Origin: Adhaeribacter aerolatus
GTDB taxonomy: Bacteria; Bacteroidota; Bacteroidia; Cytophagales; Hymenobacteraceae
Reading direction: 5' to 3'
DNA: 64,000 bases
Assembly (NCBI RefSeq): GCF_007991635.1
Contig: NZ_BJYS01000004.1
Coordinates: forward strand, 62,001 to 126,000
Position 1 is the stretch's first letter. Each line of letters starts with the position of its first letter. The translations under genes and the position numbers were made by a program. Under the pieces are notes generated by a model, which was not told the origin of the DNA, did no database searches, and was given only the letters and a program-made list of their open reading frames with translations. Positions 1 through 64,000 of this stretch are shown piece after piece.

Positions 1-392
1 TTGGAAACTACCGGGGGCGAATCCAGGTCTTCGGGTAAGCTTCTTTGGGCCTGCGAAACTTTATCACGCACGTCGTTGGCCGCTTCTTCCAAATCTTTAT
101 CCAGGTTAAACTCAATATTTATGTTACTGGAACCCTGGTTGCTAGTAGAGGTAATATTCCGGATACCATCTATGGCATTAATGGCTTTTTCCAGCGGTTC
201 GGTTATCTGCGATTCTATAATATCGGAGTTGGCGCCGGCATAACTGGTGCGCACCGAAACCATAGCCGGGTCGATGGACGGATATTCCCGGATACCTAAG
301 AAGGTGTACCCGATAACGCCGAACAAAATCAGCATTAGGTTAATTACAATCGTAAAAACCGGCCGCCGGATACTGGTGGTTGATAAACTCAT
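1..392 (-). CDS. RND efflux permease (AcrB/MexB family), N-terminal part only
   Basis: The minus-strand frame starts at an ATG at 392 and runs off the left edge, giving about 130 residues. It opens with MSLSTTSIRRPVFTIVINL, the typical cytoplasmic start plus first membrane helix of inner-membrane RND pumps. The following periplasmic porter segment carries IREYPSIDPAMVSV and later EPLEKAINAIDGIRNI, both family hallmarks. The family exports drugs, dyes or metabolites using the proton gradient, together with an adaptor and an outer-membrane channel. The start lies 4 bp after the stop of the adaptor gene, so the two are one operon. The substrate cannot be told from this fragment. Confidence 0.93.
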   Translation of the reverse strand, partial: MSLSTTSIRRPVFTIVINLMLILFGVIGYTFLGIREYPSIDPAMVSVRTSYAGANSDIIESQITEPLEKAINAIDGIRNITSTSNQGSSNINIEFNLDKDLEEAANDVRDKVSQAQRSLPEDLDSPPVVS

Positions 393-396
393 ATGC

Positions 397-1506
397 TTAA
401 CCCTCGTTTTGTTTATTCGTTACTTTTACTTTAACCGGGGCACCATCTTTTAACGTCATCACGCCGGTAGTCAGTACCGTATCGCCCGCCCGCAAACCAG
501 AAGTTACTAAAACATCGCGCTCGGTGCGGGTAGCCGTTTCTACTAAGGCTTCTTTGGCTTTCCCATTCTGGGTAACAAACACCTTTTTCCCGTTTTGTAC
601 CGGTATTACGGCTTCGGTCGGCACTAACAAAGCATCTGGTATAACATTTAAGGGCAACTGAATGTTTGCAAAAGAACCGGGCAATAATTCTCCGTTGGGG
701 TTAGCCGCTCTGGCGCGTAGTTGCAACGTACGGGTAGTAGTCTCAATGCCAGGTTCAATGGCATAAACCTTAGCCGGATATTCTTTTTTAGAACCAGCTA
801 CCATAAACGTTAACTCGGTATTTAATTTTACCTGGCTCGCGTATTTTTCAGGCACCGAAAAGGTAATCTTAACCGGGTCGGTACTTACCAGATTGGCAAT
901 AACCGTTGCGGGCGAAATATAAGCGCCTTCCGATATTGCCCTTAGTCCTATCCGGCCCGAAAAAGGCGCCCGAATAGTAGTTTTAGCTAATTGGGCCCGT
1001 ACCAATTGGGTTTGAGCCTGCGCCGACTGCAAATCGGCCCGGGCTACGTCATTTTCTTCCCGGCTAATCGCTTCTTTTTCTAACAACAAGCCGGCGCGCC
1101 GTGCGTTTTCGGCTGCCAGGCTTTGGCGGGTTTGGGCCTGCGATAGTTGCGCCCGCAGTTCGGTATCGTCTATTTTTACCAGTACCTGCCCTTTTGTAAC
1201 ATTGCTGCCTTCCTTAAAAGAGATATTCCTAACCAAACCCGAAACTTCACTTCTTATTTGTACCTGTTCGTTGGCTTCGATGGAACCGTTTACCGCTAAA
1301 GTATTGGCAAATTCCTGCGGCTGCAGCACCACCCCACTTACCCGCATTGCTGGCGCACCACCGCCTTTTCCGCCGCCGGCCCCACCACGACCGCCTCCTG
1401 GCCCACCGCCGGATTCCGCTATTTTTTTATTAGCCGAAATCCGGTTAACTACTAAATACGCGAAGCCAACTACGAGTAAGAGGTAAATAATATATTTTAA
1501 TTTCAT
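397..1506 (-). CDS. RND efflux periplasmic adaptor subunit (membrane fusion protein)
   Basis: 369 residues. A single N-terminal membrane helix (about residues 4-21) is followed by an unusually glycine-rich linker (about 33-50), then the standard adaptor order: barrel-sandwich lipoyl half (VSGLVRNISFKEGSNVTKGQ), coiled-coil hairpin, second lipoyl half with TIRAPFSGRIG, beta-barrel, and membrane-proximal domain ending in a C-terminal tail. Such proteins bridge the inner-membrane RND pump and the outer-membrane channel. It is first in an operon with the permease directly downstream (4 bp gap). No TolC-like gene is seen within the window. The glycine run is the odd part and may act as a flexible tether. 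Substrate unknown. Confidence 0.93.
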   Translation of the reverse strand: MKLKYIIYLLLVVGFAYLVVNRISANKKIAESGGGPGGGRGGAGGGKGGGAPAMRVSGVVLQPQEFANTLAVNGSIEANEQVQIRSEVSGLVRNISFKEGSNVTKGQVLVKIDDTELRAQLSQAQTRQSLAAENARRAGLLLEKEAISREENDVARADLQSAQAQTQLVRAQLAKTTIRAPFSGRIGLRAISEGAYISPATVIANLVSTDPVKITFSVPEKYASQVKLNTELTFMVAGSKKEYPAKVYAIEPGIETTTRTLQLRARAANPNGELLPGSFANIQLPLNVIPDALLVPTEAVIPVQNGKKVFVTQNGKAKEALVETATRTERDVLVTSGLRAGDTVLTTGVMTLKDGAPVKVKVTNKQNEG

Positions 1507-1927
1507 CTTTTATAGTGTAGTAATAATCTTTTGAATCTGGGGGAAAGAGCACCAAAATAAAAGACAAATCTGTAGAAAATTTGTTTTTCGCGAATCAGCC
1601 AGTTTAGGAAGTTTCAGGCCCCCACCTTTGCCTTTATTTCGGGATAAATTTAAAGTTTAATAAAGATTTATTATCATACTTTTTAAACAATACATTTATC
1701 TTTTTAACACCTATAATTAAAAACAAGTAATCATTGCTTAAATTATAGATGGACAATAAAAGTAGCTAAAGGTTTAAAGGTGCTTAAAGATTTTTCTTTA
1801 AAGCTAGGCTTCCTGCGGTCCTTTTTAACCGGCGGTTGTCTAAAAATATTAAAGGCTGTCGCAGATATAGCTCAATCAGTTATATCCGCAACAGCCTTTT
1901 GCTGTAATAAGTGCTTAAATGTAGTAC
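1507..1927. other. Intergenic region, 421 bp
   Basis: No credible gene. It contains the 5' region of the efflux operon (right of 1506, minus strand) and the hairpin at 1851-1900 that ends the response-regulator gene. No clear -33/-7 promoter pair could be assigned. Confidence 0.6.
1851..1900 (-). terminator. Hairpin terminator after the NarL-type regulator
   Basis: Long inverted repeat: aaaggctgt plus cgcagatata pairs with tatatccgc plus aacagccttt, with a short loop. It lies 28 bp beyond the stop of the regulator gene on the minus strand. Its arms are A/T-rich at the outside, so it could act in both directions. Confidence 0.7.
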
Positions 1928-2608
1928 TTAGGTTATAATACCTTTACCAATGGCGTATTTAATGAGTGCCGCCGTATTCTTGGCTTTTGTTTTTTCAATA
2001 ATATTCTGCCGATGTGTTTCAACAGTGCGTTTGCTCGTAAAAATTTTATCGGCAATTTCGGCATTGGTTAAACCATCGGCTATTAATTTCAGAATCTCAA
2101 TTTCCCGCTGCGATAAATCGCGGGTTTGCTTTTCCTCCATATTTTCAGCCGGTTTAAAACCGGTTGTCTTTAACTTGTTCAGCAGGTTAAGGCCAATTTC
2201 GGAGCACAGGTACCGGCCGCCGTTGGCTACTATTTTTATAGCGCACACCATTTCTTCGCGGCCCGTGTTTTTGAGTAAGTAACCGGTGGCGCCTGCCTCA
2301 AAAACTTTAGAAATGTAGCTTTCATGGTCCAGCATAGAAAGCACCAGCACTTTTACGTCCGGAAATTTTTCCCGTAGGTAATTGGTTGCCTCGAAGCCAT
2401 CCATTTCGGGCATGTTTATATCCATCAGAATCACATCTGCCTCCAGCGTAGGCAGCAGGTTTACCAGTTCTTTACCATTACTCGCTTCTCCTACCACCCG
2501 CACACCATCATTATCCCGGAGCAGTGCTTTTATGCCATCCCGAATTATCGTGTGATCATCAACCAATATTACCTTTATCAGCTCTTTCTCCTGCATTGTT
2601 TCCACCAT
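1928..2608 (-). CDS. Response regulator, NarL/FixJ (LuxR-type HTH) family
   Basis: 226 residues from the ATG at 2608. An upstream TTG at 2635 keeps the frame open, but the receiver domain begins just after the ATG starts at 2608/2596. The receiver domain covers about residues 10-130 (IKVILVDDH acidic pocket; D63 in VILMDINMP is the likely phosphoacceptor; conserved Lys near LLKNTG). The C-terminal GerE/LuxR helix-turn-helix (about 155-215) has LSQREIEILKLIADGLTN and SKRTVETHRQNI. It should bind DNA when phosphorylated by a HisKA_3 kinase. The multi-PAS kinase at 4239-6920 has the right DHp type and lies 1.6 kb away on the same strand, so it is a plausible but unproven partner. Confidence 0.93.
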   Translation of the reverse strand: MVETMQEKELIKVILVDDHTIIRDGIKALLRDNDGVRVVGEASNGKELVNLLPTLEADVILMDINMPEMDGFEATNYLREKFPDVKVLVLSMLDHESYISKVFEAGATGYLLKNTGREEMVCAIKIVANGGRYLCSEIGLNLLNKLKTTGFKPAENMEEKQTRDLSQREIEILKLIADGLTNAEIADKIFTSKRTVETHRQNIIEKTKAKNTAALIKYAIGKGIIT

Positions 2609-2957
2609 AAAATATCTATTAAGTGTAAATACCAAAATTCCTCAACCTTCCTGTATGCACCCGCATTCTTCTGACACAACGGCCTCTAACAATTTAAGGT
2701 TATCTAAAAAAAACAATTAAGTATAGATGATAAATTATTAGAAGGCAACTCCTTACCGGTTTCTTACAAAAAATTAAGCGATAGTACGTAGTTGCCGGGT
2801 ATATATACGCAAAGAATTACATTAAAAGCCGTAAAAAACCAGTAAATAATACATTTCAAAGGAAAAATATAAAGGTTAACTTTGAAATAATAGATTCACG
2901 ACTCACTATTTCCCGGTTTTGCTACTTTTTCGGTTGGAAGGCATTTTTAATTTTTTT
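2609..2957. other. Divergent intergenic region, 349 bp
   Basis: Separates the minus-strand regulator from the plus-strand STAS genes. It is AT-rich, has no credible gene, and carries a candidate plus-strand -7 box at 2877-2884. Confidence 0.6.
2877..2884 (+). promoter_or_regulatory. Candidate Bacteroidota -7 box upstream of the first STAS gene
   Basis: TAACTTTG matches the Bacteroidota primary-sigma -7 consensus TAnnTTTG exactly. The -33 region about 19 bp upstream reads ttc rather than ttg. It is 74 bp before the ATG at 2958. Assigned by pattern only. Confidence 0.35.
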
Positions 2958-3302
2958 ATGAAGGTAATAATTCTCGAAGAGTTGCAAGGCTTTATCATTA
3001 AACCTTCCGGGAGGTTTGAGGATGGAGACTGCCTAGAATTGAAGGAAGTTCTGGAAAGGGGTATCAGCAGCCACAAACGCCTCGTACTAATAGATTTAAA
3101 AGACCTGCACAATATAACGGCCGCCGGCCAGCGGTTATTACTTTCTTACGCCGGACAGCTGGAGACTTTGCACCGGTTGCTGGCGCTTTACCAGGTAAAC
3201 AGCAGCGTACTGGCGGCTTTTGAAGATTCCGGACTGGCCAAGGTAATATATATTGCACCCAGCCTGCATGAGGCAAGAGCCCTGGCTACCATGCAGCGAT
3301 AA
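2958..3302 (+). CDS. STAS-domain-like protein, degenerate
   Basis: 114 residues from the ATG at 2958. The frame is open further up from a TTG, but that stretch does not look like STAS. The layout (VIILEELQGFIIKPSG, VLIDLKDLHNITAAGQRLL, then a hydrophobic helix and a strand-helix end) fits an anti-sigma-factor antagonist fold. In the loop where SpoIIAA-type proteins have the phosphorylated Ser (D-S-S-G), this protein has ITAAG. It therefore lacks the usual serine, and the Thr is the only hydroxyl there. It leads a plus-strand run with two canonical STAS genes. It may be a scaffold or a non-phosphorylated decoy; this is inference. Confidence 0.62.
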   Translation: MKVIILEELQGFIIKPSGRFEDGDCLELKEVLERGISSHKRLVLIDLKDLHNITAAGQRLLLSYAGQLETLHRLLALYQVNSSVLAAFEDSGLAKVIYIAPSLHEARALATMQR

Positions 3303-3448
3303 ATCTATCATGATTTAAACTCTTGTAAAGTTCATAAACTTTTGATATGTTGATATTTACCTCATCGTTTAACCGATTCTACAAACCGCTCGCTAGTTAA
3401 TTACCCGAAATAATTATACCCCTTTATAGAGCCCTTAATTACAACACC

Positions 3449-3796
3449 ATGCAAGTAACCCACCAGAAAACCCCGGATAGTTTTGTAATTACCATTAAGG
3501 GGGATATTGATGCGACCACCTCTATTTTAGTTGATTCGGAAATAAACAAAATATATGGGTCACCGTTAAAAAATTTATGGATTGATTGTTCCGAAGTACA
3601 ATACCTATCCTCGGCTGGTGTAGGCGTTTTTATCTCGCATTTACAAAACCTGAGAAAGTATAAAATCAGCCTGACCTTATACGGCCTGAAACCGAAACTT
3701 AAATCGGTATTTTCAGTACTCGGGTTAGAGCATTATCTCACTTTACAACCATCTTTAAAAGATCTGTCTGGCATAATAATACAAGAGTTAGATTAA
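3449..3796 (+). CDS. STAS domain protein (anti-anti-sigma factor, SpoIIAA-like)
   Basis: 115 residues, a single STAS domain. LWIDCSEVQYLSSAGVGVF holds the phosphorylation loop, with Ser54/Ser55 as candidate phosphoacceptors. LTLYGLKPKLKSVFSVLGL is the typical C-terminal half. Family members bind an RsbW/SpoIIAB-type switch kinase when unphosphorylated and release its partner. The protein pairs with the next gene 15 bp downstream, which has the same motif. The nearest switch-kinase domains are in the stressosome operon 8 kb away; none is adjacent. Confidence 0.88.
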   Translation: MQVTHQKTPDSFVITIKGDIDATTSILVDSEINKIYGSPLKNLWIDCSEVQYLSSAGVGVFISHLQNLRKYKISLTLYGLKPKLKSVFSVLGLEHYLTLQPSLKDLSGIIIQELD

Positions 3797-3811
3797 TTAA
3801 ACAATTAGGTA

Positions 3812-4153
3812 ATGGAGTTATACCACGAAATAAAAGCGCAGGCTTACGTACTAATATTATCGGGCAACCTCGATGGGAATAATACTGGTGAAATAGATAA
3901 TATTTTAAAGAAGGCCGTTAAAAGCAAGAAAAAGAATGTGCTGGTAGATTGCCGCAACTTAAAATATATTTCTTCGGCGGGCCTGGGTGTTTTTTTGTCT
4001 AACCTGCCCGCGTTTAAAGAGAAAGCAATCAACCTGATTTTTTATGGTTTGCGGCCCGGGGTGCGCAAGGTATTCTCTTACCTGGGTTTAGATGCCATTT
4101 TAACCATTAAAGATAACCTGGAAGAAGAACAATACGATGTTGCTTTAACATAA
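3812..4153 (+). CDS. STAS domain protein (anti-anti-sigma factor, SpoIIAA-like)
   Basis: 113 residues, a single STAS domain very like its upstream neighbour: VLVDCRNLKYISSAGLGVF (Ser54/Ser55 candidate phosphoacceptors) and LIFYGLRPGVRKVFSYLGL. It starts 15 bp after the preceding stop, so the two are co-transcribed and probably a tandem duplication. A strong hairpin terminator follows. Its convergent neighbour is the multi-PAS histidine kinase. It presumably acts as a partner-switching antagonist; its target is not visible. Confidence 0.88.
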   Translation: MELYHEIKAQAYVLILSGNLDGNNTGEIDNILKKAVKSKKKNVLVDCRNLKYISSAGLGVFLSNLPAFKEKAINLIFYGLRPGVRKVFSYLGLDAILTIKDNLEEEQYDVALT

Positions 4154-4177
4154 CTAAAATAAGCGAACAGCTCAAAT

Positions 4178-4207
4178 AAAAAGGAGGTACAAAAGCCCTC
4201 CTTTTTT
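4178..4207. terminator. Bidirectional intrinsic terminator between convergent genes
   Basis: Stem aaaaaggagg / cctccttttt with an 8-9 nt loop, A-run on the left and T-run on the right. It lies between the STAS operon (+, ends 4153) and the kinase (-, ends 4239), so it can serve both strands. Confidence 0.85.
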
Positions 4208-4238
4208 ATTTACTTAAAAGCCAAAACCATTAACATTT

Positions 4239-6920
4239 TTAAATCAGCTTTAGGTCTATTTCCACAATGGTGCCTTTGCCGGGTTGGGAGTTAATATTCA
4301 TAGTACCGTTAAACAATTTAACCCGATTACGGATACTGCTCAGGCCAATACCATTCAGCAGGTTTTGCGGGTCGTTCTGGTTAAAACCGCGCCCGTTATC
4401 TTCTACTGTAATCATTACTTTACGGCCCGATTTAGTTACATGCAGGTGCACTTCGGTGGCGGCGGCATGTTTAATAACATTGTTTAACAACTCCTGAATA
4501 ATGCGGTAAATGGCGGTTTCGTATTCTTTTTTTAACGGCTTTTCTAATCCTTCTAAATAAAAATACAGGTCGAACCTGGTGTGGGACAGCTTTTGTTTTA
4601 ACTCCAGTAAGGCGCGCTGCAAACCAAAATCGCGGAGAATACCTGGTACCAATTCAACAGAAACCGCCCGGGTTTCCTTAATGGCCTCTTCCAGCAAAGC
4701 GGATATTTGGTTGCTCTGGTTTTTTATTTCGCCGTCTTTTTTCTCTAACTGACTTTGTAAAACCTCCAGGCTTAGTTTAGTAGCGTATAAAATCTGCCCT
4801 ACTCCGTTGTGCAACGATTCGGCAATGCGGCGGCGTTCTTCTTCCTGGGTTTCCAGTATGGCATTCAGAATTTCCTTCTGGCGTCGCAACTTTAACCGGG
4901 TACGCTCCTGTTCTAATCTCACGCGTTCGGTTACATCGTGCAGAAAAGCAATACCACCGGTTACCTGCTGTTCTTCATCGAACATGGGCAACACAATAGC
5001 ATCTAAATAACCATTCCAGAACTTCGAAGGCCTATTCTGATAACGGATAACTTTACCTTTTAATACCTGCCGGTAAGTTTCTACTTCCGCAAACAAGTCG
5101 AGTAGGGCCGCTGCTTCTTCCAAAGATTTACCAACGATTTGCGCTCTTTGCAGCGGATATTTTTCTTCCATCACCCGGTTCCAGGCATTTACCCGGCCTT
5201 GCTGGTCGAAAGCAAAAATACCATCGATGCTGTTATCAATCAGGTTAAGGGTAAAATCGGCCTGGGCTTTTAGCTGCTCCTGGGTACGTTTTAACTCGGT
5301 TATATCCAGGCAAAAACCTACCGCTTGCCGGCTTTCCAAATCGTAGTAAAAATAATTCTGCTTATATCTTTGCTCGCCGTTTTTCTCCGTTTGACTTAAA
5401 AACGAACGGGTCTTTCCGGATAGAACAAGATTTATTTCCTTACTTAAGTCCGGGAATAATTTAAAATAATTTTCGCCTTTTAAACCTTTAAGTCCATTAT
5501 TATATACTTCCAGCCCCGCTCCTGTTGCCTCCCTAATGTATCCTTCCGCATCAATTCGCCAAACTGCAATGGGCAAATGGCTCAGAATGCCATTTAGCAG
5601 CCTGGTTTTAGACCGGAGTTCGTGCATAGCTGCTTTTTTATCGGAAATATCCTCGGCTATGCCAATTATTTGCAAGGGTTTACCGTCGGCATCGCGCTTA
5701 AACACACGTTCGCGGGTATGTATCCAGCGCCACTCGCCGTTTTTATGCTGGTTCCGGTATTCGGTTGCTATTACTTCGTAATCTTTTGCCCGCATTAGCC
5801 TTTCTTCCCACTCGGCAATTTTCTTCTGATCTTCTGCGTGCAAAATCAGGTCGATCAGCGAAACACCCATCTGGTTTAATTCCTGGGGCGTATAACCCAG
5901 CGTATTCGCAATATTGCGGTTGGCATATATGGTTCTCTTTTCTTTTAAATCTAGCAGGTAAAGCGTATCCGGAATAGCATCGGCTACTTGCTGCAACAAA
6001 AACCGGGTATCGGCTAGTTTTGCATCGGCGTTGGCCTGATCGGTATAATCCATCGATACTCCTGACATTTTTAGGGGATGTCCGGCCTCGTCGTAATAAG
6101 TTAAACCCCGCGTATTGATAAACTGTACGGTACCATCTTCGCGTAAAACCCGGAAATTAACCACCAGATTAGCGTGTTGCCGAATGGCTCTTTTTATTTC
6201 TTTGCTTACCCGGTCCAGATCTTCCGGATGAATTAAAGCTGCTACTTCCTGGTAAGTGCCCAAAAAGGAACCGGGCTTGCGTTCCGCTTTTTCGTGACTA
6301 AACTCGTCCCAGTAAATATTATTTTTCTTTATGTCCCATTCCCAAATGCCAATCTGGCCCGCCTGTAAGGCTAACTTCAGCCGGTTCTCGTATTCTACCA
6401 ATTGATTGCTGGCCACCTGCAACGCCGCATTTACCAGTTTTTGCTGCTCAACTTCTTTTTTTAACTGGTTAAGGGTCGAATCATACGCTACCTGATCGAA
6501 TTCTGCTGAAAGTAAAGAGTTTTCTCCGTTCCAATCGGTTTGCGGGATTATAGGATTCGCCTCTTCCGGCAGAAAGCCGGCTGCCCCGGATTTCATTGGT
6601 GTTATGGTAAACGTTCCGCCGGAAAATTCCTGATCCTGGCCGTAAAAAAAAGAAAACTCCAGGATAAAATTATTCGATTGAAAAACAAAATAATCTGACT
6701 GATGCGCCTTTTGGTACAAATCTATCTCCTGTACCTGCGTAAATAATTCGGTTATAAATAGGCCGGATGGGTACCCGGCACTATCGCTAAGCTGCGCCCG
6801 AAGTTGATGGTTACAGCCATAAATCCGGAAATCTTTATCGAAAACTCCCGTACCCACGGCGCTTCCGGCGCTTACCGGCAAAACCGGGGGAGGAGCTTGT
6901 GTAATAGGAAGACCTGCCAT
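4239..6920 (-). CDS. Multi-PAS sensor histidine kinase, HisKA_3 (NarX-like) type
   Basis: 893 residues with no membrane helix, so probably cytosolic. After a PAS-like N-terminus (about 1-120) come about four PAS/PAC modules. These are at about 175-300 (IGIWEWDIKKNNIYWD), 305-430 (IYANRNIANTLGYTPQEL), 435-555, and 560-680 (IDGIFAFDQQGRVNAWN). The DHp is the HisKA_3 kind, EEERRRIAESLHNGVGQ, with His704 as phosphoacceptor. The HATPase_c follows with RIIQELLNNVIKHA (N box), EDNGRGF (G1) and GIGLSSIRNRV (G2). HisKA_3 kinases normally signal to NarL-type regulators, such as the one at 1928-2608. The ligand is unknown; multiple PAS domains suggest redox, oxygen, light or small-molecule input. Confidence 0.94.
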   Translation of the reverse strand: MAGLPITQAPPPVLPVSAGSAVGTGVFDKDFRIYGCNHQLRAQLSDSAGYPSGLFITELFTQVQEIDLYQKAHQSDYFVFQSNNFILEFSFFYGQDQEFSGGTFTITPMKSGAAGFLPEEANPIIPQTDWNGENSLLSAEFDQVAYDSTLNQLKKEVEQQKLVNAALQVASNQLVEYENRLKLALQAGQIGIWEWDIKKNNIYWDEFSHEKAERKPGSFLGTYQEVAALIHPEDLDRVSKEIKRAIRQHANLVVNFRVLREDGTVQFINTRGLTYYDEAGHPLKMSGVSMDYTDQANADAKLADTRFLLQQVADAIPDTLYLLDLKEKRTIYANRNIANTLGYTPQELNQMGVSLIDLILHAEDQKKIAEWEERLMRAKDYEVIATEYRNQHKNGEWRWIHTRERVFKRDADGKPLQIIGIAEDISDKKAAMHELRSKTRLLNGILSHLPIAVWRIDAEGYIREATGAGLEVYNNGLKGLKGENYFKLFPDLSKEINLVLSGKTRSFLSQTEKNGEQRYKQNYFYYDLESRQAVGFCLDITELKRTQEQLKAQADFTLNLIDNSIDGIFAFDQQGRVNAWNRVMEEKYPLQRAQIVGKSLEEAAALLDLFAEVETYRQVLKGKVIRYQNRPSKFWNGYLDAIVLPMFDEEQQVTGGIAFLHDVTERVRLEQERTRLKLRRQKEILNAILETQEEERRRIAESLHNGVGQILYATKLSLEVLQSQLEKKDGEIKNQSNQISALLEEAIKETRAVSVELVPGILRDFGLQRALLELKQKLSHTRFDLYFYLEGLEKPLKKEYETAIYRIIQELLNNVIKHAAATEVHLHVTKSGRKVMITVEDNGRGFNQNDPQNLLNGIGLSSIRNRVKLFNGTMNINSQPGKGTIVEIDLKLI

Positions 6921-7109
6921 AGCAATTATTTAAAAACCAGGAATAAATCAGCTACCTTTTATTTAAAAAGCGCGGTCTGATTTATCTTTAATATAAAAAT
7001 AAAGGTTTTATGCTAAAGCGATGCTAACGGAGCCGGTAGTTTTATAAAAATGGTATATAATCAGGGAGGGCTTAGGTAGAAATACCGAGCCGGTACAAGT
7101 ATTGCGCTT

Positions 7110-7138
7110 CCGTTTATATTTTTTACGGATATAAACGG
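7110..7138 (-). terminator. Hairpin downstream of the M48 peptidase gene
   Basis: Perfect 10-bp inverted repeat ccgtttatat / atataaacgg with a 9-nt spacer, 18 bp after the peptidase stop on the minus strand. No T-run follows on the minus strand, so termination is uncertain. Confidence 0.4.
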
Positions 7139-7155
7139 GGGAACGGATAGTGCTT

Positions 7156-8256
7156 TTATTTTTTGGCCGGCATATTTTTTAGCCGCTGCCAGTAATATTG
7201 CAATGAATCAGAAGCCGGCTGAAAATTATTTTTTTGTTTTATTCGGTTCTGAATATTGCGGATGCGGGAAGATAAAGCCGGATGTGTGCTGATAAATTCC
7301 AGATCCTGTCCCCGCGCTTTACTATGTTCCTGCAAATGCCGGAATAGCTGCACCATGCCTTCGGGATTAAGCTGGTGCGCCTCCATCACCTGCAAGCCCA
7401 ATAAATCGGCTTCGTTCTCAAAATTGCGGCTATATTCCAAAGATTTCAGGGCATTGGCATTTTCGATTAACACCGCCGTAATAGCACTTACATCGCCGAT
7501 TATAACGGAAATAAAAATATACCCTGACAAACTCCGGAACAGAGAACGTAGTGAGTGGCGTAATTTTATATGCCCATACTCATGCCCCAGCAAAGCAGCT
7601 AATTCTTCCGGGCTCTGTATTAGGTTAAACATGCCTTCGTGCACCGCAATATTGCCGCCCGGTATGGCAAACGCGTTAGGTTCCGCATTACGGATTACCG
7701 TAAAGGTTAATGGGTAAGGTGCCGGCAAATTTAACTGCCTTGCGAAGCCCCGCAAATTAGCCGTTCGGGCGCTATCCTGGTCTTCTGCAATTATTTGAGT
7801 GGCTAGGGTTTTGCCTAATTTATGCTCGTAGGCGGGCGGTATCTGGCGGGCTGCAAAATCGGCTACCGCCGGTAGTACCCAAAAGTAAGTAACCGGAATC
7901 AAGGCCAGCAAGCATATAATTATGAGCCAAACCCAGTAGGCACTTCCGGATTTTGGCAAGGGTCCGCTTTGGCTTACCGGTGGGGCAGCGGTATAATAGC
8001 TCTTCAGGGCGGGCAGAAAATCGGGGTAAGAGACTTCTAAAGATTGAGCCGGGTAATTGCCGTACCGCAGGATTGTTTTACCTTCCTCGGTGTATGCCTC
8101 TTGCTCTATACGCTGACTTTGCCAATGAACTGTAACCGGCAAGGTGTTGTCCTGGGTTTTATAGGTAATCTGCAGCGCACTGGGTTCCAGGCTTACCTGG
8201 GCCCGGTGCGGCTGCGACGATTTTCCATCAAAATATATTCCTTCGTAAACGGGCAT
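7156..8256 (-). CDS. M48 family zinc metallopeptidase (membrane-anchored)
   Basis: 366 residues. A soluble N-terminal domain (1-100, PVYEGIYFDGKSSQPHRAQV) precedes one membrane helix (about 107-130). The catalytic domain has HEYGH at 225-229 and the third ligand in NEAD (about 281-284), plus AFAIPGGNIAVHEGMF, the M48 strand/helix before the active site. Relatives (HtpX, BepA and Oma1 types) degrade or check envelope proteins. It lies 9 bp downstream of a DUF898 membrane protein, and this pair recurs in other bacteria. It probably acts on envelope proteins handled with its partner, but the substrate is unknown. Confidence 0.9.
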   Translation of the reverse strand: MPVYEGIYFDGKSSQPHRAQVSLEPSALQITYKTQDNTLPVTVHWQSQRIEQEAYTEEGKTILRYGNYPAQSLEVSYPDFLPALKSYYTAAPPVSQSGPLPKSGSAYWVWLIIICLLALIPVTYFWVLPAVADFAARQIPPAYEHKLGKTLATQIIAEDQDSARTANLRGFARQLNLPAPYPLTFTVIRNAEPNAFAIPGGNIAVHEGMFNLIQSPEELAALLGHEYGHIKLRHSLRSLFRSLSGYIFISVIIGDVSAITAVLIENANALKSLEYSRNFENEADLLGLQVMEAHQLNPEGMVQLFRHLQEHSKARGQDLEFISTHPALSSRIRNIQNRIKQKNNFQPASDSLQYYWQRLKNMPAKK

Positions 8257-8265
8257 TCAGTTTAG

Positions 8266-9231
8266 TTAAACCAGACTAATATCCAGCATGTCGGATACGT
8301 CTTCGTAGGTGGCATCTTTGTAAATATCCTCGGTCTGCAGCAGGTTATCGGCATCAAATTCGCCTACCAGTTCGGCATTTTGCAGCACAAACCGCATGGT
8401 CCGGATAGTGGCAAAAGGCGCTGCAATGCCCAACGAAAATACGACAATAAATAAATTAATGGCAACCAACTTAAAATAACCCCACCCGGTTACCGATGAA
8501 CTCAGGCGGGAATAGTGGCCATTTTGCTCCAGGTAAACATTGTTCAGGTAATAATTATGCAAATCGCGGGTGTAAGCAAATAAATACCCGCCCAACGTTA
8601 GTATCGTAAGCACCAGGCCCTTCAGGTTAATTATAAATAATTCGGTACCGGTACCTTCATAAGAAAACCGCACATTGCCCATCCGGATATTACCGATAAT
8701 TTCTTTACGCAGGTTTACCGTATACCACGAGCCGTAAATGCCAAAGGTAATGATGGTTAGCAGCAGGTTAGAAATAAACAGTCCGTATAGCCGCATTAAC
8801 TGGCCCCGGTAACCAAAATGAATACCCCGCCACGATGTACGCGACATGCGGTACCGCATGCGCCCGTGTATGGCCAGGGGTATAAGCGCCATAAAACCTA
8901 CATAGAAAACCCCTAACCCTACGTACAACCAGGTTTGGGAACCGGAAAGCGCCCCGGCCATTACCGCACCGTAAAGCAAAATAAAAATACCAATGGCTTT
9001 AATAAAGCCCAGAAACATTTCTTTACCCGTGCCATGAAAAGTAAAGCGGCTGCCGGCAAATTCGGTTTTACTGTAAAGGTACCGCAGCGAATTGGCTTTG
9101 GCCCACGGATAATAAAACCCCAGCGAAATAAAAGTAAGTACCCAGTTGGCTAACTGAATTTCGAAATAGGCTGTACCCTTACCGTGGAATACAAATGGAT
9201 AAGATTGTGTTGTGGTAGAATTTTCTTCCAT
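8266..9231 (-). CDS. DUF898 (YjgN-type) membrane protein
   Basis: 321 residues from the ATG at 9231 (MEENSTTTQSYPFVFHGKG). An earlier in-frame start at 9279 would add a poor leader. The signature F-x-F-x-G-x-G-x-x-Y-F at the N-terminus and two further copies of the G-x-x-L-F/F-x-G-T-G unit (FTFHGTGKEMFLGF, FSYEGTGTELFIIN) mark DUF898. About six to seven membrane helices are present. The role of the family is unknown. The M48 peptidase gene follows after 9 bp, so they form an operon. Confidence 0.88.
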   Translation of the reverse strand: MEENSTTTQSYPFVFHGKGTAYFEIQLANWVLTFISLGFYYPWAKANSLRYLYSKTEFAGSRFTFHGTGKEMFLGFIKAIGIFILLYGAVMAGALSGSQTWLYVGLGVFYVGFMALIPLAIHGRMRYRMSRTSWRGIHFGYRGQLMRLYGLFISNLLLTIITFGIYGSWYTVNLRKEIIGNIRMGNVRFSYEGTGTELFIINLKGLVLTILTLGGYLFAYTRDLHNYYLNNVYLEQNGHYSRLSSSVTGWGYFKLVAINLFIVVFSLGIAAPFATIRTMRFVLQNAELVGEFDADNLLQTEDIYKDATYEDVSDMLDISLV

Positions 9232-9541
9232 ATATAAATATTTAAAGTGATATAATTCTGAGGAGCAGGATATAAACACCTAAATATAAATATTTTTTAA
9301 TATATAGAACAATTCCTTTAAACAATTTTTATGTTTTTAATTTAAGATTTGCGGGTAGCGGTTTACCTGGTTAACTGTAAAAAATATTGCTTTTTTCTCT
9401 GTGCGTGTTTCTAATAGCTTGGGTAAAAAATTATTTTCTAACATTTTTAACGAATCGGGAATTAAGTTAGATAATTTTTCATTTCACCTAAATACAACTT
9501 AAATCTATATATTGATTCCGGATTTATAACCTAAATAACCT
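9232..9541. other. Divergent intergenic region, 310 bp
   Basis: AT-rich spacer between the DUF898 gene (-) and the lone receiver gene (+). It should hold both promoters; no confident -33/-7 pair, repeat or RNA was recognised. Confidence 0.55.
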
Positions 9542-9952
9542 ATGCCAACCCTGGACCTGATTTTACTGGTAGACGACGATGAAACTACGAACTACGTAAA
9601 TAAACGCCTGCTTACCAGCCTGAATGTAGCCAAAGAAATTAAAATAATGACTAACGGCCAGGAAGCATTAACTTATTTACAAAATGCTGCCGCCGGGGGA
9701 CGTGAAATTAATCCGGATTTAATATTTTTAGATATTAAAATGCCGGTAATGGATGGCTTTACCTTTTTGGAAGCTTACGAAAGACAGGAACTGGGCAACG
9801 ACAAACCAATCATAATCATGATGCTGACTTCCTCGGCCAGCTTCTACGATTTGGAACGTCTGAAAAGCTTTAAAAAAGTAAAGAAGCATATTTCCAAAGC
9901 CCTGACCAATGCCGATGTGCGGGAAATATTACAGGAATATTTTGAGGGATAA
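9542..9952 (+). CDS. Single-domain response regulator (CheY/Rcp1-like receiver)
   Basis: 136 residues, receiver domain only. LILLVDDDETTNYVNKRLL gives the acidic pocket (Asp11-13), LIFLDIKMPVMDGF the phosphoacceptor (Asp64), MMLTSS the conserved Thr/Ser, and a Lys follows in the KKHISKAL segment. There is no output domain, so it must work by protein-protein contact or as a phosphorelay intermediate. It converges with the stressosome-linked histidine kinase, with 24 bp between stops. This makes it a candidate receiver for that kinase, though single-domain receivers are common in this group. Confidence 0.92.
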   Translation: MPTLDLILLVDDDETTNYVNKRLLTSLNVAKEIKIMTNGQEALTYLQNAAAGGREINPDLIFLDIKMPVMDGFTFLEAYERQELGNDKPIIIMMLTSSASFYDLERLKSFKKVKKHISKALTNADVREILQEYFEG

Positions 9953-9976
9953 TAGCCGGTAATCCGGACAAATTAA

Positions 9977-11326
9977 TCAGGCGGCTACCTTATTTACTAA
10001 TTCGCTAACGGGCCAGGTAAATTTAAAAGTGGCACCCCCCGATCCTTTAGATTCTACCCAAACCGCTGTTCCTTTTACTTTTATTATTTTATCTACAATA
10101 GAGAGCCCAATGCCGCTGCTGGTGTTGCGGTGCAGGCTGCTGTTTTCGAATATCCGGAATATTCTTTCCTGATCGGCGAGCGGAATGCCGGGGCCGTTAT
10201 CGGATACGGCAAACTCCAGAAACTTTTTTTCCTGCCGGTACGCTATGGAAATAATGCCGTTTTCCTGGTTGGTATATTTAAAAGCATTGCTGAGCAAATT
10301 ACCAAAAACCTGCTGCAAATATATTTCTTCGGATAAAAGCGTAGGCAAATCTGGTTGAATAAATACTTTGATAGTAGGGCTAACCGGGTAAGCCGCCAAA
10401 AGCCCCCGGATTAACTGGTTTACATTTATTTCTTTGCGGGGTAAGTTATGCCGGCCGGCGGTAGAATAAAGTAAAATATCGGTTATTAATTTATCCAGGT
10501 GGCTGGCCTGCCCGTTTAACATGCCAATAGAAGTTTTGGCTTCGGTCAGATTACCCGTCCCCAGGCATTCTTCAATAATTGAAGAGAGCGCAATAATATT
10601 ATACAGCGGCGCTTTTAAATCGTGCGAAACCACGTGGGCAAACTGGTCGAGTTCTTTGTTAATATTAAGAAGTTCCTGGTTGGCTATACTTCTTTCTTGC
10701 AAGAGGTTACGAATCTCCTGGTTAGAAACCTGCAGTTCTTCGTTCAGGCGGGTAATTTCGGCCAGTTGGGTTTCGGTCTGGATATTTTTCAGGCGCACTT
10801 CTTCCAGCAGTTCAATTAACTGCATGTTCTGGTTTTTGATTTCGGCGTAAGGCGAAAATTCCTTTTCCGAATCGAAATATTCGACCCAGCCTTTTATAAT
10901 AGCATTATTTATTGGCGGGTGATTAGCCGGGATGAGTTTGCGCAATTGCACGCGGGTACCTTTTTCGCTGTCGCTCTGGATTTCAAAAGAATCTACCAGC
11001 TTTTTGGAGTTAACCAGGCCCGAGCCGCGCTGCCCCTCCTGCGCTCCCCGGTTAAATATATGCGGCAAATCCGGAATTCCCCGGCCCCGATCCGCGATAA
11101 AACCTTCCAGAAATAAACGGCCCTTATCTTCTACCAAACCAAACTTAATTTGCCCCTGCCCTACGTGTTCCAGCACATTGCGGCAAATTTCGGAAACGGC
11201 GGTGGCAAATTTGGTTTGGTTGGCAGTCGCCATGCCGCATAAACCCGATAGCTGCATGGCCCTTTTATAAGCCAGCACCACATCCAGTTCGTTTTGTATT
11301 TGTATCCTGATAATATCTTTATCCAT
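9977..11326 (-). CDS. RsbT-like ATPase domain fused to a histidine kinase (stressosome output)
   Basis: 449 residues, no membrane helix. Residues 1-135 are an RsbT/SpoIIAB-type GHKL domain (SEICRNVLEH N box, ADRGRGIP, GQRGSGLVNSKKLVD). A coiled coil (about 165-230) links it to a classical HisKA DHp, with His235 in VVSHDLKAPL, and a second GHKL domain with NLLSNAFKYT, SDNGPGIP and SGIGLSIVDKI. It is the last gene of the stressosome operon, 19 bp after the phosphatase-fusion gene. Inference: the N-terminal domain is captured by the RsbR/RsbS complex and released by stress, coupling the stressosome to phosphotransfer. The nearby receiver at 9542-9952 is the obvious candidate acceptor. Confidence 0.9.
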   Translation of the reverse strand: MDKDIIRIQIQNELDVVLAYKRAMQLSGLCGMATANQTKFATAVSEICRNVLEHVGQGQIKFGLVEDKGRLFLEGFIADRGRGIPDLPHIFNRGAQEGQRGSGLVNSKKLVDSFEIQSDSEKGTRVQLRKLIPANHPPINNAIIKGWVEYFDSEKEFSPYAEIKNQNMQLIELLEEVRLKNIQTETQLAEITRLNEELQVSNQEIRNLLQERSIANQELLNINKELDQFAHVVSHDLKAPLYNIIALSSIIEECLGTGNLTEAKTSIGMLNGQASHLDKLITDILLYSTAGRHNLPRKEINVNQLIRGLLAAYPVSPTIKVFIQPDLPTLLSEEIYLQQVFGNLLSNAFKYTNQENGIISIAYRQEKKFLEFAVSDNGPGIPLADQERIFRIFENSSLHRNTSSGIGLSIVDKIIKVKGTAVWVESKGSGGATFKFTWPVSELVNKVAA

Positions 11327-11345
11327 TATTCCTGCGCTTCTTTCA

Positions 11346-12368
11346 TCAGCATCTGGTTCTGGCTACCAGCACCAGGGTGTCGTCGGTGCCCCGGTTGAAA
11401 TCTTTGTATAATACGGCTGCAATAATACTCGTATCGTGCCGCAGCAAATCTTTGTACCGGCTAAAATCCCACTTACTTTTCAGGCCATCGGAATGTAAAA
11501 CCAATAAATTATTGCCTACCCAGGGAATAACATGGTTATTGAGGGTATTGGGTATGTTGTGCCCCAAAATACCGTTGTAAGAAATTATACTTTTAGTATT
11601 TTCATAGCCCGAAATAACCCGGCCCGCAATATTCCCTACGCCGCAATAAGTTAGTTCCTGATTTTTAACGTTGATACTGGTAACATTAGCTACGGCTCCC
11701 CGTGTTTTTTTTATAGCGCCGTGCAAGTTCCTGATTAGCTCAACGGGCGCCAGGTTGGTGTTTTGCAAAAATGCTTCTGCCGCTCCCTGGCTGGCCACTT
11801 CGGCGTGTTCGCCGTGGCCTAAACCGTCGGCTACCAGCAAATGGCAGTAATCAACTGCTTCGTAAATAGCCCAGCCGTCGCCGCAGTGTTTTTCGCCGTT
11901 CTTCGGCACCATTACTACGCCTACATCAAATTTTTTGGGAGCTCTTGGTTTTGGTTTATACCCTTTTTTATAAAGCCGCGATAAAATAACCGTGCCTACG
12001 CCTTTGGCCGAGTAAAGGTCAAATTCGTCGGACTGGCGTTTAATGGCGCCCAATCCTTCGCCGGCGGTACCGGCGGTAGAAACCCCATCTTCCTGCATCC
12101 GCAAGGGTTCGCTCATGCCGGGGCCCTGGTCTAAGCAAATAATTTCGAAACCGGAATTTAGGCGGCCAAACGGTTTAACCAGAAACTCCCCCGACACGGC
12201 GCTGTGCTTTATCAGGTTAGAGGCCATTTCGGAAACAATAATATTTATGCGGCCAACTTCTGCCTCGCTAAATTTATAACTTTCGGCCAGCCTGGTAATA
12301 TCCCGTTTAATTATATTCTGAAAAGTGCGGTCGGTTAGCGAAAACCGGGTATGGGCTTTAAAGTCCAT
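11346..12368 (-). CDS. RsbT-like ATPase domain fused to SpoIIE/RsbX-type PP2C phosphatase
   Basis: 340 residues. The N-terminal GHKL domain (about 1-135) has VSEMASNLIKHS (N box), LDQGPGMS and GEGLGAIKRQSDEF. The C-terminal PP2C-like domain (about 148-338) keeps the metal-binding acidic motifs GDGW (163-166), DGLGHG (181-186), LHSDGL (291-296) and TDDTL (328-332). In Bacillus the equivalent phosphatase RsbX resets phosphorylated RsbR/RsbS. This gene overlaps the RsbT gene by 11 bp, indicating translational coupling. A kinase-like and a phosphatase domain in one chain could make a self-resetting switch; that is inference. Confidence 0.92.
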   Translation of the reverse strand: MDFKAHTRFSLTDRTFQNIIKRDITRLAESYKFSEAEVGRINIIVSEMASNLIKHSAVSGEFLVKPFGRLNSGFEIICLDQGPGMSEPLRMQEDGVSTAGTAGEGLGAIKRQSDEFDLYSAKGVGTVILSRLYKKGYKPKPRAPKKFDVGVVMVPKNGEKHCGDGWAIYEAVDYCHLLVADGLGHGEHAEVASQGAAEAFLQNTNLAPVELIRNLHGAIKKTRGAVANVTSINVKNQELTYCGVGNIAGRVISGYENTKSIISYNGILGHNIPNTLNNHVIPWVGNNLLVLHSDGLKSKWDFSRYKDLLRHDTSIIAAVLYKDFNRGTDDTLVLVARTRC

Positions 12369-12771
12369 TTTTCCAGCGAATAATGGTTACGGTAGTGCCT
12401 TTGCCTACCTCCGATTTTATATCAAATTCGTTGGATAAACGTTTAGCGCCGGGCAAGCCTAGGCCTAAACTTCGTCCGGTGGAAAAACCGTCTTGCATGG
12501 CTTGTTTCACGTCTTTTATGCCGGGGCCTTTGTCGGTAAAGGTCAGGCGCACACCTTTCACGTTGTTCCGGATTACAATTTCCAGAATTGCATTGCCACC
12601 GTTGGCGTAACGCAGCATATTCCGGACCAGTTCGCTGGCAGCCGTTATGAGCTTGGTCTGGCCTACCATGCTCATGCCTATTTTTACGGCGTACTCTTTG
12701 GCTTTATTTCTAAAGTAAATAACATCCGGTTCCCGCTGTATGGCTAAGGTTTCCTTAGATAAAGTCATCAT
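12358..12771 (-). CDS. rsbT: RsbT-like serine/threonine switch kinase (GHKL)
   Basis: 137 residues from the ATG at 12771 (the frame is open to a TTG at 12804, which would lie deep in the upstream gene). The single GHKL domain has AASELVRNMLRYA (N box), TDKGPGIKDV (G1) and SLGLGLPGAKRLSNEFDI (G2 plus the RsbT-typical tail). In stressosomes RsbT phosphorylates RsbR and RsbS, then leaves to activate an output partner. It overlaps rsbS by 17 bp upstream and the phosphatase fusion by 11 bp downstream, so the order R-S-T-X is kept as in Bacillus. No SigB-type sigma factor is nearby. Confidence 0.93.
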   Translation of the reverse strand: MMTLSKETLAIQREPDVIYFRNKAKEYAVKIGMSMVGQTKLITAASELVRNMLRYANGGNAILEIVIRNNVKGVRLTFTDKGPGIKDVKQAMQDGFSTGRSLGLGLPGAKRLSNEFDIKSEVGKGTTVTIIRWKNGL

Positions 12772-13153
12772 ACAGATCTTCCTCTTCTTTGGGCTGGTAA
12801 CCAATTTTGTTCCGAAGAAGCTCCATACCTTTTTCTACATCTAACGCGGTGTACACACCGGTCAGGGTTAAGCCCAATTCTACCAGGGTTATGGCTACTG
12901 CCGGCTGCATGCCTACTACTACGGTTTCGGCATCCATTATTTTCGACATAGAAGCAATATTGCCCAGAATGCGGCCCATAAAAGAATCTACAATACTTAC
13001 CGCCGAAATATCGATCAACACGCCACGGGCCTCGGTCTTGCTTACCATGTTAATCAAATCGTTCTCCAGAGCCAGGGCCAGGCGGTCGTATAAATCTACC
13101 TGAATGGTTACGAGTAAAAACTCGCCCATCTTAAGGATTGGAATTTTATCCAT
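12755..13153 (-). CDS. rsbS: RsbS-like stressosome STAS protein (antagonist)
   Basis: 132 residues, a single STAS domain with a C-terminal acidic tail. IPILKMGEFLLVTIQVDLYD is the RsbS-type start, and DISAVSIVDSFMGRIL contains Ser57 at the place of the phosphorylated Ser59 of Bacillus RsbS. VVVGMQPAVAITLVELGL is the conserved second half. RsbS builds the stressosome core with RsbR paralogues and holds RsbT. It lies 30 bp after rsbR and overlaps rsbT. Confidence 0.94.
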   Translation of the reverse strand: MDKIPILKMGEFLLVTIQVDLYDRLALALENDLINMVSKTEARGVLIDISAVSIVDSFMGRILGNIASMSKIMDAETVVVGMQPAVAITLVELGLTLTGVYTALDVEKGMELLRNKIGYQPKEEEDLYDDFI

Positions 13154-13183
13154 TTACTATAACTTACTAAATAACCCTGCTTC

Positions 13184-14044
13184 CTAAAAAATTGTTTTAC
13201 GCTCGGTTCTTCTTACCTCAATGCCCAGCATGCTATAGGCCAATTTAAGCGCACTGGCCAGCGAAGCTTTGGTGTTGATGTTAGATAAATCAATACCCAG
13301 GTGCACAATGGTTTGGGCAATTTCGGCGCGAATACCACTAATGATACACTCGGCTCCCATTAAACGGGTGGCACTTACGGTTTTAATTAAATGCTGCGCT
13401 ACCAGCGAATCGACGGTGGGTACACCCGAAATATCTAAAATGGCAATGCGGCTGCCGGTTTCCACAATTTGCTGTAACAGGTTTTCCATTACAATCTGGG
13501 TGCGGGCACTATCGAGGGTACCAATAATAGGCAGGGCCAGGATACCTTCCCAAACCCGGATTACCGGGGTAGAGATTTCGTTCATCTCATCGGTTTGCCG
13601 CAGAATAACTTCTTCCCGCCCCTGAATAAAGGTTTCCATGGTTACAATGCTCATGTGGTCAAGCAGGTTGTTCAGTTCCACCGAAGCCTGGTACAAGGTG
13701 GCCGGGTCGTCTTTATATTGAGCATCCAATAAACTGTAAAAAGCTTTTTTTAAGCTCATCACAAACATGCTGGTTTCGCGGGGCGAAAATCCCTGGCGGG
13801 CGCGGGTAATAGAAAGTTCGCTCAGAATATCTGTAACGCCCTGAAAACTTTCAGATTCCAGGTTTAATTCGCCGGAGCCAACAGCCTTCAGCAAAGTATC
13901 CAGCAAATCATCCGACTGCTTGCTTAATTCTTCATTCGAAATTAAATCATCCCGCAGGGTACTATCACTCATCTGGTTTTGCACCCAGGCTTCTAAAATT
14001 CGCTTTTTGTTCTTTTTAAGAAAGGCAGCCGTTTCAGATTTCAT
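13184..14044 (-). CDS. RsbR-like stressosome co-antagonist (RsbRD N-terminal domain + STAS)
   Basis: 286 residues from the ATG at 14044 (an upstream TTG at 14056 is in frame but less likely). Residues 1-150 are an all-helical RsbRD_N-type sensor domain (KKRILEAWVQNQ, RARQGFSPRETSMFVMSLKK), not the non-heme globin of Bacillus RsbRA. The linker IIGTLDSARTQIVMENLL and the STAS domain follow. Thr176/Ser179 and Ser213 (GVPTVDSLVAQHL) occupy the positions of Thr171 and Thr205 of RsbRA. As first gene of the five-gene operon it should set the input. Only one RsbR paralogue is visible here; others may lie elsewhere. Confidence 0.93.
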   Translation of the reverse strand: MKSETAAFLKKNKKRILEAWVQNQMSDSTLRDDLISNEELSKQSDDLLDTLLKAVGSGELNLESESFQGVTDILSELSITRARQGFSPRETSMFVMSLKKAFYSLLDAQYKDDPATLYQASVELNNLLDHMSIVTMETFIQGREEVILRQTDEMNEISTPVIRVWEGILALPIIGTLDSARTQIVMENLLQQIVETGSRIAILDISGVPTVDSLVAQHLIKTVSATRLMGAECIISGIRAEIAQTIVHLGIDLSNINTKASLASALKLAYSMLGIEVRRTERKTIF

Positions 14045-14408
14045 ATTTATAATCAAAATTTATCGGGGTTAGAGCGTACTTGCGCAAAATTGCCGGGGCA
14101 AAAGAAAATCAAAAATAGAGATAATAATTTTAAATATTCAGCAGATTAACAAACGCCGGCCGGTTATTTTATTTTTAACCAAACCTTATCTTTCCTATTA
14201 AAAAACCAGGGCCGGTTTAATATTATGCTTCCCGGCTAATTTGATTAAAGGCCATGTCGGTAGCGCAAACGATAGGGGGAGATCAGGCCTAAACCAGTTT
14301 ATGAAAGACCACGTACTTACGAAACTAGTTAGTTTTTAAATTTCTCTTTAAATTTTTTGCTACCTTTAATTAATAAAGCAAGTAAAAAATAGCTTTAATT
14401 CCGTTCCT
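14045..14408. other. Divergent intergenic region, 364 bp
   Basis: Promoter region for the stressosome operon (left) and the PAS kinase (right). A plus-strand tacctttaat at about 14361 resembles a -7 box with the last base changed. No gene or strong structure was seen. Confidence 0.5.
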
Positions 14409-15497
14409 ATGAACCTTAGTGAAAATCAGGAAAGCCTGCATATTCTGGAGCAAATTGCCGAACAGACTGATCAGGTTTTTTTTATTATTGATATTCCAAC
14501 CCAAAGCATTCGTTACCTGAACCCAAGTTTTGATCAGATCTGGGGCCGTAGCCGCCAGGAAATTATAACTAATCCGGCCAGTTTGCTCGAATCCATTCAT
14601 CCGGAAGACCAGGAATATGTCCGTAACAGTTACCACCGCATTATAAACCGCGAGCAACAAGTAAGCGAATTCCGGATATTAACAGCGGACCAGCAGGAGA
14701 AATGGATTTCGGTGCGGGCGTATTCTATTTATAACGCCAATAAGAGCTGGAGTGTAGCCGGCTTCGCCGAAGATGTAACCGACAAAAAAGAAAAACAACA
14801 TACGCTTCTGAAATTCAGCGAACGAAAAAACAGCATTCTGCACAGCTTTTCGCACGAACTGGCTGGGCCTTTGGCTTTAATTCAGGGCTTATCGGCTTCG
14901 TTAGCAGGCGAAGAAACCGATACCGAAATGGTCCGCCAAACCCTGGGCTACATTCAGGAAACCACCAAAAAAAGTATTTCGCTTATTAAAGAATTACTAA
15001 ACAATGAATTTCTGGAATCAGCGGGCGTTTCCCTCCGGAAAACCAGGTTTAACCTGCTCGACAAAGCCCGGAACTCTGTAACCATGTTTCGGCAAGCCGA
15101 TTTTAATGCCTGGAAAAACATCAAACTGGTTTCTTCGCACGATCCTATTTTTTTAGTGGCCGATGAGGTAATGTTTATACAAGTAATACACAACCTGATT
15201 GCCAATGCTTTAAAATTCACTCACGAAGGCGGTACCATTACTGTTACTTTACTCGAAAGAGAAAAATCCGTGCTGCTTTCGGTTCAGGACGACGGTATTG
15301 GCATACCCGCAGATTTGCAGCCTTTGGTATTCGATAAATTTACCAAAGCCCGGCGGCCCGGCCTGCGGGGCGAAGAAACCGTGGGACTTGGCTTAAGTAT
15401 TGTAAAAAATATTGTGGATTTACACCAAGGCCGCATCTGGCTGACGAGCGAAGAAAACAAGGGCACTACCTTTTTTATAGAGTTACCGAAAGAGTAA
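14409..15497 (+). CDS. PAS-domain sensor histidine kinase
   Basis: 362 residues, soluble. The PAS fold (about 15-125) has QVFFIIDIPTQSIRYLNPSF and ends with the PAC segment GFAEDVTDKKEK. The HisKA domain has His149 in LHSFSHELAGPL. The HATPase_c has HNLIANALKFTHEGG (N box), DDGIGIP and TVGLGLSIVKNIVDLH. It is transcribed divergently from the stressosome operon. No regulator gene is adjacent downstream, so it is an orphan kinase unless it serves the receiver at 9542. Confidence 0.93.
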   Translation: MNLSENQESLHILEQIAEQTDQVFFIIDIPTQSIRYLNPSFDQIWGRSRQEIITNPASLLESIHPEDQEYVRNSYHRIINREQQVSEFRILTADQQEKWISVRAYSIYNANKSWSVAGFAEDVTDKKEKQHTLLKFSERKNSILHSFSHELAGPLALIQGLSASLAGEETDTEMVRQTLGYIQETTKKSISLIKELLNNEFLESAGVSLRKTRFNLLDKARNSVTMFRQADFNAWKNIKLVSSHDPIFLVADEVMFIQVIHNLIANALKFTHEGGTITVTLLEREKSVLLSVQDDGIGIPADLQPLVFDKFTKARRPGLRGEETVGLGLSIVKNIVDLHQGRIWLTSEENKGTTFFIELPKE

Positions 15498-15621
15498 AAC
15501 AGCTTACTTTATAAATAAAAACCAGATCAGTTTAAACCCGCGGATACAATTTTAAGCTAAAGTTTAGTTATTAACCTCATTCCTGGTTCGGTACAGCCGG
15601 GTCATAGAGGTTAGTTTAATA

Positions 15622-15900
15622 TTATTCGTACTTCCAGATGCGGTGAAAAGCTTCTTTGCATTCCTGGCGAATATCTTCTGGTAAATCAGAGCCCTGGTTA
15701 AAAGTAAAGGAAACCTGGCCGCTGGCTGTGCGCAATGCATAATGATGGTGCAGCCTATCGTGTTCTTCCGTTTCGTTTACCGGCTGCCGGCTTTTAAAAA
15801 ATTCCGCGTGGCGGTCTTCTATCCGGGACATTTCTTCTTCAAAAGCCTTGTTTCTTTCGGCGTAGTCTTCGCCGTATATGTATTCCGAAATATCGCGCAT
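15622..15900 (-). CDS. Small hypothetical protein, 92 residues
   Basis: Unrecognised. It is highly charged, with His/Glu clusters in the middle (NETEEHDRLHHHYALRT), no signal peptide and no membrane helix. It is mostly predicted helical at the N-terminus, with a strand-like VSFTFNQG and a helical end. Codon use resembles its neighbours and the ATG is clean. It converges with the PAS kinase gene and is divergent from the peptidase gene to the right. Function unknown. Confidence 0.6.
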   Translation of the reverse strand: MRDISEYIYGEDYAERNKAFEEEMSRIEDRHAEFFKSRQPVNETEEHDRLHHHYALRTASGQVSFTFNQGSDLPEDIRQECKEAFHRIWKYE

Positions 15901-16103
15901 GAGTACACAAGTTAGTTCAGGCCTTGTTTACGACTAATAGCCGAAATAATTTTCAGAAATTTTTAATTATTCTCCAGCTTAACCTCAGCCTAACTCCAAA
16001 TATTAACATATTAACCAAAGACCAGTTTCTATATTTTCCAGAAAACCTGCTACCTTTCTCAGTTACTATCCAAAAAGCTAAAACATTTAACCTAATCTAC
16101 TCT

Positions 16104-18305
16104 ATGAGATTAAAACCTTTACTGATTGGCGTACTCCTGCTTCAGCTATGCTTTCAGGCTTTTATGGTGAGGGGCCAAAACAGTGGCACTTTATACTGGT
16201 TAAAAGCCGGCAATGCTTTTGCCCAGCAGGAAGCCGGCAATATTGTAAAATTTACGTTGCCCTCGCGGGAAAAACAATTGTTGTTGGCCAAAGAAAAATT
16301 AATTCCGACCGGCCAATCCCAACCACTTCGTATCCGCAGCTTCTCTTTATCAAAAGATGAGCAAAAAATATTAATTTATACCAATACCCAAAAAGTATGG
16401 CGGCTCGATACCCGGGGCGATTACTGGGTTTATAACCTGGCCTCCCAAACCCTGCAACAGGTTGGCCCAAAACAGCCATCCGCTTCCTTAATGTTTGCGC
16501 AATTTTCGCCGGATGGCAACCAGGTGGCTTACGTGAGCCAGCATAATATTTTTGTAGATGACTTAACCAACCAAACCACTAAACAACTTACCACCGATGG
16601 CACCCGCAAACTGATTAACGGTACCTTTGATTGGGTTTACGAAGAAGAATTTTTCTGTCGCAATGGTATCCGGTGGAGCCCCGATAGCAAAAAAATAGCT
16701 TTCTGGCAAATTGATGCCACGCAGGTAAAAGATTACCTGATGATTAATCACACCGATTCTATTTACCCAGTGGTGCAACCCGTGGAGTACCCGGTAGCCG
16801 GCGAAGCCCCTTCGCCTTATAAAATTGGCGTAATAGAGGTAACTACATCTAAAATTAATTGGCTGCAAATTCCCGGCGATCCCCGGCAACATTATGTCCC
16901 CCGCCTGGAGTGGGCCGCCAATTCCGACGAAATTATTTTACAGCAACTGAACCGCAAGCAAAACGAAAGCCGCTTATATATTGGTCAGGCCAGCAGCGGC
17001 CGTGTTAACCAGATTTATCAGGAAAAAGATGCCGCCTGGATAGATATTTTACCTTCCTGGGACCAGAAGTACGCCAATGGCGGCTGGGACTGGCTGAACA
17101 GCGGCCGCGAATTTTTGTGGGCCAGCGAAAAAGACGGCTGGCGTCACTTATACCGCGTAAGCCGCAACGGCAAAAAGGAAACGCTGGTAACCCGCGGCAA
17201 CTACGATGTTATGGAAATTATAAAAATAGATGAACCGGGCAATCTCCTTTATTTTATCGCTTCTCCCGAAAATGCCACGCAAGCCTACCTGTACCGCACC
17301 CGTTTGGATGGCAAAGGCAAATTAGAGCGCGTCTCACCGGCTTCGCAACCCGGCACGCACGATTACGAATTTTCGCCCAATGCCCAATTTGCCCAACATA
17401 AATTCTCGAACTACTACACCCGGCCCATTAGCGAATGGGTATCGCTGCCAGACCATAATCCACTGGATAAAACCAGTGCCGTGGCACAAGCAATAACCGA
17501 AGGAAGTAAAGCCAAGCCCAACCTGGAGTTTTTTAAAGTTAAAACCAACGAAGGCGTAGAAATGGATGCCTGGATGGTAAAACCAGAAAATTTCGACCAA
17601 TCCAAAAAATACCCGGTGGTGGTTTATGTGTATACCGAGCCCTGGGGCCAAACCGTGAAAGACAGCTACGGCACCGGCAATAATCATTTGTATCAGGGCA
17701 ATATGGCCCAGGATGGTTACCTGTATGTATCGGTTGATAACCGAGGTACGCCCGTACCCAAAGGCCGCGCCTGGCGGAAAAGTGTTTACCGCAAAATTGG
17801 CGTAGTTAATATTAAAGACCAGGCCTTCGCGGCCCGCGAAATATTAAAACTGCCTTATACTGATTCGTCGCGGGTAGCCGTTTGGGGTTGGAGCGGCGGC
17901 GGCTCGGCTACGCTCAACCTCCTTTTCCAGTATCCGCAAATCTACAAAACCGGTATTTCCATAGCTGCCGTGGGTAACCAGCTCACTTACGATAATATTT
18001 ACCAGGAACGCTACATGGGTCTGCCCCAGGAAAATTTAGAAGATTTTGTAAAAGGCTCGCCCATTACGCACGCCAAAAACCTGCGCGGAAACCTGCTCTA
18101 CATCCATGGCACCGGCGACGATAATGTGCACTACAACAATGCCGAACTGTTGGTTAATGAGCTGATAAAATATAACAAGCAGTTTCAGGTAATGCCCTAT
18201 CCAAACCGGACGCACAGTATATCAGAAGGCGAAGGCACCGCTAAACACTTAGCTACCTTGTTTACAAATTATTTAAAACAGCATTGCCCGCCGGGTGGCC
18301 GATAA
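16104..18305 (+). CDS. S9 family dipeptidyl peptidase (DPP IV-like), exported
   Basis: 733 residues from the ATG at 16104, where a signal peptide starts (MRLKPLLIGVLLLQLCFQAF, cleavage near VRG-QN). The frame is open back to 15924, but that part is not peptide-like. An eight-bladed beta-propeller (about 40-480) carries the DPP IV Glu motif WVYEEEFF, which holds the substrate N-terminus. The alpha/beta-hydrolase domain has Ser597 (GWSGGGS), Asp672/673 (HGTGDDNVH) and His704 (PNRTHSI). The family removes Xaa-Pro dipeptides from peptides in the periplasm. It stands alone with its own terminator. Confidence 0.95.
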   Translation: MRLKPLLIGVLLLQLCFQAFMVRGQNSGTLYWLKAGNAFAQQEAGNIVKFTLPSREKQLLLAKEKLIPTGQSQPLRIRSFSLSKDEQKILIYTNTQKVWRLDTRGDYWVYNLASQTLQQVGPKQPSASLMFAQFSPDGNQVAYVSQHNIFVDDLTNQTTKQLTTDGTRKLINGTFDWVYEEEFFCRNGIRWSPDSKKIAFWQIDATQVKDYLMINHTDSIYPVVQPVEYPVAGEAPSPYKIGVIEVTTSKINWLQIPGDPRQHYVPRLEWAANSDEIILQQLNRKQNESRLYIGQASSGRVNQIYQEKDAAWIDILPSWDQKYANGGWDWLNSGREFLWASEKDGWRHLYRVSRNGKKETLVTRGNYDVMEIIKIDEPGNLLYFIASPENATQAYLYRTRLDGKGKLERVSPASQPGTHDYEFSPNAQFAQHKFSNYYTRPISEWVSLPDHNPLDKTSAVAQAITEGSKAKPNLEFFKVKTNEGVEMDAWMVKPENFDQSKKYPVVVYVYTEPWGQTVKDSYGTGNNHLYQGNMAQDGYLYVSVDNRGTPVPKGRAWRKSVYRKIGVVNIKDQAFAAREILKLPYTDSSRVAVWGWSGGGSATLNLLFQYPQIYKTGISIAAVGNQLTYDNIYQERYMGLPQENLEDFVKGSPITHAKNLRGNLLYIHGTGDDNVHYNNAELLVNELIKYNKQFQVMPYPNRTHSISEGEGTAKHLATLFTNYLKQHCPPGGR

Positions 18306-18676
18306 TGTTTTTTTTGTAAAACCTTACTTCTCGCGCATAAAAAAAGCCAGGCGTTTCAAGTCTGGCTTTCCTTAGTCTACTTAAACAATCGTCTATAAAA
18401 CTTTTGTCTTAGCTTACATATATCTTTTACGGCAATTCTTCCGGATGGTTACACCCTTTTGGTATTTAACTAAAATATTTTTATTTTTTTCCCACCTCCG
18501 GAATTACCCTCTAAATTACAGCTTGGCTTTACCTTCCTGCAAGAAGGAATAATTTATAATTTACCTTTTGTAAAAAGAAAAGGTAAAAGCTTCCAACTTT
18601 ATTTAATTATATTAGTTATTCAGGTAAGAGCGTTTAAATAGCGGCCTGCTACTTAATTAGCCGCACTCTTTGTCAG
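18306..18676. other. Intergenic region, 371 bp
   Basis: Holds the terminator at 18343-18369 and the upstream region of the AsmA-like gene, including a taccttttg resembling a -7 box near 18560. No gene seen. Confidence 0.5.
18343..18369 (+). terminator. Intrinsic terminator of the DPP IV-like gene
   Basis: Stem aaagccag / ctggcttt with an 11-nt loop and an A-run before the stem. Located 38 bp past the peptidase stop. Confidence 0.75.
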
Positions 18677-21670
18677 ATGCACCTTTCTAAATTTTTTAAA
18701 AGAATATTTATTGGCATACTGGTGCTGATAGGCTTAAGCCTGATCGGGCTGGAGGTAATGTCGCGGGTTTACCAGAAACATGCCGCCGCTTATTTCCGAC
18801 AGCAGTTTACCCAGCAGTCGGACATGGTTTTGCAGCCTTTCGAAACCAGAATATCGGTGTGGCGGCATTTTCCAAACGTAACTTTTTCTTTTCAAAATAT
18901 TTCGCTCCTCGATACCAGCAGCGTTACCCCGGTGCAGGTATTTTGGGTGAAGCGGGCCGCCGTAACCGTACCCTTGGGTCAGTTGCGATTGAACCGGCTT
19001 AAAATAAGTCAGGTAGAACTTGAGGAGGTTTTATTTTACCAACGCGTCGATAGCAGCGGCCATAAAGTTGGTTTACGGTTTAAACAAACAGCAAACGCCG
19101 ATACAACCGGCAGCAAATTCCCCTTTGTTATTCCCCGGGTAAATATCTCGCAAGCCCGCATTATTAGTCAGAACCAGTATAAGAACAGCTCCTTTGCCTT
19201 AGATATAACCCAAGCTAATCTTTCGGCCCGCTTACGCAATCAGCAATTAACCCTGGCTGGCGATTTAAACGGAAGAATTAAGGAAATAAAAAACAATAAG
19301 ATAAGCCTTTTCCGGAACCAGACTTTTACGGGCAATGTGCATTACACTTACGCTTTAAAGCAGAAAACCGGCACTTTTTATAATACCTACGCGCTGGTAA
19401 ACAACAATAAAATATCGATTAAAGGAACGCATACCAAACTTGCAACCGGGCCCGGTGCCAAACTAGATTTTACCGTAGCAGGTTACCAGCCGCTGGTTTA
19501 TTTATTCCGGCAATTATTACCGCCGCAGACGCAGCCCTTTCTGGAAAGATTTAAAACCAAAAGCCAGTTACACTTTTTACTGCGGATAAACGGCGACAGT
19601 GGCCCCCTGCAACGCCCCGGTAACAGCATCGCCTTTCGTTTAAAAAACGGCGAATTTTATTTACCGGCTAGTAAAAAATATATCCGGGAGGTGCAGCTAA
19701 CCGGCGAAATGAATAACGGCCCAGGTCATTCTCTGCAAACCAGCGAGTTTACTATATCGGGTTTATCGGCCCGCACCGACCAGGGAGAGATTAAATTACA
19801 ACTACAGGTATCAGATTTTACCAAACCTACCTTTAAAGTAGAGGGGCAGGGAAAAATAGCTTTAACCGATGTGGCAGGTTTTATAAATTTGCCTTTTACC
19901 CATATTTCGGGAGGCGTTGTTTCGGGCAACTTAAATTTCAGCGGCAATATTCCGGACACCATACAACACACCAGTTCTGACTGGCTCGGGAACGGAACGT
20001 TGCAGATGCAGGGAGCCGGGTTTAGGCCGCTGGGCTTAAAAGTAAACTGCCGCGCAGTAAATAGTCGCCTGGAGTTTGCCGGCAAAATTCTGCGGCTGCA
20101 AAATTTAAGCGGTACGCTCGGCGGCCGGCCTTTTAAAATGCAGGCTTCCATTCAAAATTACTTTTCTTACCTGTTTAACGAGCCCGGTTTTATTAAGGCC
20201 AGCGCCGATATTTACGCCGAGCACCTGGATACCCACTGGCTGAACAGTAGTTTACTGGCTTACCAGAATAGCCCAAACGCTGCCGCGGTTTTACCTGCCC
20301 GGCCGGCCAGTTTACTTACTGCTCCTTCGTCGGCCATTAGCTCACCCCAAAATATTTCCGTTCCGGTTGCAGGCGGTAAAAAACCAGAAACGCCCATTTA
20401 CCACCTTGTGCAAAAACAGCGGTTAAATAAATATTCGGGCCGGTACCGCGAAAACCCCTGGGAAAATACCCAAACGCAGGTAAATCTGCGGGTAGGCAAC
20501 GTAAGTTTACCCGGCGGCGAAAAAATCAAAGACCTATCGGTACAGGTAAATCAGCGTAACCAAAAAGTAAAATTAACCCAAATGCACTTCACCACTACGG
20601 GGGGGGGCCAGGCTTCGGCTAACGGTGGGTTTAACCTAGTGACAGGGGGTATAACCTTACCTTACCTGAGTGTAAAGCTGCAATATGATAAATTAAATTT
20701 GCAGGCTTTTATGCAGGATTTAGCGTCCTTAAACGAGCAAAACCAGCCCAAAAGCGAAACTGCCACCGAAGCACAAACCAAACGGAACCAGGAAAACCTG
20801 AATACCCTCCGGGAGAAAAAATATTGGTTAAACCTGCAGGTACGCGCGCGGCACCTGGAATACCTTTATTTAAAAGGCACCAACTTGTTTCTGGAAGCTA
20901 ACCTGAATAAAAACCGGGCCCGGCTGGCCCATTTAAACTTAGAAGCCTTCGGCGGAAAAATCAGCGCCCGCGGCGAAATGCGTCTCGACGGTGGAGCAGG
21001 TGGTTTTCCGTTGCGGCTGCGCTCCCAGGTAAATAATATTAATCTGCAACAGGTTTTCGCCTTTGCCGAATCGATGAAGCTGGATGTATTGAGCAGCCAG
21101 AGCATAAAAGGCACGGCCGATTGTAACCTGATGGTTTACACGCAACTGAATAATACGTTTTCGCCGAGCTTTGCCGGAACCATTGCCTATGCCAAAGCCA
21201 GTTTCCGGAACATGGAGCTAATAGAGGTAGCGCCCATTCAGAATGCGCTCCGTTTTCTGCGGAAAGAGCGTACCAGCCACTTATATTTTGAAGATGCCAC
21301 CACCAATTTTTTGATGCGGGATTATCAGTTTATAACGCCAGGCTTAAAACTAAACAGCAACCTGACGGCTTTTGAACTGAGTGGCACTTATACCATGGGC
21401 GGCCCGGCTAAATTAAACATGGATGTAAATGTGCTGAGTGTACTATTTGGTAACAACAAGCGCCGCATTGCCCGCATACAAGCCGATTCGGTGAGTACGC
21501 CACGCTTCGGAAAAAAACAGCACCTCCAGCTTTTCCGGGAAAAAGATAAGTACAAAGTACGGCTGAGCGACCGGAAAGAACAGGAACAAACCCGCAAAGC
21601 CCTGCAGCAGCAATTTTTAACATTTTTGCAGCAGCATCACATCGATACGGTTTTTTCGATGAACCGCTAA
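18677..21670 (+). CDS. AsmA-like protein (inner-membrane anchored, periplasmic)
   Basis: 997 residues. One N-terminal membrane helix (about 10-28, IFIGILVLIGLSLIGLEVM) is followed by a long, strand-rich periplasmic body. Blocks typical of AsmA/TamB-like proteins are present: an early ISVWRHFPNVTFSFQNISL, and a C-terminal AsmA_2-like part with LNLEAFGGKISARGEM, INLQQVFAFAES, IKGTADCNLMVYTQL and the closing YTMGGPAKLNMDVNVLSVLFGNNK. Relatives carry lipids between membranes or affect outer-membrane assembly. A low-complexity stretch lies near 540-580. It is a single gene with no operon partner. Confidence 0.85.
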   Translation: MHLSKFFKRIFIGILVLIGLSLIGLEVMSRVYQKHAAAYFRQQFTQQSDMVLQPFETRISVWRHFPNVTFSFQNISLLDTSSVTPVQVFWVKRAAVTVPLGQLRLNRLKISQVELEEVLFYQRVDSSGHKVGLRFKQTANADTTGSKFPFVIPRVNISQARIISQNQYKNSSFALDITQANLSARLRNQQLTLAGDLNGRIKEIKNNKISLFRNQTFTGNVHYTYALKQKTGTFYNTYALVNNNKISIKGTHTKLATGPGAKLDFTVAGYQPLVYLFRQLLPPQTQPFLERFKTKSQLHFLLRINGDSGPLQRPGNSIAFRLKNGEFYLPASKKYIREVQLTGEMNNGPGHSLQTSEFTISGLSARTDQGEIKLQLQVSDFTKPTFKVEGQGKIALTDVAGFINLPFTHISGGVVSGNLNFSGNIPDTIQHTSSDWLGNGTLQMQGAGFRPLGLKVNCRAVNSRLEFAGKILRLQNLSGTLGGRPFKMQASIQNYFSYLFNEPGFIKASADIYAEHLDTHWLNSSLLAYQNSPNAAAVLPARPASLLTAPSSAISSPQNISVPVAGGKKPETPIYHLVQKQRLNKYSGRYRENPWENTQTQVNLRVGNVSLPGGEKIKDLSVQVNQRNQKVKLTQMHFTTTGGGQASANGGFNLVTGGITLPYLSVKLQYDKLNLQAFMQDLASLNEQNQPKSETATEAQTKRNQENLNTLREKKYWLNLQVRARHLEYLYLKGTNLFLEANLNKNRARLAHLNLEAFGGKISARGEMRLDGGAGGFPLRLRSQVNNINLQQVFAFAESMKLDVLSSQSIKGTADCNLMVYTQLNNTFSPSFAGTIAYAKASFRNMELIEVAPIQNALRFLRKERTSHLYFEDATTNFLMRDYQFITPGLKLNSNLTAFELSGTYTMGGPAKLNMDVNVLSVLFGNNKRRIARIQADSVSTPRFGKKQHLQLFREKDKYKVRLSDRKEQEQTRKALQQQFLTFLQQHHIDTVFSMNR

Positions 21671-21817
21671 ATTATAAATCTTTTCAGTGCCGCTCCAACG
21701 GTGGTTTCCCTGGTAGTTCCGTAACAATTTTTACTCATACCAAAACAAAGTTTGGTTAAAGCGGGTACTTTAGTCTACAGATTCATTCTAAAAACAGAAT
21801 ATATAAATATCTTCCGG

Positions 21818-23254
21818 ATGGAAAATTCCTTTAGAGTAGAACACGATTTCCTGGGTACCAAAGAAATTCCCAATACGGCTTATTATGGCGTACAAACCAT
21901 GCGGGCCTTAGAAAATTTTAATATTACCGGCATTACCAACACCACCGAGCCCTTGTTTATTAAAGCGTTGGGCTACGTTAAAAAAGCGGCCGCTTTGGCC
22001 AACCGTGACTGCGGCGTGTTGGAACCCAAACTGGCCGAAGCCATTATTTTTGCCTGCGATAAATTAATTGCCGGCGAATACCGGGATCAGTTTTTAACCG
22101 ATTTAATTCAGGGCGGCGCCGGCACTTCGGTTAACATGAATGCAAACGAAGTAATTGCCAATATTGGCCTAGAATACCTGGGGCACCAAAAAGGCCAATA
22201 CGAATTTTTGCACCCCAATAATCACGTTAATTTTTCGCAATCGACAAACGACGTATACCCCACGGCCATTATGCTGGCCTTGCACCGGAAGCTGGATTTT
22301 TACCTGGAAACCTTGACGGCCCTGCAGAATGCTTTCGCCAAAAAAGGCCTAGAATTTAAGGAAGTTATAAAAATGGGCCGCACCCAATTGCAGGATGCTG
22401 TTCCCATGACGCTGGGCCAGGAATTTCAGGGTTTTGCCACTACGCTGGGCGATGAATTTCGGCAACTGAAGCAAGCCCAGGCCATGCTGCTGGAGTGCAA
22501 CATGGGTGGCACGGCCATTGGCACCCGCATTAATGCCCCCGAAGGTTACCCCGAGCTTTGCACCAAGTATCTGGCCGAACTGACCGGTTTGTCCTTTACG
22601 CTGGCCGGTGACTTAATAGAAGCTACTTCGGATACCGGTATCTTTGTGCAGGTATCGGGGGCGTTGAAACGCAGTGCCGTCAAGCTTTCTAAAATCTGCA
22701 ACGATCTGCGCCTGCTCTCGTCGGGTCCCCGCGCCGGCTTTAACGAAATTTTCTTGCCGCCCATGCAACCCGGCTCTTCTATTATGCCGGGTAAAGTAAA
22801 CCCGGTAATTCCGGAAGTGGTAAACCAAACGGCTTTTTACGTCATGGGGGCCGATGTAACAATAACGATGGCCGCCGAAGCCGGCCAATTGCAGCTAAAC
22901 GTAATGGAACCGGTTATTGCCTTCAGCTTATTTACTTCTATCAACTACCTGACCAATGCCGTTACTACCCTGCGCACCCGTTGTGTGGAGGGTATTAAAG
23001 CCAACGTGGAAGGCTGCCGCGATATGGTTATGCGCAGCATTGGAATTGTAACCGCCCTCAACCCCATTTTGGGCTACGAAACTACGGCTTCTATTGCCAA
23101 AGAAGCCCTGGCCACCGGCAAATCCATTCACCAACTAGTGGTACAGGAGCGGCAACTGCTCACGCAAGCCAAATGGGACGAGATTTATTCTTTCCAGAAC
23201 ATGATTCACCCGGTATTTATTAACGACAAGCGGGCTGGCGTAGAAAGAAAATAA
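21818..23254 (+). CDS. aspA: Aspartate ammonia-lyase
   Basis: 478 residues from the ATG at 21818 (MENSFRVEHDFLGTKEIPN). The fumarase/aspartase signature GSSIMPGKVNP is present, as are the substrate motifs GGAGTSVNMNANEV, SQSTNDVYPTA and MGRTQLQDAVPMT, and the lid-loop serines. It converts aspartate to fumarate and ammonia. The LGTKEIPNTAYYGVQT start separates aspartases from fumarases. The in-frame extension to 21752 lacks homology-like features. It stands between unrelated genes. Confidence 0.95.
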   Translation: MENSFRVEHDFLGTKEIPNTAYYGVQTMRALENFNITGITNTTEPLFIKALGYVKKAAALANRDCGVLEPKLAEAIIFACDKLIAGEYRDQFLTDLIQGGAGTSVNMNANEVIANIGLEYLGHQKGQYEFLHPNNHVNFSQSTNDVYPTAIMLALHRKLDFYLETLTALQNAFAKKGLEFKEVIKMGRTQLQDAVPMTLGQEFQGFATTLGDEFRQLKQAQAMLLECNMGGTAIGTRINAPEGYPELCTKYLAELTGLSFTLAGDLIEATSDTGIFVQVSGALKRSAVKLSKICNDLRLLSSGPRAGFNEIFLPPMQPGSSIMPGKVNPVIPEVVNQTAFYVMGADVTITMAAEAGQLQLNVMEPVIAFSLFTSINYLTNAVTTLRTRCVEGIKANVEGCRDMVMRSIGIVTALNPILGYETTASIAKEALATGKSIHQLVVQERQLLTQAKWDEIYSFQNMIHPVFINDKRAGVERK

Positions 23255-23300
23255 GACATTCGGGTTCCGGCTAACAGCCGCGAAATTGACTTACTTTTTC

Positions 23301-24041
23301 ATGCCTATTTACCTCAACATGGATAGAAATAACTTGGCCATTGCCACTATTTCCTGGGCACGCGATGCGCAGGAAGAAAATTTATTGCGGGCATCCTTAA
23401 CCCAACTGGCCGGGTTAAATATTCTGGTTTTTATTACCGACGGCGGTTCCCAGAGCAGCTTCCTGGATTTTCTGCGTAGCTTCCCCCATTTTACTATATT
23501 AAACCCAAGGGGCAAAGGCGTTTGGGCGCAGGCACGCACCAGTGTATTAGCTGCCGCTGCAACCGAAGCATCTTTTATACTTTACACTGAACCGGATAAA
23601 CAGCTATTCTTCCGGGACTTTTTACCCAACTTTCTCTCTGCCGCCCCACTAGCTGAATCTACCGGAGTCGTACTAGCTTCCCGTTCGGCGGCAGGCTTCG
23701 CCACTTTCCCAACCTTCCAGCAAAACACCGAAACCACGATCAACGCGTGCTGCGCCGAAATAATGGGCCCTGCGGTAGACTACACCTACGGCCCTTTTCT
23801 AATGAACCACCAACTAGCGCCCTACCTGAACCGGGTGCAGGAAGATATTGGCTGGGGTTGGCGGCCTTACGTTTTTGGCCTGGCTCACCGTTTAGGTTAC
23901 CACGTAGTTCCTTACGAAGCCAACTTCATCTGTCCGCCCGACCAACGCACCGACAGCGCCGTTGAACGTATCTACCGGATGCGCCAGCTCACCCAAAATA
24001 TTCAGGGTTTGGTTCTTTCTACTACCGTAGCACTAGATTGA
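23301..24041 (+). CDS. Hypothetical protein with glycosyltransferase-A-like fold
   Basis: 246 residues from the ATG at 23301 (23319 is an alternative; a TTG at 23286 is less likely). The layout fits a nucleotide-sugar transferase-like Rossmann fold: LAIATISWARDAQEENLL, then VFITDGGSQSSFLDFL, then a stretch around FILYTEPDKQLF that may replace the DxD motif. GWGWRPYVFGLAHRLGY comes near the end. No GT family can be named with certainty. It follows aspA by 46 bp on the same strand, but nothing links their functions. Confidence 0.65.
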   Translation: MPIYLNMDRNNLAIATISWARDAQEENLLRASLTQLAGLNILVFITDGGSQSSFLDFLRSFPHFTILNPRGKGVWAQARTSVLAAAATEASFILYTEPDKQLFFRDFLPNFLSAAPLAESTGVVLASRSAAGFATFPTFQQNTETTINACCAEIMGPAVDYTYGPFLMNHQLAPYLNRVQEDIGWGWRPYVFGLAHRLGYHVVPYEANFICPPDQRTDSAVERIYRMRQLTQNIQGLVLSTTVALD

Positions 24042-24247
24042 AGATTCCAGTTAAGCTATTGCGACCAACTGGCTGTAGAAAATTCAGGCATTACAAACCC
24101 TTTTATCAGTATCGCCAAAACATTGATATCCACCAATTGCAATAGCCGCCGTCCCGCTGGTGATTAATTTAATCAGTCTCCCCTGCCGCTACTCATTTTT
24201 AACCGCAAAAATATTTACGGAGTGCATTTCTGATATAACTTCAGCAC

Positions 24248-24372
24248 TATACCAAATCGCATAAACTAGCTGCCATAGATAAAAACCTCACAGGTCTTAA
24301 AGATCTGTGAGGTTTTTGCAACCGGTATAACCATCGTTCTGTTTAGGAAGATCGTGCAAGAGATTTGGTATA
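24248..24372. repeat. Small element with 11-bp terminal inverted repeats and internal hairpin
   Basis: tataccaaatc at 24248-24258 is the exact reverse complement of gatttggtata at 24362-24372. The space between holds a strong hairpin (24281-24317). The shape resembles a MITE or a mobile terminator; no flanking duplication is evident. Confidence 0.5.
24281..24317. terminator. Strong symmetrical hairpin, likely bidirectional terminator
   Basis: aaaaacctcacag pairs with ctgtgaggttttt, and the inner bases also pair with one mismatch. A-run on the left and T-run on the right would allow termination on both strands. It is 240 bp past the nearest upstream stop. Confidence 0.65.
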
Positions 24373-24574
24373 ATATATTGTCCTAATCAATCACCCAATG
24401 GCCTTTTGCACACGTTTGGCCGGAATTGCGGATTGCTTTAATTAAATATTCTCCATTAAACCAGGTAATAAATACCAGGCATAGCAACTTTAAATAAATA
24501 GCTAATGCGTAATATTTATTATACCTGCCATTAAACTTTAGCTGCTTTCGGTTATCAAAAGGAGACACACTACT

Positions 24575-25984
24575 ATGAAAGCCGATACCTACCAAAGACA
24601 ATTGCAGCACTTATACTGGCGAACTGGTTTCGGACCTAGTCCGGCACAAATGCAGCAGGCTCCCGGCAATTTAAACAAAGCCGTAAAAGGCGTATTTAGC
24701 CAATCAGTCAGCTACGCTCCTTTGCCCCTAACAATAACTGATTTTTCGCGCCTACCCAAAGGGCAGTTGAGCCCCGAGGAGCGGCGCCGGCAAATGCAGC
24801 AAGCCCGCCGGGAGCTGGCTAAAATTAATACCACCTGGCTCCAAACCATGGCTACCAGCCCGGCCCAGCTCCGCGAGAAAATGGCTTTTTTCTGGCATGG
24901 TCATTTTGCCTGTCGTACCCAAAGGCCCGAATTCGCTTTAAACCAGGTTAACCTGCTGCGCCAGCATGCTTTAGGTAAATTCAGCGATTTATTAATGGCC
25001 GTTGCGAAAGACCCGGCCATGCTGCAATTCCTGAACAACCAACAAAACCGGAAACTGCAACCCAACGAAAACTTTGCCCGCGAATTGCTGGAATTATTTA
25101 CTTTGGGCCGCGGCCATTATTCCGAAGAAGATATTAAAAATGCGGCCCGGGCTTTTACGGGTTGGGGCTACGATGCCGAAGGTATGTTCGTTTTCCGGGA
25201 ACGGCAACACGATGCCGGGACTAAAACCTTTCTGGGTAAAATCGGCAATTTTACGGGCGAAGATATTCTCCGGATAATTTTAGACCAACCCCAGACCGCC
25301 AAATTCCTGACAACTAAAATTTATCGCTTTTTTGTAAATGATACCCCCGATGCCGCCGTTATCCAACAACTATCAGAGCAGTTTTACGCTACAGATTACG
25401 ATATACAAGCCCTGCTGCAGAAAATATTTAGCACCGATTGGTTCTACGCCCCGGCTAATATAGGAACGCGCATTAAATCGCCGGTAGAATTACTTACGGG
25501 TTTGCAGCGGGCTTTTGCCATTCAGTTCCAGGATGCGCCGGGTTTACTGGTGGTGCAGCGGGCACTCGGCCAGGTGTTGTTGTATCCGCCCAATGTTGGC
25601 GGTTGGCCCGGCGGGCGCAACTGGATAGACTCTTCCTCGTTGATGTTTCGCATGAAATTGCCCCAAACCATTTTTGCCGGCGCCAGCTTAAATATTTCTT
25701 TGAAAGACGATGATATTGATATGTTGCCGCAATTATCGCAGCAGGAACGGACTTTTAACCGGCGCCTACGGGTTAATGTGAATTTGCAGCCTTTCCGGGA
25801 ATTACTGGCCAAAGTGCCGCCCCGGGCAATCGTGGCCCAAACAGCTGCTTTTCTGTTGCAGGTACCGCTAAACGCCCAGTTAACTACCATGCTGCAAAAC
25901 GACACCGATGAATTTACCCCCGAGAATCGCCTGAATGCGCTGGCCTTGCGGCTTAGCTCTTTACCCGAATACCAACTTTGTTAG
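24575..25984 (+). CDS. DUF1800 domain protein
   Basis: 469 residues. The family motifs are HLYWRTGFGPSP at the start, MAFFWHGHFACR, then PNENFARELLELFTLG and EDIKNAARAFTGWGYD, and a later PPNVGGWPGGRNWID. There is no clear signal peptide in the first 30 residues. The biochemical role of DUF1800 is unknown. It is followed after 26 bp by a DUF1501 gene, the usual partner across bacteria, so the two form an operon and probably work together. Confidence 0.92.
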   Translation: MKADTYQRQLQHLYWRTGFGPSPAQMQQAPGNLNKAVKGVFSQSVSYAPLPLTITDFSRLPKGQLSPEERRRQMQQARRELAKINTTWLQTMATSPAQLREKMAFFWHGHFACRTQRPEFALNQVNLLRQHALGKFSDLLMAVAKDPAMLQFLNNQQNRKLQPNENFARELLELFTLGRGHYSEEDIKNAARAFTGWGYDAEGMFVFRERQHDAGTKTFLGKIGNFTGEDILRIILDQPQTAKFLTTKIYRFFVNDTPDAAVIQQLSEQFYATDYDIQALLQKIFSTDWFYAPANIGTRIKSPVELLTGLQRAFAIQFQDAPGLLVVQRALGQVLLYPPNVGGWPGGRNWIDSSSLMFRMKLPQTIFAGASLNISLKDDDIDMLPQLSQQERTFNRRLRVNVNLQPFRELLAKVPPRAIVAQTAAFLLQVPLNAQLTTMLQNDTDEFTPENRLNALALRLSSLPEYQLC

Positions 25985-26010
25985 ATAAATAGGTAATAAA
26001 CCTGAGTAAG

Positions 26011-27219
26011 ATGCAATCTAAATCCCGCCGCGAATTTATTAAATCCTCGCTCCTGGCCTCCAGTTTACTTTTTGTACCAAATTTTCTACAGGCAATAAAT
26101 CACCCCGATAGATTGGCCCGAATAGCAGATGCCAATGGCCGACGGCTGGTGGTGGTACAACTGGGCGGTGGCAACGACGGCCTGAATACCGTAGTGCCTT
26201 ACCAAAACGATATATATTACCGCGCCCGGCCCGGCATAGCCTTGCCTTCTACCAAGTTATTATCGCTGGAAAAAGATTTGGCCTTTAATCCGGTTATGGA
26301 AGGATTAAAAAAATTATTCGACGAAGGGCAAGTAGGAATATTCAACAGCGTAGGTTATCCGAACCCCGATAGGTCCCATTTCCGGTCGATGGATATCTGG
26401 CATACGGGCAGCGACGCCACCGAATACCTGTCTACGGGTTGGCTAGGCCGTTACCTCGATTCTAATTGTGCCGCCTGCGCTACTTCTTTTAACGGCATTG
26501 AGGTAGATGATACCCTGAGCCTGGCCATGAAAGGGCGCTCTAAAAAAGGATTGGCCCTGGAGAATGCCAAAAAATTATACCAAACCGCTTCGGACCCGCT
26601 TTACCAGCATTTACCCCAGCCCGGCAGTACAAACAGCGAGCTGGACTACCTGTATAAAACTGTCATCGAAACGACTGCTTCGGCCGATTATCTGTACCAG
26701 AAAGCTAAAATATACCAATCGAAAACCAGTTATCCGGATTCGCGTTTTTCGCGGAATCTGAAAACCGCCGCCGAGTTAATTTGCTCCGGTGCCGATACCC
26801 GGGTATTCTATGTGTCGCTGCCAGGTTTTGATACCCACGCCAACCAGGTTGGGCAGCAAGGCCGCTTGCTGGGCGAGCTATCGGAAGGCTTATACGCTTT
26901 TGTGCAGGACCTGAAAAGTAAAAACGAATTTAATAATACACTTATTCTGGTATTTTCGGAGTTTGGTCGCCGGGTAAAACAAAATGCCAGCAACGGCACC
27001 GACCATGGTACGGCCAATAACTTGTTTTTGCTGGGCGGCGGCTTAAAAAGAGCAGGCATCCTGAACGAAGCCCCGGATCTAGCTACCCTCGACGAAGGCG
27101 ATTTGCGGCATCAACTGGATTTTCGGAGCGTTTACGCCACTATTCTGGATAATTGGCTAGCTTCAGATGCCGACGCGATTCTGGGTAAAAAATTTAACCG
27201 GCTAACGGGTTTGGTTTAA
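26011..27219 (+). CDS. DUF1501 family protein, Tat-exported
   Basis: 402 residues. The N-terminus SRREFIKSSLLASSLLFV has a twin-arginine motif followed by a hydrophobic stretch, a Tat signal, suggesting export after folding, perhaps with a cofactor. The body has the sulfatase/alkaline-phosphatase-like pattern of DUF1501: VVVQLGGGNDGLNTVVPY, PGFDTHANQ, LVFSEFGRRVKQNASNGTDHG. Substrate unknown. It forms an operon with the DUF1800 gene upstream. Confidence 0.92.
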   Translation: MQSKSRREFIKSSLLASSLLFVPNFLQAINHPDRLARIADANGRRLVVVQLGGGNDGLNTVVPYQNDIYYRARPGIALPSTKLLSLEKDLAFNPVMEGLKKLFDEGQVGIFNSVGYPNPDRSHFRSMDIWHTGSDATEYLSTGWLGRYLDSNCAACATSFNGIEVDDTLSLAMKGRSKKGLALENAKKLYQTASDPLYQHLPQPGSTNSELDYLYKTVIETTASADYLYQKAKIYQSKTSYPDSRFSRNLKTAAELICSGADTRVFYVSLPGFDTHANQVGQQGRLLGELSEGLYAFVQDLKSKNEFNNTLILVFSEFGRRVKQNASNGTDHGTANNLFLLGGGLKRAGILNEAPDLATLDEGDLRHQLDFRSVYATILDNWLASDADAILGKKFNRLTGLV

Positions 27220-27402
27220 GAGCGTTTAGCTTTCGAAACTGTTTAACATTATATAAATTGGTCTAAGCCGCTGCTCTTGTGGTGTGTTTTCCCAGTCTTA
27301 AGTCAAAGCTTTAATAATGGGCGGTGATAACACCACCCATGGCGTTATAGCTGCAAATTCTGATATAATCTGAAACAGGAAGCAACAACTTCTTTCAGAA
27401 TC

Positions 27403-27738
27403 CTATAAAGTAAATATTTTGTTCATCAATACCCATTTCTCGCCAGCTTTGGCCCAGGGTAAAGGTTGCTGAAAGGTGTCCATAAATTTCTCCCACTCCT
27501 GCACCTTGGCATTTGCTGCATCCATCTCGCTTTTCCGCTCAAACGAAAACGCATCATCCGTTTCCATAATCATAAACAAACGGTTACCTGTCCGGAATAT
27601 TTCCATGCTGGTTATGCCACTTTCCCGGATATGCTGCAGGTTTTCGGGCCAGGCATTTTCGCTTTTATGCCAATATTCGTATTCGGCAATCAGAGCCGGA
27701 TCATCTTTTAAATCCAAAGCAAAGAGATATTTCTTCAT
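27403..27738 (-). CDS. L-rhamnose mutarotase (RhaM) family
   Basis: 111 residues, the usual RhaM length. Family marks are the N-terminal strand KKYLFALDLKDD, the His of EYWHKSENAWPENL, ITSMEIFRTGNRLFMIME and WEKFMDTFQQPLPWA near the end. The enzyme interconverts alpha and beta anomers of L-rhamnose or a related sugar. No rhamnose or fucose catabolic genes are adjacent, so the physiological sugar is unsure. It is a single gene convergent with the DUF1501 operon. Confidence 0.88.
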   Translation of the reverse strand: MKKYLFALDLKDDPALIAEYEYWHKSENAWPENLQHIRESGITSMEIFRTGNRLFMIMETDDAFSFERKSEMDAANAKVQEWEKFMDTFQQPLPWAKAGEKWVLMNKIFTL

Positions 27739-27797
27739 GCAAAATACTTTACAAATTAAGATTAAGGAGCATTCTTACCGCAACCGCCTTGGCTTAC

Positions 27798-28727
27798 TTA
27801 AACCAGCCGTGTTCCCTCCGGCTGCAAGGTTTCATTTACCTTCTGAATAAAAATATCGTTGATGCTCGGTATTTTTTCCCGGAAACTGTGCACCTCTACG
27901 TGGGCAATTAAGTAACGCAGCAAGTCGTTGGGGTTGGTGTTATTTTTTAACCGGATAGTGGCCCGGAAAAAACCGTGGTTTTCCGATTGCTCCACTACTT
28001 CAAAATCTGGTGATAAAATCAATAAACGACCTTTGCCTTCTACCAGGTAAGTAGCCGTTTTGTACACATCTTTAATATTTTTTACGGAGCCGTCCAGCAC
28101 TTTCCGCGACCGGTTGATTAAAGCAATATTATCGCAAAGTTCTTCCACCGATTCCATGCGGTGTGTCGAAAAAATAATGGTGCTGCCTTTTTCGCGGAGT
28201 TCCAGAATTTCGTCTTTTACAATATTGGCATTAATAGGATCGAAACCCGAAAAAGGCTCATCCAAAATAATTAATTCGGGTTGGTGGAGCACGGTGGCAA
28301 TAAACTGCACTTTCTGCTGCATCCCTTTCGAGAGGTCCTCCACGTTTTTATTCATCCAGGAACCAATATCAAACTTAGTTGCCCAGCTTTTTATTTTAGC
28401 GGTGGCTTCGGCTTTGTTTATCCCTTTTAGTTGCGAAAGGTATAATAGCTGCTCGCCCACTTTCATTTTTTTATACAGGCCGCGTTCCTCGGGTAAGTAG
28501 CCCATATTTTTAATATGATCGGGCCGCAAGGGCTCTCCTTTAAAAAATATTTCGCCGGTATCAGCACCCGTAATCTGGGTAATAATGCGAATGAGCGAAG
28601 TTTTACCGGCACCGTTAGGACCCAGTAGTCCAAAAATACTTTGGGCGGGAATTTCGAAACTAATGTCCTGCAGGGCCTGGTGGTTAGCATATTGCTTCGA
28701 CACACCTACTACTTTAAGAATACTCAA
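27798..28727 (-). CDS. ABC transporter ATP-binding protein (NatA-like, with C-terminal DUF4162)
   Basis: 309 residues. Walker A is GLLGPNGAGKTS, the signature is LSKGMQQKVQF, Walker B is LIILDEPFSGFDP, and the H-loop is IIFSTHRMES. The C-terminal 80 residues match the DUF4162 add-on of Na+/drug exporter ATPases. The frame has a stop two codons before the TTG at 28727, so a TTG start is forced. The expected permease gene, normally next door, is missing on both sides (rhamnose mutarotase and dnaJ), so the partner must be encoded elsewhere. Confidence 0.92.
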   Translation of the reverse strand: MSILKVVGVSKQYANHQALQDISFEIPAQSIFGLLGPNGAGKTSLIRIITQITGADTGEIFFKGEPLRPDHIKNMGYLPEERGLYKKMKVGEQLLYLSQLKGINKAEATAKIKSWATKFDIGSWMNKNVEDLSKGMQQKVQFIATVLHQPELIILDEPFSGFDPINANIVKDEILELREKGSTIIFSTHRMESVEELCDNIALINRSRKVLDGSVKNIKDVYKTATYLVEGKGRLLILSPDFEVVEQSENHGFFRATIRLKNNTNPNDLLRYLIAHVEVHSFREKIPSINDIFIQKVNETLQPEGTRLV

Positions 28728-28840
28728 GGCTTATCTCGTTAAAAGAATCAAAATTACAGGATAAGTTAGCAACTGCAAGAATAAACCCGAATGGTTTTAA
28801 AACAGGAAATTATTAGACTTCGGAATATTCTGAAAAACAA

Positions 28841-28870
28841 AAGCCACCGGTAAATATTACCGGTGGCTTT
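28841..28870 (-). terminator. Intrinsic terminator downstream of dnaJ
   Basis: aagccaccggtaa pairs with ttaccggtggctt; T-rich runs follow on either strand. It lies 46 bp after the dnaJ stop on the minus strand. Confidence 0.85.
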
Positions 28871-28915
28871 CTTTTTTTCTGCTTAACTTCTTTAATTCTG
28901 TAATACTAAAGAAGC

Positions 28916-30067
28916 TTAAGCAAAATATTCTTTCATTTTCTCGAAGAAGCCTTTTTCGTGCTTGCCCGGGTGCGGTGTAAAATTATCGGAAGTACGAAGT
29001 TTCTCCAGCATGGCCCGTTCTTCGTTGCTCACGTGCTTCGGCGTCCAGACGTTGATATGAATCAACTGGTCGCCTTTGCCGTAGCCGTTAATATCTTTAA
29101 CACCTTTACCGCGTAAGCGCAATATTTTACCACCCTGGGTACCCGGGTCAATCTTAATTTTAACCTTGCCCTCAATAGTCGGTACTTCTATGTTAGCCCC
29201 TAAAGCGGCATCCACGAAGCTGATATATTGGTCAAAAACGACGTTGTTGCCATCGCGTTTTAAGAATGGATGCGGCTCCTCTTCTATCTGAATCAGCAAA
29301 TCGCCGGCTACACCGCCTCTTTCGGGTACGTTGCCTTTGCCACTCATCGATAGTTGCATGCCATCGGCTACGCCGGCCGGCACGTTAATCGAAATTACTT
29401 CTTCTTTCAGTTCGCGACCTTCGCCGTGACAAGCTTCACATTTTTGGCTTACTTTCTGGCCTTCGCCGTCGCAGGTAGGGCAAGTACTTGTAGAAACCAT
29501 TTGGCCCAGCATGGTATTTACTACTTTGCGAACCTGGCCGGAGCCCTGGCAAGTAGTACAGGTTTGCAGCGCCGCTCCGTTTTTAGAACCGTTGCCGCTA
29601 CAAACATTACAAGCCACGTAGCGCTTCACCTTAATTTTTTTCTCTACCCCGTTGGCTACTTCTTCCAGGTTTAGTTTCAGCTTAATGCGCAGGTTAGAAC
29701 CTTTGCGTACCCGCCGGCCACCGGAACGGCCACCACCACCAAAGAAATCGCCAAACGGACTGCCCTGGCCGCCACCGAAAATATCGCCGAACTGCGAGAA
29801 AATATCCTCCATGTTCATGCCGCCGCCGCCAAAGCCGCCACCGTTTACGCCCTGATGACCAAAACGGTCGTAACGGGCACGCTTGTCCTGATCACTCAGC
29901 ACTTCGTAGGCCTCGGCCGCTTCTTTAAATTTATCTTCAGCCGTCGGGTCGTCGGGGTTTTTATCCGGGTGAAACTTGATGGCTATTTTCCGGTAAGCTT
30001 TTTTAATTTCATCGGCGCCGGCACCTTTCTCAACCCCTAATACCTCGTAATAATCTCTTTTTGCCAT
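28916..30067 (-). CDS. dnaJ: Chaperone DnaJ
   Basis: 383 residues. The J domain (1-70) has the HPDKN motif that stimulates DnaK ATPase. A Gly/Phe region (about 75-120) follows, then four zinc-binding repeats ([32 protein letters not shown]; about 150-215) and the C-terminal substrate-binding domains. It follows grpE by 3 bp, so the two are co-expressed as DnaK co-chaperones. dnaK itself is not in the window. Confidence 0.98.
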
Positions 30068-30070
30068 GAC

Positions 30071-30637
30071 CTACGCTCCAATTACAACTTTTGCAAACCG
30101 GATAACTTTGTCGTGCAAATAATATCCTTTTTCTACTTCATCAATCACTTTACCCTTTTGGCTTTCGTCGGGAGCCGGAATTTGGGTAATAGCTTCGTGT
30201 ACATCCGCATCAAACGCTGACCCAACGGCTTCCATCGGCTTCAGCCCTTTTTGCTGCAGTATGCTAAATAATTTATTATAAATTAAATCTACTCCCTCTT
30301 TTACAGCGGCCACATCCTGCGCTTGCTCCATAGATTGCCGAGCCCGGTCAAAATCGTCGATAACGGGAAGTAAAGCCACTACCATTTCCTGGTTAGCGGT
30401 TTTAAGCATATCGAGGCGCTCTTTAGAAGTACGGCGCTTATAATTATCAAACTCGGAATAAAGGCGCAGGTATTTATCTTTCATATCGCTCAACTCCTCT
30501 TCCAGCTTCGCCACCGGATCGGTAGCCGCTTCGCCGTGGTCAGGTAAACTATGCTCTTCCACGGTTGAGGTTTCGGTTGACGATGCGTTATTTCCCTGCT
30601 GTTCTTCTTCTGGTAAATTATTTTTATCTGCTGACAT
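30071..30637 (-). CDS. grpE: Nucleotide exchange factor GrpE
   Basis: 188 residues. An acidic, low-complexity N-terminus (1-50) is followed by a long coiled coil (LEEELSDMKDKYLRLYSEFDNYKRRT) and the beta-domain ending in KVIDEVEKGYYLHDKVIRFAKVVIG, the GrpE signature. It releases ADP from DnaK. It is first gene of the grpE-dnaJ operon. Two TGACA repeats lie upstream (30705-30717). Confidence 0.97.
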   Translation of the reverse strand: MSADKNNLPEEEQQGNNASSTETSTVEEHSLPDHGEAATDPVAKLEEELSDMKDKYLRLYSEFDNYKRRTSKERLDMLKTANQEMVVALLPVIDDFDRARQSMEQAQDVAAVKEGVDLIYNKLFSILQQKGLKPMEAVGSAFDADVHEAITQIPAPDESQKGKVIDEVEKGYYLHDKVIRFAKVVIGA

Positions 30638-30704
30638 AGCTTATCTTATTCTCGGTTATACTTGCCAATCTTACTAATCAATTTGTTTGCCAAACCTCTT
30701 TTCG

Positions 30705-30717
30705 TGACAAACTGACA
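30705..30717 (-). promoter_or_regulatory. TGACA direct repeat upstream of grpE
   Basis: tgacaaactgaca on the plus strand reads tgtcagtttgtca toward grpE. Two pentamers 8 bp apart lie 68-80 bp from the start codon. It may be a heat-shock control site; assigned by pattern only. Confidence 0.3.
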
Positions 30718-30721
30718 TTTT

Positions 30722-30890
30722 TTAATGTGTTAATGGTTTAATGTGCTGATGTGCTAATGGTTTAATGTGGTAATTTATAAATGCGAAGATTTGAAAATTA
30801 ACTAAATTAGAAAACTCTCAAATTTGCACATTGTCGAATTATTACATTACCAAATTATCACATCAGCACATTAACTAATTAGCACATTAA
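30722..30890. repeat. Long imperfect inverted repeat of taatgtgct-like units
   Basis: Left arm about 30722-30790 and right arm about 30828-30890 are approximate reverse complements. They share several copies of the unit ttaatgtgctgatgtg and its variants. The repeat fills the gap between the obgE stop and grpE. Confidence 0.6.
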
Positions 30891-30892
30891 AT

Positions 30893-31888
30893 TTATTCTG
30901 CATTTAAAGTTTGCCAGATTAAGTCTTTTAGCTGGACAATATTTTTTTGGGTGATGCTGGAAATAAAAACCGTAGGCAAATCTTTGGGTAAAGTTTTGCG
31001 CATTTCTTTCTCCAGTTCATCATCTATCAGGTCCGTTTTCGTGATGGCTAACAAACGTTGCTTATCCAGTAGTTCCGGATTAAAGGTTTCCAGTTCATTT
31101 AATAATACCCGGTACTCCTCCGCAATATCCGGACTTTCTACCGAAATCATAAACAACAAGATAGAGTTGCGCTCGATGTGCTTCAGAAACCGGATACCTA
31201 AACCCTTTCCCTCCGAAGCCCCCTCGATTATACCCGGAATATCGGCCATTACAAACGATTTGTAATCGCGGTAAGGAACCACGCCCAGATTGGGTACCAA
31301 GGTGGTAAATGGATAATTGGCTATTTTGGGTTTGGCCGCCGACACCACCGACAACAACGTAGATTTACCGGCATTCGGGAAACCAACCAAGCCGACATCG
31401 GCCAGCAATTTTAATTCCAGAATTACCCATTCTTCCTGGCCGGGCTCGCCGGGTTGCGAATAACGGGGCGTTTGGTTCGTAGATGATTTAAAGTGAGCAT
31501 TGCCCAGGCCGCCGCGACCGCCGGGGGTTAATATTTCTATTTGTCCGTCTTCTACTATTTCGGCCATTTTTTCGCCGGTTTCGGCATGGCGGGCAATGGT
31601 CCCAATCGGCACTTCCAGCACTACATCATCGCCATCAGCCCCGGTAGAATGGCTTGCCCCGCCCGATTCGCCGGGTTTGGCAATCACGTGCTTCTGGTAT
31701 TGCAGGTGCAGCAGGGTCCAGAGTTGTTTGTTGCCTTTGAGAATAATGTGGCCGCCGCGTCCGCCGTCGCCGCCATCCGGACCGCCCTTGGCGTTTTTCT
31801 TGTCGCGGTGTAAATGCGAAGAGCCGGGGCCGCCGTGACCGGAGCGGCAGCAAATTTTTACGTAATCAATAAAGTTGGATGAAGCCAT
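30893..31888 (-). CDS. obgE: GTPase ObgE/CgtA
   Basis: 331 residues. The glycine-rich Obg domain (1-158; [33 protein letters not shown]) precedes the G domain. That domain has G1 GFPNAGKST, switch [11 protein letters not shown] and G4 TKTDL. It is an essential ribosome-associated GTPase acting in 50S maturation and stress control. It stops soon after the G domain, without the C-terminal OCT/TGS-like extension found in some Obg proteins. Confidence 0.97.
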
Positions 31889-31954
31889 CTTGCGCTGAAA
31901 AATAGAAAAGAGCTAAAATGTTTATCTTTTACTCTTTTTCCTATTTTGGGTTAA

Positions 31955-31986
31955 AAATAAAAACCAGCCTTAAAAACTTGGCTGGC
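31955..31986 (-). terminator. Intrinsic terminator downstream of adk
   Basis: On the minus strand ccagcc and ggctgg (plus positions 31980-31985 and 31964-31969) form a stem followed by a T-rich run. It lies just past the adk stop. Confidence 0.7.
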
Positions 31987-31992
31987 TATAAC

Positions 31993-32586
31993 TTATACAG
32001 TTTTGGGTTGCGTAAGGTAGCTATCGATAATGGCACACGTCTGGTTAAATATTTCTTCTATTTCGCCGATGCCGTTAACCGCGTGGTATTTGCCTTGCTG
32101 GGCGTAAAAACCGGCAACCGGCGCTGTTTTAGTATTATACTCCTGCACCCGCTTCCGCACCAAACTTTCGTCCTGGTCATCGGGCCGGCCCGAAGTCTGG
32201 CCGCGGAGCAGCAACCGCTTGGTGAGTTCTTCTTCGCTTACCTCCAGGGCAATCATGCAGGTAATAGCGGTATCATTTTCGGTCATTAACTGGTCCAGCC
32301 CCTCGGCCTGGGGTACCGTACGCGGAAAGCCATCAAAAATGAAACCAGCCGCTTCTTTATTTTCTTTTAATTTGCTGTCAATCATCCCGATTACCACTTC
32401 GTCGGGTACTAACAAGCCCTGATCCATCAGGGTTTTAGCCCGTAAGCCTAGTTCTGTACCAGCCGCAATCTGCGACCGTAACAAATCGCCGGTAGACAAG
32501 TGAATTAAGTTGTAAGTATCTATTAATTTCTGGCTTTGGGTGCCTTTACCTGCTCCCGGAGGGCCGAACAATACAATATTTAGCAT
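31993..32586 (-). CDS. adk: Adenylate kinase
   Basis: 197 residues. The P-loop is FGPPGAGKGTQSQK. The AMP-binding helix is LSTGDLLRSQIAAG, followed by GFPRTVPQAEGLD and RLLLRGQTSGRPDDQDES. The LID is the short form without a zinc-binding insertion, in line with other Bacteroidota. It makes 2 ADP from ATP + AMP. It lies between obgE and hpt, all on the minus strand. Confidence 0.97.
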   Translation of the reverse strand: MLNIVLFGPPGAGKGTQSQKLIDTYNLIHLSTGDLLRSQIAAGTELGLRAKTLMDQGLLVPDEVVIGMIDSKLKENKEAAGFIFDGFPRTVPQAEGLDQLMTENDTAITCMIALEVSEEELTKRLLLRGQTSGRPDDQDESLVRKRVQEYNTKTAPVAGFYAQQGKYHAVNGIGEIEEIFNQTCAIIDSYLTQPKTV

Positions 32587-32679
32587 ATAGTTTAATAAAT
32601 AAACAGTAAAAGTAAGACTTATCGATATATTTTACTATCACTTAGGCATAAGTTTTAAAATTTTCGAAAATATATCGGG

Positions 32680-33219
32680 CTACACAACTTTATAAATATC
32701 GCGCAGGTTACGACCCAGGCCATTATAATCTAATCCGTAACCCACTACAAAATCGTTCGGAATGGCCATACCAATATATTTTACCTGCAACGGATGCTGC
32801 ACACAATCGGGCTTCAGGAGTAAAGCAGCAATTTCGATGGAAGTCGGCTGGCGGGCGGTCAGGTTTTGCAGCAAGGCATAAACCGTATGGCCGGTATCCA
32901 CAATATCTTCCAGAATAATAATATGCCGATCTTTTATTTCTTCTTTCAGACCTATTACTTCACTTACTTGTCCGGTACTATGCATATCCTGGTAAGATGA
33001 TACCCGCAGAAAAGAAATTTCGCAATCAATGGTGGTTTCCTTCATCAGATCGGAGGCGAACATAAAAGCCCCATTCAGAATAGCCAGAAAAAGCGGCTTC
33101 TTATCTTTATAATCCGCGTTAATCTGGGTTGCCACTTGCTGGATGGCCTCCAGAATTTTATTTTCCGGAATATTTATGGCGAAAGATTTGTCGTGGAGCG
33201 TAATGCGTTTGGGGGCCAT
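32680..33219 (-). CDS. hpt: Hypoxanthine phosphoribosyltransferase
   Basis: 179 residues. The PRPP-binding motif is IIILEDIVDTGHT, and the flexible loop carries LRVSSYQ. The later region KYIGMAIPNDFVVGYGLDYNG contacts the purine and is followed by the conserved R-N-L. It salvages hypoxanthine (and perhaps guanine) to the nucleotide. The gene lies 93 bp upstream of adk on the same strand, consistent with purine metabolism. Confidence 0.95.
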   Translation of the reverse strand: MAPKRITLHDKSFAINIPENKILEAIQQVATQINADYKDKKPLFLAILNGAFMFASDLMKETTIDCEISFLRVSSYQDMHSTGQVSEVIGLKEEIKDRHIIILEDIVDTGHTVYALLQNLTARQPTSIEIAALLLKPDCVQHPLQVKYIGMAIPNDFVVGYGLDYNGLGRNLRDIYKVV

Positions 33220-33308
33220 AGCTGTACGTTAAAGACGGAAAGTTATACCTTAAAACTTGCAATTAAAAACAACCCACGCCATTGCGGCCGAAAAAAGGAT
33301 AAAAAAGA

Positions 33309-33335
33309 AAAGCCCCTCCGGTTCCGGAAGGGCTC
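33309..33335 (-). terminator. Intrinsic terminator downstream of hppA
   Basis: Stem agcccctccgg / ccggaagggct with one bulge, followed on the minus strand by a T-rich run. It starts 21 bp past the hppA stop. Confidence 0.85.
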
Positions 33336-33355
33336 TCTTTTGAATTGATGATTCA

Positions 33356-35572
33356 TTAATGTGCCGCCTGAACGGTAACGACTTCGGTGGTGGCCGTTAA
33401 AGCGGTTGGCTGCACCGATACTTGTTCCACCTTTATGGTATTTACCGGAGCGGTTGGAGCCTGCGTAGTACCGGCTGTATCGGTTACCGCAATGTGAGGC
33501 GCAATAACCAAAGACACAATCGACATTAATTTAATCAGAATATTCATAGAGGGGCCCGATGTATCTTTAAATGGATCCCCCACGGTATCGCCGGTTACCG
33601 AAGCCTTGTGCGCATCGGAGCCTTTATATTCCATTTTGCCGTTAATCATCACCCCTTTTTCAAAAGATTTTTTTGCATTGTCCCAGGCACCACCGGCATT
33701 AGATTGGAACATGGCCATCAAAACACCCGAAACCGTAACGCCAGCTAAAACGCCACCTAGTACTTCCGGACCCATGGTATAACCCACAATAATTGGTACA
33801 ATCAAGGCAATAGCGCCCGGCAGCATCATTTCGCGGATAGCGGCGCGTGTAGAGATAGCTACGCATTTATCGTATTCCGGCTTGCCGGTACCTTCCATAA
33901 TACCCGGTATTTCGCGAAACTGCCGGCGCACTTCTTCTACCATGGCCATAGCTGCCCGGCCTACCGCCGAAATAGCCAATGCCGAGAAAATAAACGGAAT
34001 CATGCCACCCACAAAAAGCCCAGCCAACACCCGGGCATTGCTGATATCAATTACCGTAATATTAGCCGTACCCATAAAAGCCGCAAATAAAGCCAGGGAA
34101 GTAAGCGCCGCTGAAGCAATGGCAAAACCTTTACCAGTAGCAGCCGTGGTATTACCTACAGCATCCAGAATATCGGTCCGTTCGCGCACTTCTTTGGGCA
34201 ATTCGCTCATTTCGGCAATACCACCAGCGTTGTCGGCAATCGGCCCGAAGGCATCAATAGCTAATTGCATGGCTGTGGTTGCCATCATACCGGCCGCCGC
34301 AATGGCCACGCCGTACAAGCCAGCTACTTCGTAAGAAAATATGATACCGGCAGCCAGCACAATAATCGGCATCACCGTCGATTCCATACCCACGGCTAAC
34401 CCGCCAATTACGGTAGTAGCGTGACCGGTGCTGCTTTGGCGCACAATGCTGTTAACCGGCCGCCGGCCCATAGCGGTATAATATTCGGTAATAATACTCA
34501 TGAGGGTACCTACAATTAACCCGATGATAATTGCCCAGAAAACACCCATGCGGGTAAAGTCGAAGCCACGTAAACTCAAGGTTTCGGGCAGCATCCAGTT
34601 AACCAGGAAATAAGAAGCAATAGCGGTTAATACTACCGACGACCAGTTGCCCAGGTTTAAAGCCGCCTGCACGTCGCCGCCTTCTTTTACCCGCACAAAC
34701 AAAGTACCAATCATGGAGAAAATAATACCCATACCCGCAATTACCATGGGCAATAATATTGGTGAAATGCCGCCAAAATTATCCTGCGCTGTAATCTCCC
34801 GGCCCAATACCATGGTAGCCAGAATGGTAGCTACGTAAGAACCAAACAAGTCGGCGCCCATACCGGCCACGTCGCCTACGTTATCGCCTACGTTATCGGC
34901 AATGGTGGCAGGGTTGCGGGGGTCATCTTCCGGGATACCGGCTTCTACTTTACCAACCAGGTCGGCGCCTACATCGGCTGCTTTGGTGTAAATACCACCG
35001 CCTACCCGGGCAAACAAGGCAATACTTTCGGCGCCTAACGAGAACCCGGTTAATACCTCCAGGGCAATTTCCATATCCTCGGCATTGTAGGTATCGCCCA
35101 CAAAAATGGCTTTAAAAATGATAAACAAGCTGCCTAAACCCAACACCGCTAAACCGGCTACGCCCATACCCATTACGGAGCCACCACCAAAAGAAACATC
35201 CAGGGCTTTAGACAAGCTGGTTTTGGCCGCTTGGGCCGTGCGCACGTTGGCTTTGGTAGCGATGCGCATGCCAATAAAACCGGCCAGAGCTGAAAATATT
35301 GCGCCAATTAGAAAAGCAACAACAATAAGGGGATGGGAATTTTCGCCTACAGTACCCAGGTACCCTAAAAACAAACAGGCGATAACCGCAAAATAAGCAA
35401 GTACTTTATATTCGGCTTTGAGAAAAGCCATGGCGCCCTCGGCAATATAACGGGCAATTGTTGACATTTTTTCACTCCCGGCATCTTGCTTGGTTACCCA
35501 GGCAGACTTCACGGCGGTGTACAGCAAAGCAACGATTCCGAAAGCAGGAATTGCGTAAATAATGTTTTCCAT
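33356..35572 (-). CDS. hppA: Membrane-bound, ion-pumping pyrophosphatase
   Basis: 738 residues with about 16 membrane helices. The substrate site motif [18 protein letters not shown] and the second site [29 protein letters not shown] are intact. The Ala in [10 protein letters not shown] is the mark of the potassium-dependent subfamily, whose members pump H+, Na+ or both. The enzyme hydrolyses pyrophosphate and stores energy as an ion gradient. Residues beyond about 690 form a Thr/Val/Ala-rich tail after the last helix, which is longer than usual. It is a single gene with its own terminator. Confidence 0.96.
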
Positions 35573-35779
35573 TTAAAGCTTTTTATGATTTTGGATTTAA
35601 AATTTTATAGTGGACGTTTTTAACCTATAATGGGCGTAACATACAAATTAAAATCTTAAAAACAATAGCCCTGGTAACCGCAAAAAAGCTTTTAAATACC
35701 TTAACCCGCATAAATAAATCTCTTTTATTAAAGTTTGAACGAGCAGCAAAACCTAATCTGCAATATTTGAACAGAATTT

Positions 35780-36694
35780 TTAAAGTTCTTTCATCAACAC
35801 CCGGTATAAGGCTACCATATTTTCAATGTCTTTTTTATGCACGATTTCGTCCGGTGAATGCACATTATCTTCGGGTGCTCCTACAAAACACCAATCCCAC
35901 GGAATGCTGCTGTGCTGTAATTCCTTGGCATCGCTGCCACCTGCACTTTCCACTTCCAGTTGAAAAGGAATACCAGCTTTTTTGGCAATATCGATGAGCT
36001 TCATCACAAAACTACGCCGCGGAATCAGGCTGTCGCGCAACGAAATGACAGGTCCCTGTCCGGGAAATACGCCGTCGGTAACCCAGGTAATGTCGGAAAT
36101 AAGTGCCTGGTTTACGCCGTATTTTTCGTAAATAAATTTGGCCAGATAAGCCACCGAGCCGCCGCCGTGCTCCTCCCAGCAGCTAAAAGCAATGATACCG
36201 TTTTCTAAAGTTTCCGCTACCCGCAAAGCATTCCACACCCCCAAGCGGTTATCTAGGTAGCAAGATTGCACCGTTTCTTCTGTTTCCCGGAAATCGCACT
36301 TAAAAACCAGCTCCGTGCCCCGCTCAATCTCCCGGTGGTAGGCGTAACTCAGTCGGCCGTTTTCTTCCGATACTTCCAGGGTGCATTCAATCTCGCCTTG
36401 GTCATCGCGCCCCACTAACTGGTAGCCCGTTTCGGTATCTGGTCCACCAATTTTAATCAATTGCTTTCCGTAGCGTACCATAAACCCGATGGAATCCAGG
36501 TGAGCAAAAATAACGGTACGCGGCTGGCCGAAAACGAGCAAAATGCAATCCTGAAATTCACGGCCTGTTATTACCTCGGGCGTAACTTTCCAGGTATGCT
36601 GGTTCTCCCGGATATAGTTTAGCAGAAAAGCCGTCATTGCGGTTTCGTTGCCCGAAGGCGCATGTACCCGGCATAATTTTTCGAGTAGTTTCAT
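35780..36694 (-). CDS. M20/M42-type zinc aminopeptidase family protein
   Basis: 304 residues. Metal ligands in the usual order for a co-catalytic di-zinc peptidase are visible: His/Asp in VIFAHLDSIGFM, Asp in CYLDNRLGVWNAL, the Glu pair in CWEEHGGGSVAYL, Asp in ISDITWVTDG, and a late His in DNVHSPDEIV. SGGSDAKE supports the M42/M28-like class. It probably trims peptides in the cytosol; no signal peptide. A single gene. Confidence 0.85.
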   Translation of the reverse strand: MKLLEKLCRVHAPSGNETAMTAFLLNYIRENQHTWKVTPEVITGREFQDCILLVFGQPRTVIFAHLDSIGFMVRYGKQLIKIGGPDTETGYQLVGRDDQGEIECTLEVSEENGRLSYAYHREIERGTELVFKCDFRETEETVQSCYLDNRLGVWNALRVAETLENGIIAFSCWEEHGGGSVAYLAKFIYEKYGVNQALISDITWVTDGVFPGQGPVISLRDSLIPRRSFVMKLIDIAKKAGIPFQLEVESAGGSDAKELQHSSIPWDWCFVGAPEDNVHSPDEIVHKKDIENMVALYRVLMKEL

Positions 36695-37159
36695 AATTTC
36701 ATTTATAATTATTCATCCTGATTAAGAAAATCAGAGCCAAAGATAAGGGAAGTAAATAAAGACGATAATTACTAGGTTGTAAAGTACCTTTGTTTAAATC
36801 CTTTTTCATGTTTGATAATAACTTAGCCTGAACAAAACTTCCTAAACTTCGGGTATATACCCCAAGGGCTAGAAGTTGGTTAGAGGCTATGTAATATATT
36901 TCTTAATTTTGGCTCTTATTTGTTCCGAAGAATAAATGAATCTATCTCCAAAGCGGCGTCGCAATACTAATTTTGCACTTTATTATTCTCTATGTTACGC
37001 AGAGAATTAAAGATATCTAATTTCAGCAGCCTTGAGCTCAATTCTGTCATTCAGGAGGAAACTTGTTCGTGACCTGCTAACAAGTTTCCTCCTGAATGAC
37101 AGAATTGAGTTCCTAAACCAAGTAGAAATATTTTATTGCTTAATATCGGTTGTTTATTA
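36695..37159. other. Intergenic region, 465 bp
   Basis: Divergent spacer between the peptidase (-) and the GT2 gene (+). It holds a perfect 31-bp-arm palindrome at 37037-37109 and, at about 36986, a small attctct/agagaat inverted repeat. No gene seen. Confidence 0.6.
37037..37109. repeat. Palindromic repeat, tgtcattcaggagga family, no gene inside
   Basis: Two perfect 31-nt inverted arms (37037-37067 and 37079-37109) around an 11-nt spacer containing acctgct. The core tgtcattcaggagga is shared with the two copies near 47.2-47.8 kb. There is no T-run, so it does not look like a simple terminator. It lies 50 bp before the GT2 start codon. Confidence 0.85.
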
Positions 37160-38098
37160 ATGAGTAAAACACCTTTTCTTTCCGTGATAAGTCCGGTATA
37201 CCAGGCCGAAAAAATGGTGAGCCAGTTAGTGTATCGGTTAAAAGCCGCACTGCCCACCATATCCGACGACTACGAAATTATACTCGTAGAAGATGGCAGC
37301 CGCGACTGCTCCTGGGAAGCAATTGTAAAAGAATCCCGATTAGACGGGCGAATAAAAGGCATTAAGCTCAGCCGCAATTTCGGGCAGCATTATGCCATTA
37401 CAGCCGGCCTGGATGCTTGCCGCGGCGAATGGGTAGTGGTAATGGACTGCGATTTACAAGACCAGCCCGAAGAAATTCCGAAGCTTTTTTCTAAAGCCCA
37501 GGAAGGTTACCAGGTAGTACAGGCCCGGCGGCAAAACCGACAGGATCAGTTTTTAAAAAAGCTATTTTCTTTATTTTTCTATAAAATTTTAAGCTATTTA
37601 ACCGGTATTAAACAAGACGGCACCATAGCTAACTTTGGTCTTTATCATTACCAGGTCATTAGAGCCATTAGTTCCCTACGCGAAAGCGTTAGGTATTTTC
37701 CGAGTATGGTGCAATGGGTTGGATTTAAAGCTACCACTGTGGCGGTAGCGCACGCCGGCCGGTTGCACGGACCAAGCAATTATAATTTTAAGCGCCTCTT
37801 TAACCTGGCCCTCGATATTAGCCTAGCCTATTCCGATAAACCTATCCGCCTGACTATAAAAGCCGGTTTATTTATTTCATTTTTCTCGCTGGTGTTTGCC
37901 CTGTTTACAGTGGTCCGGTACTTCTTAGGTTATATTTCAGTAATGGGTTATACCAGCCTTATCGTGTCTATCTGGTTTTTATCTGGCCTGATTATCAGCA
38001 TCCTGGGAGTGATTGGCCTGTACGTGGGCAAAACTTTTGAAGGCGTAAAAGCCCGGCCCATTTATATAATTGCGGAGAAAACCGATGAACCAGCCTGA
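37160..38098 (+). CDS. GT2 family glycosyltransferase, ArnC/GtrB/DPM-like
   Basis: 312 residues from the ATG at 37160. The GT2 domain (1-215) has ISPVYQAEKMVSQLV, LVEDGSRDCSW and the DxD-like VVMDCDLQDQPEEIP. Two C-terminal membrane helices (about 225-295) are typical of enzymes that load a sugar onto polyprenyl phosphate. The WecD- and WecE-like genes follow with overlap or short gaps. The set could make and lipid-link a 4-acetamido-4,6-dideoxyhexose, but the sugar used by this enzyme is inferred. Confidence 0.92.
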   Translation: MSKTPFLSVISPVYQAEKMVSQLVYRLKAALPTISDDYEIILVEDGSRDCSWEAIVKESRLDGRIKGIKLSRNFGQHYAITAGLDACRGEWVVVMDCDLQDQPEEIPKLFSKAQEGYQVVQARRQNRQDQFLKKLFSLFFYKILSYLTGIKQDGTIANFGLYHYQVIRAISSLRESVRYFPSMVQWVGFKATTVAVAHAGRLHGPSNYNFKRLFNLALDISLAYSDKPIRLTIKAGLFISFFSLVFALFTVVRYFLGYISVMGYTSLIVSIWFLSGLIISILGVIGLYVGKTFEGVKARPIYIIAEKTDEPA

Positions 38099-38810
38099 GG
38101 TAAATAAATTGGCCTGGGACAGCAGTTTTTTTGGCTACCCGGTAGGAGAGCTAAATTATACCGGCCGTGAACCGGAATTATTAAAGGCCCTGAAGAATGC
38201 CCAATCGGCCGGCTATAAATTAATTTACCTGAAATCAGAAACAAAAATCTCAATTTTTGACGCGCCGAACCATCCATTTAAAATTGGCGTGCTGGATAAC
38301 AAAATAACTTTCCGGAAAGACTTGGCAACCAATACTGCTGATGATTTCCCGGCCGAAAGTACCGTCCGTTATACCAAGCCCGAAGCAAGCCCGGAGTTAA
38401 TCCGACTAGCGTTGGAAAGCGGCAAATATTCCCGTTTCGCCCGCGATCCTTATTTTAAGCACCAGGAATACGAAAAACTATATACCACCTGGATAAATAA
38501 ATCGGTTACCGGCGAAATGGCCGCCGAAGTTTGGGTAAGCACCACTTCGGCGGGTGCCATTACCGGCATGATTACCTTGGGAAAAGATAACTCCGGAGCA
38601 TTTATTGGCCTTTTAGCGGTATTACCCGCGTTTCAGCGGCAAGGCTACGGTAGAAAATTATTGCAAATGGCCTGCCATCGAGCATCGACGTTGGGTTGTG
38701 GTGCCATCCGGGTCGGAACGCAAGGCATTAACGAGCCGGCAAATAGCTTATACCAAAGCGCTGGTTTAAGCCTGCACCACCAATTATTTATTTATCACCT
38801 CTGGCTTTAG
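38085..38810 (+). CDS. GNAT N-acetyltransferase, WecD/RffC-like
   Basis: 241 residues from the ATG at 38085, overlapping the GT2 gene by 14 bp. The N-terminal LAWDSSFFGYPVGEL is characteristic of dTDP-4-amino-4,6-dideoxyhexose acetyltransferases. The GNAT acetyl-CoA motif is LLAVLPAFQRQGYGRKLLQ, and the C-terminal NEPANSLYQSAGL matches. It would acetylate the amino sugar made by the WecE-like enzyme encoded 5 bp downstream. Confidence 0.88.
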   Translation: MNQPEVNKLAWDSSFFGYPVGELNYTGREPELLKALKNAQSAGYKLIYLKSETKISIFDAPNHPFKIGVLDNKITFRKDLATNTADDFPAESTVRYTKPEASPELIRLALESGKYSRFARDPYFKHQEYEKLYTTWINKSVTGEMAAEVWVSTTSAGAITGMITLGKDNSGAFIGLLAVLPAFQRQGYGRKLLQMACHRASTLGCGAIRVGTQGINEPANSLYQSAGLSLHHQLFIYHLWL

Positions 38811-38815
38811 CCCAC

Positions 38816-39958
38816 ATGATTCCATTTAACAAACCTTATATGGTAGGCCGGGAACTCGAATACATCCAACAGGCTGTTGCCTCCGGTAAAATTTCGGGCG
38901 ATGGCCAATTTACCAAAAAATGCCAGCGTTTTTTCGAAGAAAAGTACGGCTTCAAAAAAGCTTTGCTTACTTCCTCCGGTACCGATGCCCTCGAAATGGC
39001 TGCCCTGCTTTTAAATATTGGCCCCGGCGACGAAGTAATTATGCCTTCCTATACGTTTGTGTCCACGGCGAATGCTTTTGTGTTGCGGGGCGCTAAAATT
39101 GTTTTCGCCGACAGCCAAACACAACACCCGAACCTGGACGCCGACAAAATAGAAGTGCTGATTACAGACCGGACCAAAGTTATCGTGCCGGTGCATTACG
39201 CCGGCGTGGCCTGCGATATGGATAAAATAATGGCGCTAGCCCGAAAATATAACTTGTTTGTAGTAGAAGATGCCGCCCAAGCCATCGACAGTTATTATAC
39301 CGGAGCAGATAGAATTAGAAAACCACTCGGCAGCATCGGTCATTTGGCAGCTTTCAGCTTCCACGAAACCAAAAATATTATTTCGGGCGAAGGCGGCTTA
39401 CTGGCCATTAACGACGAAAACTTTATCCAACGGGCTGAAATAATCTGGGAAAAAGGGACTAACCGCTCGGCTTATTTCCGTGGCGAAGTAGATAAATACG
39501 GCTGGGTTGATGTAGGCTCCTCTTTTCTGCCTTCCGAAATTACGGCGGCGTTTCTCTGGGCTCAGCTCCAGGAATTAAATAATATTCAGAACCGGCGAAA
39601 AGAAATTTGGGAATATTATTACCAACACCTTAGCCCTTTACAAGCGGCTGGCTACTTCCGGCTGCCCGTTATACCAGACTTTGCTACGAACAATGCCCAG
39701 ATTTTTTACCTGATTTGCCATAACTCCGACCAACGAGATAAAATTATTGCCGCCCTGAAAGCTGCGGATATTCTGGCCGTATTTCATTATTTGCCGCTGC
39801 ACCAAAGCCCGTTTTATGCTCCGTACCATGATGGCCGAACATTGCCTTTTTCAGATAAGTATTCCGAAACCTTGTTAAGATTACCGCTCTATTATGAACT
39901 CTGCCGGGCCGACCAGGATTTAGTTATAAACAAAATAAAAGTAGCCGTGCAGAGATAA
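38816..39958 (+). CDS. wecE: dTDP-4-amino-4,6-dideoxygalactose transaminase (WecE/RffA)
   Basis: 380 residues. The sequence follows Escherichia coli WecE closely: MIPFNKPYMVGRELEYIQQA, GDEVIMPSYTFVSTANAFVL, VIVPVHYAGVACDMDKIMAL, and Lys186 in FSFHETKN as the PLP Schiff-base lysine. It transfers an amino group from glutamate to a dTDP-4-keto-6-deoxyhexose. With the WecD-like acetyltransferase it would give dTDP-Fuc4NAc. The rest of the enterobacterial common antigen pathway is not here, so the sugar probably enters another glycan. Confidence 0.95.
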   Translation: MIPFNKPYMVGRELEYIQQAVASGKISGDGQFTKKCQRFFEEKYGFKKALLTSSGTDALEMAALLLNIGPGDEVIMPSYTFVSTANAFVLRGAKIVFADSQTQHPNLDADKIEVLITDRTKVIVPVHYAGVACDMDKIMALARKYNLFVVEDAAQAIDSYYTGADRIRKPLGSIGHLAAFSFHETKNIISGEGGLLAINDENFIQRAEIIWEKGTNRSAYFRGEVDKYGWVDVGSSFLPSEITAAFLWAQLQELNNIQNRRKEIWEYYYQHLSPLQAAGYFRLPVIPDFATNNAQIFYLICHNSDQRDKIIAALKAADILAVFHYLPLHQSPFYAPYHDGRTLPFSDKYSETLLRLPLYYELCRADQDLVINKIKVAVQR

Positions 39959-39969
39959 CGAAGTTAAAC

Positions 39970-40180
39970 AGGACTTTTGCAAAGTTGTTGTTTTAATCTT
40001 TCCTCCCCCTACCCCCTCCAAAGCTACCATTAGGACACTTGTTTTATAAACTGCTTATTATCAACATTTTACAAAATATTTCAATATTTTATAACTAATT
40101 GAAAACCAGTTTTTTACACAACATGTGTCCTAATGGTAGCCCCCTCCAAAGAGGGACTTTTTAATAACTTTGCGAAATTC
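39970..40180. repeat. Repeat of the gactttygcaaag family, interrupted by a small insertion
   Basis: The sequence from about 39970 (gacttttgcaaagttgttg...) to about 40180 (...aactttgcgaaattc) has inverted ends. Without the insertion at 40024-40139 and one 12-bp copy, it aligns over some 90 bp with the reverse complement of 41752-41843. Confidence 0.65.
40024..40139. mobile_element. MITE-like 116-bp insertion with terminal inverted repeats
   Basis: ctaccattaggacac at 40024-40038 and its exact reverse complement at 40125-40139 end a 116-bp AT-rich stretch without a gene. The 12-bp sequence ccccctccaaag flanks it directly on both sides (40012-40023 and 40140-40151), as expected of a target-site duplication. 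No transposase gene with these ends is in the window. Confidence 0.7.
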
Positions 40181-40183
40181 CTA

Positions 40184-41635
40184 TTAAATTTTAACAGCTA
40201 CAAACCTCCGGCGTATGCGTTCTATTATATAAACCAACCCTACTAACAAAAAAGGATAACTGTGCAGGAAGTACCGGCCTTCAATAAACTGCAGGGCAAG
40301 GGGTAATAAAAGCAGAAGATAAACAGGTATCGCTATCAGGATTATATGATGCACATCTTTTCTGCCGAGCAGCCATAAACCGGTAAAACCAATCAGGAGG
40401 GTACTCCAATACAGCACTACCTGCCCGTAATATATAACCAGGTGGTAAGGCCGGAAACAACCGGCATTTTTATTTATAGGCAGGTAACCAGGGGCCGCCT
40501 GCAACAGAAAGTTCTGCAGGGAAGCCAAACGCGACCCAATATAAAAACGAAATGGCCTTTCCCGGGCGAAATTTAGAGTTAAACTATTAAATGCCGCCGC
40601 TACCTGCTGGTCCAGTTCGGTGTCGAAATTTTGCTGTAATTTTTGATAATCCGCTCGTACGGCCTCCATTCGGGCATTGGTGTTGTTGGGGGTAAATATA
40701 TAATCCGGAAATTCGTAGGTGCAGTTATCCCGGCAGTTTCTAAAATAATAGCCCGCACTCTCTACCTCCCAGTAAAGCAAATCCTCCCCAAACGTCTGCA
40801 GGTACTGCCGGCAGGCCAAATCGGCTTTTGTGTAATCATAGCCGGCCACCATATCTACCTGAAAAGGAATAAACCGCTGGTAAATCTGGTAATTGCGAAT
40901 AACCCACGGCAGTAACATTACCAGCAAAGGCAACGAGAAAACAACCGTTTTGGTGCCTACCCTTACCAAGCCCAGGCCCGAAAATACCTGCCTGGTTTCC
41001 CGCAGAAAAAACAAGCCTACGCCCAGGTACAATAAACTAAAATAGGGTTTTAACACCACCACCAAGCCTAAAAGAAGACCGGATAACAGCAATAGCCAAC
41101 CGGATGGGCGTTTTAAATAACTATGAAAGCTAAAAACAAATACAATTAAGAGGCTAACTGAAAGACTGTCGGGTAATACAATGATGCTGTAATAAGTAAG
41201 GGGTAAACTGATGATACACAAGGCAAAAGTCAGGTAAAAAGCGAACCAGTTACCGGTAAGCCGTAAGGCCAGCCACGACAAAACCAGGATGGCCACACAT
41301 TCCAGCCCAAGCTGTACCACCATTACCATAAAATCGGCCAGGGCGATATTTAAGAATTGCCGGAAAAACAAGTATAACAAGCTAAAATGGGGCAGGCGGC
41401 TGGCATACACATTTTCTTTCCCATTAAAAAAATAATACTTGCCGGTCTGGATGTAATTTTCCATGGCGGCATGATACGAGATATAATCGTGCCCCCTTAC
41501 TACCAGTTCATCCAGGTGGTAACCAATCGATTCGCAACTTAACAGGTAGCGCAGAAAAATGGCCGTTAGAAATTTTAGGGTAAAAGCGAGCAAAAATAAA
41601 AGAACCAGTGTTTTTTTACCGGGATAAGGCATCAT
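40184..41635 (-). CDS. Multi-pass membrane glycosyltransferase, GT39/ArnT-like
   Basis: 483 residues from the ATG at 41635 (41632 is an alternative). About ten to twelve hydrophobic helices are present. The first periplasmic loop after helix 1 carries DELVVRGHDYISYH, where GT39/PMT-like enzymes keep acidic residues. PLTYYSIIVLPDSLSVSLLIVF also matches this class. Such enzymes transfer a sugar from polyprenyl phosphate on the outer face of the membrane. It is single and runs toward the repeat region downstream. The substrate is unknown. Confidence 0.75.
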   Translation of the reverse strand: MMPYPGKKTLVLLFLLAFTLKFLTAIFLRYLLSCESIGYHLDELVVRGHDYISYHAAMENYIQTGKYYFFNGKENVYASRLPHFSLLYLFFRQFLNIALADFMVMVVQLGLECVAILVLSWLALRLTGNWFAFYLTFALCIISLPLTYYSIIVLPDSLSVSLLIVFVFSFHSYLKRPSGWLLLLSGLLLGLVVVLKPYFSLLYLGVGLFFLRETRQVFSGLGLVRVGTKTVVFSLPLLVMLLPWVIRNYQIYQRFIPFQVDMVAGYDYTKADLACRQYLQTFGEDLLYWEVESAGYYFRNCRDNCTYEFPDYIFTPNNTNARMEAVRADYQKLQQNFDTELDQQVAAAFNSLTLNFARERPFRFYIGSRLASLQNFLLQAAPGYLPINKNAGCFRPYHLVIYYGQVVLYWSTLLIGFTGLWLLGRKDVHHIILIAIPVYLLLLLPLALQFIEGRYFLHSYPFLLVGLVYIIERIRRRFVAVKI

Positions 41636-41751
41636 ACGCAAGGTAAGCTGTAAAAAATAGTTCGGAAGAGCCGCTGCCCAATGAACTTTTAAAATTAAAA
41701 TTCTCGTTTAAAATAAAGGAAGTCTATTTTTAATCTTTCAGAAATATTTAA

Positions 41752-41843
41752 TGTCACTTTCGCAAATTTATCAAAAAGCCTCTCTTTGGATGGTTAGGAA
41801 GGTGGATTTAAAGATTAAAACAACAACTTTGTGAAAGTCAGGT
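41752..41843. repeat. Uninterrupted gactttygcaaag-family repeat
   Basis: About 92 bp with inverted ends (gtcactttcgcaaa ... ctttgtgaaagtca). Its reverse complement matches the disrupted copy at about 39970-40180. Confidence 0.65.
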
Positions 41844-41945
41844 ATAAAATACTGCAGCGGAATATATAAAATATTAATATTTAAATTAACTTGGAATCTC
41901 CTTTTTCCAGTACCCTGGGCTTAAAAATTAACAATGAAGAAGTTG

Positions 41946-41953
41946 TAACTTTG
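41946..41953 (+). promoter_or_regulatory. Candidate -7 box of the TPR gene
   Basis: TAACTTTG, an exact TAnnTTTG match, 17 bp before the ATG at 41971. No clear ttg -33 box at the expected distance. Pattern only. Confidence 0.35.
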
Positions 41954-41970
41954 TCCCGGCATTCTATAAA

Positions 41971-43227
41971 ATGAAAAAAACTTTTTTATTCCTTTTTCCC
42001 TTGCTTTTCCTGGGCGTTTTCTCCCAAGCCCAAACCACCGATCCCAAACAACAGGCGGCCATCGATTCGGTTATCCGGCACATGGTCATCGACTCGGTAA
42101 ATGTTACGCCGGAAGTTATCGACACGGATGGTTGGCTGTTATTGGATGAAAGCATCAAAAATGAATTATCCGGGGCCGTCGATAACCTGTATAATTTTAA
42201 GTACGCCCGGGCCGAGCGGCAGTTCCGTTCGTTGCGCCGCCGCTACCCCGATCATCCCATGCCTTATTTTTTATTGGGTTTGAGCCAGTGGTGGAAAATA
42301 GTGCCGACGAATATTCTAACGAAGCAGTACGACAATGCTTTCTTTGCCTACATGGACACCACCATTACCTATGGCGAAAGATTATTAGTAAAGAAAAAGA
42401 ATAATTACGAAGCAGCCTTTTTCCTGGCCGCTGCCCACGGCTTTGCTGCCCGTCTGCATTCCGAACGGAAAAACTGGCGCAAAGCTACCGTACACAGCCG
42501 CCACGCCCTCAACTTCATGAACAAAGCCAAAGAAGCCAACGGCCTGAGCCCGGAATTTATGTTTGGCGAAGCCTTGTATAATTACTACGCCGTCTGGATT
42601 GGCCAGAATTATCCTTTGCTGCGCCCCGTGTTGCTTTTCTTTCCGGATGGGAATAAACAACTGGGCCTCACCCAATTAAAAGAAGTGGCCGATAACGGTT
42701 TTTATACCGGCCTCGAAGCCAAATTTTTCCTGATGAAAATACTGGCGAATGAAGAAAACAACCAGATGGGCGCTTACCCCATTTCCCGCTTCCTGGCCAC
42801 CAAGTACCCCGATAACGCTTACTTTCAGCGTTTTTACGCCCGGCTCTCTTTTGTCATCGGCAACCTTTCCGAAACCGAAAGAACTTCCCTGCAAATCCTG
42901 GACAAGCTCAACCGCAAAATGCCCGGCTACGAATCAATCAGCGGTCGCTATGCCGCCTACTTTTTAGGATACATCAACCAAAACCGGAAAAATATACCCA
43001 AAGCCAAAGAATATTACCAACAAGCCATCGCCTTTGCCGAACAAACCGACGAAAGCAAATCTGGTTATGCCGTCCACGCTTACCTCAACCTGGCCCGCAT
43101 GAGCCACGAAGAGAACAACATTAAACAAGCCAAACAATACTACGAAATGGTAAAAGACCTGGCCGATGATGATAAACGGGCAGAGAAAGAGGCGAAGACT
43201 TATTTAAGGAAGTACCGGAAGGTGTAA
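41971..43227 (+). CDS. Exported tetratricopeptide-repeat protein
   Basis: 418 residues. Signal peptide MKKTFLFLFPLLFLGVFSQA, cleavage near AQA-QT. The remainder is helical with TPR-like pairs (AERQFRSLRRRYPDHPMPYF, KAKEYYQQAIAFAEQ, AKQYYEMVKDLADDDKRAEK). It has no recognisable enzyme domain. It probably is a periplasmic or outer-membrane scaffold; its role is not indicated by neighbours, which are polysaccharide genes. Confidence 0.8.
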   Translation: MKKTFLFLFPLLFLGVFSQAQTTDPKQQAAIDSVIRHMVIDSVNVTPEVIDTDGWLLLDESIKNELSGAVDNLYNFKYARAERQFRSLRRRYPDHPMPYFLLGLSQWWKIVPTNILTKQYDNAFFAYMDTTITYGERLLVKKKNNYEAAFFLAAAHGFAARLHSERKNWRKATVHSRHALNFMNKAKEANGLSPEFMFGEALYNYYAVWIGQNYPLLRPVLLFFPDGNKQLGLTQLKEVADNGFYTGLEAKFFLMKILANEENNQMGAYPISRFLATKYPDNAYFQRFYARLSFVIGNLSETERTSLQILDKLNRKMPGYESISGRYAAYFLGYINQNRKNIPKAKEYYQQAIAFAEQTDESKSGYAVHAYLNLARMSHEENNIKQAKQYYEMVKDLADDDKRAEKEAKTYLRKYRKV

Positions 43228-43530
43228 CAAGTTAAAAGTGGTAAGTAGTACGTTATAAGTTTTAGGAATACAATTAAAATAGCACTTTAGCAAAATTATT
43301 CTAAAGTCCTTCATTGGAGCTAATCTTATAGGAAAAAGGGAAATACAATGGCTGGTGCGAGCTTGTAGCTCGTATCCCTTTTTTACAACTAGAAATGGTA
43401 GCTCAACAGGACGCCTGTAGATAACACATGAACTACTAAATAGGGATATTATAATTATTTTATAGACTTAGTACTTAAAACTTACTACTTATAACTGATT
43501 TAAACTGACAAACTACGTAGCATATAAACT
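43228..43530. other. Intergenic region, 303 bp, with a structured hairpin and small repeats
   Basis: Contains the hairpin at 43333-43384 and inverted copies of an aagtagtaagttttaagta-like repeat at about 43247-43280 and 43470-43495. No gene seen. Confidence 0.55.
43333..43384. terminator. Two-level hairpin, probable terminator of the TPR gene
   Basis: Outer arms aaaaaggga...tac / gtatccctttttt enclose a second stem cgagct / agctcg with a short loop. The T-run on the right fits plus-strand termination, though it is 106 bp past the stop. Confidence 0.5.
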
Positions 43531-44859
43531 TTGGAATTTAAAGACCTTTTATTAACCCCGGTATACTTAATAATCATTTATGGTTTGGCTTACTGGCTGC
43601 GCCCAAAATTGACGAATAAATTTACGCGGAAGTATTTTATACCGGCTTTAACGGTTAAACTAATCGGGGCAATTGGGCTGGGTTTAATTTACCAATTTTA
43701 TTACGGCGGCGGCGATACTTTTAATTACTTTCACCATATCAAAATCATGTTTGCGGCCTTTCAGGAATCGCCTTACCTGTGGCTGAAGCTGATGCTCTCT
43801 TCCGGGCAGTTTGATAATGAAATTTACAAGTATTCGGTCCGGATGGAGTGGTACCGCTCCCCCACGGAGTTTATTGTTATCAAATTTGGCTCTTTTTTCT
43901 CTTTACTTTGCTTTAACACCTACACTGTTATAGGCTTATTTTTTGCTTTTTTAAGTTTTACCGGTATGTGGCAAATGTATCGTACCTTTTTAAAACTCTA
44001 TCCTACCCTGTACAAAGAGTTTGCCATTGCAGTTTTCTTTTTACCCTCGGTATTCTTCTGGGGTTCCGGCTTAATGAAAGACTCCCTTACCATCGGCTTT
44101 TTAGGCTGGTTGTTTTACGGCTTTTACCAGGGACTTATTGAAAAACGAAATATTTTTAAATCGGCCGTAATAATCCTAGTAGCCGCTTACCTGATATATT
44201 CCATTAAGGTTTACATCTTACTTTCATTTCTACCGCCGGCATTATTCTGGATATTCCTCGAAAATCAAAGAAAAATTAAAAACCCGGGCATCCGGATGCT
44301 GGCTAAGCCTTTTTTTATAATAGCAGGTTTAGCGATGGCTTACCTGGGAGCTACCCGGCTCACCGAAGGAGATGCACGGTACGACATTGACAAAATTGGA
44401 GAGCGTTCTAAAATTAATGCCATTTATTTAACCAAACAGGTGGCTACTGGTTCAGCGTACGATATTGGCATTTTTGACGGGAGTTTAAGTAGTATGCTGA
44501 CGGTAGGCCCGCAAGCCATTGTGGTATCGTTGTACCGGCCATTTATTTGGGAAGTAAGGAACCCGGTGATGCTACTTTCGGCGATAGAGGCAAGTATTTT
44601 TATATTTTTAACCTTGCGCTTCTTTTATCGAACCGGCTTTATAAAAACACTTAAATTCATCGGTTCTAAACCCATTCTTATTTTCTGCTTTGTTTTTTCC
44701 CTGGTGCTGGCCTTTGGGGTGGGTACCAATAGTGGCAATTTTGGTACGCTGGTCCGATATAAAATTCCACTGATGCCCTTTTATATGGCGGGTTTATACA
44801 TCATGCAGGCTCACGCAAAAAGGCCTAAGAAATTATCGCGGTTAGCGGTTACGGCGTAA
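43531..44859 (+). CDS. Multi-pass membrane protein of the polysaccharide region, unknown function
   Basis: 442 residues, about ten to twelve hydrophobic helices, with a large loop around FESPYLWLKLMLSSGQFDNE. A stop codon lies two codons before the TTG at 43531 and the first ATG is at residue 74, so a TTG start is likely. The sequence does not match a family I can name. Position among glycosyltransferases and the topology suggest a polymerase- or flippase-like role, but this is inference. Its 3' end overlaps the convergent GT4 gene by 49 bp. Confidence 0.72.
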   Translation: MEFKDLLLTPVYLIIIYGLAYWLRPKLTNKFTRKYFIPALTVKLIGAIGLGLIYQFYYGGGDTFNYFHHIKIMFAAFQESPYLWLKLMLSSGQFDNEIYKYSVRMEWYRSPTEFIVIKFGSFFSLLCFNTYTVIGLFFAFLSFTGMWQMYRTFLKLYPTLYKEFAIAVFFLPSVFFWGSGLMKDSLTIGFLGWLFYGFYQGLIEKRNIFKSAVIILVAAYLIYSIKVYILLSFLPPALFWIFLENQRKIKNPGIRMLAKPFFIIAGLAMAYLGATRLTEGDARYDIDKIGERSKINAIYLTKQVATGSAYDIGIFDGSLSSMLTVGPQAIVVSLYRPFIWEVRNPVMLLSAIEASIFIFLTLRFFYRTGFIKTLKFIGSKPILIFCFVFSLVLAFGVGTNSGNFGTLVRYKIPLMPFYMAGLYIMQAHAKRPKKLSRLAVTA

Positions 44860-45875
44860 TCTTTTTCTATTTTCTGCCGGGCTGCCCGGCCCAGTCTGAT
44901 TCGGGCTTCCGGGTCCTGCATTAAATGTTCCAGGGCCCCGTACCATTCATCAGAAGAATTACAAATATAACCGTTTACACCTGATTCCACTACTTCGGTG
45001 TTCATGCCTACCGGCGAAACCAAGGCCGGTATTCCCAATGCCATATATTGTAAAGCCTTAAAAGCACATTTACCTTTGGCCCAGGGGTCATCTTCCAGCG
45101 GCATCAAACCCACATTAAACATCCCTAAATCCTTAATTTCCGTCTCTTTCCGCCAGGGCTTATAAACCAGCGATTTTACCGGCAAGTCCGGCTGCTGATT
45201 CGATATTACCCAAAACTCAAAAGCATACCGCTCCTCTAATTTTTGCAGCACGGGTACTACCTGGTCCAGGTACTTCATGGTAGAATGGGTGCCGGTCCAG
45301 CCAATAATTACTGCTGGCGTACGCTGGTCTTTCACCCGGTTGTGCAGATTTATCGTATCAATGGTAGTAGGGTTAACCACCGCATTGGGGTTAAATTGCC
45401 GGGCGTAATCTCTTAAATAATTATTGCCGCAGCTTACTATGTAAGCCCACCGGCAAATAGCGCTTACCTTGTGGTGCCATTTAATACCCGCTACTATTTT
45501 ATTATTTTCCGAAGTATTGGGTATCCAGATGGCATCATCAAAATCGTAAATAATTTTTTTCCGGAGTACTTTGGCCACTAGCCACTCAAACCAAGGCGGA
45601 CCAATAGGCGTCGCTTCCCGGTGAATGAACACGTAGTCATACGCCGGCACCGAAAACAGCAGGAAGAACCGTTTTAGAAATCCTTTTAAGATACCCCAAA
45701 CTTTCTGGCGGGTATGCCCGGGTTTGTATAAGATCTGCCAGGTATTTTCGTCCAGAAAGGAGGCGAATTTATAAGACCAGTTTTTCTCTTCCAGAAATCT
45801 CAAATATTGTTCGAAGCGAAACCGCTGAGAAGGCGCTTTGTCCTGGGGGTAGGGTACCACAAAAAGTATATTCAT
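44811..45875 (-). CDS. GT4 family glycosyltransferase
   Basis: 354 residues, GT-B fold. The N-terminal half starts NILFVVPYPQDKAPSQRFRF. The C-terminal half carries GWTGTHSTMKYL, VGLMPLEDDPWAKGKCAFKA and QYMALGIPALVSPVGMNTEV, the donor-binding region with its conserved Lys and Glu. It is encoded 2 bp after another GT4 gene, so they share an operon. It probably adds a sugar to a cell-surface glycan; donor and acceptor are unknown. Confidence 0.9.
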   Translation of the reverse strand: MNILFVVPYPQDKAPSQRFRFEQYLRFLEEKNWSYKFASFLDENTWQILYKPGHTRQKVWGILKGFLKRFFLLFSVPAYDYVFIHREATPIGPPWFEWLVAKVLRKKIIYDFDDAIWIPNTSENNKIVAGIKWHHKVSAICRWAYIVSCGNNYLRDYARQFNPNAVVNPTTIDTINLHNRVKDQRTPAVIIGWTGTHSTMKYLDQVVPVLQKLEERYAFEFWVISNQQPDLPVKSLVYKPWRKETEIKDLGMFNVGLMPLEDDPWAKGKCAFKALQYMALGIPALVSPVGMNTEVVESGVNGYICNSSDEWYGALEHLMQDPEARIRLGRAARQKIEKDYAVTANRDNFLGLFA

Positions 45876-45877
45876 TC

Positions 45878-47143
45878 CTAACCAACCGTTTTCAAAAACG
45901 CATCAACCTTTTTGCCGGGTTCCGGAAGCAAATAGCTGTATACTTGCGCATACTTCTGAATAGCATTATCCAGGGTATAATAATCAATGGCCCGGCTACG
46001 GATGGCAGCACCGTTTTTCTTTAATAATTCGGGTATTTTGGCTACTACTTTCTTATAGCTTTCCGGGCTAAAATCATCTATCGCTACCCCTGAGTTGGTG
46101 TTAGCCACAATTTCGGCCACATCGCCTACTCTGGAGTTGCAAACTACCGGTAAACCCATGGCCAGTATTTCGCCTAATTTTGTCGGAGAGCTGGCAATTT
46201 TAGAATAGCTTTGTTTGATAAAGAACAGGTTAATATCGGAGGACGCCGTAAACACCGGCACTTCTTTGCGGGTAGCAGAACGAATGATAAAATCAGCCGG
46301 GTTTAGGCCCAATTTACGAGCCGGTGCCAGAATTTCTTCGGCCGGTTCCGGGGTAATAAACAGGAAAACAGCCTGCGGATAAACCTTTTTCACCTCTTTA
46401 AACAAGGCCAGCATTTCATCCAAGAGGTACCACGCTCCTACCGAGCCCAGGTAACTAATTACCAAAGCATCGGATTTAATGCCTAAGGAAGTCCGTGATA
46501 ACGCTTTCTGCGCCGGGGTAACCAACCCGAACAAATTAAAATCAGCGCTGCAAGGTATTACCTGAATGGGCGCTTTCCCATAACTGGGCCAGGTTTGCAT
46601 TTCGCGTTTGCCGGCCTCCGTTAAACTAATAATGGCATCAGATTGGGCGATATAATTAGCCTCCTTCTTTTTGTATTGCTGGTAAGCGTACCGATAGAAC
46701 GGATTCTGTAAATTCCAGGCACCACCGTCTACCCGCTCGTCTACCCAGAAGCCCCGCATATCAAACAAAAACTTAATACCAAACTTTTGTTTCAGTTCCA
46801 TGCCAATAGCCGCACTCACGTAACTGCGTGCGTGAATTAAAGCAAATTTCTTTTGGCGGTGCAGGGCAATGGCTTTCTGCTTTAGCCGGTAAATGTCGTA
46901 GTATTTAGCTAAAACCGGCGGTCTGGCAGTAAAAGAGATTGGCTGCCAGTGGATATTATGCTCCCGGGTTATTTCTTCGATAATGGCTTTATGCTGCGCG
47001 TAACGCTCCGGTTTTTCACACGACAACAAGGTAAAGCGATAACCTAATTTACTCAACCCGGCCAGGTATGGCAGTACCTGCGATTGGCCCAGCGGGTCGG
47101 TCATGCCATCGTACGAAATAAATAAAACTGATTTTTCAACCAT
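45878..47143 (-). CDS. GT4 family glycosyltransferase
   Basis: 421 residues, GT-B fold. The N-terminal SVLFISYDGMTDPLGQSQVL and GMELKQKFGIKFLFDMRGF resemble capsule/exopolysaccharide mannosyl- or glucosyltransferases. The C-terminal part has ISYLGSVGAWYLLDEML, FFIKQSYSKIASSPTKLGE and AMGLPVVCNSRVGDVAEIV. It is first of a two-gene operon with the GT4 gene downstream (2 bp gap). Sugar unknown. Confidence 0.9.
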   Translation of the reverse strand: MVEKSVLFISYDGMTDPLGQSQVLPYLAGLSKLGYRFTLLSCEKPERYAQHKAIIEEITREHNIHWQPISFTARPPVLAKYYDIYRLKQKAIALHRQKKFALIHARSYVSAAIGMELKQKFGIKFLFDMRGFWVDERVDGGAWNLQNPFYRYAYQQYKKKEANYIAQSDAIISLTEAGKREMQTWPSYGKAPIQVIPCSADFNLFGLVTPAQKALSRTSLGIKSDALVISYLGSVGAWYLLDEMLALFKEVKKVYPQAVFLFITPEPAEEILAPARKLGLNPADFIIRSATRKEVPVFTASSDINLFFIKQSYSKIASSPTKLGEILAMGLPVVCNSRVGDVAEIVANTNSGVAIDDFSPESYKKVVAKIPELLKKNGAAIRSRAIDYYTLDNAIQKYAQVYSYLLPEPGKKVDAFLKTVG

Positions 47144-47236
47144 GCAGAAGGAGTAATGAGTATTAAGTTTTAAGTAGTAAGTTTTATCAGGTTATTTACA
47201 TGGCAATCATAAACACATTTTTTCTACGCTTTTGAT

Positions 47237-47264
47237 GCCCAAACCTGTCATTCAGGAGGAACCT
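47237..47264. repeat. Direct copy of the palindrome flank, left of the GIY-YIG gene
   Basis: A 28-bp stretch starting gcccaaacctgtcattcagg is identical to 47750-47777. It overlaps the left arm (47255-47277) of the GIY-YIG unit. Confidence 0.8.
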
Positions 47265-47613
47265 TTTTAGCCTATCCAAGGCCGGCAGCTACCAGGAAGT
47301 CAAGGTAAGGATTCAATGCTTTTATCAATTCCATTTTCTTCTCCCGGCTCATATCTTTAATTTCCTTTTCTCGGTCAATAGCCATCTTTACATCTGAAAA
47401 GCGTTCATAATAAACCAATTTATAACAAAAGTACTTTCCAGCAAAAGAATTCACATTGCCTCGGTTATCCAAATGTTGTTGAAGCCTTATTTGTAAATTA
47501 TTCGTCATACCTGTATACAATACCGTTTTATTAGGATTGGTAATGATATATACAAAGTAATTACCCTTTACCATAGTAGTAACCTACCTTGAATAGGCCA
47601 AATAGGTTCCTCC
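47255..47613 (-). mobile_element. Candidate minimal GIY-YIG element with terminal inverted repeats
   Basis: Left arm 47255-47277 and right arm 47591-47613 are inverted 23-mers with 20 matches (reverse complement of the left starts ggataggctaaaaaggttcc, right starts gaataggccaaataggttcc). Only the GIY-YIG gene lies between. The arms are those of the palindromic repeats at 37037 and 47759, which have no gene. Inference: an autonomous unit and its non-autonomous relatives. Confidence 0.55.
47272..47574 (-). CDS. GIY-YIG nuclease domain protein, stand-alone
   Basis: 100 residues, one GIY-YIG domain. The GIY part reads NYFVYIITN, the YIG part VLYTGMTNNLQIRLQQH, with Tyr9/Tyr20 and Arg30 as catalytic candidates. 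REKEIKDMSREKK supplies the metal-binding Glu (about Glu69/71), and LNPYLDF closes the fold. The gene is not part of a UvrC, nor in an intron. Its stop codon (47272-47274) lies inside the left repeat arm and its start is 17 bp from the right arm. Small GIY-YIG proteins of this kind are often multicopy in Bacteroidota; their function is not established. Confidence 0.88.
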   Translation of the reverse strand: MVKGNYFVYIITNPNKTVLYTGMTNNLQIRLQQHLDNRGNVNSFAGKYFCYKLVYYERFSDVKMAIDREKEIKDMSREKKMELIKALNPYLDFLVAAGLG

Positions 47614-47749
47614 AGGAATCCTTGGATTCCCGGAATAACAAACTTATTTTTAAAATAAAGTTTTAAAAACCACCGTATTATAAGAAGTATTAAATTTAAT
47701 AACTGATTTTACGCAACAATTCGGGAAAGATGGAATTTTGGTATCTTGA

Positions 47750-47815
47750 GCCCAAACCTGTCATTCAGGAGGAACCTATTGGGCTACCTGCTACAAAGGT
47801 TCCTCCTGAATGACA
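47750..47815. repeat. Palindromic repeat, tgtcattcaggagga family, no gene inside
   Basis: Perfect 19-nt arms (tgtcattcaggaggaacct at 47759-47777, aggttcctcctgaatgaca at 47797-47815) around a 19-nt spacer with acctgct, as in the copy at 37037. The left flank extends the identity to the GIY-YIG copy to 28 bp. Confidence 0.85.
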
Positions 47816-47853
47816 AACGTATTTTTCATTAAGTTTAATAAGAGCAAATACCC

Positions 47854-49698
47854 TTAAATATTTTCCCGTAACCACTTGTGAAGCACAATTAACAACCACA
47901 CCCGGTTGTACAAATAGCCTTTACCGCCTAAAAAGCTTTCCTTTAAACGTTTTACCTCCGGGTAGCGCACTATGCCGTAGGTATTTATAATCTGCTCATT
48001 CAGGTAGTCATCCAGCAGGTATTTCAAATCCCCCTGCAACCAGGCCCCCAGCGGTACCGAAAAACCCCACTTAGGTCGGTCAAATATTTCTTTCGGCACA
48101 AAGTCGTACAAGACTTCCTTCAATAAATATTTGGCCACCCCATTTTTCACCTTTAATTCCGGGCTTAAGTTCAGCGCAAACTGTACTATCCGGTAATCCA
48201 GCAAAGGCACCCGGGTTTCCAGCGAATGCCGCATGGTGGCCCGGTCAACTTTCACAAGCAAATCGTCCTGTAAATAATATTGCATATCAAAAAAGGCCTG
48301 CTCTTCCATGGGGGTTAAAGCCCTGGTGGGTATATTCCAGTTCTCCCGGATTAACGGTGGCTGCTGGTAGCCGGGGCTTAAAAGGTTATCTATTTCGGAT
48401 TCACTAAACAGGTATTGCTCCTGCGAAAAAATATGACTTTTGCGGCGGGCAATATCTTGGTAACGGAATACCTGGGCGGCCCGCTCGTAGCGTTCGCCCA
48501 AAAAGGGCAGTACTGCTGCTATGGGCTTGCGGAAAGTTTTTACCCAAGGCTTGCTCAACCGGTTGGCCCAGCCGTACATGCCGTAGCCCAGAAATAATTC
48601 ATCCCCCCCATCACCCGATAAGGTCATGGTAACGTGTTTCCGGGCCAGCTCCGACACGAGCAAAGTCGGGATGGCCGAAGAATCAGCAAAGGGCTCATCG
48701 TAAATGCCGGTTAACTGGTCCACCCAGGCCAGGGCTTCTTTTTCGGTTACCGTAAATTCGTGGTGATTCGTGCCCAGGTGCTTGGCTACGGCGGCCGCAA
48801 ATTTAGCTTCATTGTATTTGGGGTTATCAAACGCAATCGAAAACGTTTTTACCGGCTTATCCGATACGTGCTGGGCTGCTGCCGTTACCAGACTCGAATC
48901 GATGCCTCCGCTCAGAAAAGTGCCAAAAGGCACATCGCTAATCATGCGGTACTTAACTGAGCTAAGTACCAGTTCCCGCAGTTGTCTTTTAGCTTCGGGC
49001 TCATCCCGTAGAATCTCGGTTTGTACCTGGTCCGTCAGTTGCCAATACGACACGGTTTGCAGGCCCTGCTTATCCAGCACCATATAGGACCCCGAATCCA
49101 TTTTCTTAATTTCGGTATAAATGCTGTTGGGCCGCGGAATGTAACCTAAATACAAAAACTGGCTGATGGCTTCCTTGTTCAGCGTCAATTTTCCGCTTAA
49201 AAACGGTAATTTTACCAACACTTTCAGCTCCGACGAAAAAGCAAAACGTTGCCCATCGTAATAATAATAAACCGGCTTAATGCCCATCCGGTCGCGGTAA
49301 AGAAAAAACTGCTGTTCCTGCTTGTCATAAATGGCAAAGGCAAACATGCCATTCAAGCGGTGCACAAAATCCGGTCCCCACTTTACAAAACTTTCCAGAA
49401 TCACTTCGGTATCGGAGGTGGTTTTTAATGGAACCCCGAGTTCCGGGGCTATCTCCTGGAAATTGTAAACCTCGCCATTAAAAATAATAACGTAGCGCTC
49501 ATTCGCGGCGTACATGGGTTGGTTGGCCGCGGCCGATAAATCCAGGATGCTGAGCCGCCGGTGACCTAACCCAATGGTACCGTCAAAAAAATAACCGGCG
49601 GCATTGGGCCCCCGGTGGGCAATGCAATCAGTAATTATTTCCAAATCGTTCTGAGACGAACTTTGGGTAAAATCTACAAACCCGGCAATTCCGCACAT
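47854..49698 (-). CDS. asnB: Asparagine synthase (glutamine-hydrolysing)
   Basis: 614 residues. The N-terminus MCGIAGFVDF exposes the nucleophile Cys after Met removal, followed by the class II glutaminase domain (HRGPNAAGYF, IFNGEVYNF). The C-terminal synthetase domain has the PP-loop FLSGGIDSSLV and LSGDGGDELFLGYG. It makes asparagine from aspartate, ATP and glutamine. Copies inside surface-polysaccharide clusters often amidate sugar acids instead; the position here, between GT genes, makes that possible. Confidence 0.93.
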   Translation of the reverse strand: MCGIAGFVDFTQSSSQNDLEIITDCIAHRGPNAAGYFFDGTIGLGHRRLSILDLSAAANQPMYAANERYVIIFNGEVYNFQEIAPELGVPLKTTSDTEVILESFVKWGPDFVHRLNGMFAFAIYDKQEQQFFLYRDRMGIKPVYYYYDGQRFAFSSELKVLVKLPFLSGKLTLNKEAISQFLYLGYIPRPNSIYTEIKKMDSGSYMVLDKQGLQTVSYWQLTDQVQTEILRDEPEAKRQLRELVLSSVKYRMISDVPFGTFLSGGIDSSLVTAAAQHVSDKPVKTFSIAFDNPKYNEAKFAAAVAKHLGTNHHEFTVTEKEALAWVDQLTGIYDEPFADSSAIPTLLVSELARKHVTMTLSGDGGDELFLGYGMYGWANRLSKPWVKTFRKPIAAVLPFLGERYERAAQVFRYQDIARRKSHIFSQEQYLFSESEIDNLLSPGYQQPPLIRENWNIPTRALTPMEEQAFFDMQYYLQDDLLVKVDRATMRHSLETRVPLLDYRIVQFALNLSPELKVKNGVAKYLLKEVLYDFVPKEIFDRPKWGFSVPLGAWLQGDLKYLLDDYLNEQIINTYGIVRYPEVKRLKESFLGGKGYLYNRVWLLIVLHKWLRENI

Positions 49699-49735
49699 AG
49701 GTATTTAAAACAAAACTTAGCAGTAAAAAATAATG

Positions 49736-50599
49736 TCAGATTACTTTCCGGAGCAAATTATTAGTAAAATCTTTTGGATTACAAAAAAATGAATTAACGA
49801 AATACCGCAATCCTTTATCGTAAATTTTCAGACTTAAATAAGCGGCGCCTAAAATATAGTTTATCTTAAAAGCAAATTCCCGGAATAACGCTTCCGGAAT
49901 ATTTTTCTTCTTTTGAACCAAAGCTTTATAAAAAACCTCATTATCATCCACCAAAGGGATGGTAATGCGATGCGACATACTCGATTGGCTTACCCGGTAA
50001 TATAATTCTCCTCCCTCAGCCACGTAAGCCCCATTCCCGTAAGCAGCCAGTTCTATTAAAAAAAAACGGTCGGCCGTACTGGATAAGGAGTTATCAAATG
50101 TAAGCTGGTATCTATCCAGAATACTCTTCCGGAATAAATAATTAGAAGGACAGGTAATTACTTCGGGGTGGTATAAAAGGATGTCCCGGTAAATTTCATC
50201 CGCAGTGCCCCTAAAAAAGCCCGGCATAGGCTGCCCCGCTTCATTTATTTTCACCACTTTCCCACAACTAAACAAAACCTCCGGATTTCTTCTTAATTGT
50301 TCCACCCGCTTTTCTAAAAAAAATCTATCCAGCACATCATCCGCGTCCAGAAACAAAACATACTCGCCTTTAGCCAAGACTAAACCTTTATTGCGGGTAT
50401 CAGATACCCCGGTATTATCCTTCTTAAGGTAAGAAATCCGGGAATCTGAAAAATTCAATATTTCGGCTTCCGAATTGTCTTTCGACCCGTCGTTTAAAAC
50501 TATAATTTCAAATTCCTGGTAAGATTGGTTCAGTAACGACTGTATCGTTTCACCTATAAAATATTGGGCATTATAGCAGGGAATTATTACGGAGACCAA
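49736..50599 (-). CDS. GT2 family glycosyltransferase
   Basis: 287 residues, GT-A fold. VSVIIPCYNAQYFIGETIQS starts the Rossmann part, IVLNDGSKDNS follows, and the metal-binding motif is LFLDADDVLD. The reading frame has a stop seven codons before the TTG at 50599 and no ATG before the first strand, so a TTG start is required. It directly follows asnB in the minus-strand run. Sugar unknown. Confidence 0.92.
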   Translation of the reverse strand: MVSVIIPCYNAQYFIGETIQSLLNQSYQEFEIIVLNDGSKDNSEAEILNFSDSRISYLKKDNTGVSDTRNKGLVLAKGEYVLFLDADDVLDRFFLEKRVEQLRRNPEVLFSCGKVVKINEAGQPMPGFFRGTADEIYRDILLYHPEVITCPSNYLFRKSILDRYQLTFDNSLSSTADRFFLIELAAYGNGAYVAEGGELYYRVSQSSMSHRITIPLVDDNEVFYKALVQKKKNIPEALFREFAFKINYILGAAYLSLKIYDKGLRYFVNSFFCNPKDFTNNLLRKVI

Positions 50600-50803
50600 A
50601 GTTGCAGCTTTATTATTTTATGCAAAGATAAAGAATAACATCAAAAAGCTTTAGCCTCAACCTTTAATGTCTTGAATTTGCTTATCGCTGCTTTGAATAA
50701 ATAAAATTAACTTTTATGCCTTAATACCACCCCGTTTTTTAATTTGAAAAATTAAAGAGGCCAAAGGTAACCATTCGATCAGATTTAAAATTCCTACTAA
50801 ATA

Positions 50804-51931
50804 TTATAAATATAATTCTTCCAGCGATTGTATAAACCTTTCTAAACCAAACCGATTAAAAACTTCTTTTCTTCCATTCTGAATAAGTTTATTTCGCAAA
50901 TCTTCATTTTCCAATATTTGTAAAATGGCTATATAAATGGCCTCGGCATTCTGATAATCTACTACAAGGGCGTTTTCCTGGTCCTTAATAAATTCATTGG
51001 CAATGCCTGATAAGGTAAAAACAGAAGGTATACCAGCAGCTAAAGCTTCTACGTAAGTCTGGCCAAAAGCTTCAGAATGGGAATCAATAGGCACATGTAC
51101 GAAAACATCAAAAAGCTTATAGAGTGCCATAATGTCTGACTCAAAAGTGATTTCGCGGTAATTTCTTTCAGGGATTTCTTTTAACAACTCCTGTATAGCA
51201 CTTTTATAATCCCCGGTAGCATTTGCTAGTACAAGTACGCTATCAGGATACAATTTTAAAATGTTTTTAAATGCAGGAATAATATATTGAATTCCTTTCA
51301 ACTCCGTATACCTTGATATTACGCCTATTACTTTACCTATATCCGTATCCTCTAAATTATGTCTCTTTTTTAAACTAATAACTCCTTCAGCCGGTACTTC
51401 CAAAAAGCCATTTAATAAAAATCCATGTGGGATTACCGTAACTTTATTTTCATCTGCTTTCTCCCAATTTATTAAAACATCTTTTACATTACCCGAAATA
51501 GCTACAATATGCGTAGCTAGGATATTAGAGAGTTTATCCCATAATACTCCTTTAGGGAAATACACATGATGAAACGATGAATGGTGCCGGGTATAAATTC
51601 TTTTCTTTACTCCGGCAAGTTTACCAGCTGTTAATCCAATAATATTGGCTTGAATTAAATGACAATGGATAACGGCAGGATTAATTTTTCTTAACAACCC
51701 ATAAACCTGAAAGATAGCTTTTGGCCAATCTTTTTTTCCGTTAGAAATTACACGATAAACATTTAATCCTAATGCATGAATATATTTTTCTAAAACAGTT
51801 TCTTTAGGGCTAATTAAAATAAAAGACAAATCAAACTTCTGCTTATCTAAATAAGTGGCAACCCATTCAAAAGCTAAAGCCTTATCAATATCAGAAATAA
51901 TATAAACAACAGATTTTCTCAAATTAGTCAA
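50804..51931 (-). CDS. GT4 family glycosyltransferase
   Basis: 375 residues, GT-B fold. The N-terminal domain has INPAVIHCHLIQANIIGL and YTRHHSSFHHV. The C-terminal has IGVISRYTELKGIQYIIPAF and HSEAFGQTYVEALAAGIPSV, the donor site with its Glu. A stop lies four codons before the TTG at 51931, and no ATG occurs in the first 100 codons, so TTG is the start. Base composition is lower in GC than genes left of 50 kb. Sugar unknown. Confidence 0.9.
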   Translation of the reverse strand: MTNLRKSVVYIISDIDKALAFEWVATYLDKQKFDLSFILISPKETVLEKYIHALGLNVYRVISNGKKDWPKAIFQVYGLLRKINPAVIHCHLIQANIIGLTAGKLAGVKKRIYTRHHSSFHHVYFPKGVLWDKLSNILATHIVAISGNVKDVLINWEKADENKVTVIPHGFLLNGFLEVPAEGVISLKKRHNLEDTDIGKVIGVISRYTELKGIQYIIPAFKNILKLYPDSVLVLANATGDYKSAIQELLKEIPERNYREITFESDIMALYKLFDVFVHVPIDSHSEAFGQTYVEALAAGIPSVFTLSGIANEFIKDQENALVVDYQNAEAIYIAILQILENEDLRNKLIQNGRKEVFNRFGLERFIQSLEELYL

Positions 51932-52043
51932 GGATACAAATTAATCAAAATTGCTAAGTAGAATCTAGATTAGAAAACCATTAGTTTAAGTACAGATATT
52001 ACTTCGCTTACGGATAGGTGTGAGTGTTTTTAATTTTTAGTTA

Positions 52044-52832
52044 TCATAAAAAAAGCTTATCAGGCTTTTCGTCGTTAATGATAATTTTGTTAAATCTATC
52101 TTCAAATCTTTTGCGCTTTCTTCTATTCAAAATATAAGTAGATAAAAAAGGCACCTCATAATGTAAAATGATTTTTTTTAACCTAAGTTTCAAATCTCCA
52201 AATGGTTCATTTATATCGGAATATACGTCAGATAAATCAACCGGATGAGGAAAAACAATTTTAAAATCTTTTATAAATTTTTTGCGTATCCATGCTCTCC
52301 AATCATCAATAACATTATCCATAGGAACAATATTTTGAACTAGCTTTTGGGCTGCATCATTGGTTACTAAGTACGCCGCAGCACCAACTACCAATTCTTC
52401 CTGGAAAGGTCGAATATAAAAATAATCTTTGTCAATTTGGTCTTCTTTATAAAACCTACATGGCTCAGGCACAGAAACGTAAAAACAAATTACATCCCCC
52501 TGTTTAATTTCCGTTTCAACTTGGTTCAGTAAGGTAGGAAACCTGGGAGATAGTTCAACATCATCTTCTAGTACTAATGCATAAGGAATTTGCTTATCGA
52601 CGATTTTTTTTAAAACACTATAATGACTTAAAAAGCAACCTACTTCGCCAGGGGTAAATTCTCTTAAATAGCCATGATTAGGTTTCACATGCTTCTTTAA
52701 CTCATCCTCGGAAAAGCTATGACCATCAAAGGCCTCGAAAAAAGTAAAATTTATTTTTAACTTTTTCATCATTCTTTGAATCCTTTGCCTTCGATTTGAT
52801 GACCTTTTAAGATTAATAACAAAAACTTCCAT
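52044..52832 (-). CDS. GT25 family glycosyltransferase (LPS-type)
   Basis: 262 residues. GT25 marks are the start MEVFVINLKRSSNRRQRIQ, then FEAFDGHSF, GEVGCFLSHYSVLKKIVD and the metal-binding YALVLEDDVELSP. Members add galactose or glucose to lipooligosaccharide. It is on the minus strand with the other transferase genes, separated by 112 bp from the next. Confidence 0.92.
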   Translation of the reverse strand: MEVFVINLKRSSNRRQRIQRMMKKLKINFTFFEAFDGHSFSEDELKKHVKPNHGYLREFTPGEVGCFLSHYSVLKKIVDKQIPYALVLEDDVELSPRFPTLLNQVETEIKQGDVICFYVSVPEPCRFYKEDQIDKDYFYIRPFQEELVVGAAAYLVTNDAAQKLVQNIVPMDNVIDDWRAWIRKKFIKDFKIVFPHPVDLSDVYSDINEPFGDLKLRLKKIILHYEVPFLSTYILNRRKRKRFEDRFNKIIINDEKPDKLFL

Positions 52833-53152
52833 TATAGGCTTAGAAAGAAGCTATTATCTAATAAACAATTCATATAAATAATAAACTTAATTATTAGAGT
52901 AAAAATATTATCGAGTTTAATTACATTCTAGCAAAACTTATGTTATTTATCCTGCACAATAGTTTTACAACTTTCATACAAAGGCCGAAAATGAAGTTCT
53001 AAACCAAAAAAGACATTTTAAAATTTGAACCTGCTATTCCAAACTTTTATTTTACTTCTACTTAATTTATAACTTATTTCTTAGCTTTATTCTTTAACAG
53101 GTCTAACATAAAATTTTAACAATAAATTAAAAGGAAGCTCTAAAATATAATT
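52833..53152. other. AT-rich intergenic region, 320 bp
   Basis: Between two minus-strand transferase genes. No gene, repeat or terminator was recognised. Confidence 0.5.
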
Positions 53153-54046
53153 CTAAATAATTTGGGAGGTGATAACTATATCATAAAACTTATACCGCAA
53201 CTTTTCTGATAATAAATTTTTTAAGCTTTCACGTTCTACTAGCTTAGCAAATACGCTGCTGGATAACATTCTATATATAATTCTTTTATGAAAGGCAGGC
53301 AATTTTACTTGATGTTGAGAAAACTGTTCGTAAAGAGCAGGTTTCAACTCTATTAACATTTTGTGCGCCGCTTTGTATTCCTTTAATCTTTTGACATATG
53401 AACTAAAGGTAATAAAATCATCATGCCAAGCTAAAACCCTCTCATTAAAGTAAATGGGAATTTGTTTTAAATACGCCCTAACCCCAAAATCAAAATCTTC
53501 CGCATCCCTCAAACGCTCATCAAAGCCCCCAAGAAAGCGGAATAATTCTTTTGTTATGGAGAAATTAGCCGCGGTTAAAAATAATTGATCTTTGGAAAGA
53601 GGTTTGTTTAAATTGCTAATTGGCTGGAACCATTTTCTACTTAAATGGGCTTTATACCTTTGTATATCAGAAGTTAACACATTATAATCTTCTAACTGAG
53701 CGCCGACCAGGATACTATTTTTAAATTCTGTATGATGCTTTAAATGAAGCTCCAAAAATTTAAAATCCGCACGCATATCATCATCCAAAAATATCAACAA
53801 ATCGCCAGAGGCTTCAAGTGCACCAGCATTTCTGGAAGCTGCTCGGCCTTTATTTTGTTGAATTAATATTGTAAACTTTTGGAAGTTAAAGTTTTCGTTG
53901 CTTAAGACTTCTTCTGTGTTATCTGTAGAACCATCTACTACAACTACAACTTCAAAATCAACAAAACTTTGCTTTGCTAAAGCATTTAAACATCTGCTTA
54001 CCTTGTTTACACCATTATAAGTGGGAACTATTACACTAACTTTCAC
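53153..54046 (-). CDS. GT2 family glycosyltransferase
   Basis: 297 residues with a GTG start at 54046. KVSVIVPTYNGVNKVSRCL, VVVDGSTDNTEEV, the metal-binding LLIFLDDDMRAD and a later GGFDERLRDAEDFDFGVRA place it in GT2. Seven bases separate it from the GT2 gene upstream (operon). Sugar unknown. Confidence 0.92.
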   Translation of the reverse strand: MKVSVIVPTYNGVNKVSRCLNALAKQSFVDFEVVVVVDGSTDNTEEVLSNENFNFQKFTILIQQNKGRAASRNAGALEASGDLLIFLDDDMRADFKFLELHLKHHTEFKNSILVGAQLEDYNVLTSDIQRYKAHLSRKWFQPISNLNKPLSKDQLFLTAANFSITKELFRFLGGFDERLRDAEDFDFGVRAYLKQIPIYFNERVLAWHDDFITFSSYVKRLKEYKAAHKMLIELKPALYEQFSQHQVKLPAFHKRIIYRMLSSSVFAKLVERESLKNLLSEKLRYKFYDIVITSQII

Positions 54047-54053
54047 CTAAAAC

Positions 54054-55061
54054 CTACTTTCTAAATAACTTTATGATACTTGTTGGTACGTAACGGTTCC
54101 TGTAATAAAGCTTTCTCCATACCTGTTTATCGGCCTCTTCTAGCCAATCAATTCTAATATTTTGTAAAAATATTTTTGTTTTCGCTTTATTATTCTGAAT
54201 GTAAAATTCATTAGCCCGTAGCAAATAATAATAATTCAAGACCTTAGGGATAATTTTCTCATTTAGAAAAGAAGACTTATTTAGTTCAAAGTCCTCATTC
54301 ACGTAAGTATTATTCTTTAATACATTTGCCTGCTCCTTTAATCCAGCACCTTTGGCTAATGCATAATAGTAAGTATCGCGTTCACGCCAAAAGCCAGAGG
54401 CTTGAGATACTGTTTTAGACTCCTGGTGTAACCTAAAATTAACTAAAATATCAGGTATTTGACTAACTTTATCTAAACCATAATTAAATAAATACTTAAT
54501 CCACCAATCTCTATCCATTATATAGTGCAATCGATTATCCAGTGGTCCTATCTTCTCGATAACCTCTTTTCTGAAAAATGTTTCAGGCTGATCAATTCTT
54601 GCCCATCCAATTGTTTTGGCTAAATTATTTTTATAAATATCGGTTCCCTGTGAGGTGTAAAGAACCTCATTTTGTCCACTAAAAATCTTACTTCTACCTG
54701 CAACTATCTGCGTACCAGGCTTATCAAAGGCTTCCGCAACTTTAAAAAGCGAGTCAGACTCATAATAATCGTCAGAATTAAGCCAATTAATAATATCGCC
54801 AGTTGCCACTTTCATACCCTTGTTAATGGCATCGCTCTGCCCCTTGTCAGGCTCGCTTACCCAAAAAGTAATTTTATTGGCATATTTTTTAATAATTTCT
54901 ACAGAATTATCAGTGCTTCCACCATCTATTATTATATATTCTAGATTAGGATAATCTTGCTCTACAACTGAAAGGATTGTTTGCTCAAGATATTGGCCCT
55001 GATTAAAAGAAGGTGTTATAATAGAAATCTTTGGGTAAAATAGTTTACTTTGTGATTCCAC
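54054..55061 (-). CDS. GT2 family glycosyltransferase
   Basis: 335 residues with a GTG start at 55061. ISIITPSFNQGQYLEQTILS, IIIDGGSTDNSVEIIKKYA and INWLNSDDYYESDSLF (in place of DxD) are typical of WcaA/SpsA-like GT2 enzymes that read a short DGGSTD motif. It leads a two-gene operon and is divergent from the GT61 gene. Sugar unknown. Confidence 0.92.
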   Translation of the reverse strand: MESQSKLFYPKISIITPSFNQGQYLEQTILSVVEQDYPNLEYIIIDGGSTDNSVEIIKKYANKITFWVSEPDKGQSDAINKGMKVATGDIINWLNSDDYYESDSLFKVAEAFDKPGTQIVAGRSKIFSGQNEVLYTSQGTDIYKNNLAKTIGWARIDQPETFFRKEVIEKIGPLDNRLHYIMDRDWWIKYLFNYGLDKVSQIPDILVNFRLHQESKTVSQASGFWRERDTYYYALAKGAGLKEQANVLKNNTYVNEDFELNKSSFLNEKIIPKVLNYYYLLRANEFYIQNNKAKTKIFLQNIRIDWLEEADKQVWRKLYYRNRYVPTSIIKLFRK

Positions 55062-55224
55062 AATTAACTTTGTTTAACTATAAATACATACGAAGGTATT
55101 AAAATTTAATTGTTTAGCCTTTACAATATTTCTATAAATTATATTTGAGACGCTCTAACAGTAAGATTAAATAAGTAAACCTATTTCCTTAAGAAATATT
55201 AAAGGGGAACTGAAGATTAAACAT

Positions 55225-56280
55225 ATGCCTGATAAATACAATATTTCATTTCCGGAATCTTCCATTCACATTAATTTACCGGCTAATTGTATACCCGGAG
55301 AAGAAGAATATTACAATATGTCTCTGGAAGGAAGTATTAGATCCTGTAGTGTTCTGGAATTAGATTATGTTTATGCAAACCGGGAATTAATCTTATGGAA
55401 AAATAATGAAATGCTACCAGAAGCTTTCGCCTGGCCCTGGCTAAAAGACAAACTGTATGGTACTACAAAGGATAAACTAAAATTTCAAGTAAAGAGATTT
55501 ATACGAAAGAATACAGTTGTTAACGAACCGGTTCTTTGGTGTCTCGACGGCTATTCCACGGGAGGATATTTTCACTGGATAACAGATATTTTGCCTCGGT
55601 TGTGGATGGCAAAGCAATACTTACCAGAAATAAAATTTGCTATACCTGATTATTTCTTCCAATACTGGCCTTTTATAACTGAATTTTTCGAGCTCCTAAA
55701 TGTGAAAGAATTCCTGGAAGTAAAATCTGACAAGAACTATCTTTTAAAAAAGTTAATATTACCCACTCGCGCCGGCAATCCCTTTTATATTCAACCTATC
55801 CCACTAACCGAAGGCGTTAATTGGTTAAAAAGTGAGGCTTTGAAAAAAAGCAGTAAAAGAGTTGGAGACAGACTTTATGTTTCCAGAGCCAAAGCCAGGT
55901 TTAGAAAGATTCTAAATGAGCCTGATTTAGAGCCAATCCTTAACAAGTATGGATTTCAGACAATATATTTTGAGGATTATAGTTTAGCTGATCAAATTAG
56001 TATATGTCAGCATGCTAAAGTTATTATGGGACTACACGGCGCTGGTTTAACAAATCTGGCCTTTTTATCAGAAAATAGCAAAGTTATCGAAATAAGGCCT
56101 TCAGCGGTAAATCATATGTATACCTGCTTTTTTACCCTAAGTCCGTACTTTAAAGTAGAGTATAATTACATCTTGTGTAATTATGCACCAATACCGCTTC
56201 CAAATGAAAAAAGAATTGATGATCATTCCGTTATTTTGGATCCAGAAGAATTTGATTGTAGACTTAAGAGTATTACATAA
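55225..56280 (+). CDS. GT61 family glycosyltransferase (DUF563)
   Basis: 351 residues. The family signature region GGYFHWITDILPRLWMA, then RLYVSRAKARFRKILNE and the highly conserved VIMGLHGAGLTNLAFL followed by VIEIRPS, is complete. GT61 enzymes include xylosyl- and arabinosyltransferases. It is the first of two plus-strand genes inside the otherwise minus-strand block. Confidence 0.92.
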   Translation: MPDKYNISFPESSIHINLPANCIPGEEEYYNMSLEGSIRSCSVLELDYVYANRELILWKNNEMLPEAFAWPWLKDKLYGTTKDKLKFQVKRFIRKNTVVNEPVLWCLDGYSTGGYFHWITDILPRLWMAKQYLPEIKFAIPDYFFQYWPFITEFFELLNVKEFLEVKSDKNYLLKKLILPTRAGNPFYIQPIPLTEGVNWLKSEALKKSSKRVGDRLYVSRAKARFRKILNEPDLEPILNKYGFQTIYFEDYSLADQISICQHAKVIMGLHGAGLTNLAFLSENSKVIEIRPSAVNHMYTCFFTLSPYFKVEYNYILCNYAPIPLPNEKRIDDHSVILDPEEFDCRLKSIT

Positions 56281-56347
56281 CTATAATACTATACACTATG
56301 AAATTTGCTTCTAAGTGTTACTTAAAAAAGATAGAATTAAAAAACGG

Positions 56348-57313
56348 ATGATGGTAAAAGATTTCGGAGTTATAGTTACATGCTCTAAAAGTGACTTTTT
56401 ATTTGCTAAAGGATGTTGTGCTAGTATACGTTATTACTTAGGCAATACACCAATATGTTTGCTGGTTGATGGCGATTTCGATTATAAATCCTTAGCTAAA
56501 TTATATAATGCTAAAGTTATAACTAAAAAAGATATAACGAATAAAGATTTGCAAGATAGAAGTTTCGGATGGGGAGTAACCAAAATGAATGCCTTTTGGT
56601 TTAGTCCTTTTGAGTACTTTTTACTTCTAGATGCTGATACTTGCATTTGGGGAAATATTCTTAAGGATATTAATTTCAAGAAAAATGATGTAATTGTAGC
56701 AGGTTCAGGAAACTTATGTTCTGATGATACCATTAACAAATTTTTCTTCGACATACATCTTATAAAAACCCTCTTCCCTGATTTTAACTTTAGAAATTTC
56801 CCTTACTATTGTACTGGTGTAACATTTGCGAAACGAGGTATTTTCTCAATTGAAGATTACATAGACATTCTAAACCTGAGGGATAAATATCCGAACATTT
56901 TCAAATATGGTGAGATGGGTTTTCTCAATTTTATGATTTTTAAAGGACAACAAGAAGGTAAAATAAAAGTTGGAATTAGTGATATTCAATACATTGTTCC
57001 AGACTATGAAATTAGCCAAATGGTAGAATCTTTCCCCGTGGAGGAAAACGCAGTTAACATTGCCAATCCAACAGTATTACATTTTTGTGGCGGGGCTAAA
57101 CCAGTAATTCACAATAATTTTGGGTATTATACAAAGCCAATGACCTTTTTCAGGAAAAAGTATTTGATTGATAATAAGGTAAGCCCTGTTATAGCAGATT
57201 TAATTTTATATTTAGAAGATATGGTTTGGAAAGCTAAGAGGATGCCTAGTGATTATAAAGGTAGAATTAAAAGGAATTTCAAAAGACTAAGTTCAAAAAT
57301 TTCATTTGATTAA
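56348..57313 (+). CDS. GT8-like glycosyltransferase
   Basis: 321 residues from the ATG at 56348 (a GTG at 56315 is also in frame; another ATG sits at 56351). VIVTCSKSDFLFAKGCCASI, CLLVDGDF and the metal motif FLLLDADTCIWG suggest a GT-A enzyme of the GT8/galactosyltransferase group, and VLHFCGGAKPV matches the late His/Gly motif. Family assignment is tentative. It follows the GT61 gene by 67 bp. Confidence 0.75.
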   Translation: MMVKDFGVIVTCSKSDFLFAKGCCASIRYYLGNTPICLLVDGDFDYKSLAKLYNAKVITKKDITNKDLQDRSFGWGVTKMNAFWFSPFEYFLLLDADTCIWGNILKDINFKKNDVIVAGSGNLCSDDTINKFFFDIHLIKTLFPDFNFRNFPYYCTGVTFAKRGIFSIEDYIDILNLRDKYPNIFKYGEMGFLNFMIFKGQQEGKIKVGISDIQYIVPDYEISQMVESFPVEENAVNIANPTVLHFCGGAKPVIHNNFGYYTKPMTFFRKKYLIDNKVSPVIADLILYLEDMVWKAKRMPSDYKGRIKRNFKRLSSKISFD

Positions 57314-57375
57314 AAATCTATATTATAGGTTAATCTTACAAAAGACATTATAACTTTTGTAAAACTAGGTTATAG

Positions 57376-58460
57376 GGTTTAGATTTAAAATTAAGTAAAC
57401 AAACTGCTACAGTAAATGTAAGAGGTAACGGAGCTTTCAATGCCGTATGCATTCACGCGGATATGCATTATGAGGAGGTTACTCTTGGAGGGGGTATTAT
57501 CACTGCCCATGATAGTGGCATCGCCATAATTGCCGATGATTTTTACGATACGGCTAACTCCGTTACACCCTTTTACCAGATAGCTTGTAACGGGCCGGTG
57601 GAAAACATGGTTATTGAAAATAAGACCTTTAAGAACCAGTTATTAAGTTTGCGGCTGCTAAGTTCCAGTTCACGGGTAGATAAAAAAATTATTAAGTTAT
57701 TTCTGCGCTTTAGTAGGGGAATAAAGTAAGACACATGGATTTATGGATGCCCAAATCTTGGCAAATATCTGTTTGTTCCCGGCCACCCTCATATTCCTTA
57801 AGGGCTTTTATTATATGGGATTCAGTATGATTGACTTTTTCATATCAACAGTTTAAAGATAGGGAATTTCGCCTTCTAAACTGTCCTATTTTTCGGAAAG
57901 GTTACAGAACGACACCATTATTAAAACGGTAATATTGGAAACAGATCTTTCGATAAGAGCAGTAATTATACAACCCAGCACATTATAGTCAAAGGAGCCT
58001 CAATGGAGAAATTAATTATTAAATCCGCTTTTGTGCAGATGGTCTTAACCTCAAGCAACAGGCCCTTACTTAACGTTGCCAGTGGCGGCAAAATTAATAG
58101 GTTTGTATGAGGTCCGATTATTATGGAGAATTTAGATACCTATAATAATATTATCAGTTGTACTAATAAGAAAGTAAGAGCAATGGAGCCGGTTTTAATT
58201 AATTCTTTCAAAAATTCCGGGCAGGTTGTTACTTACCCAGAAACAGAGGCTGGTATTGTTTTCAAGGCAATTGGAGCATTGGAGTTAACCCTTCCGCCTA
58301 TAATAGCGGCACTTGCAAGTAACTGGATCAAGGTGCGGAAGGTATAACAACCTTTAATGTTACGGGAAGCTCGGTGGCAGTATACGGACCGACCCATAAC
58401 AGCGCGGACTTGAAGTTTGATGTGAATTTAGATAACAACTTAGACCACCATTAATAATCT
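57376..58460 (+). pseudogene. Decayed gene of a parallel beta-helix-like surface protein
   Basis: Several frames, each open for 35-120 codons, carry pieces of one kind of protein. 57376-57729 has TVNVRGNGAFNAV and later TLGGGIITAHDSGIAIIADD. About 58002-58110 has EKLIIKSAFVQMVLTSSNRP. 58123-58347 reads through GIVFKAIGALELTLPP. The next frame gives EGITTFNVTGSSVAVYGP and ends near 58455. The short hydrophobic strands and Asn/Gly turns resemble the C-terminal part of pectate-lyase/tail-fibre-like beta-helices. The 5' part is missing. Frameshifts and stops show it is not functional. Confidence 0.5.
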
Positions 58461-58550
58461 TGACGGGGACATAATTATGAGTTCATAACGATAAAAGAAA
58501 TCCAGTTTAAGCGCTGGTTACCATACTTTACATTTTGAAGGCGTGCCGGT

Positions 58551-59561
58551 TTAACGTCGCTTAAAATAGCGCATAGCGGGTACTTCTACCCAATGGAATA
58601 CTAGTACAGCTAAAAATAAATTAATAAAAAACAAGACAACCCCGGCTAAAGAATTAGCAGGACTTATTTTTTGTTGTATAACCAAGTTATCAAAAGCAAT
58701 CAATAAAGGGAGTTGAACAATGTAAAAGGCGTAGCTAATCTCTCCCAGATAAACCATTGGCTTTGAGCCTAACCAATTAAACTTTACCGTTAACAGCAGG
58801 ATTAAAAACAAGATAGCGGGTAAAATAAAAATATGGTGTGCCGTATACCCGGAAAAAGATGGTGAAAAGTAAACCATGTAAAACACCGCAAAAGCAATGC
58901 TTCCGGAGGCTGCTAATAAATTTGGGCGCACGTTAAACCGGAAAAACAAAATGCCTAGTAACATCCCGGCCACAAATTCGGGCAAGCGGGATAAAGGGAA
59001 TGCATAACTGACATTGAATGTTAAGTATCCAAAATGAAATAAAAATCCCGGAATAGAACTAGCAACTATTACTAGTCCTAATAACCAGTATACACTTTTT
59101 TGAGAAAGATTGAGGAGATAAGGCAAAAGCAAAGGGAAGCAAAAATAAAAAAACATTTCCGTGCTTACAGACCATGCACCTCCCCCGTACCACTCCATTG
59201 CAATGGGGTAGGTCAAGGATTCAACCATAAATAGATTAGCCAAAATAATTGGAAATGGGGTGCTAATATTAAGCCAAATATTTACATATAGGCATAGGAG
59301 TAAACCAACAAGGTAATCCGGGTAGATTCGGATTAATCGCTTTTTGATAAAGTTTAAAAAGTTCATATCCTTTTGGTAGTAATTGGCTGTCAAAATAAAA
59401 CCACTCAGTACAAAAAAGATGGTAACACCTAAAGCCCCTTTATTGACTATATTCTGAAAATACCAGGGCAAAAAAGATAAGGGGGTGCGGACGTGGATGT
59501 GGAAAATGAAAACGTAAAAAGCGGCTAAAAACCGTAAGCCAGTTAAAGCGGGATAGTTCAT
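58551..59561 (-). CDS. Acyltransferase family 3 membrane protein (OafA-like)
   Basis: 336 residues, about ten membrane helices. The start YPALTGLRFLAAFYVFIFH contains the family R-x-x-A-x-x-x-V-x-x-x-H motif with its catalytic His, and GALGVTIFFVLSGFIL follows. Such proteins O-acetylate surface sugars. Most of the family have this core; the SGNH domain of longer members is absent. The polysaccharide context supports glycan modification. Confidence 0.92.
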   Translation of the reverse strand: MNYPALTGLRFLAAFYVFIFHIHVRTPLSFLPWYFQNIVNKGALGVTIFFVLSGFILTANYYQKDMNFLNFIKKRLIRIYPDYLVGLLLCLYVNIWLNISTPFPIILANLFMVESLTYPIAMEWYGGGAWSVSTEMFFYFCFPLLLPYLLNLSQKSVYWLLGLVIVASSIPGFLFHFGYLTFNVSYAFPLSRLPEFVAGMLLGILFFRFNVRPNLLAASGSIAFAVFYMVYFSPSFSGYTAHHIFILPAILFLILLLTVKFNWLGSKPMVYLGEISYAFYIVQLPLLIAFDNLVIQQKISPANSLAGVVLFFINLFLAVLVFHWVEVPAMRYFKRR

Positions 59562-59924
59562 GCCGCAAAAGTATAAATGATTACTTGTACGGGCAAAAGA
59601 ATATCAGCTGCAAATTTAAATATTTGTAAATGTTGTATTGGTATTGACTTCCCTTTAGAAACAAGAAGGATCATTTACATCACCAATCTGATTGAAAATC
59701 TCAACGGCAGAATCCGTAAGTGTACCAAAGAGAAAGGAGCTATTCCGGTTGATAATTTCTTATAAAAGGCAATGTTCCTAGCCTTAATAGTAATAACAAA
59801 GAAGTGGAACTAGCCACTACAGAATTGGAGTATTATCCTCAACCAATATGAAACTTTTTTCCTGAACCAATGTAATTTCTAAAAACCACGCCTAAACCAA
59901 TTTACACACTTCCTTAGACAATAC
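59562..59924. other. Region between acyltransferase and DUF5672 gene, 363 bp
   Basis: Contains the IS256-type remnant (listed separately) and nothing else recognisable. Confidence 0.6.
59640..59882 (+). pseudogene. IS256-family (mutator-type) transposase, C-terminal remnant
   Basis: In one frame the translation gives FPLETRRIIYITNLIENLNG, RIRKCTKEKGAIP, then KAMFLALIVITKKWN and PLQNWSIILNQYETFF. It matches the C-terminal end of IS256 transposases, where I-Y-T-T-N-x-I-E-S-L-N and L-A-x-x-x-I-x-K-K-W are conserved. Two in-frame stops (59763-59765 and after KKWN) break it, and the catalytic DDE part is absent. No terminal inverted repeats were found. It is a dead fragment. Confidence 0.75.
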
Positions 59925-60710
59925 CTAATTTTCAAAATAAATCCATTGTTTCCAAAAGCTTGGGTTATACTTTTCCCATGCATGGCAACCAAACGGCAGT
60001 TTACTCTTGTTTAGTTTAAAGTATTTCTCAGGATTCTTTTCAAAAGCAAATGCTACGGCTTCAAGCTCATCAGGCACCTTAAAAAATGGCCAAATCAACG
60101 GAATATAGATTCCCCAAAACAAATCCTCATTCCCGCTAAACCTTAAATTTAGTTTATTAAACCACCTTAAAACTTTAATGCTACTTTGTATATTGTGCAA
60201 GCAAAAGCCACCATTGCCAACACGCCAATCATTTTTTCTTCCAATAGCTTTTTGAATTAGCATTGAAAAACGAAAAAACCACTTTTTTTTGTTATTAATT
60301 ATTTTATACAAATTATCCTCATCGGGCCATGGAGCTCCTACATAATCAATTCCTTTACTACACCATAAATCTAAATCATCTCTAAAAACCCAGCTATCTG
60401 TTTGTGCAACAAGTAAATAATCGTACTTAGTAAAACACTCATAAAAATCCAAACTCAACATAAGTTCATTATAGCCATCTGTACTCCTGAAAAAATGATC
60501 ATCAAAACGAAGGACACCTACATTCCTTTTTAATTTTTTAACTAAATCTAAATAGGGTTGGCAATCCAGTAGATTCGGAGCGACTAAGAAAATATCCCTC
60601 TTTATAAAAACAGTTAGTACCTGCTGCAAAGAAGCTAATTCAGACACTATTAACTGATTAAATTTTTTATAAACAGGTATAACAACCACACACTTAAGAT
60701 CTGATTGCAT
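59925..60710 (-). CDS. DUF5672 family glycosyltransferase-like protein
   Basis: 261 residues. CVVVIPVYKKFNQLIVSELA, then YDYLLVAQTDSWVFRDDLD and IDYVGAPWPDEDNLY, the conserved WRVGNGGFCLHN and NEDLFWGIYIP match DUF5672. The late CHAWEKYNPSFW supplies the conserved His/Trp. The family is thought to be GT-A-like. The gene overlaps its upstream neighbour by 17 bp, so they are in one operon. Confidence 0.88.
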   Translation of the reverse strand: MQSDLKCVVVIPVYKKFNQLIVSELASLQQVLTVFIKRDIFLVAPNLLDCQPYLDLVKKLKRNVGVLRFDDHFFRSTDGYNELMLSLDFYECFTKYDYLLVAQTDSWVFRDDLDLWCSKGIDYVGAPWPDEDNLYKIINNKKKWFFRFSMLIQKAIGRKNDWRVGNGGFCLHNIQSSIKVLRWFNKLNLRFSGNEDLFWGIYIPLIWPFFKVPDELEAVAFAFEKNPEKYFKLNKSKLPFGCHAWEKYNPSFWKQWIYFEN

Positions 60711-61602
60711 AAATCTTCTTAATATACTTAAAAATTGAGTCTCTTAAGTTGTAAAGAACACGCCTGGAATGGTATCCGAAACCTATATTCTGGATAAATA
60801 ATTCATCAGCTTTAAAATCTATAGCAGAATTTATAGGGTGAATGAATTGTTCAAGGCTGCCGCTTACCACTTTAGGGTACCATTCAGGTACGGTATGCGT
60901 GTGAGTAGCGTCTTTACCAAAACCCAGGTTTTGAATAAGGTTTACATTTGGGACAATGCATTTTCCTTTATTTTTCCAAACACTAAAGGTCCATTGATAA
61001 TCCCACGTATCAATCTTATTAGCCTTCATTTGGTGGTAAATAGACACAAATTCTTCAGGCATACCTAGAACATCTTCCTCCTTCACTACTTCAAGAGAGT
61101 AATCATAATCAGCCCACGCTCTTCGCCAACTTCCCCAGCCCCAGATTAAAGGATAAGCTGAAAAATAATAGCTTGATTGGCTTTTTTTTCTTCCTAATAG
61201 TAAGTTTTGGCCGGTAATATGAAAAACCGATTCATCATTTTCATATTTATTCAACATCAACTCTATAAATGAATAAAAAGAAGGCTCTGGAAGTATATCA
61301 TCCTCCAAAATAACTCCTTTCTCCACATGATTAAAGAACCAAGTAATGGCCGCAGCGGGACCTTTACCACAACCTAAATTATTTTCCTGAAATAAAGTAA
61401 ATACTTCACAATCCCAATCTACCTTCTTTACAATATCTTCACGTAAGGCTTCTACTATCTGCCGTTCAGTTGGAACTTGCGTTCGGGGGCCGTCAGAGGC
61501 AATAAATAATTTGGATGGTTTTTGTTGTTTAATACTCTCAAATACCTGGTAAGTGGTATTTGGCCGATTAAAAATTAAAAATAGTATAGGTGTACAATAC
61601 AT
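60694..61602 (-). CDS. Nucleotide-sugar transferase, GNT-I/HlpA-like
   Basis: 302 residues. TPILFLIFNRPNTTYQVFES, FIASDGPRT, ENNLGCGKGPAAAITWFF and the metal-binding GVILEDDILPEPSF follow the order of GT13-like (GNT-I) enzymes found in bacterial polysaccharide loci. The next conserved block is AYPLIWGWGSWRRAWADYD. It is followed by the DUF5672 gene with a 17-bp overlap. Donor sugar unknown. Confidence 0.88.
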   Translation of the reverse strand: MYCTPILFLIFNRPNTTYQVFESIKQQKPSKLFIASDGPRTQVPTERQIVEALREDIVKKVDWDCEVFTLFQENNLGCGKGPAAAITWFFNHVEKGVILEDDILPEPSFYSFIELMLNKYENDESVFHITGQNLLLGRKKSQSSYYFSAYPLIWGWGSWRRAWADYDYSLEVVKEEDVLGMPEEFVSIYHQMKANKIDTWDYQWTFSVWKNKGKCIVPNVNLIQNLGFGKDATHTHTVPEWYPKVVSGSLEQFIHPINSAIDFKADELFIQNIGFGYHSRRVLYNLRDSIFKYIKKIYAIRS

Positions 61603-61609
61603 ATAAACT

Positions 61610-62437
61610 TTAAGACCATAAAAATTTTTCCCGCATACGCCACATGCTTTTCATTACTTTGTAAATTCTACTTTTACCAATAATTTCAAGTTCATTACTT
61701 AGTTCATATGCTTTGTAATATACCGAAATAGGATCATCAAAAAACTGCTGATATAATTCATAATTCTTATTGAAAATAATATTATTTGTATACTGTTCTT
61801 TAGCTTTATCACCCACTAATTGGGTATGCATTGATATTTCTTTCTTACGATAATAAAATTGAACTGAATCAAGCCGGAATACTTCCCCACCATTTTTTAA
61901 AAGGCTAATCCAAAAGTCCCAATCTTCCCCTCCATATTTTAGTGTTTCATCATAACCCAGTGTATTATCATAGTCCTTCCGTCGATAAACTGCAGAACAA
62001 AAAATGGTATTAAATAATAATAATTCTTTAAAATTATATAATGGCATCCGCCACTCCCCTGTTTGGGTTCCAAAAAATTCGGCACGGCAATAAACTACTT
62101 TTATTTGTGAATTCTCTAATAATTTATTTACTGCCAAATTCAAATAATCTATATCAATTTTATCATCGGCATCTAACGGCAAAATAAACTCCCCATTTGA
62201 ATGTATAATACCATAATTTCTAGCATTCGATAAACCTCCGTTATCTTTTCTAAAATATTTTATACGTGCATCCTTTTTGCAAAGCTTCAAAGCAACCGTT
62301 TCAGTATTGTCTACACTACCATCATTTATAATAAGACATTCCCAATTTAAATAACTTTGATTTATTATACTTTCAACCGCTTCAGACAAATATTGTGCTT
62401 GGTTGAAACAGGGAACTACTACTGAGACTAAACTCAT
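61610..62437 (-). CDS. GT2 family glycosyltransferase
   Basis: 275 residues. LVSVVVPCFNQAQYLSEAVE, LIINDGSVDNTETV and ILPLDADDKIDIDYL give the GT-A site. GGEDWDFWISLLKNGGEV carries the late catalytic acid. The gene is 7 bp upstream of the GNT-I-like gene in the minus-strand run, so probably one operon. Sugar unknown. Confidence 0.92.
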   Translation of the reverse strand: MSLVSVVVPCFNQAQYLSEAVESIINQSYLNWECLIINDGSVDNTETVALKLCKKDARIKYFRKDNGGLSNARNYGIIHSNGEFILPLDADDKIDIDYLNLAVNKLLENSQIKVVYCRAEFFGTQTGEWRMPLYNFKELLLFNTIFCSAVYRRKDYDNTLGYDETLKYGGEDWDFWISLLKNGGEVFRLDSVQFYYRKKEISMHTQLVGDKAKEQYTNNIIFNKNYELYQQFFDDPISVYYKAYELSNELEIIGKSRIYKVMKSMWRMREKFLWS

Positions 62438-62467
62438 TATATTATTCCTTTTAAATTTTATTAGGAT

Positions 62468-63385
62468 TTAAATGTATCCTATAAGCAGCTTCCTAAAAAG
62501 CCTCTCACCAATAACATTGCGGAGAATTAATAAAAACCTTAATGGCAATAAACCATTCTTAACTTGGTATATTTGATTCAACACCAGAAGTACCTTTTCC
62601 TGGGTGTTAAGCTTGTGATGGTATAAATACCGCTTAAGCTTTTTACTTATACAATCATATATGAAACTCTGCCATTTCAAATTATATACTGATACATCCA
62701 ACAGCGCATTGATAACCTGCAAGGAGGCTGTCTTATCTTCATTTGTAATAGAGCCCGAATGTTGCCGATACCCGGCTATAACCCTATCATCAGAATAGAA
62801 TGTATAACCCGATAACATTAAACGTAACCATAAATGATAATCCTCAGCATTTTGAATATCCAATTTTTCAGAAAATCCTTTTACATTTACAACAATATCT
62901 CTTTTACATAATACAGTTAAAATTGAGACTTGGTTATTCTGAATAAAAGCTTTTATTCCTAGCTCACCAAAATATATATTTTTTTGAATATTTGTTACAC
63001 CTAATCTATTATGGTCATCAAATAAGTAACAATTGCCAAACACTAAATCAACTTTCATTTCATTGATTAAATTTATTTGGAAAGATAATTTATCATTCTC
63101 CCATAAATCATCAGAATCTAAGAAAGCAAGATAATCACCAGTAGAATATTCAATACCTTTATTTCTAGCTCTTCCTTGCTTGCCATTAAGCTGCCAAAAA
63201 TATTTAATCCTTTTATCTAATTTTATAAAGGTATCTACAATCTCTTTAGTATTATCAGTTGAACCATCATCTACAATTATTAATTCCCAAAATGAATATG
63301 TTTGTGCAAGTACAGACTGAATGGAATCGCCAATAAACTTACTTGAATTATAAGCTGGCATTATAATAGAAACCAAAGATGACAT
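62468..63385 (-). CDS. GT2 family glycosyltransferase
   Basis: 305 residues. LVSIIMPAYNSSKFIGDSIQ, IIVDDGSTDNTKEIVDTFI and LAFLDSDDLWENDKLSFQ are standard GT2 marks; NAEDYHLWLRLMLSGY holds the late acid. It resembles capsule/teichoic-type enzymes that read a D-S-D-D-L-W motif. It is in a run with its neighbours (30 bp gap). Sugar unknown. Confidence 0.92.
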   Translation of the reverse strand: MSSLVSIIMPAYNSSKFIGDSIQSVLAQTYSFWELIIVDDGSTDNTKEIVDTFIKLDKRIKYFWQLNGKQGRARNKGIEYSTGDYLAFLDSDDLWENDKLSFQINLINEMKVDLVFGNCYLFDDHNRLGVTNIQKNIYFGELGIKAFIQNNQVSILTVLCKRDIVVNVKGFSEKLDIQNAEDYHLWLRLMLSGYTFYSDDRVIAGYRQHSGSITNEDKTASLQVINALLDVSVYNLKWQSFIYDCISKKLKRYLYHHKLNTQEKVLLVLNQIYQVKNGLLPLRFLLILRNVIGERLFRKLLIGYI

Positions 63386-63454
63386 ATAATCATTTTTTTT
63401 AAATGCCGTAGAAAAACACCTGTCATCATATTAATAAAATTTAAAAATGGAAAA

Positions 63455-64000
63455 CTATATACCTTTAAAATAATTCAATAAAGTTTTACTTTCCTGTTCA
63501 TTAAGATAAAAACAATTTTTACGGATCAAATTTTCTTCAATAACTTTCTTACTTACTTCTCTTTCATTTTGAAAAACGTTCACCGCAAACTCATATAGTT
63601 CTTCCATATTATTACAATATGAAATATCTGTAACACCAGATTCATAAATATCTGAATCCACATTAATTATTATAGTTTTCAATCCTAAGCTAATTGCCTC
63701 TATTGGAGAATAACCAACGAAGTTACCTACTGAAAAATTAAGAAAATACCCACTAAGGTACGTTTCATCTAAGTCCTCGTATCTAATAGATTTATTTGTA
63801 AAAAGCACATTTTCTAATATATTTAACTCCAAAGCCATTGCGATTAGCTTATTAAAAATAGTTTCAGATTGTATCTCCCCAATAATATTCAATTTAATTG
63901 GTCCAATATTATTCTTAATTTTTGAAACACAAATTAAAACAGAATCAAAAAAATTTTTGTCATCTGCAACTCTAGCAACTATATTAAAAACAATCATCCC
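63455..64000 (-). CDS. GT4-like glycosyltransferase, C-terminal part only
   Basis: Runs off the right edge. At least 181 residues are seen, with an ATG at 63997 that is probably internal. IVARVADDKNFFDSV matches the first strand of a GT-B C-terminal domain, LNIIGEIQSE the next, and GYFLNFSVGNFVGYSPIEAISLGLKTIIINVD the donor-site Glu region. The N-terminal acceptor domain lies outside the window. Sugar unknown. Confidence 0.75.
   Translation of the reverse strand, partial: GMIVFNIVARVADDKNFFDSVLICVSKIKNNIGPIKLNIIGEIQSETIFNKLIAMALELNILENVLFTNKSIRYEDLDETYLSGYFLNFSVGNFVGYSPIEAISLGLKTIIINVDSDIYESGVTDISYCNNMEELYEFAVNVFQNEREVSKKVIEENLIRKNCFYLNEQESKTLLNYFKGI

Follow-up and report, generated by a model that had tools for sequence, protein, structure and literature searches.

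A small gene for a GIY-YIG nuclease in Adhaeribacter aerolatus lies tightly between two inverted repeats, and a palindrome built from the same repeat lies close by with no gene in it. The question raised by this locus is whether gene and repeats form a single unit and, if so, what the nuclease does for the repeats. In TnpA-REP/RAYT systems, a gene is bracketed by inverted REPs, many gene-less pairs occur elsewhere, and the enzyme is matched to its repeat. The initial annotation had supposed a similar logic here, built on a GIY-YIG nuclease. We followed up this proposal, starting from the 64,000-nucleotide stretch in which the locus was noticed (the window). The locus is, in our judgment, probably a REPtron-like selfish unit based on a small GIY-YIG nuclease.

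The element and its arms

Features of the locus are collected in Table 1. Two 23-mers (47255-47277 and 47591-47613) are inverted relative to each other and match at 20 of 23 positions, and the open reading frame lies between them with its stop codon within the left one, as had been described. The 19-nt arms of the nearby palindrome are indeed perfect, and the direct copy of the left flank extends over 31 nt at 97% identity (47237-47267 and 47750-47780), the first 28 being identical. The description of a framed element with inverted arms and a gene between them therefore holds; its proposed size of 0.36 kb does not, because the right arm extends to 47640. A TGTC head is located at 47246 and a TGTT head at 47640, and since an inserted hairpin parts the right-arm TGTT head from the GGAGGAACCT part of that arm, the element was defined as 395 bp. 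A nested hairpin like that of the right arm was also seen in the arm of one other locus (L029) and in one palindrome of A. rhizoryzae.

Table 1. Coordinates of the nuclease element and related repeats in the window.
Feature	Position	Strand	Remarks
Whole GIY-YIG element, head to head	47246-47640		395 bp; TGTC-type heads at termini; absent from site in three congeners
Left REP arm TGTCATTCAGGAGGAACCT	47246-47264	+	97 half-sites genome-wide
Stand-alone GIY-YIG nuclease gene, 100 aa	47272-47574	-	PF01541, E 4.9e-15
Right REP arm with inserted hairpin (TGTTATTCC-GGGAATCCAAGGATTCC-TGGAGGAACCT)	47604-47640	-	
Left flank plus arm	47237-47264	+	Identical 28-bp copy at 47750-47777
Gene-less palindrome, REPIN-like	47759-47815		Two inverted 19-nt arms, 19-nt spacer
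Second gene-less palindrome, same family	37037-37109		

Gene-less palindromes in the genome

Half-sites of the arm were counted across the genome with up to two mismatches allowed. The count of 97, compared with 0 for a reversed-pattern control, bears out the expectation that many palindrome copies would be present. Within the 64-kb window, perfect inverted repeats of at least 16 nt with a spacer of at most 60 were found only at the two palindromes of Table 1, and the same criterion applied to 20 mononucleotide shuffles of the window returned none. A chance inverted repeat is ruled out by the half-site counts and by these shuffles. When folded as single-stranded DNA, the two window palindromes were much more stable than their dinucleotide shuffles (z -10.4 and -12.7), and tag-outward pairs fold into one long hairpin. 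A known RNA family was rejected, as Rfam gave 0 matches up to an E value of 1 for positions 46500-48500.

Among 40 loci fetched from this genome, 35 are short palindromes of 57 bp or near that size with their tags outward, the arrangement that also predominates in CGTC REPs. The 57-bp units consist of two inverted REPs with a short spacer, are present in high copy number and are non-autonomous, and so qualify as REPINs. Longer derivatives of 159, 160 and 234 bp were found among the same 40 loci. In the two of about 160 bp (L045 and L061), the similarity to full elements continues past the arms into the inner sequence; in the 234-bp derivative (L053) it does not. This supports an origin of derivatives by internal deletion in part only. 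With up to three mismatches, the arm is present in all eight Adhaeribacter genomes searched, at 5 to 311 half-sites.

The outer flanks of the palindromes carry a common motif, approximately GTTTAAGGAACCCAC, before TGTC on both sides (35 palindromes here and 30 in A. rhizoryzae). An A occurs at -5 and at -10 in 82-97% of palindrome copies and other positions are weaker; by eye, the motif is mostly missing from full elements. At loci L043-L082 and L240-L271 it was seen on both sides within 20 bp outside the arms. Outside-arm positions 1-4 are complementary within copies more than between copies in this genome, and weakly so in A. rhizoryzae.

Several other repeats were encountered. At 47690-47815 of the window and at L069, L240 and L241, the palindrome is located inside a longer composite repeat with TTACGCAA- and TTGCGTAA-like ends and a GGGCTCAAGATACCAAAA-like sequence alongside the palindrome; four similar copies occur in two genomes. 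Another dispersed repeat (...AGCTACGAAGCAAACTACATCAGTTTGGGC...; L280-L301) is present at more than 25 places in this genome. No paralogous empty site was obtained within a second dispersed repeat, the repeat match being to a different repeat. A segment of 117 bp (window 40025-40141) is 99% identical to G000:C2:112564-112680 in the same genome, and further diverged copies were also seen.

Hairpin structure of the arms and resemblance to CGTC REPs

Many of the arms consist of a small hairpin headed by YGTC. Examples are TGTC-ATCCT-GTA-AGGAT-CTT in Pontibacter, CGTC-ATCCCAGGG-CTTGA-CCCTGGGAT-CCA in Rhizobium and CGTC-ATTCCCGC-GCAG-GCGGGAAT-CCA in Aeromonas. An xGTC head pair was found by pattern at 81 of 107 loci, with CGTC or TGTC as the tag; the variable first letter is nearly always T or C, the exceptions being AGTC (L016, L024 and L128) and GGTC (L017). 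The complement of an arm's own first four stem letters was found downstream in 111 of 162 arms when 42 nt were read, compared to a mean of 39.7 and a maximum of 53 in 1000 sets of shuffled partners. When 24 nt were read, the corresponding values were 65 of 162 arms for true partners and 24.1 (maximum 35) for shuffled ones. The stem thus tends to persist while its sequence changes.

According to the excerpted text of Di Nocera, De Gregorio and Rocco 2013 (PMC3733652), the tag of CGTC REPs frequently reads TGTC instead, the stem has 8-9 bp and begins with AT, the loop is 4-5 long and the tail is CCA. In the same excerpts, tags-outward dimers prevail, a dedicated transposase is apparently lacking, and Neisseria members are equated with dRS3. 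The repeats studied here have the CGTC/TGTC tag, a stem that mostly starts with AT, and the tag-outward pairs in common with this superfamily; they differ in that a GIY-YIG gene is bracketed, whereas no transposase is reported in those excerpts (PMC3733652). Some proteobacterial arms (L195, L198 and L203, for example) combine the stem of 8-9, the loop of 4-5 and the CCA tail. The window family and the Bacteroidota arms shown have the YGTC tag, mostly an AT start, short stems of about 4-6 and variable loops, and they end in CT tails such as CTT or CTA, not in CCA.

Bracketing of related small GIY-YIG genes

Adhaeribacter genomes encode several small GIY-YIG genes with different arm types: A (GGAGGAACCT or AGAAGGAAACT), B (CTGAAAGAATCTTCTG), C (CCTGRAAGGAMCT) and D (CCYGAGCCTGTCGARGGA). 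In line with the initial reading, paralogous small nucleases are framed by their own versions of the repeat, and several subtypes with different repeats coexist in one genome.

To quantify bracketing, a profile made from nine small GIY-YIG proteins was used, which gave 237 encoding places in the genome collection, and the best 80 of these were analysed. A strict head was defined as [TC]GTCAT[TC] directed towards the gene and located within 200 bp. Strict heads were present on both sides of 53 of these best 80 genes and on at least one side of 69; the remaining 27 failed the two-sided test, including 11 with no head at all. Heads of the opposite orientation were found on both sides in 18 of the 80 and on either side in 35. 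Neighbouring ORFs of at least 100 aa from the same loci, measured outside the ORF, had strict heads on both sides in 5 of 204 cases and on at least one side in 38, and displaced intervals gave 5 and 164, respectively, of 2021. The neighbouring ORFs are the fairer control because displaced intervals are partly genic, which flatters an extragenic repeat. Because loci from the same genus share ancestry, the Fisher p-values for bracketing are nominal. By the comparison with neighbouring ORFs, these genes are bracketed by inverted REPs in the manner of a REPtron. Many of 40 loci with weak exact-arm results show, by eye, TGTC-type repeats with diverged arms on both sides (for example L085, L087 and L093).

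Large GIY-YIG genes of the genus, measured outside the whole ORF, had a head on either side in 0 of 9 testable cases (15 were tried, 6 lacked a complete ORF in the stretch, and L032 was judged on a doubtful short frame). An association with GIY-YIG domains in general was rejected on this basis. Further weak PF01541 matches in the genus (L220-L224) had no REP-type bracketing repeat and probably belong to other families.

Bracketed genes in Proteobacteria and other distant hosts

Plasmid records were searched by tblastn with a distant query, which matched 27 records. From these, 19 non-redundant loci were fetched; one partial match and strains nearly identical to others were set aside before their flanks were known. 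At 13 of the 19 loci, including loci from alpha-, beta- and gamma-Proteobacteria, the gene is surrounded by an inverted repeat that contains a REP and scores at least 22. These 13 are from Rhizobium, Sinorhizobium meliloti, Shinella (3), Neorhizobium, Novosphingobium, Sphingobium (3), Azospirillum, Aeromonas caviae and Neisseria gonorrhoeae. Displaced controls, six for each plasmid locus, scored at most 18, with the exception of those for Neisseria (L209; 25), where repeats are dense, and for Photobacterium (L208; 26), which was left out of the 13. By eye, the genes of Spirosoma and Planktothrix are flanked by such repeats on both sides, while in Sinorhizobium K101 both flanks carry CCTC-tagged repeats whose inverted orientation is not clear, and Photobacterium has a repeat on one side only. 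No bracketing repeats were found at the Legionella lytica and Radiobacillus plasmid loci.

In the plasmid set, strict heads were present on both sides of 8 of 19 genes versus 3 of 152 displaced intervals. Sphingobium and Novosphingobium fail this test because their heads are CGTCAC or CGTCGC. When plasmids were searched again, now with the protein of S. meliloti as query, 45 records matched; the flank counts given here cover the 19 loci of the first search. In S. meliloti Ak57 (L196, 780-1700), a truncated nuclease copy with its own REPs adjoins the full gene and resembles a tandem remnant.

Nuclease genes and REPs are thus physically paired in several phyla. The initial view of the locus was borne out in part and was too narrow as to its setting, since the repeats resemble a known CGTC/TGTC REP superfamily and the pairing extends well beyond one genus.

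The nuclease and its match to the repeat

The protein belongs to the GIY-YIG superfamily by its PF01541 match and its conserved residues. Y9, Y20, R30, H34, E69 and N88, which we take to be the catalytic positions of the fold, are near-invariant, being present in at least 98% of covering sequences among 107 translated matches. Six of the 107 contain an internal stop, so broken copies exist. Values of dN/dS were 0.02-0.19 in 12 of 14 overlapping gene pairs; the other two yielded no dS, and two of the pairs include L115, which has an in-frame stop, or partly overlap with it. Judged by these sequence comparisons, the nuclease gene is under purifying selection and looks active. The nearest solved structures by sequence are UPF0213 (YazA-type) small GIY-YIG proteins (PDB 1zg2 and 1ywl). 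A relative linked to rsmI on the Radiobacillus plasmid (L211) lies without a bracketing repeat, unlike the nucleases described here.

Distances between proteins and distances between their arms are correlated (Mantel r 0.73, reached in 0 of 2000 permutations) at the 81 of 107 loci with both arms, the 26 loci without an arm on one side being omitted from all co-variation tests; note that arm extraction took the most similar left and right heads in a span of about 250 bp, a procedure biased towards agreement between the two arms of a locus. The correlation also holds within Pontibacter (24 loci; r 0.84, 0 of 2000 permutations) and within Adhaeribacter (12 loci; r 0.50, 5 of 2000 permutations). 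Together with the head pairs and the covariation of stems, it bears out the REP/RAYT-like logic proposed at the outset.

Copy numbers of the repeats were compared between Adhaeribacter genomes with and without the cognate gene. Half-sites of type A number 124, 311, 23 and 68 with the gene and 41, 46 and 5 without it (G007, with 21 half-sites and a damaged gene, was left out). For type B the numbers are 16, 6 and 14 with the gene and 0, 0, 2, 0 and 58 without; for type C, 34 and 20 with and 13, 1, 9, 45, 2 and 14 without; and for type D, 98 and 23 with and 9, 0, 1, 0, 0 and 8 without. Cognate REPs are more numerous where the cognate gene is present (stratified permutation p 0.0008; single types p 0.03 to 0.14), in a test that is weak in that it has no phylogeny correction, takes its patterns from arms in positive genomes and uses types that overlap at three mismatches. 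Among the genomes without the gene, G002 and G003 account for the 41 and 46 type-A half-sites and have no small REP-type nuclease among their PF01541 matches; no cognate gene was found for the 58 type-B sites of A. rhizoryzae or the 45 type-C sites of G002.

If HUH (RAYT-type) transposases encoded in these genomes moved the repeats instead, the nuclease genes would be passengers. Y1_Tnp proteins (PF01797, HUH) are indeed encoded in all eight Adhaeribacter genomes, with matches at 27 places. Inward YGTCAT heads within 200 bp were found on both sides of 0 of 24 testable Y1_Tnp genes (27 tried) and on one side of 2 of the 24. Passengers, moreover, are not expected to co-vary with the repeat. We therefore rejected RAYT-driven repeats on the bracketing result and regard this explanation as very improbable. 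The locus departs from a REPtron in its enzyme, which is a PF01541 GIY-YIG protein and not an HUH Y1 transposase, the Y1_Tnp genes being separate and not bracketed on both sides. As a side observation, each Adhaeribacter genome has 1-10 HUH Y1 matches (L310-L336), many in frames of about 170-200 aa.

Presence and absence at orthologous sites

The window site was compared with that of other Adhaeribacter genomes, excluding A. rhizoryzae (G001) and G003, which were not evaluable. In three genomes (G004, G005 and G007), the same two neighbouring genes are separated by short spacers that hold neither nuclease gene nor repeat. Other DNA is present at the site in G006, and one neighbour only was found in G002. 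An Azospirillum lipoferum element between sufB and sufC is absent from all five relatives fetched, and a Shinella element between amidohydrolase and carbon-nitrogen hydrolase genes is absent from both relatives fetched. The sufB-sufC spacer holds different GIY-YIG REP elements in Azospirillum (L204) and in Shinella (L202), and is perhaps a preferred place.

Palindromes were compared in the same way with those of A. rhizoryzae. Six sites of this genome were searched there, and all five with both flanks together carry a palindrome, with different spacers; at the uncounted sixth site (L060) the flanks are 2 kb apart in A. rhizoryzae, and a palindrome lies beside the left flank there too. Overall, both flanks matched those of a palindrome locus here at 6 of 39 A. 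rhizoryzae palindrome loci. In the reverse test, which drew on 10 A. rhizoryzae sites preselected for flanks unlike those of the 40 palindrome loci from this genome, 7 were searched and all 4 evaluable palindromes are absent here. No target-site duplication was definable in these four empty/filled pairs, the flanks being too diverged. The five shared sites and the four absent ones indicate that some palindrome copies are old and others lineage-specific. Empty and filled sites, which the initial annotation had proposed to compare, were thus found for the window element, in Azospirillum and Shinella, and for A. rhizoryzae palindromes. Of the outcomes it had named as speaking against its reading (few palindrome copies, unframed paralogues, or all copies at conserved positions without empty sites), none was found in full, yet all five evaluable palindrome sites are shared with the nearest relative. 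The pattern of presence and absence, as read from these alignments, may reflect loss as well as gain.

These sites bear on two further explanations. In one, REP pairs spread by other means and the nuclease is a homing gene in the spacer of a REP pair, which cuts empty pairs and spreads into them through gene conversion. The GIY-YIG fold is a classic one among homing nucleases, and selfish spread by cutting is a habit of the family. Where both arms were found, the gene does sit between the bodies of a tag-outward REP pair, and between gltA and lpxB, Sinorhizobium K101 has REP-like repeats and no gene at the site where S. meliloti Ak57 has the gene and a partial copy. Against homing, the empty sites for the window, Azospirillum and Shinella elements also lack REPs, so that gene and REPs seem to arrive or leave together. 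The gene-less copies are themselves polymorphic, and the arms, of only about 19-40 nt, are short for recombination. We consider homing within repeats unlikely.

In the other explanation, the nuclease is a domesticated enzyme that resolves or trims REP hairpins for the host, as DNA cruciforms or transcripts, and selection keeps gene and repeats matched with no present mobility. Purifying selection on the gene would fit this, as would the palindromes common to two species at all five evaluable sites of this genome and the nuclease genes that have the same neighbours in two species (L016/L017 and L018/L023), which is as expected of domesticated genes. A domesticated enzyme accords poorly with genes and palindromes that are present or absent at orthologous sites, with several nuclease subtypes and different repeats in one genome, and with broken nuclease copies. 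We judge it quite unlikely.

Discussion

The reading that we prefer, a REPtron-like selfish unit, shares its organization with REPtrons (RAYT or TnpA-REP genes, with GTAG REPs and REPINs) as characterized in the excerpts of published descriptions available to us: inverted REPs bracket the gene of a single enzyme, inverted pairs without a gene are numerous elsewhere, and the enzyme is matched to its repeat. It differs in that REPtrons have an HUH Y1 enzyme and a GTAG tag, while the GIY-YIG fold and chemistry are unrelated and the tag here is YGTC. GIY-YIG homing endonucleases of the I-TevI type have a catalytic domain of the same family (PF01541). Unlike them, the nuclease here is associated with no intron that we could see, leaves no room for a further DNA-binding domain at about 95-100 aa, and is bracketed by repeats with many gene-less copies.

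From the pairing, we infer that the nuclease is responsible for cutting and movement. The autonomous element would be a unit of about 0.4 kb with YGTC-headed REP hairpins as its ends, and it would have many gene-less derivatives in the form of single REPs and tag-outward REP pairs. The nuclease would recognise its cognate REP hairpin, either as a cruciform or on single strands, and would cut in or close to the YGTC head. A REP-bounded segment, with or without the gene, could then be copied to the place of the cut by the host's break repair or by replication restart, the tag-outward pair being the unit that is copied in this model. The chemistry of GIY-YIG enzymes, which is hydrolytic and involves no strand transfer, counts against such a model. 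The logic would be that of TnpA-REP/RAYT systems, by analogy, with a hydrolytic nuclease replacing the HUH transposase.

We also lean towards a wider proposal, in which GIY-YIG REPtrons form a mobile-element class of their own and drive the CGTC/TGTC REP superfamily in general. Stand-alone nucleases of about 100 aa would recognise cognate hairpins and spread them through cutting and host repair, with no transposase involved. In Bacteroidota, KSB1 and alpha-, beta- and gamma-Proteobacteria, and probably for the dRS3 repeats of Neisseria as well, they would supply the enzyme that these repeats have long lacked, and they would represent an independent invention of the REP/RAYT strategy with different chemistry. 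Among the matches listed in a search of the open-licence literature, whose text was available in excerpts, no paper links a GIY-YIG gene with REPs or REPINs, and open-licence papers queried with the repeat sequences gave no match. Subscription papers and preprints fell outside this scope, so an earlier description of the pairing may exist. A pangenome list, as excerpted, names both gene types without linking them (PMC9465073), and the term GIY-YIG does not occur in the excerpted text of PMC12306157.

CGTC REPs span several phyla and were left without an enzyme in 2013, as far as the excerpted account goes (PMC3733652). Given a dedicated nuclease partner, the origin, spread and persistence of these CGTC REPs could be tested using a single small protein and one defined hairpin. 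If the proposal is correct, the REP/RAYT arrangement has two origins based on unrelated enzymes, and an interspersed repeat family can be maintained by a nuclease that lacks strand-transfer chemistry.
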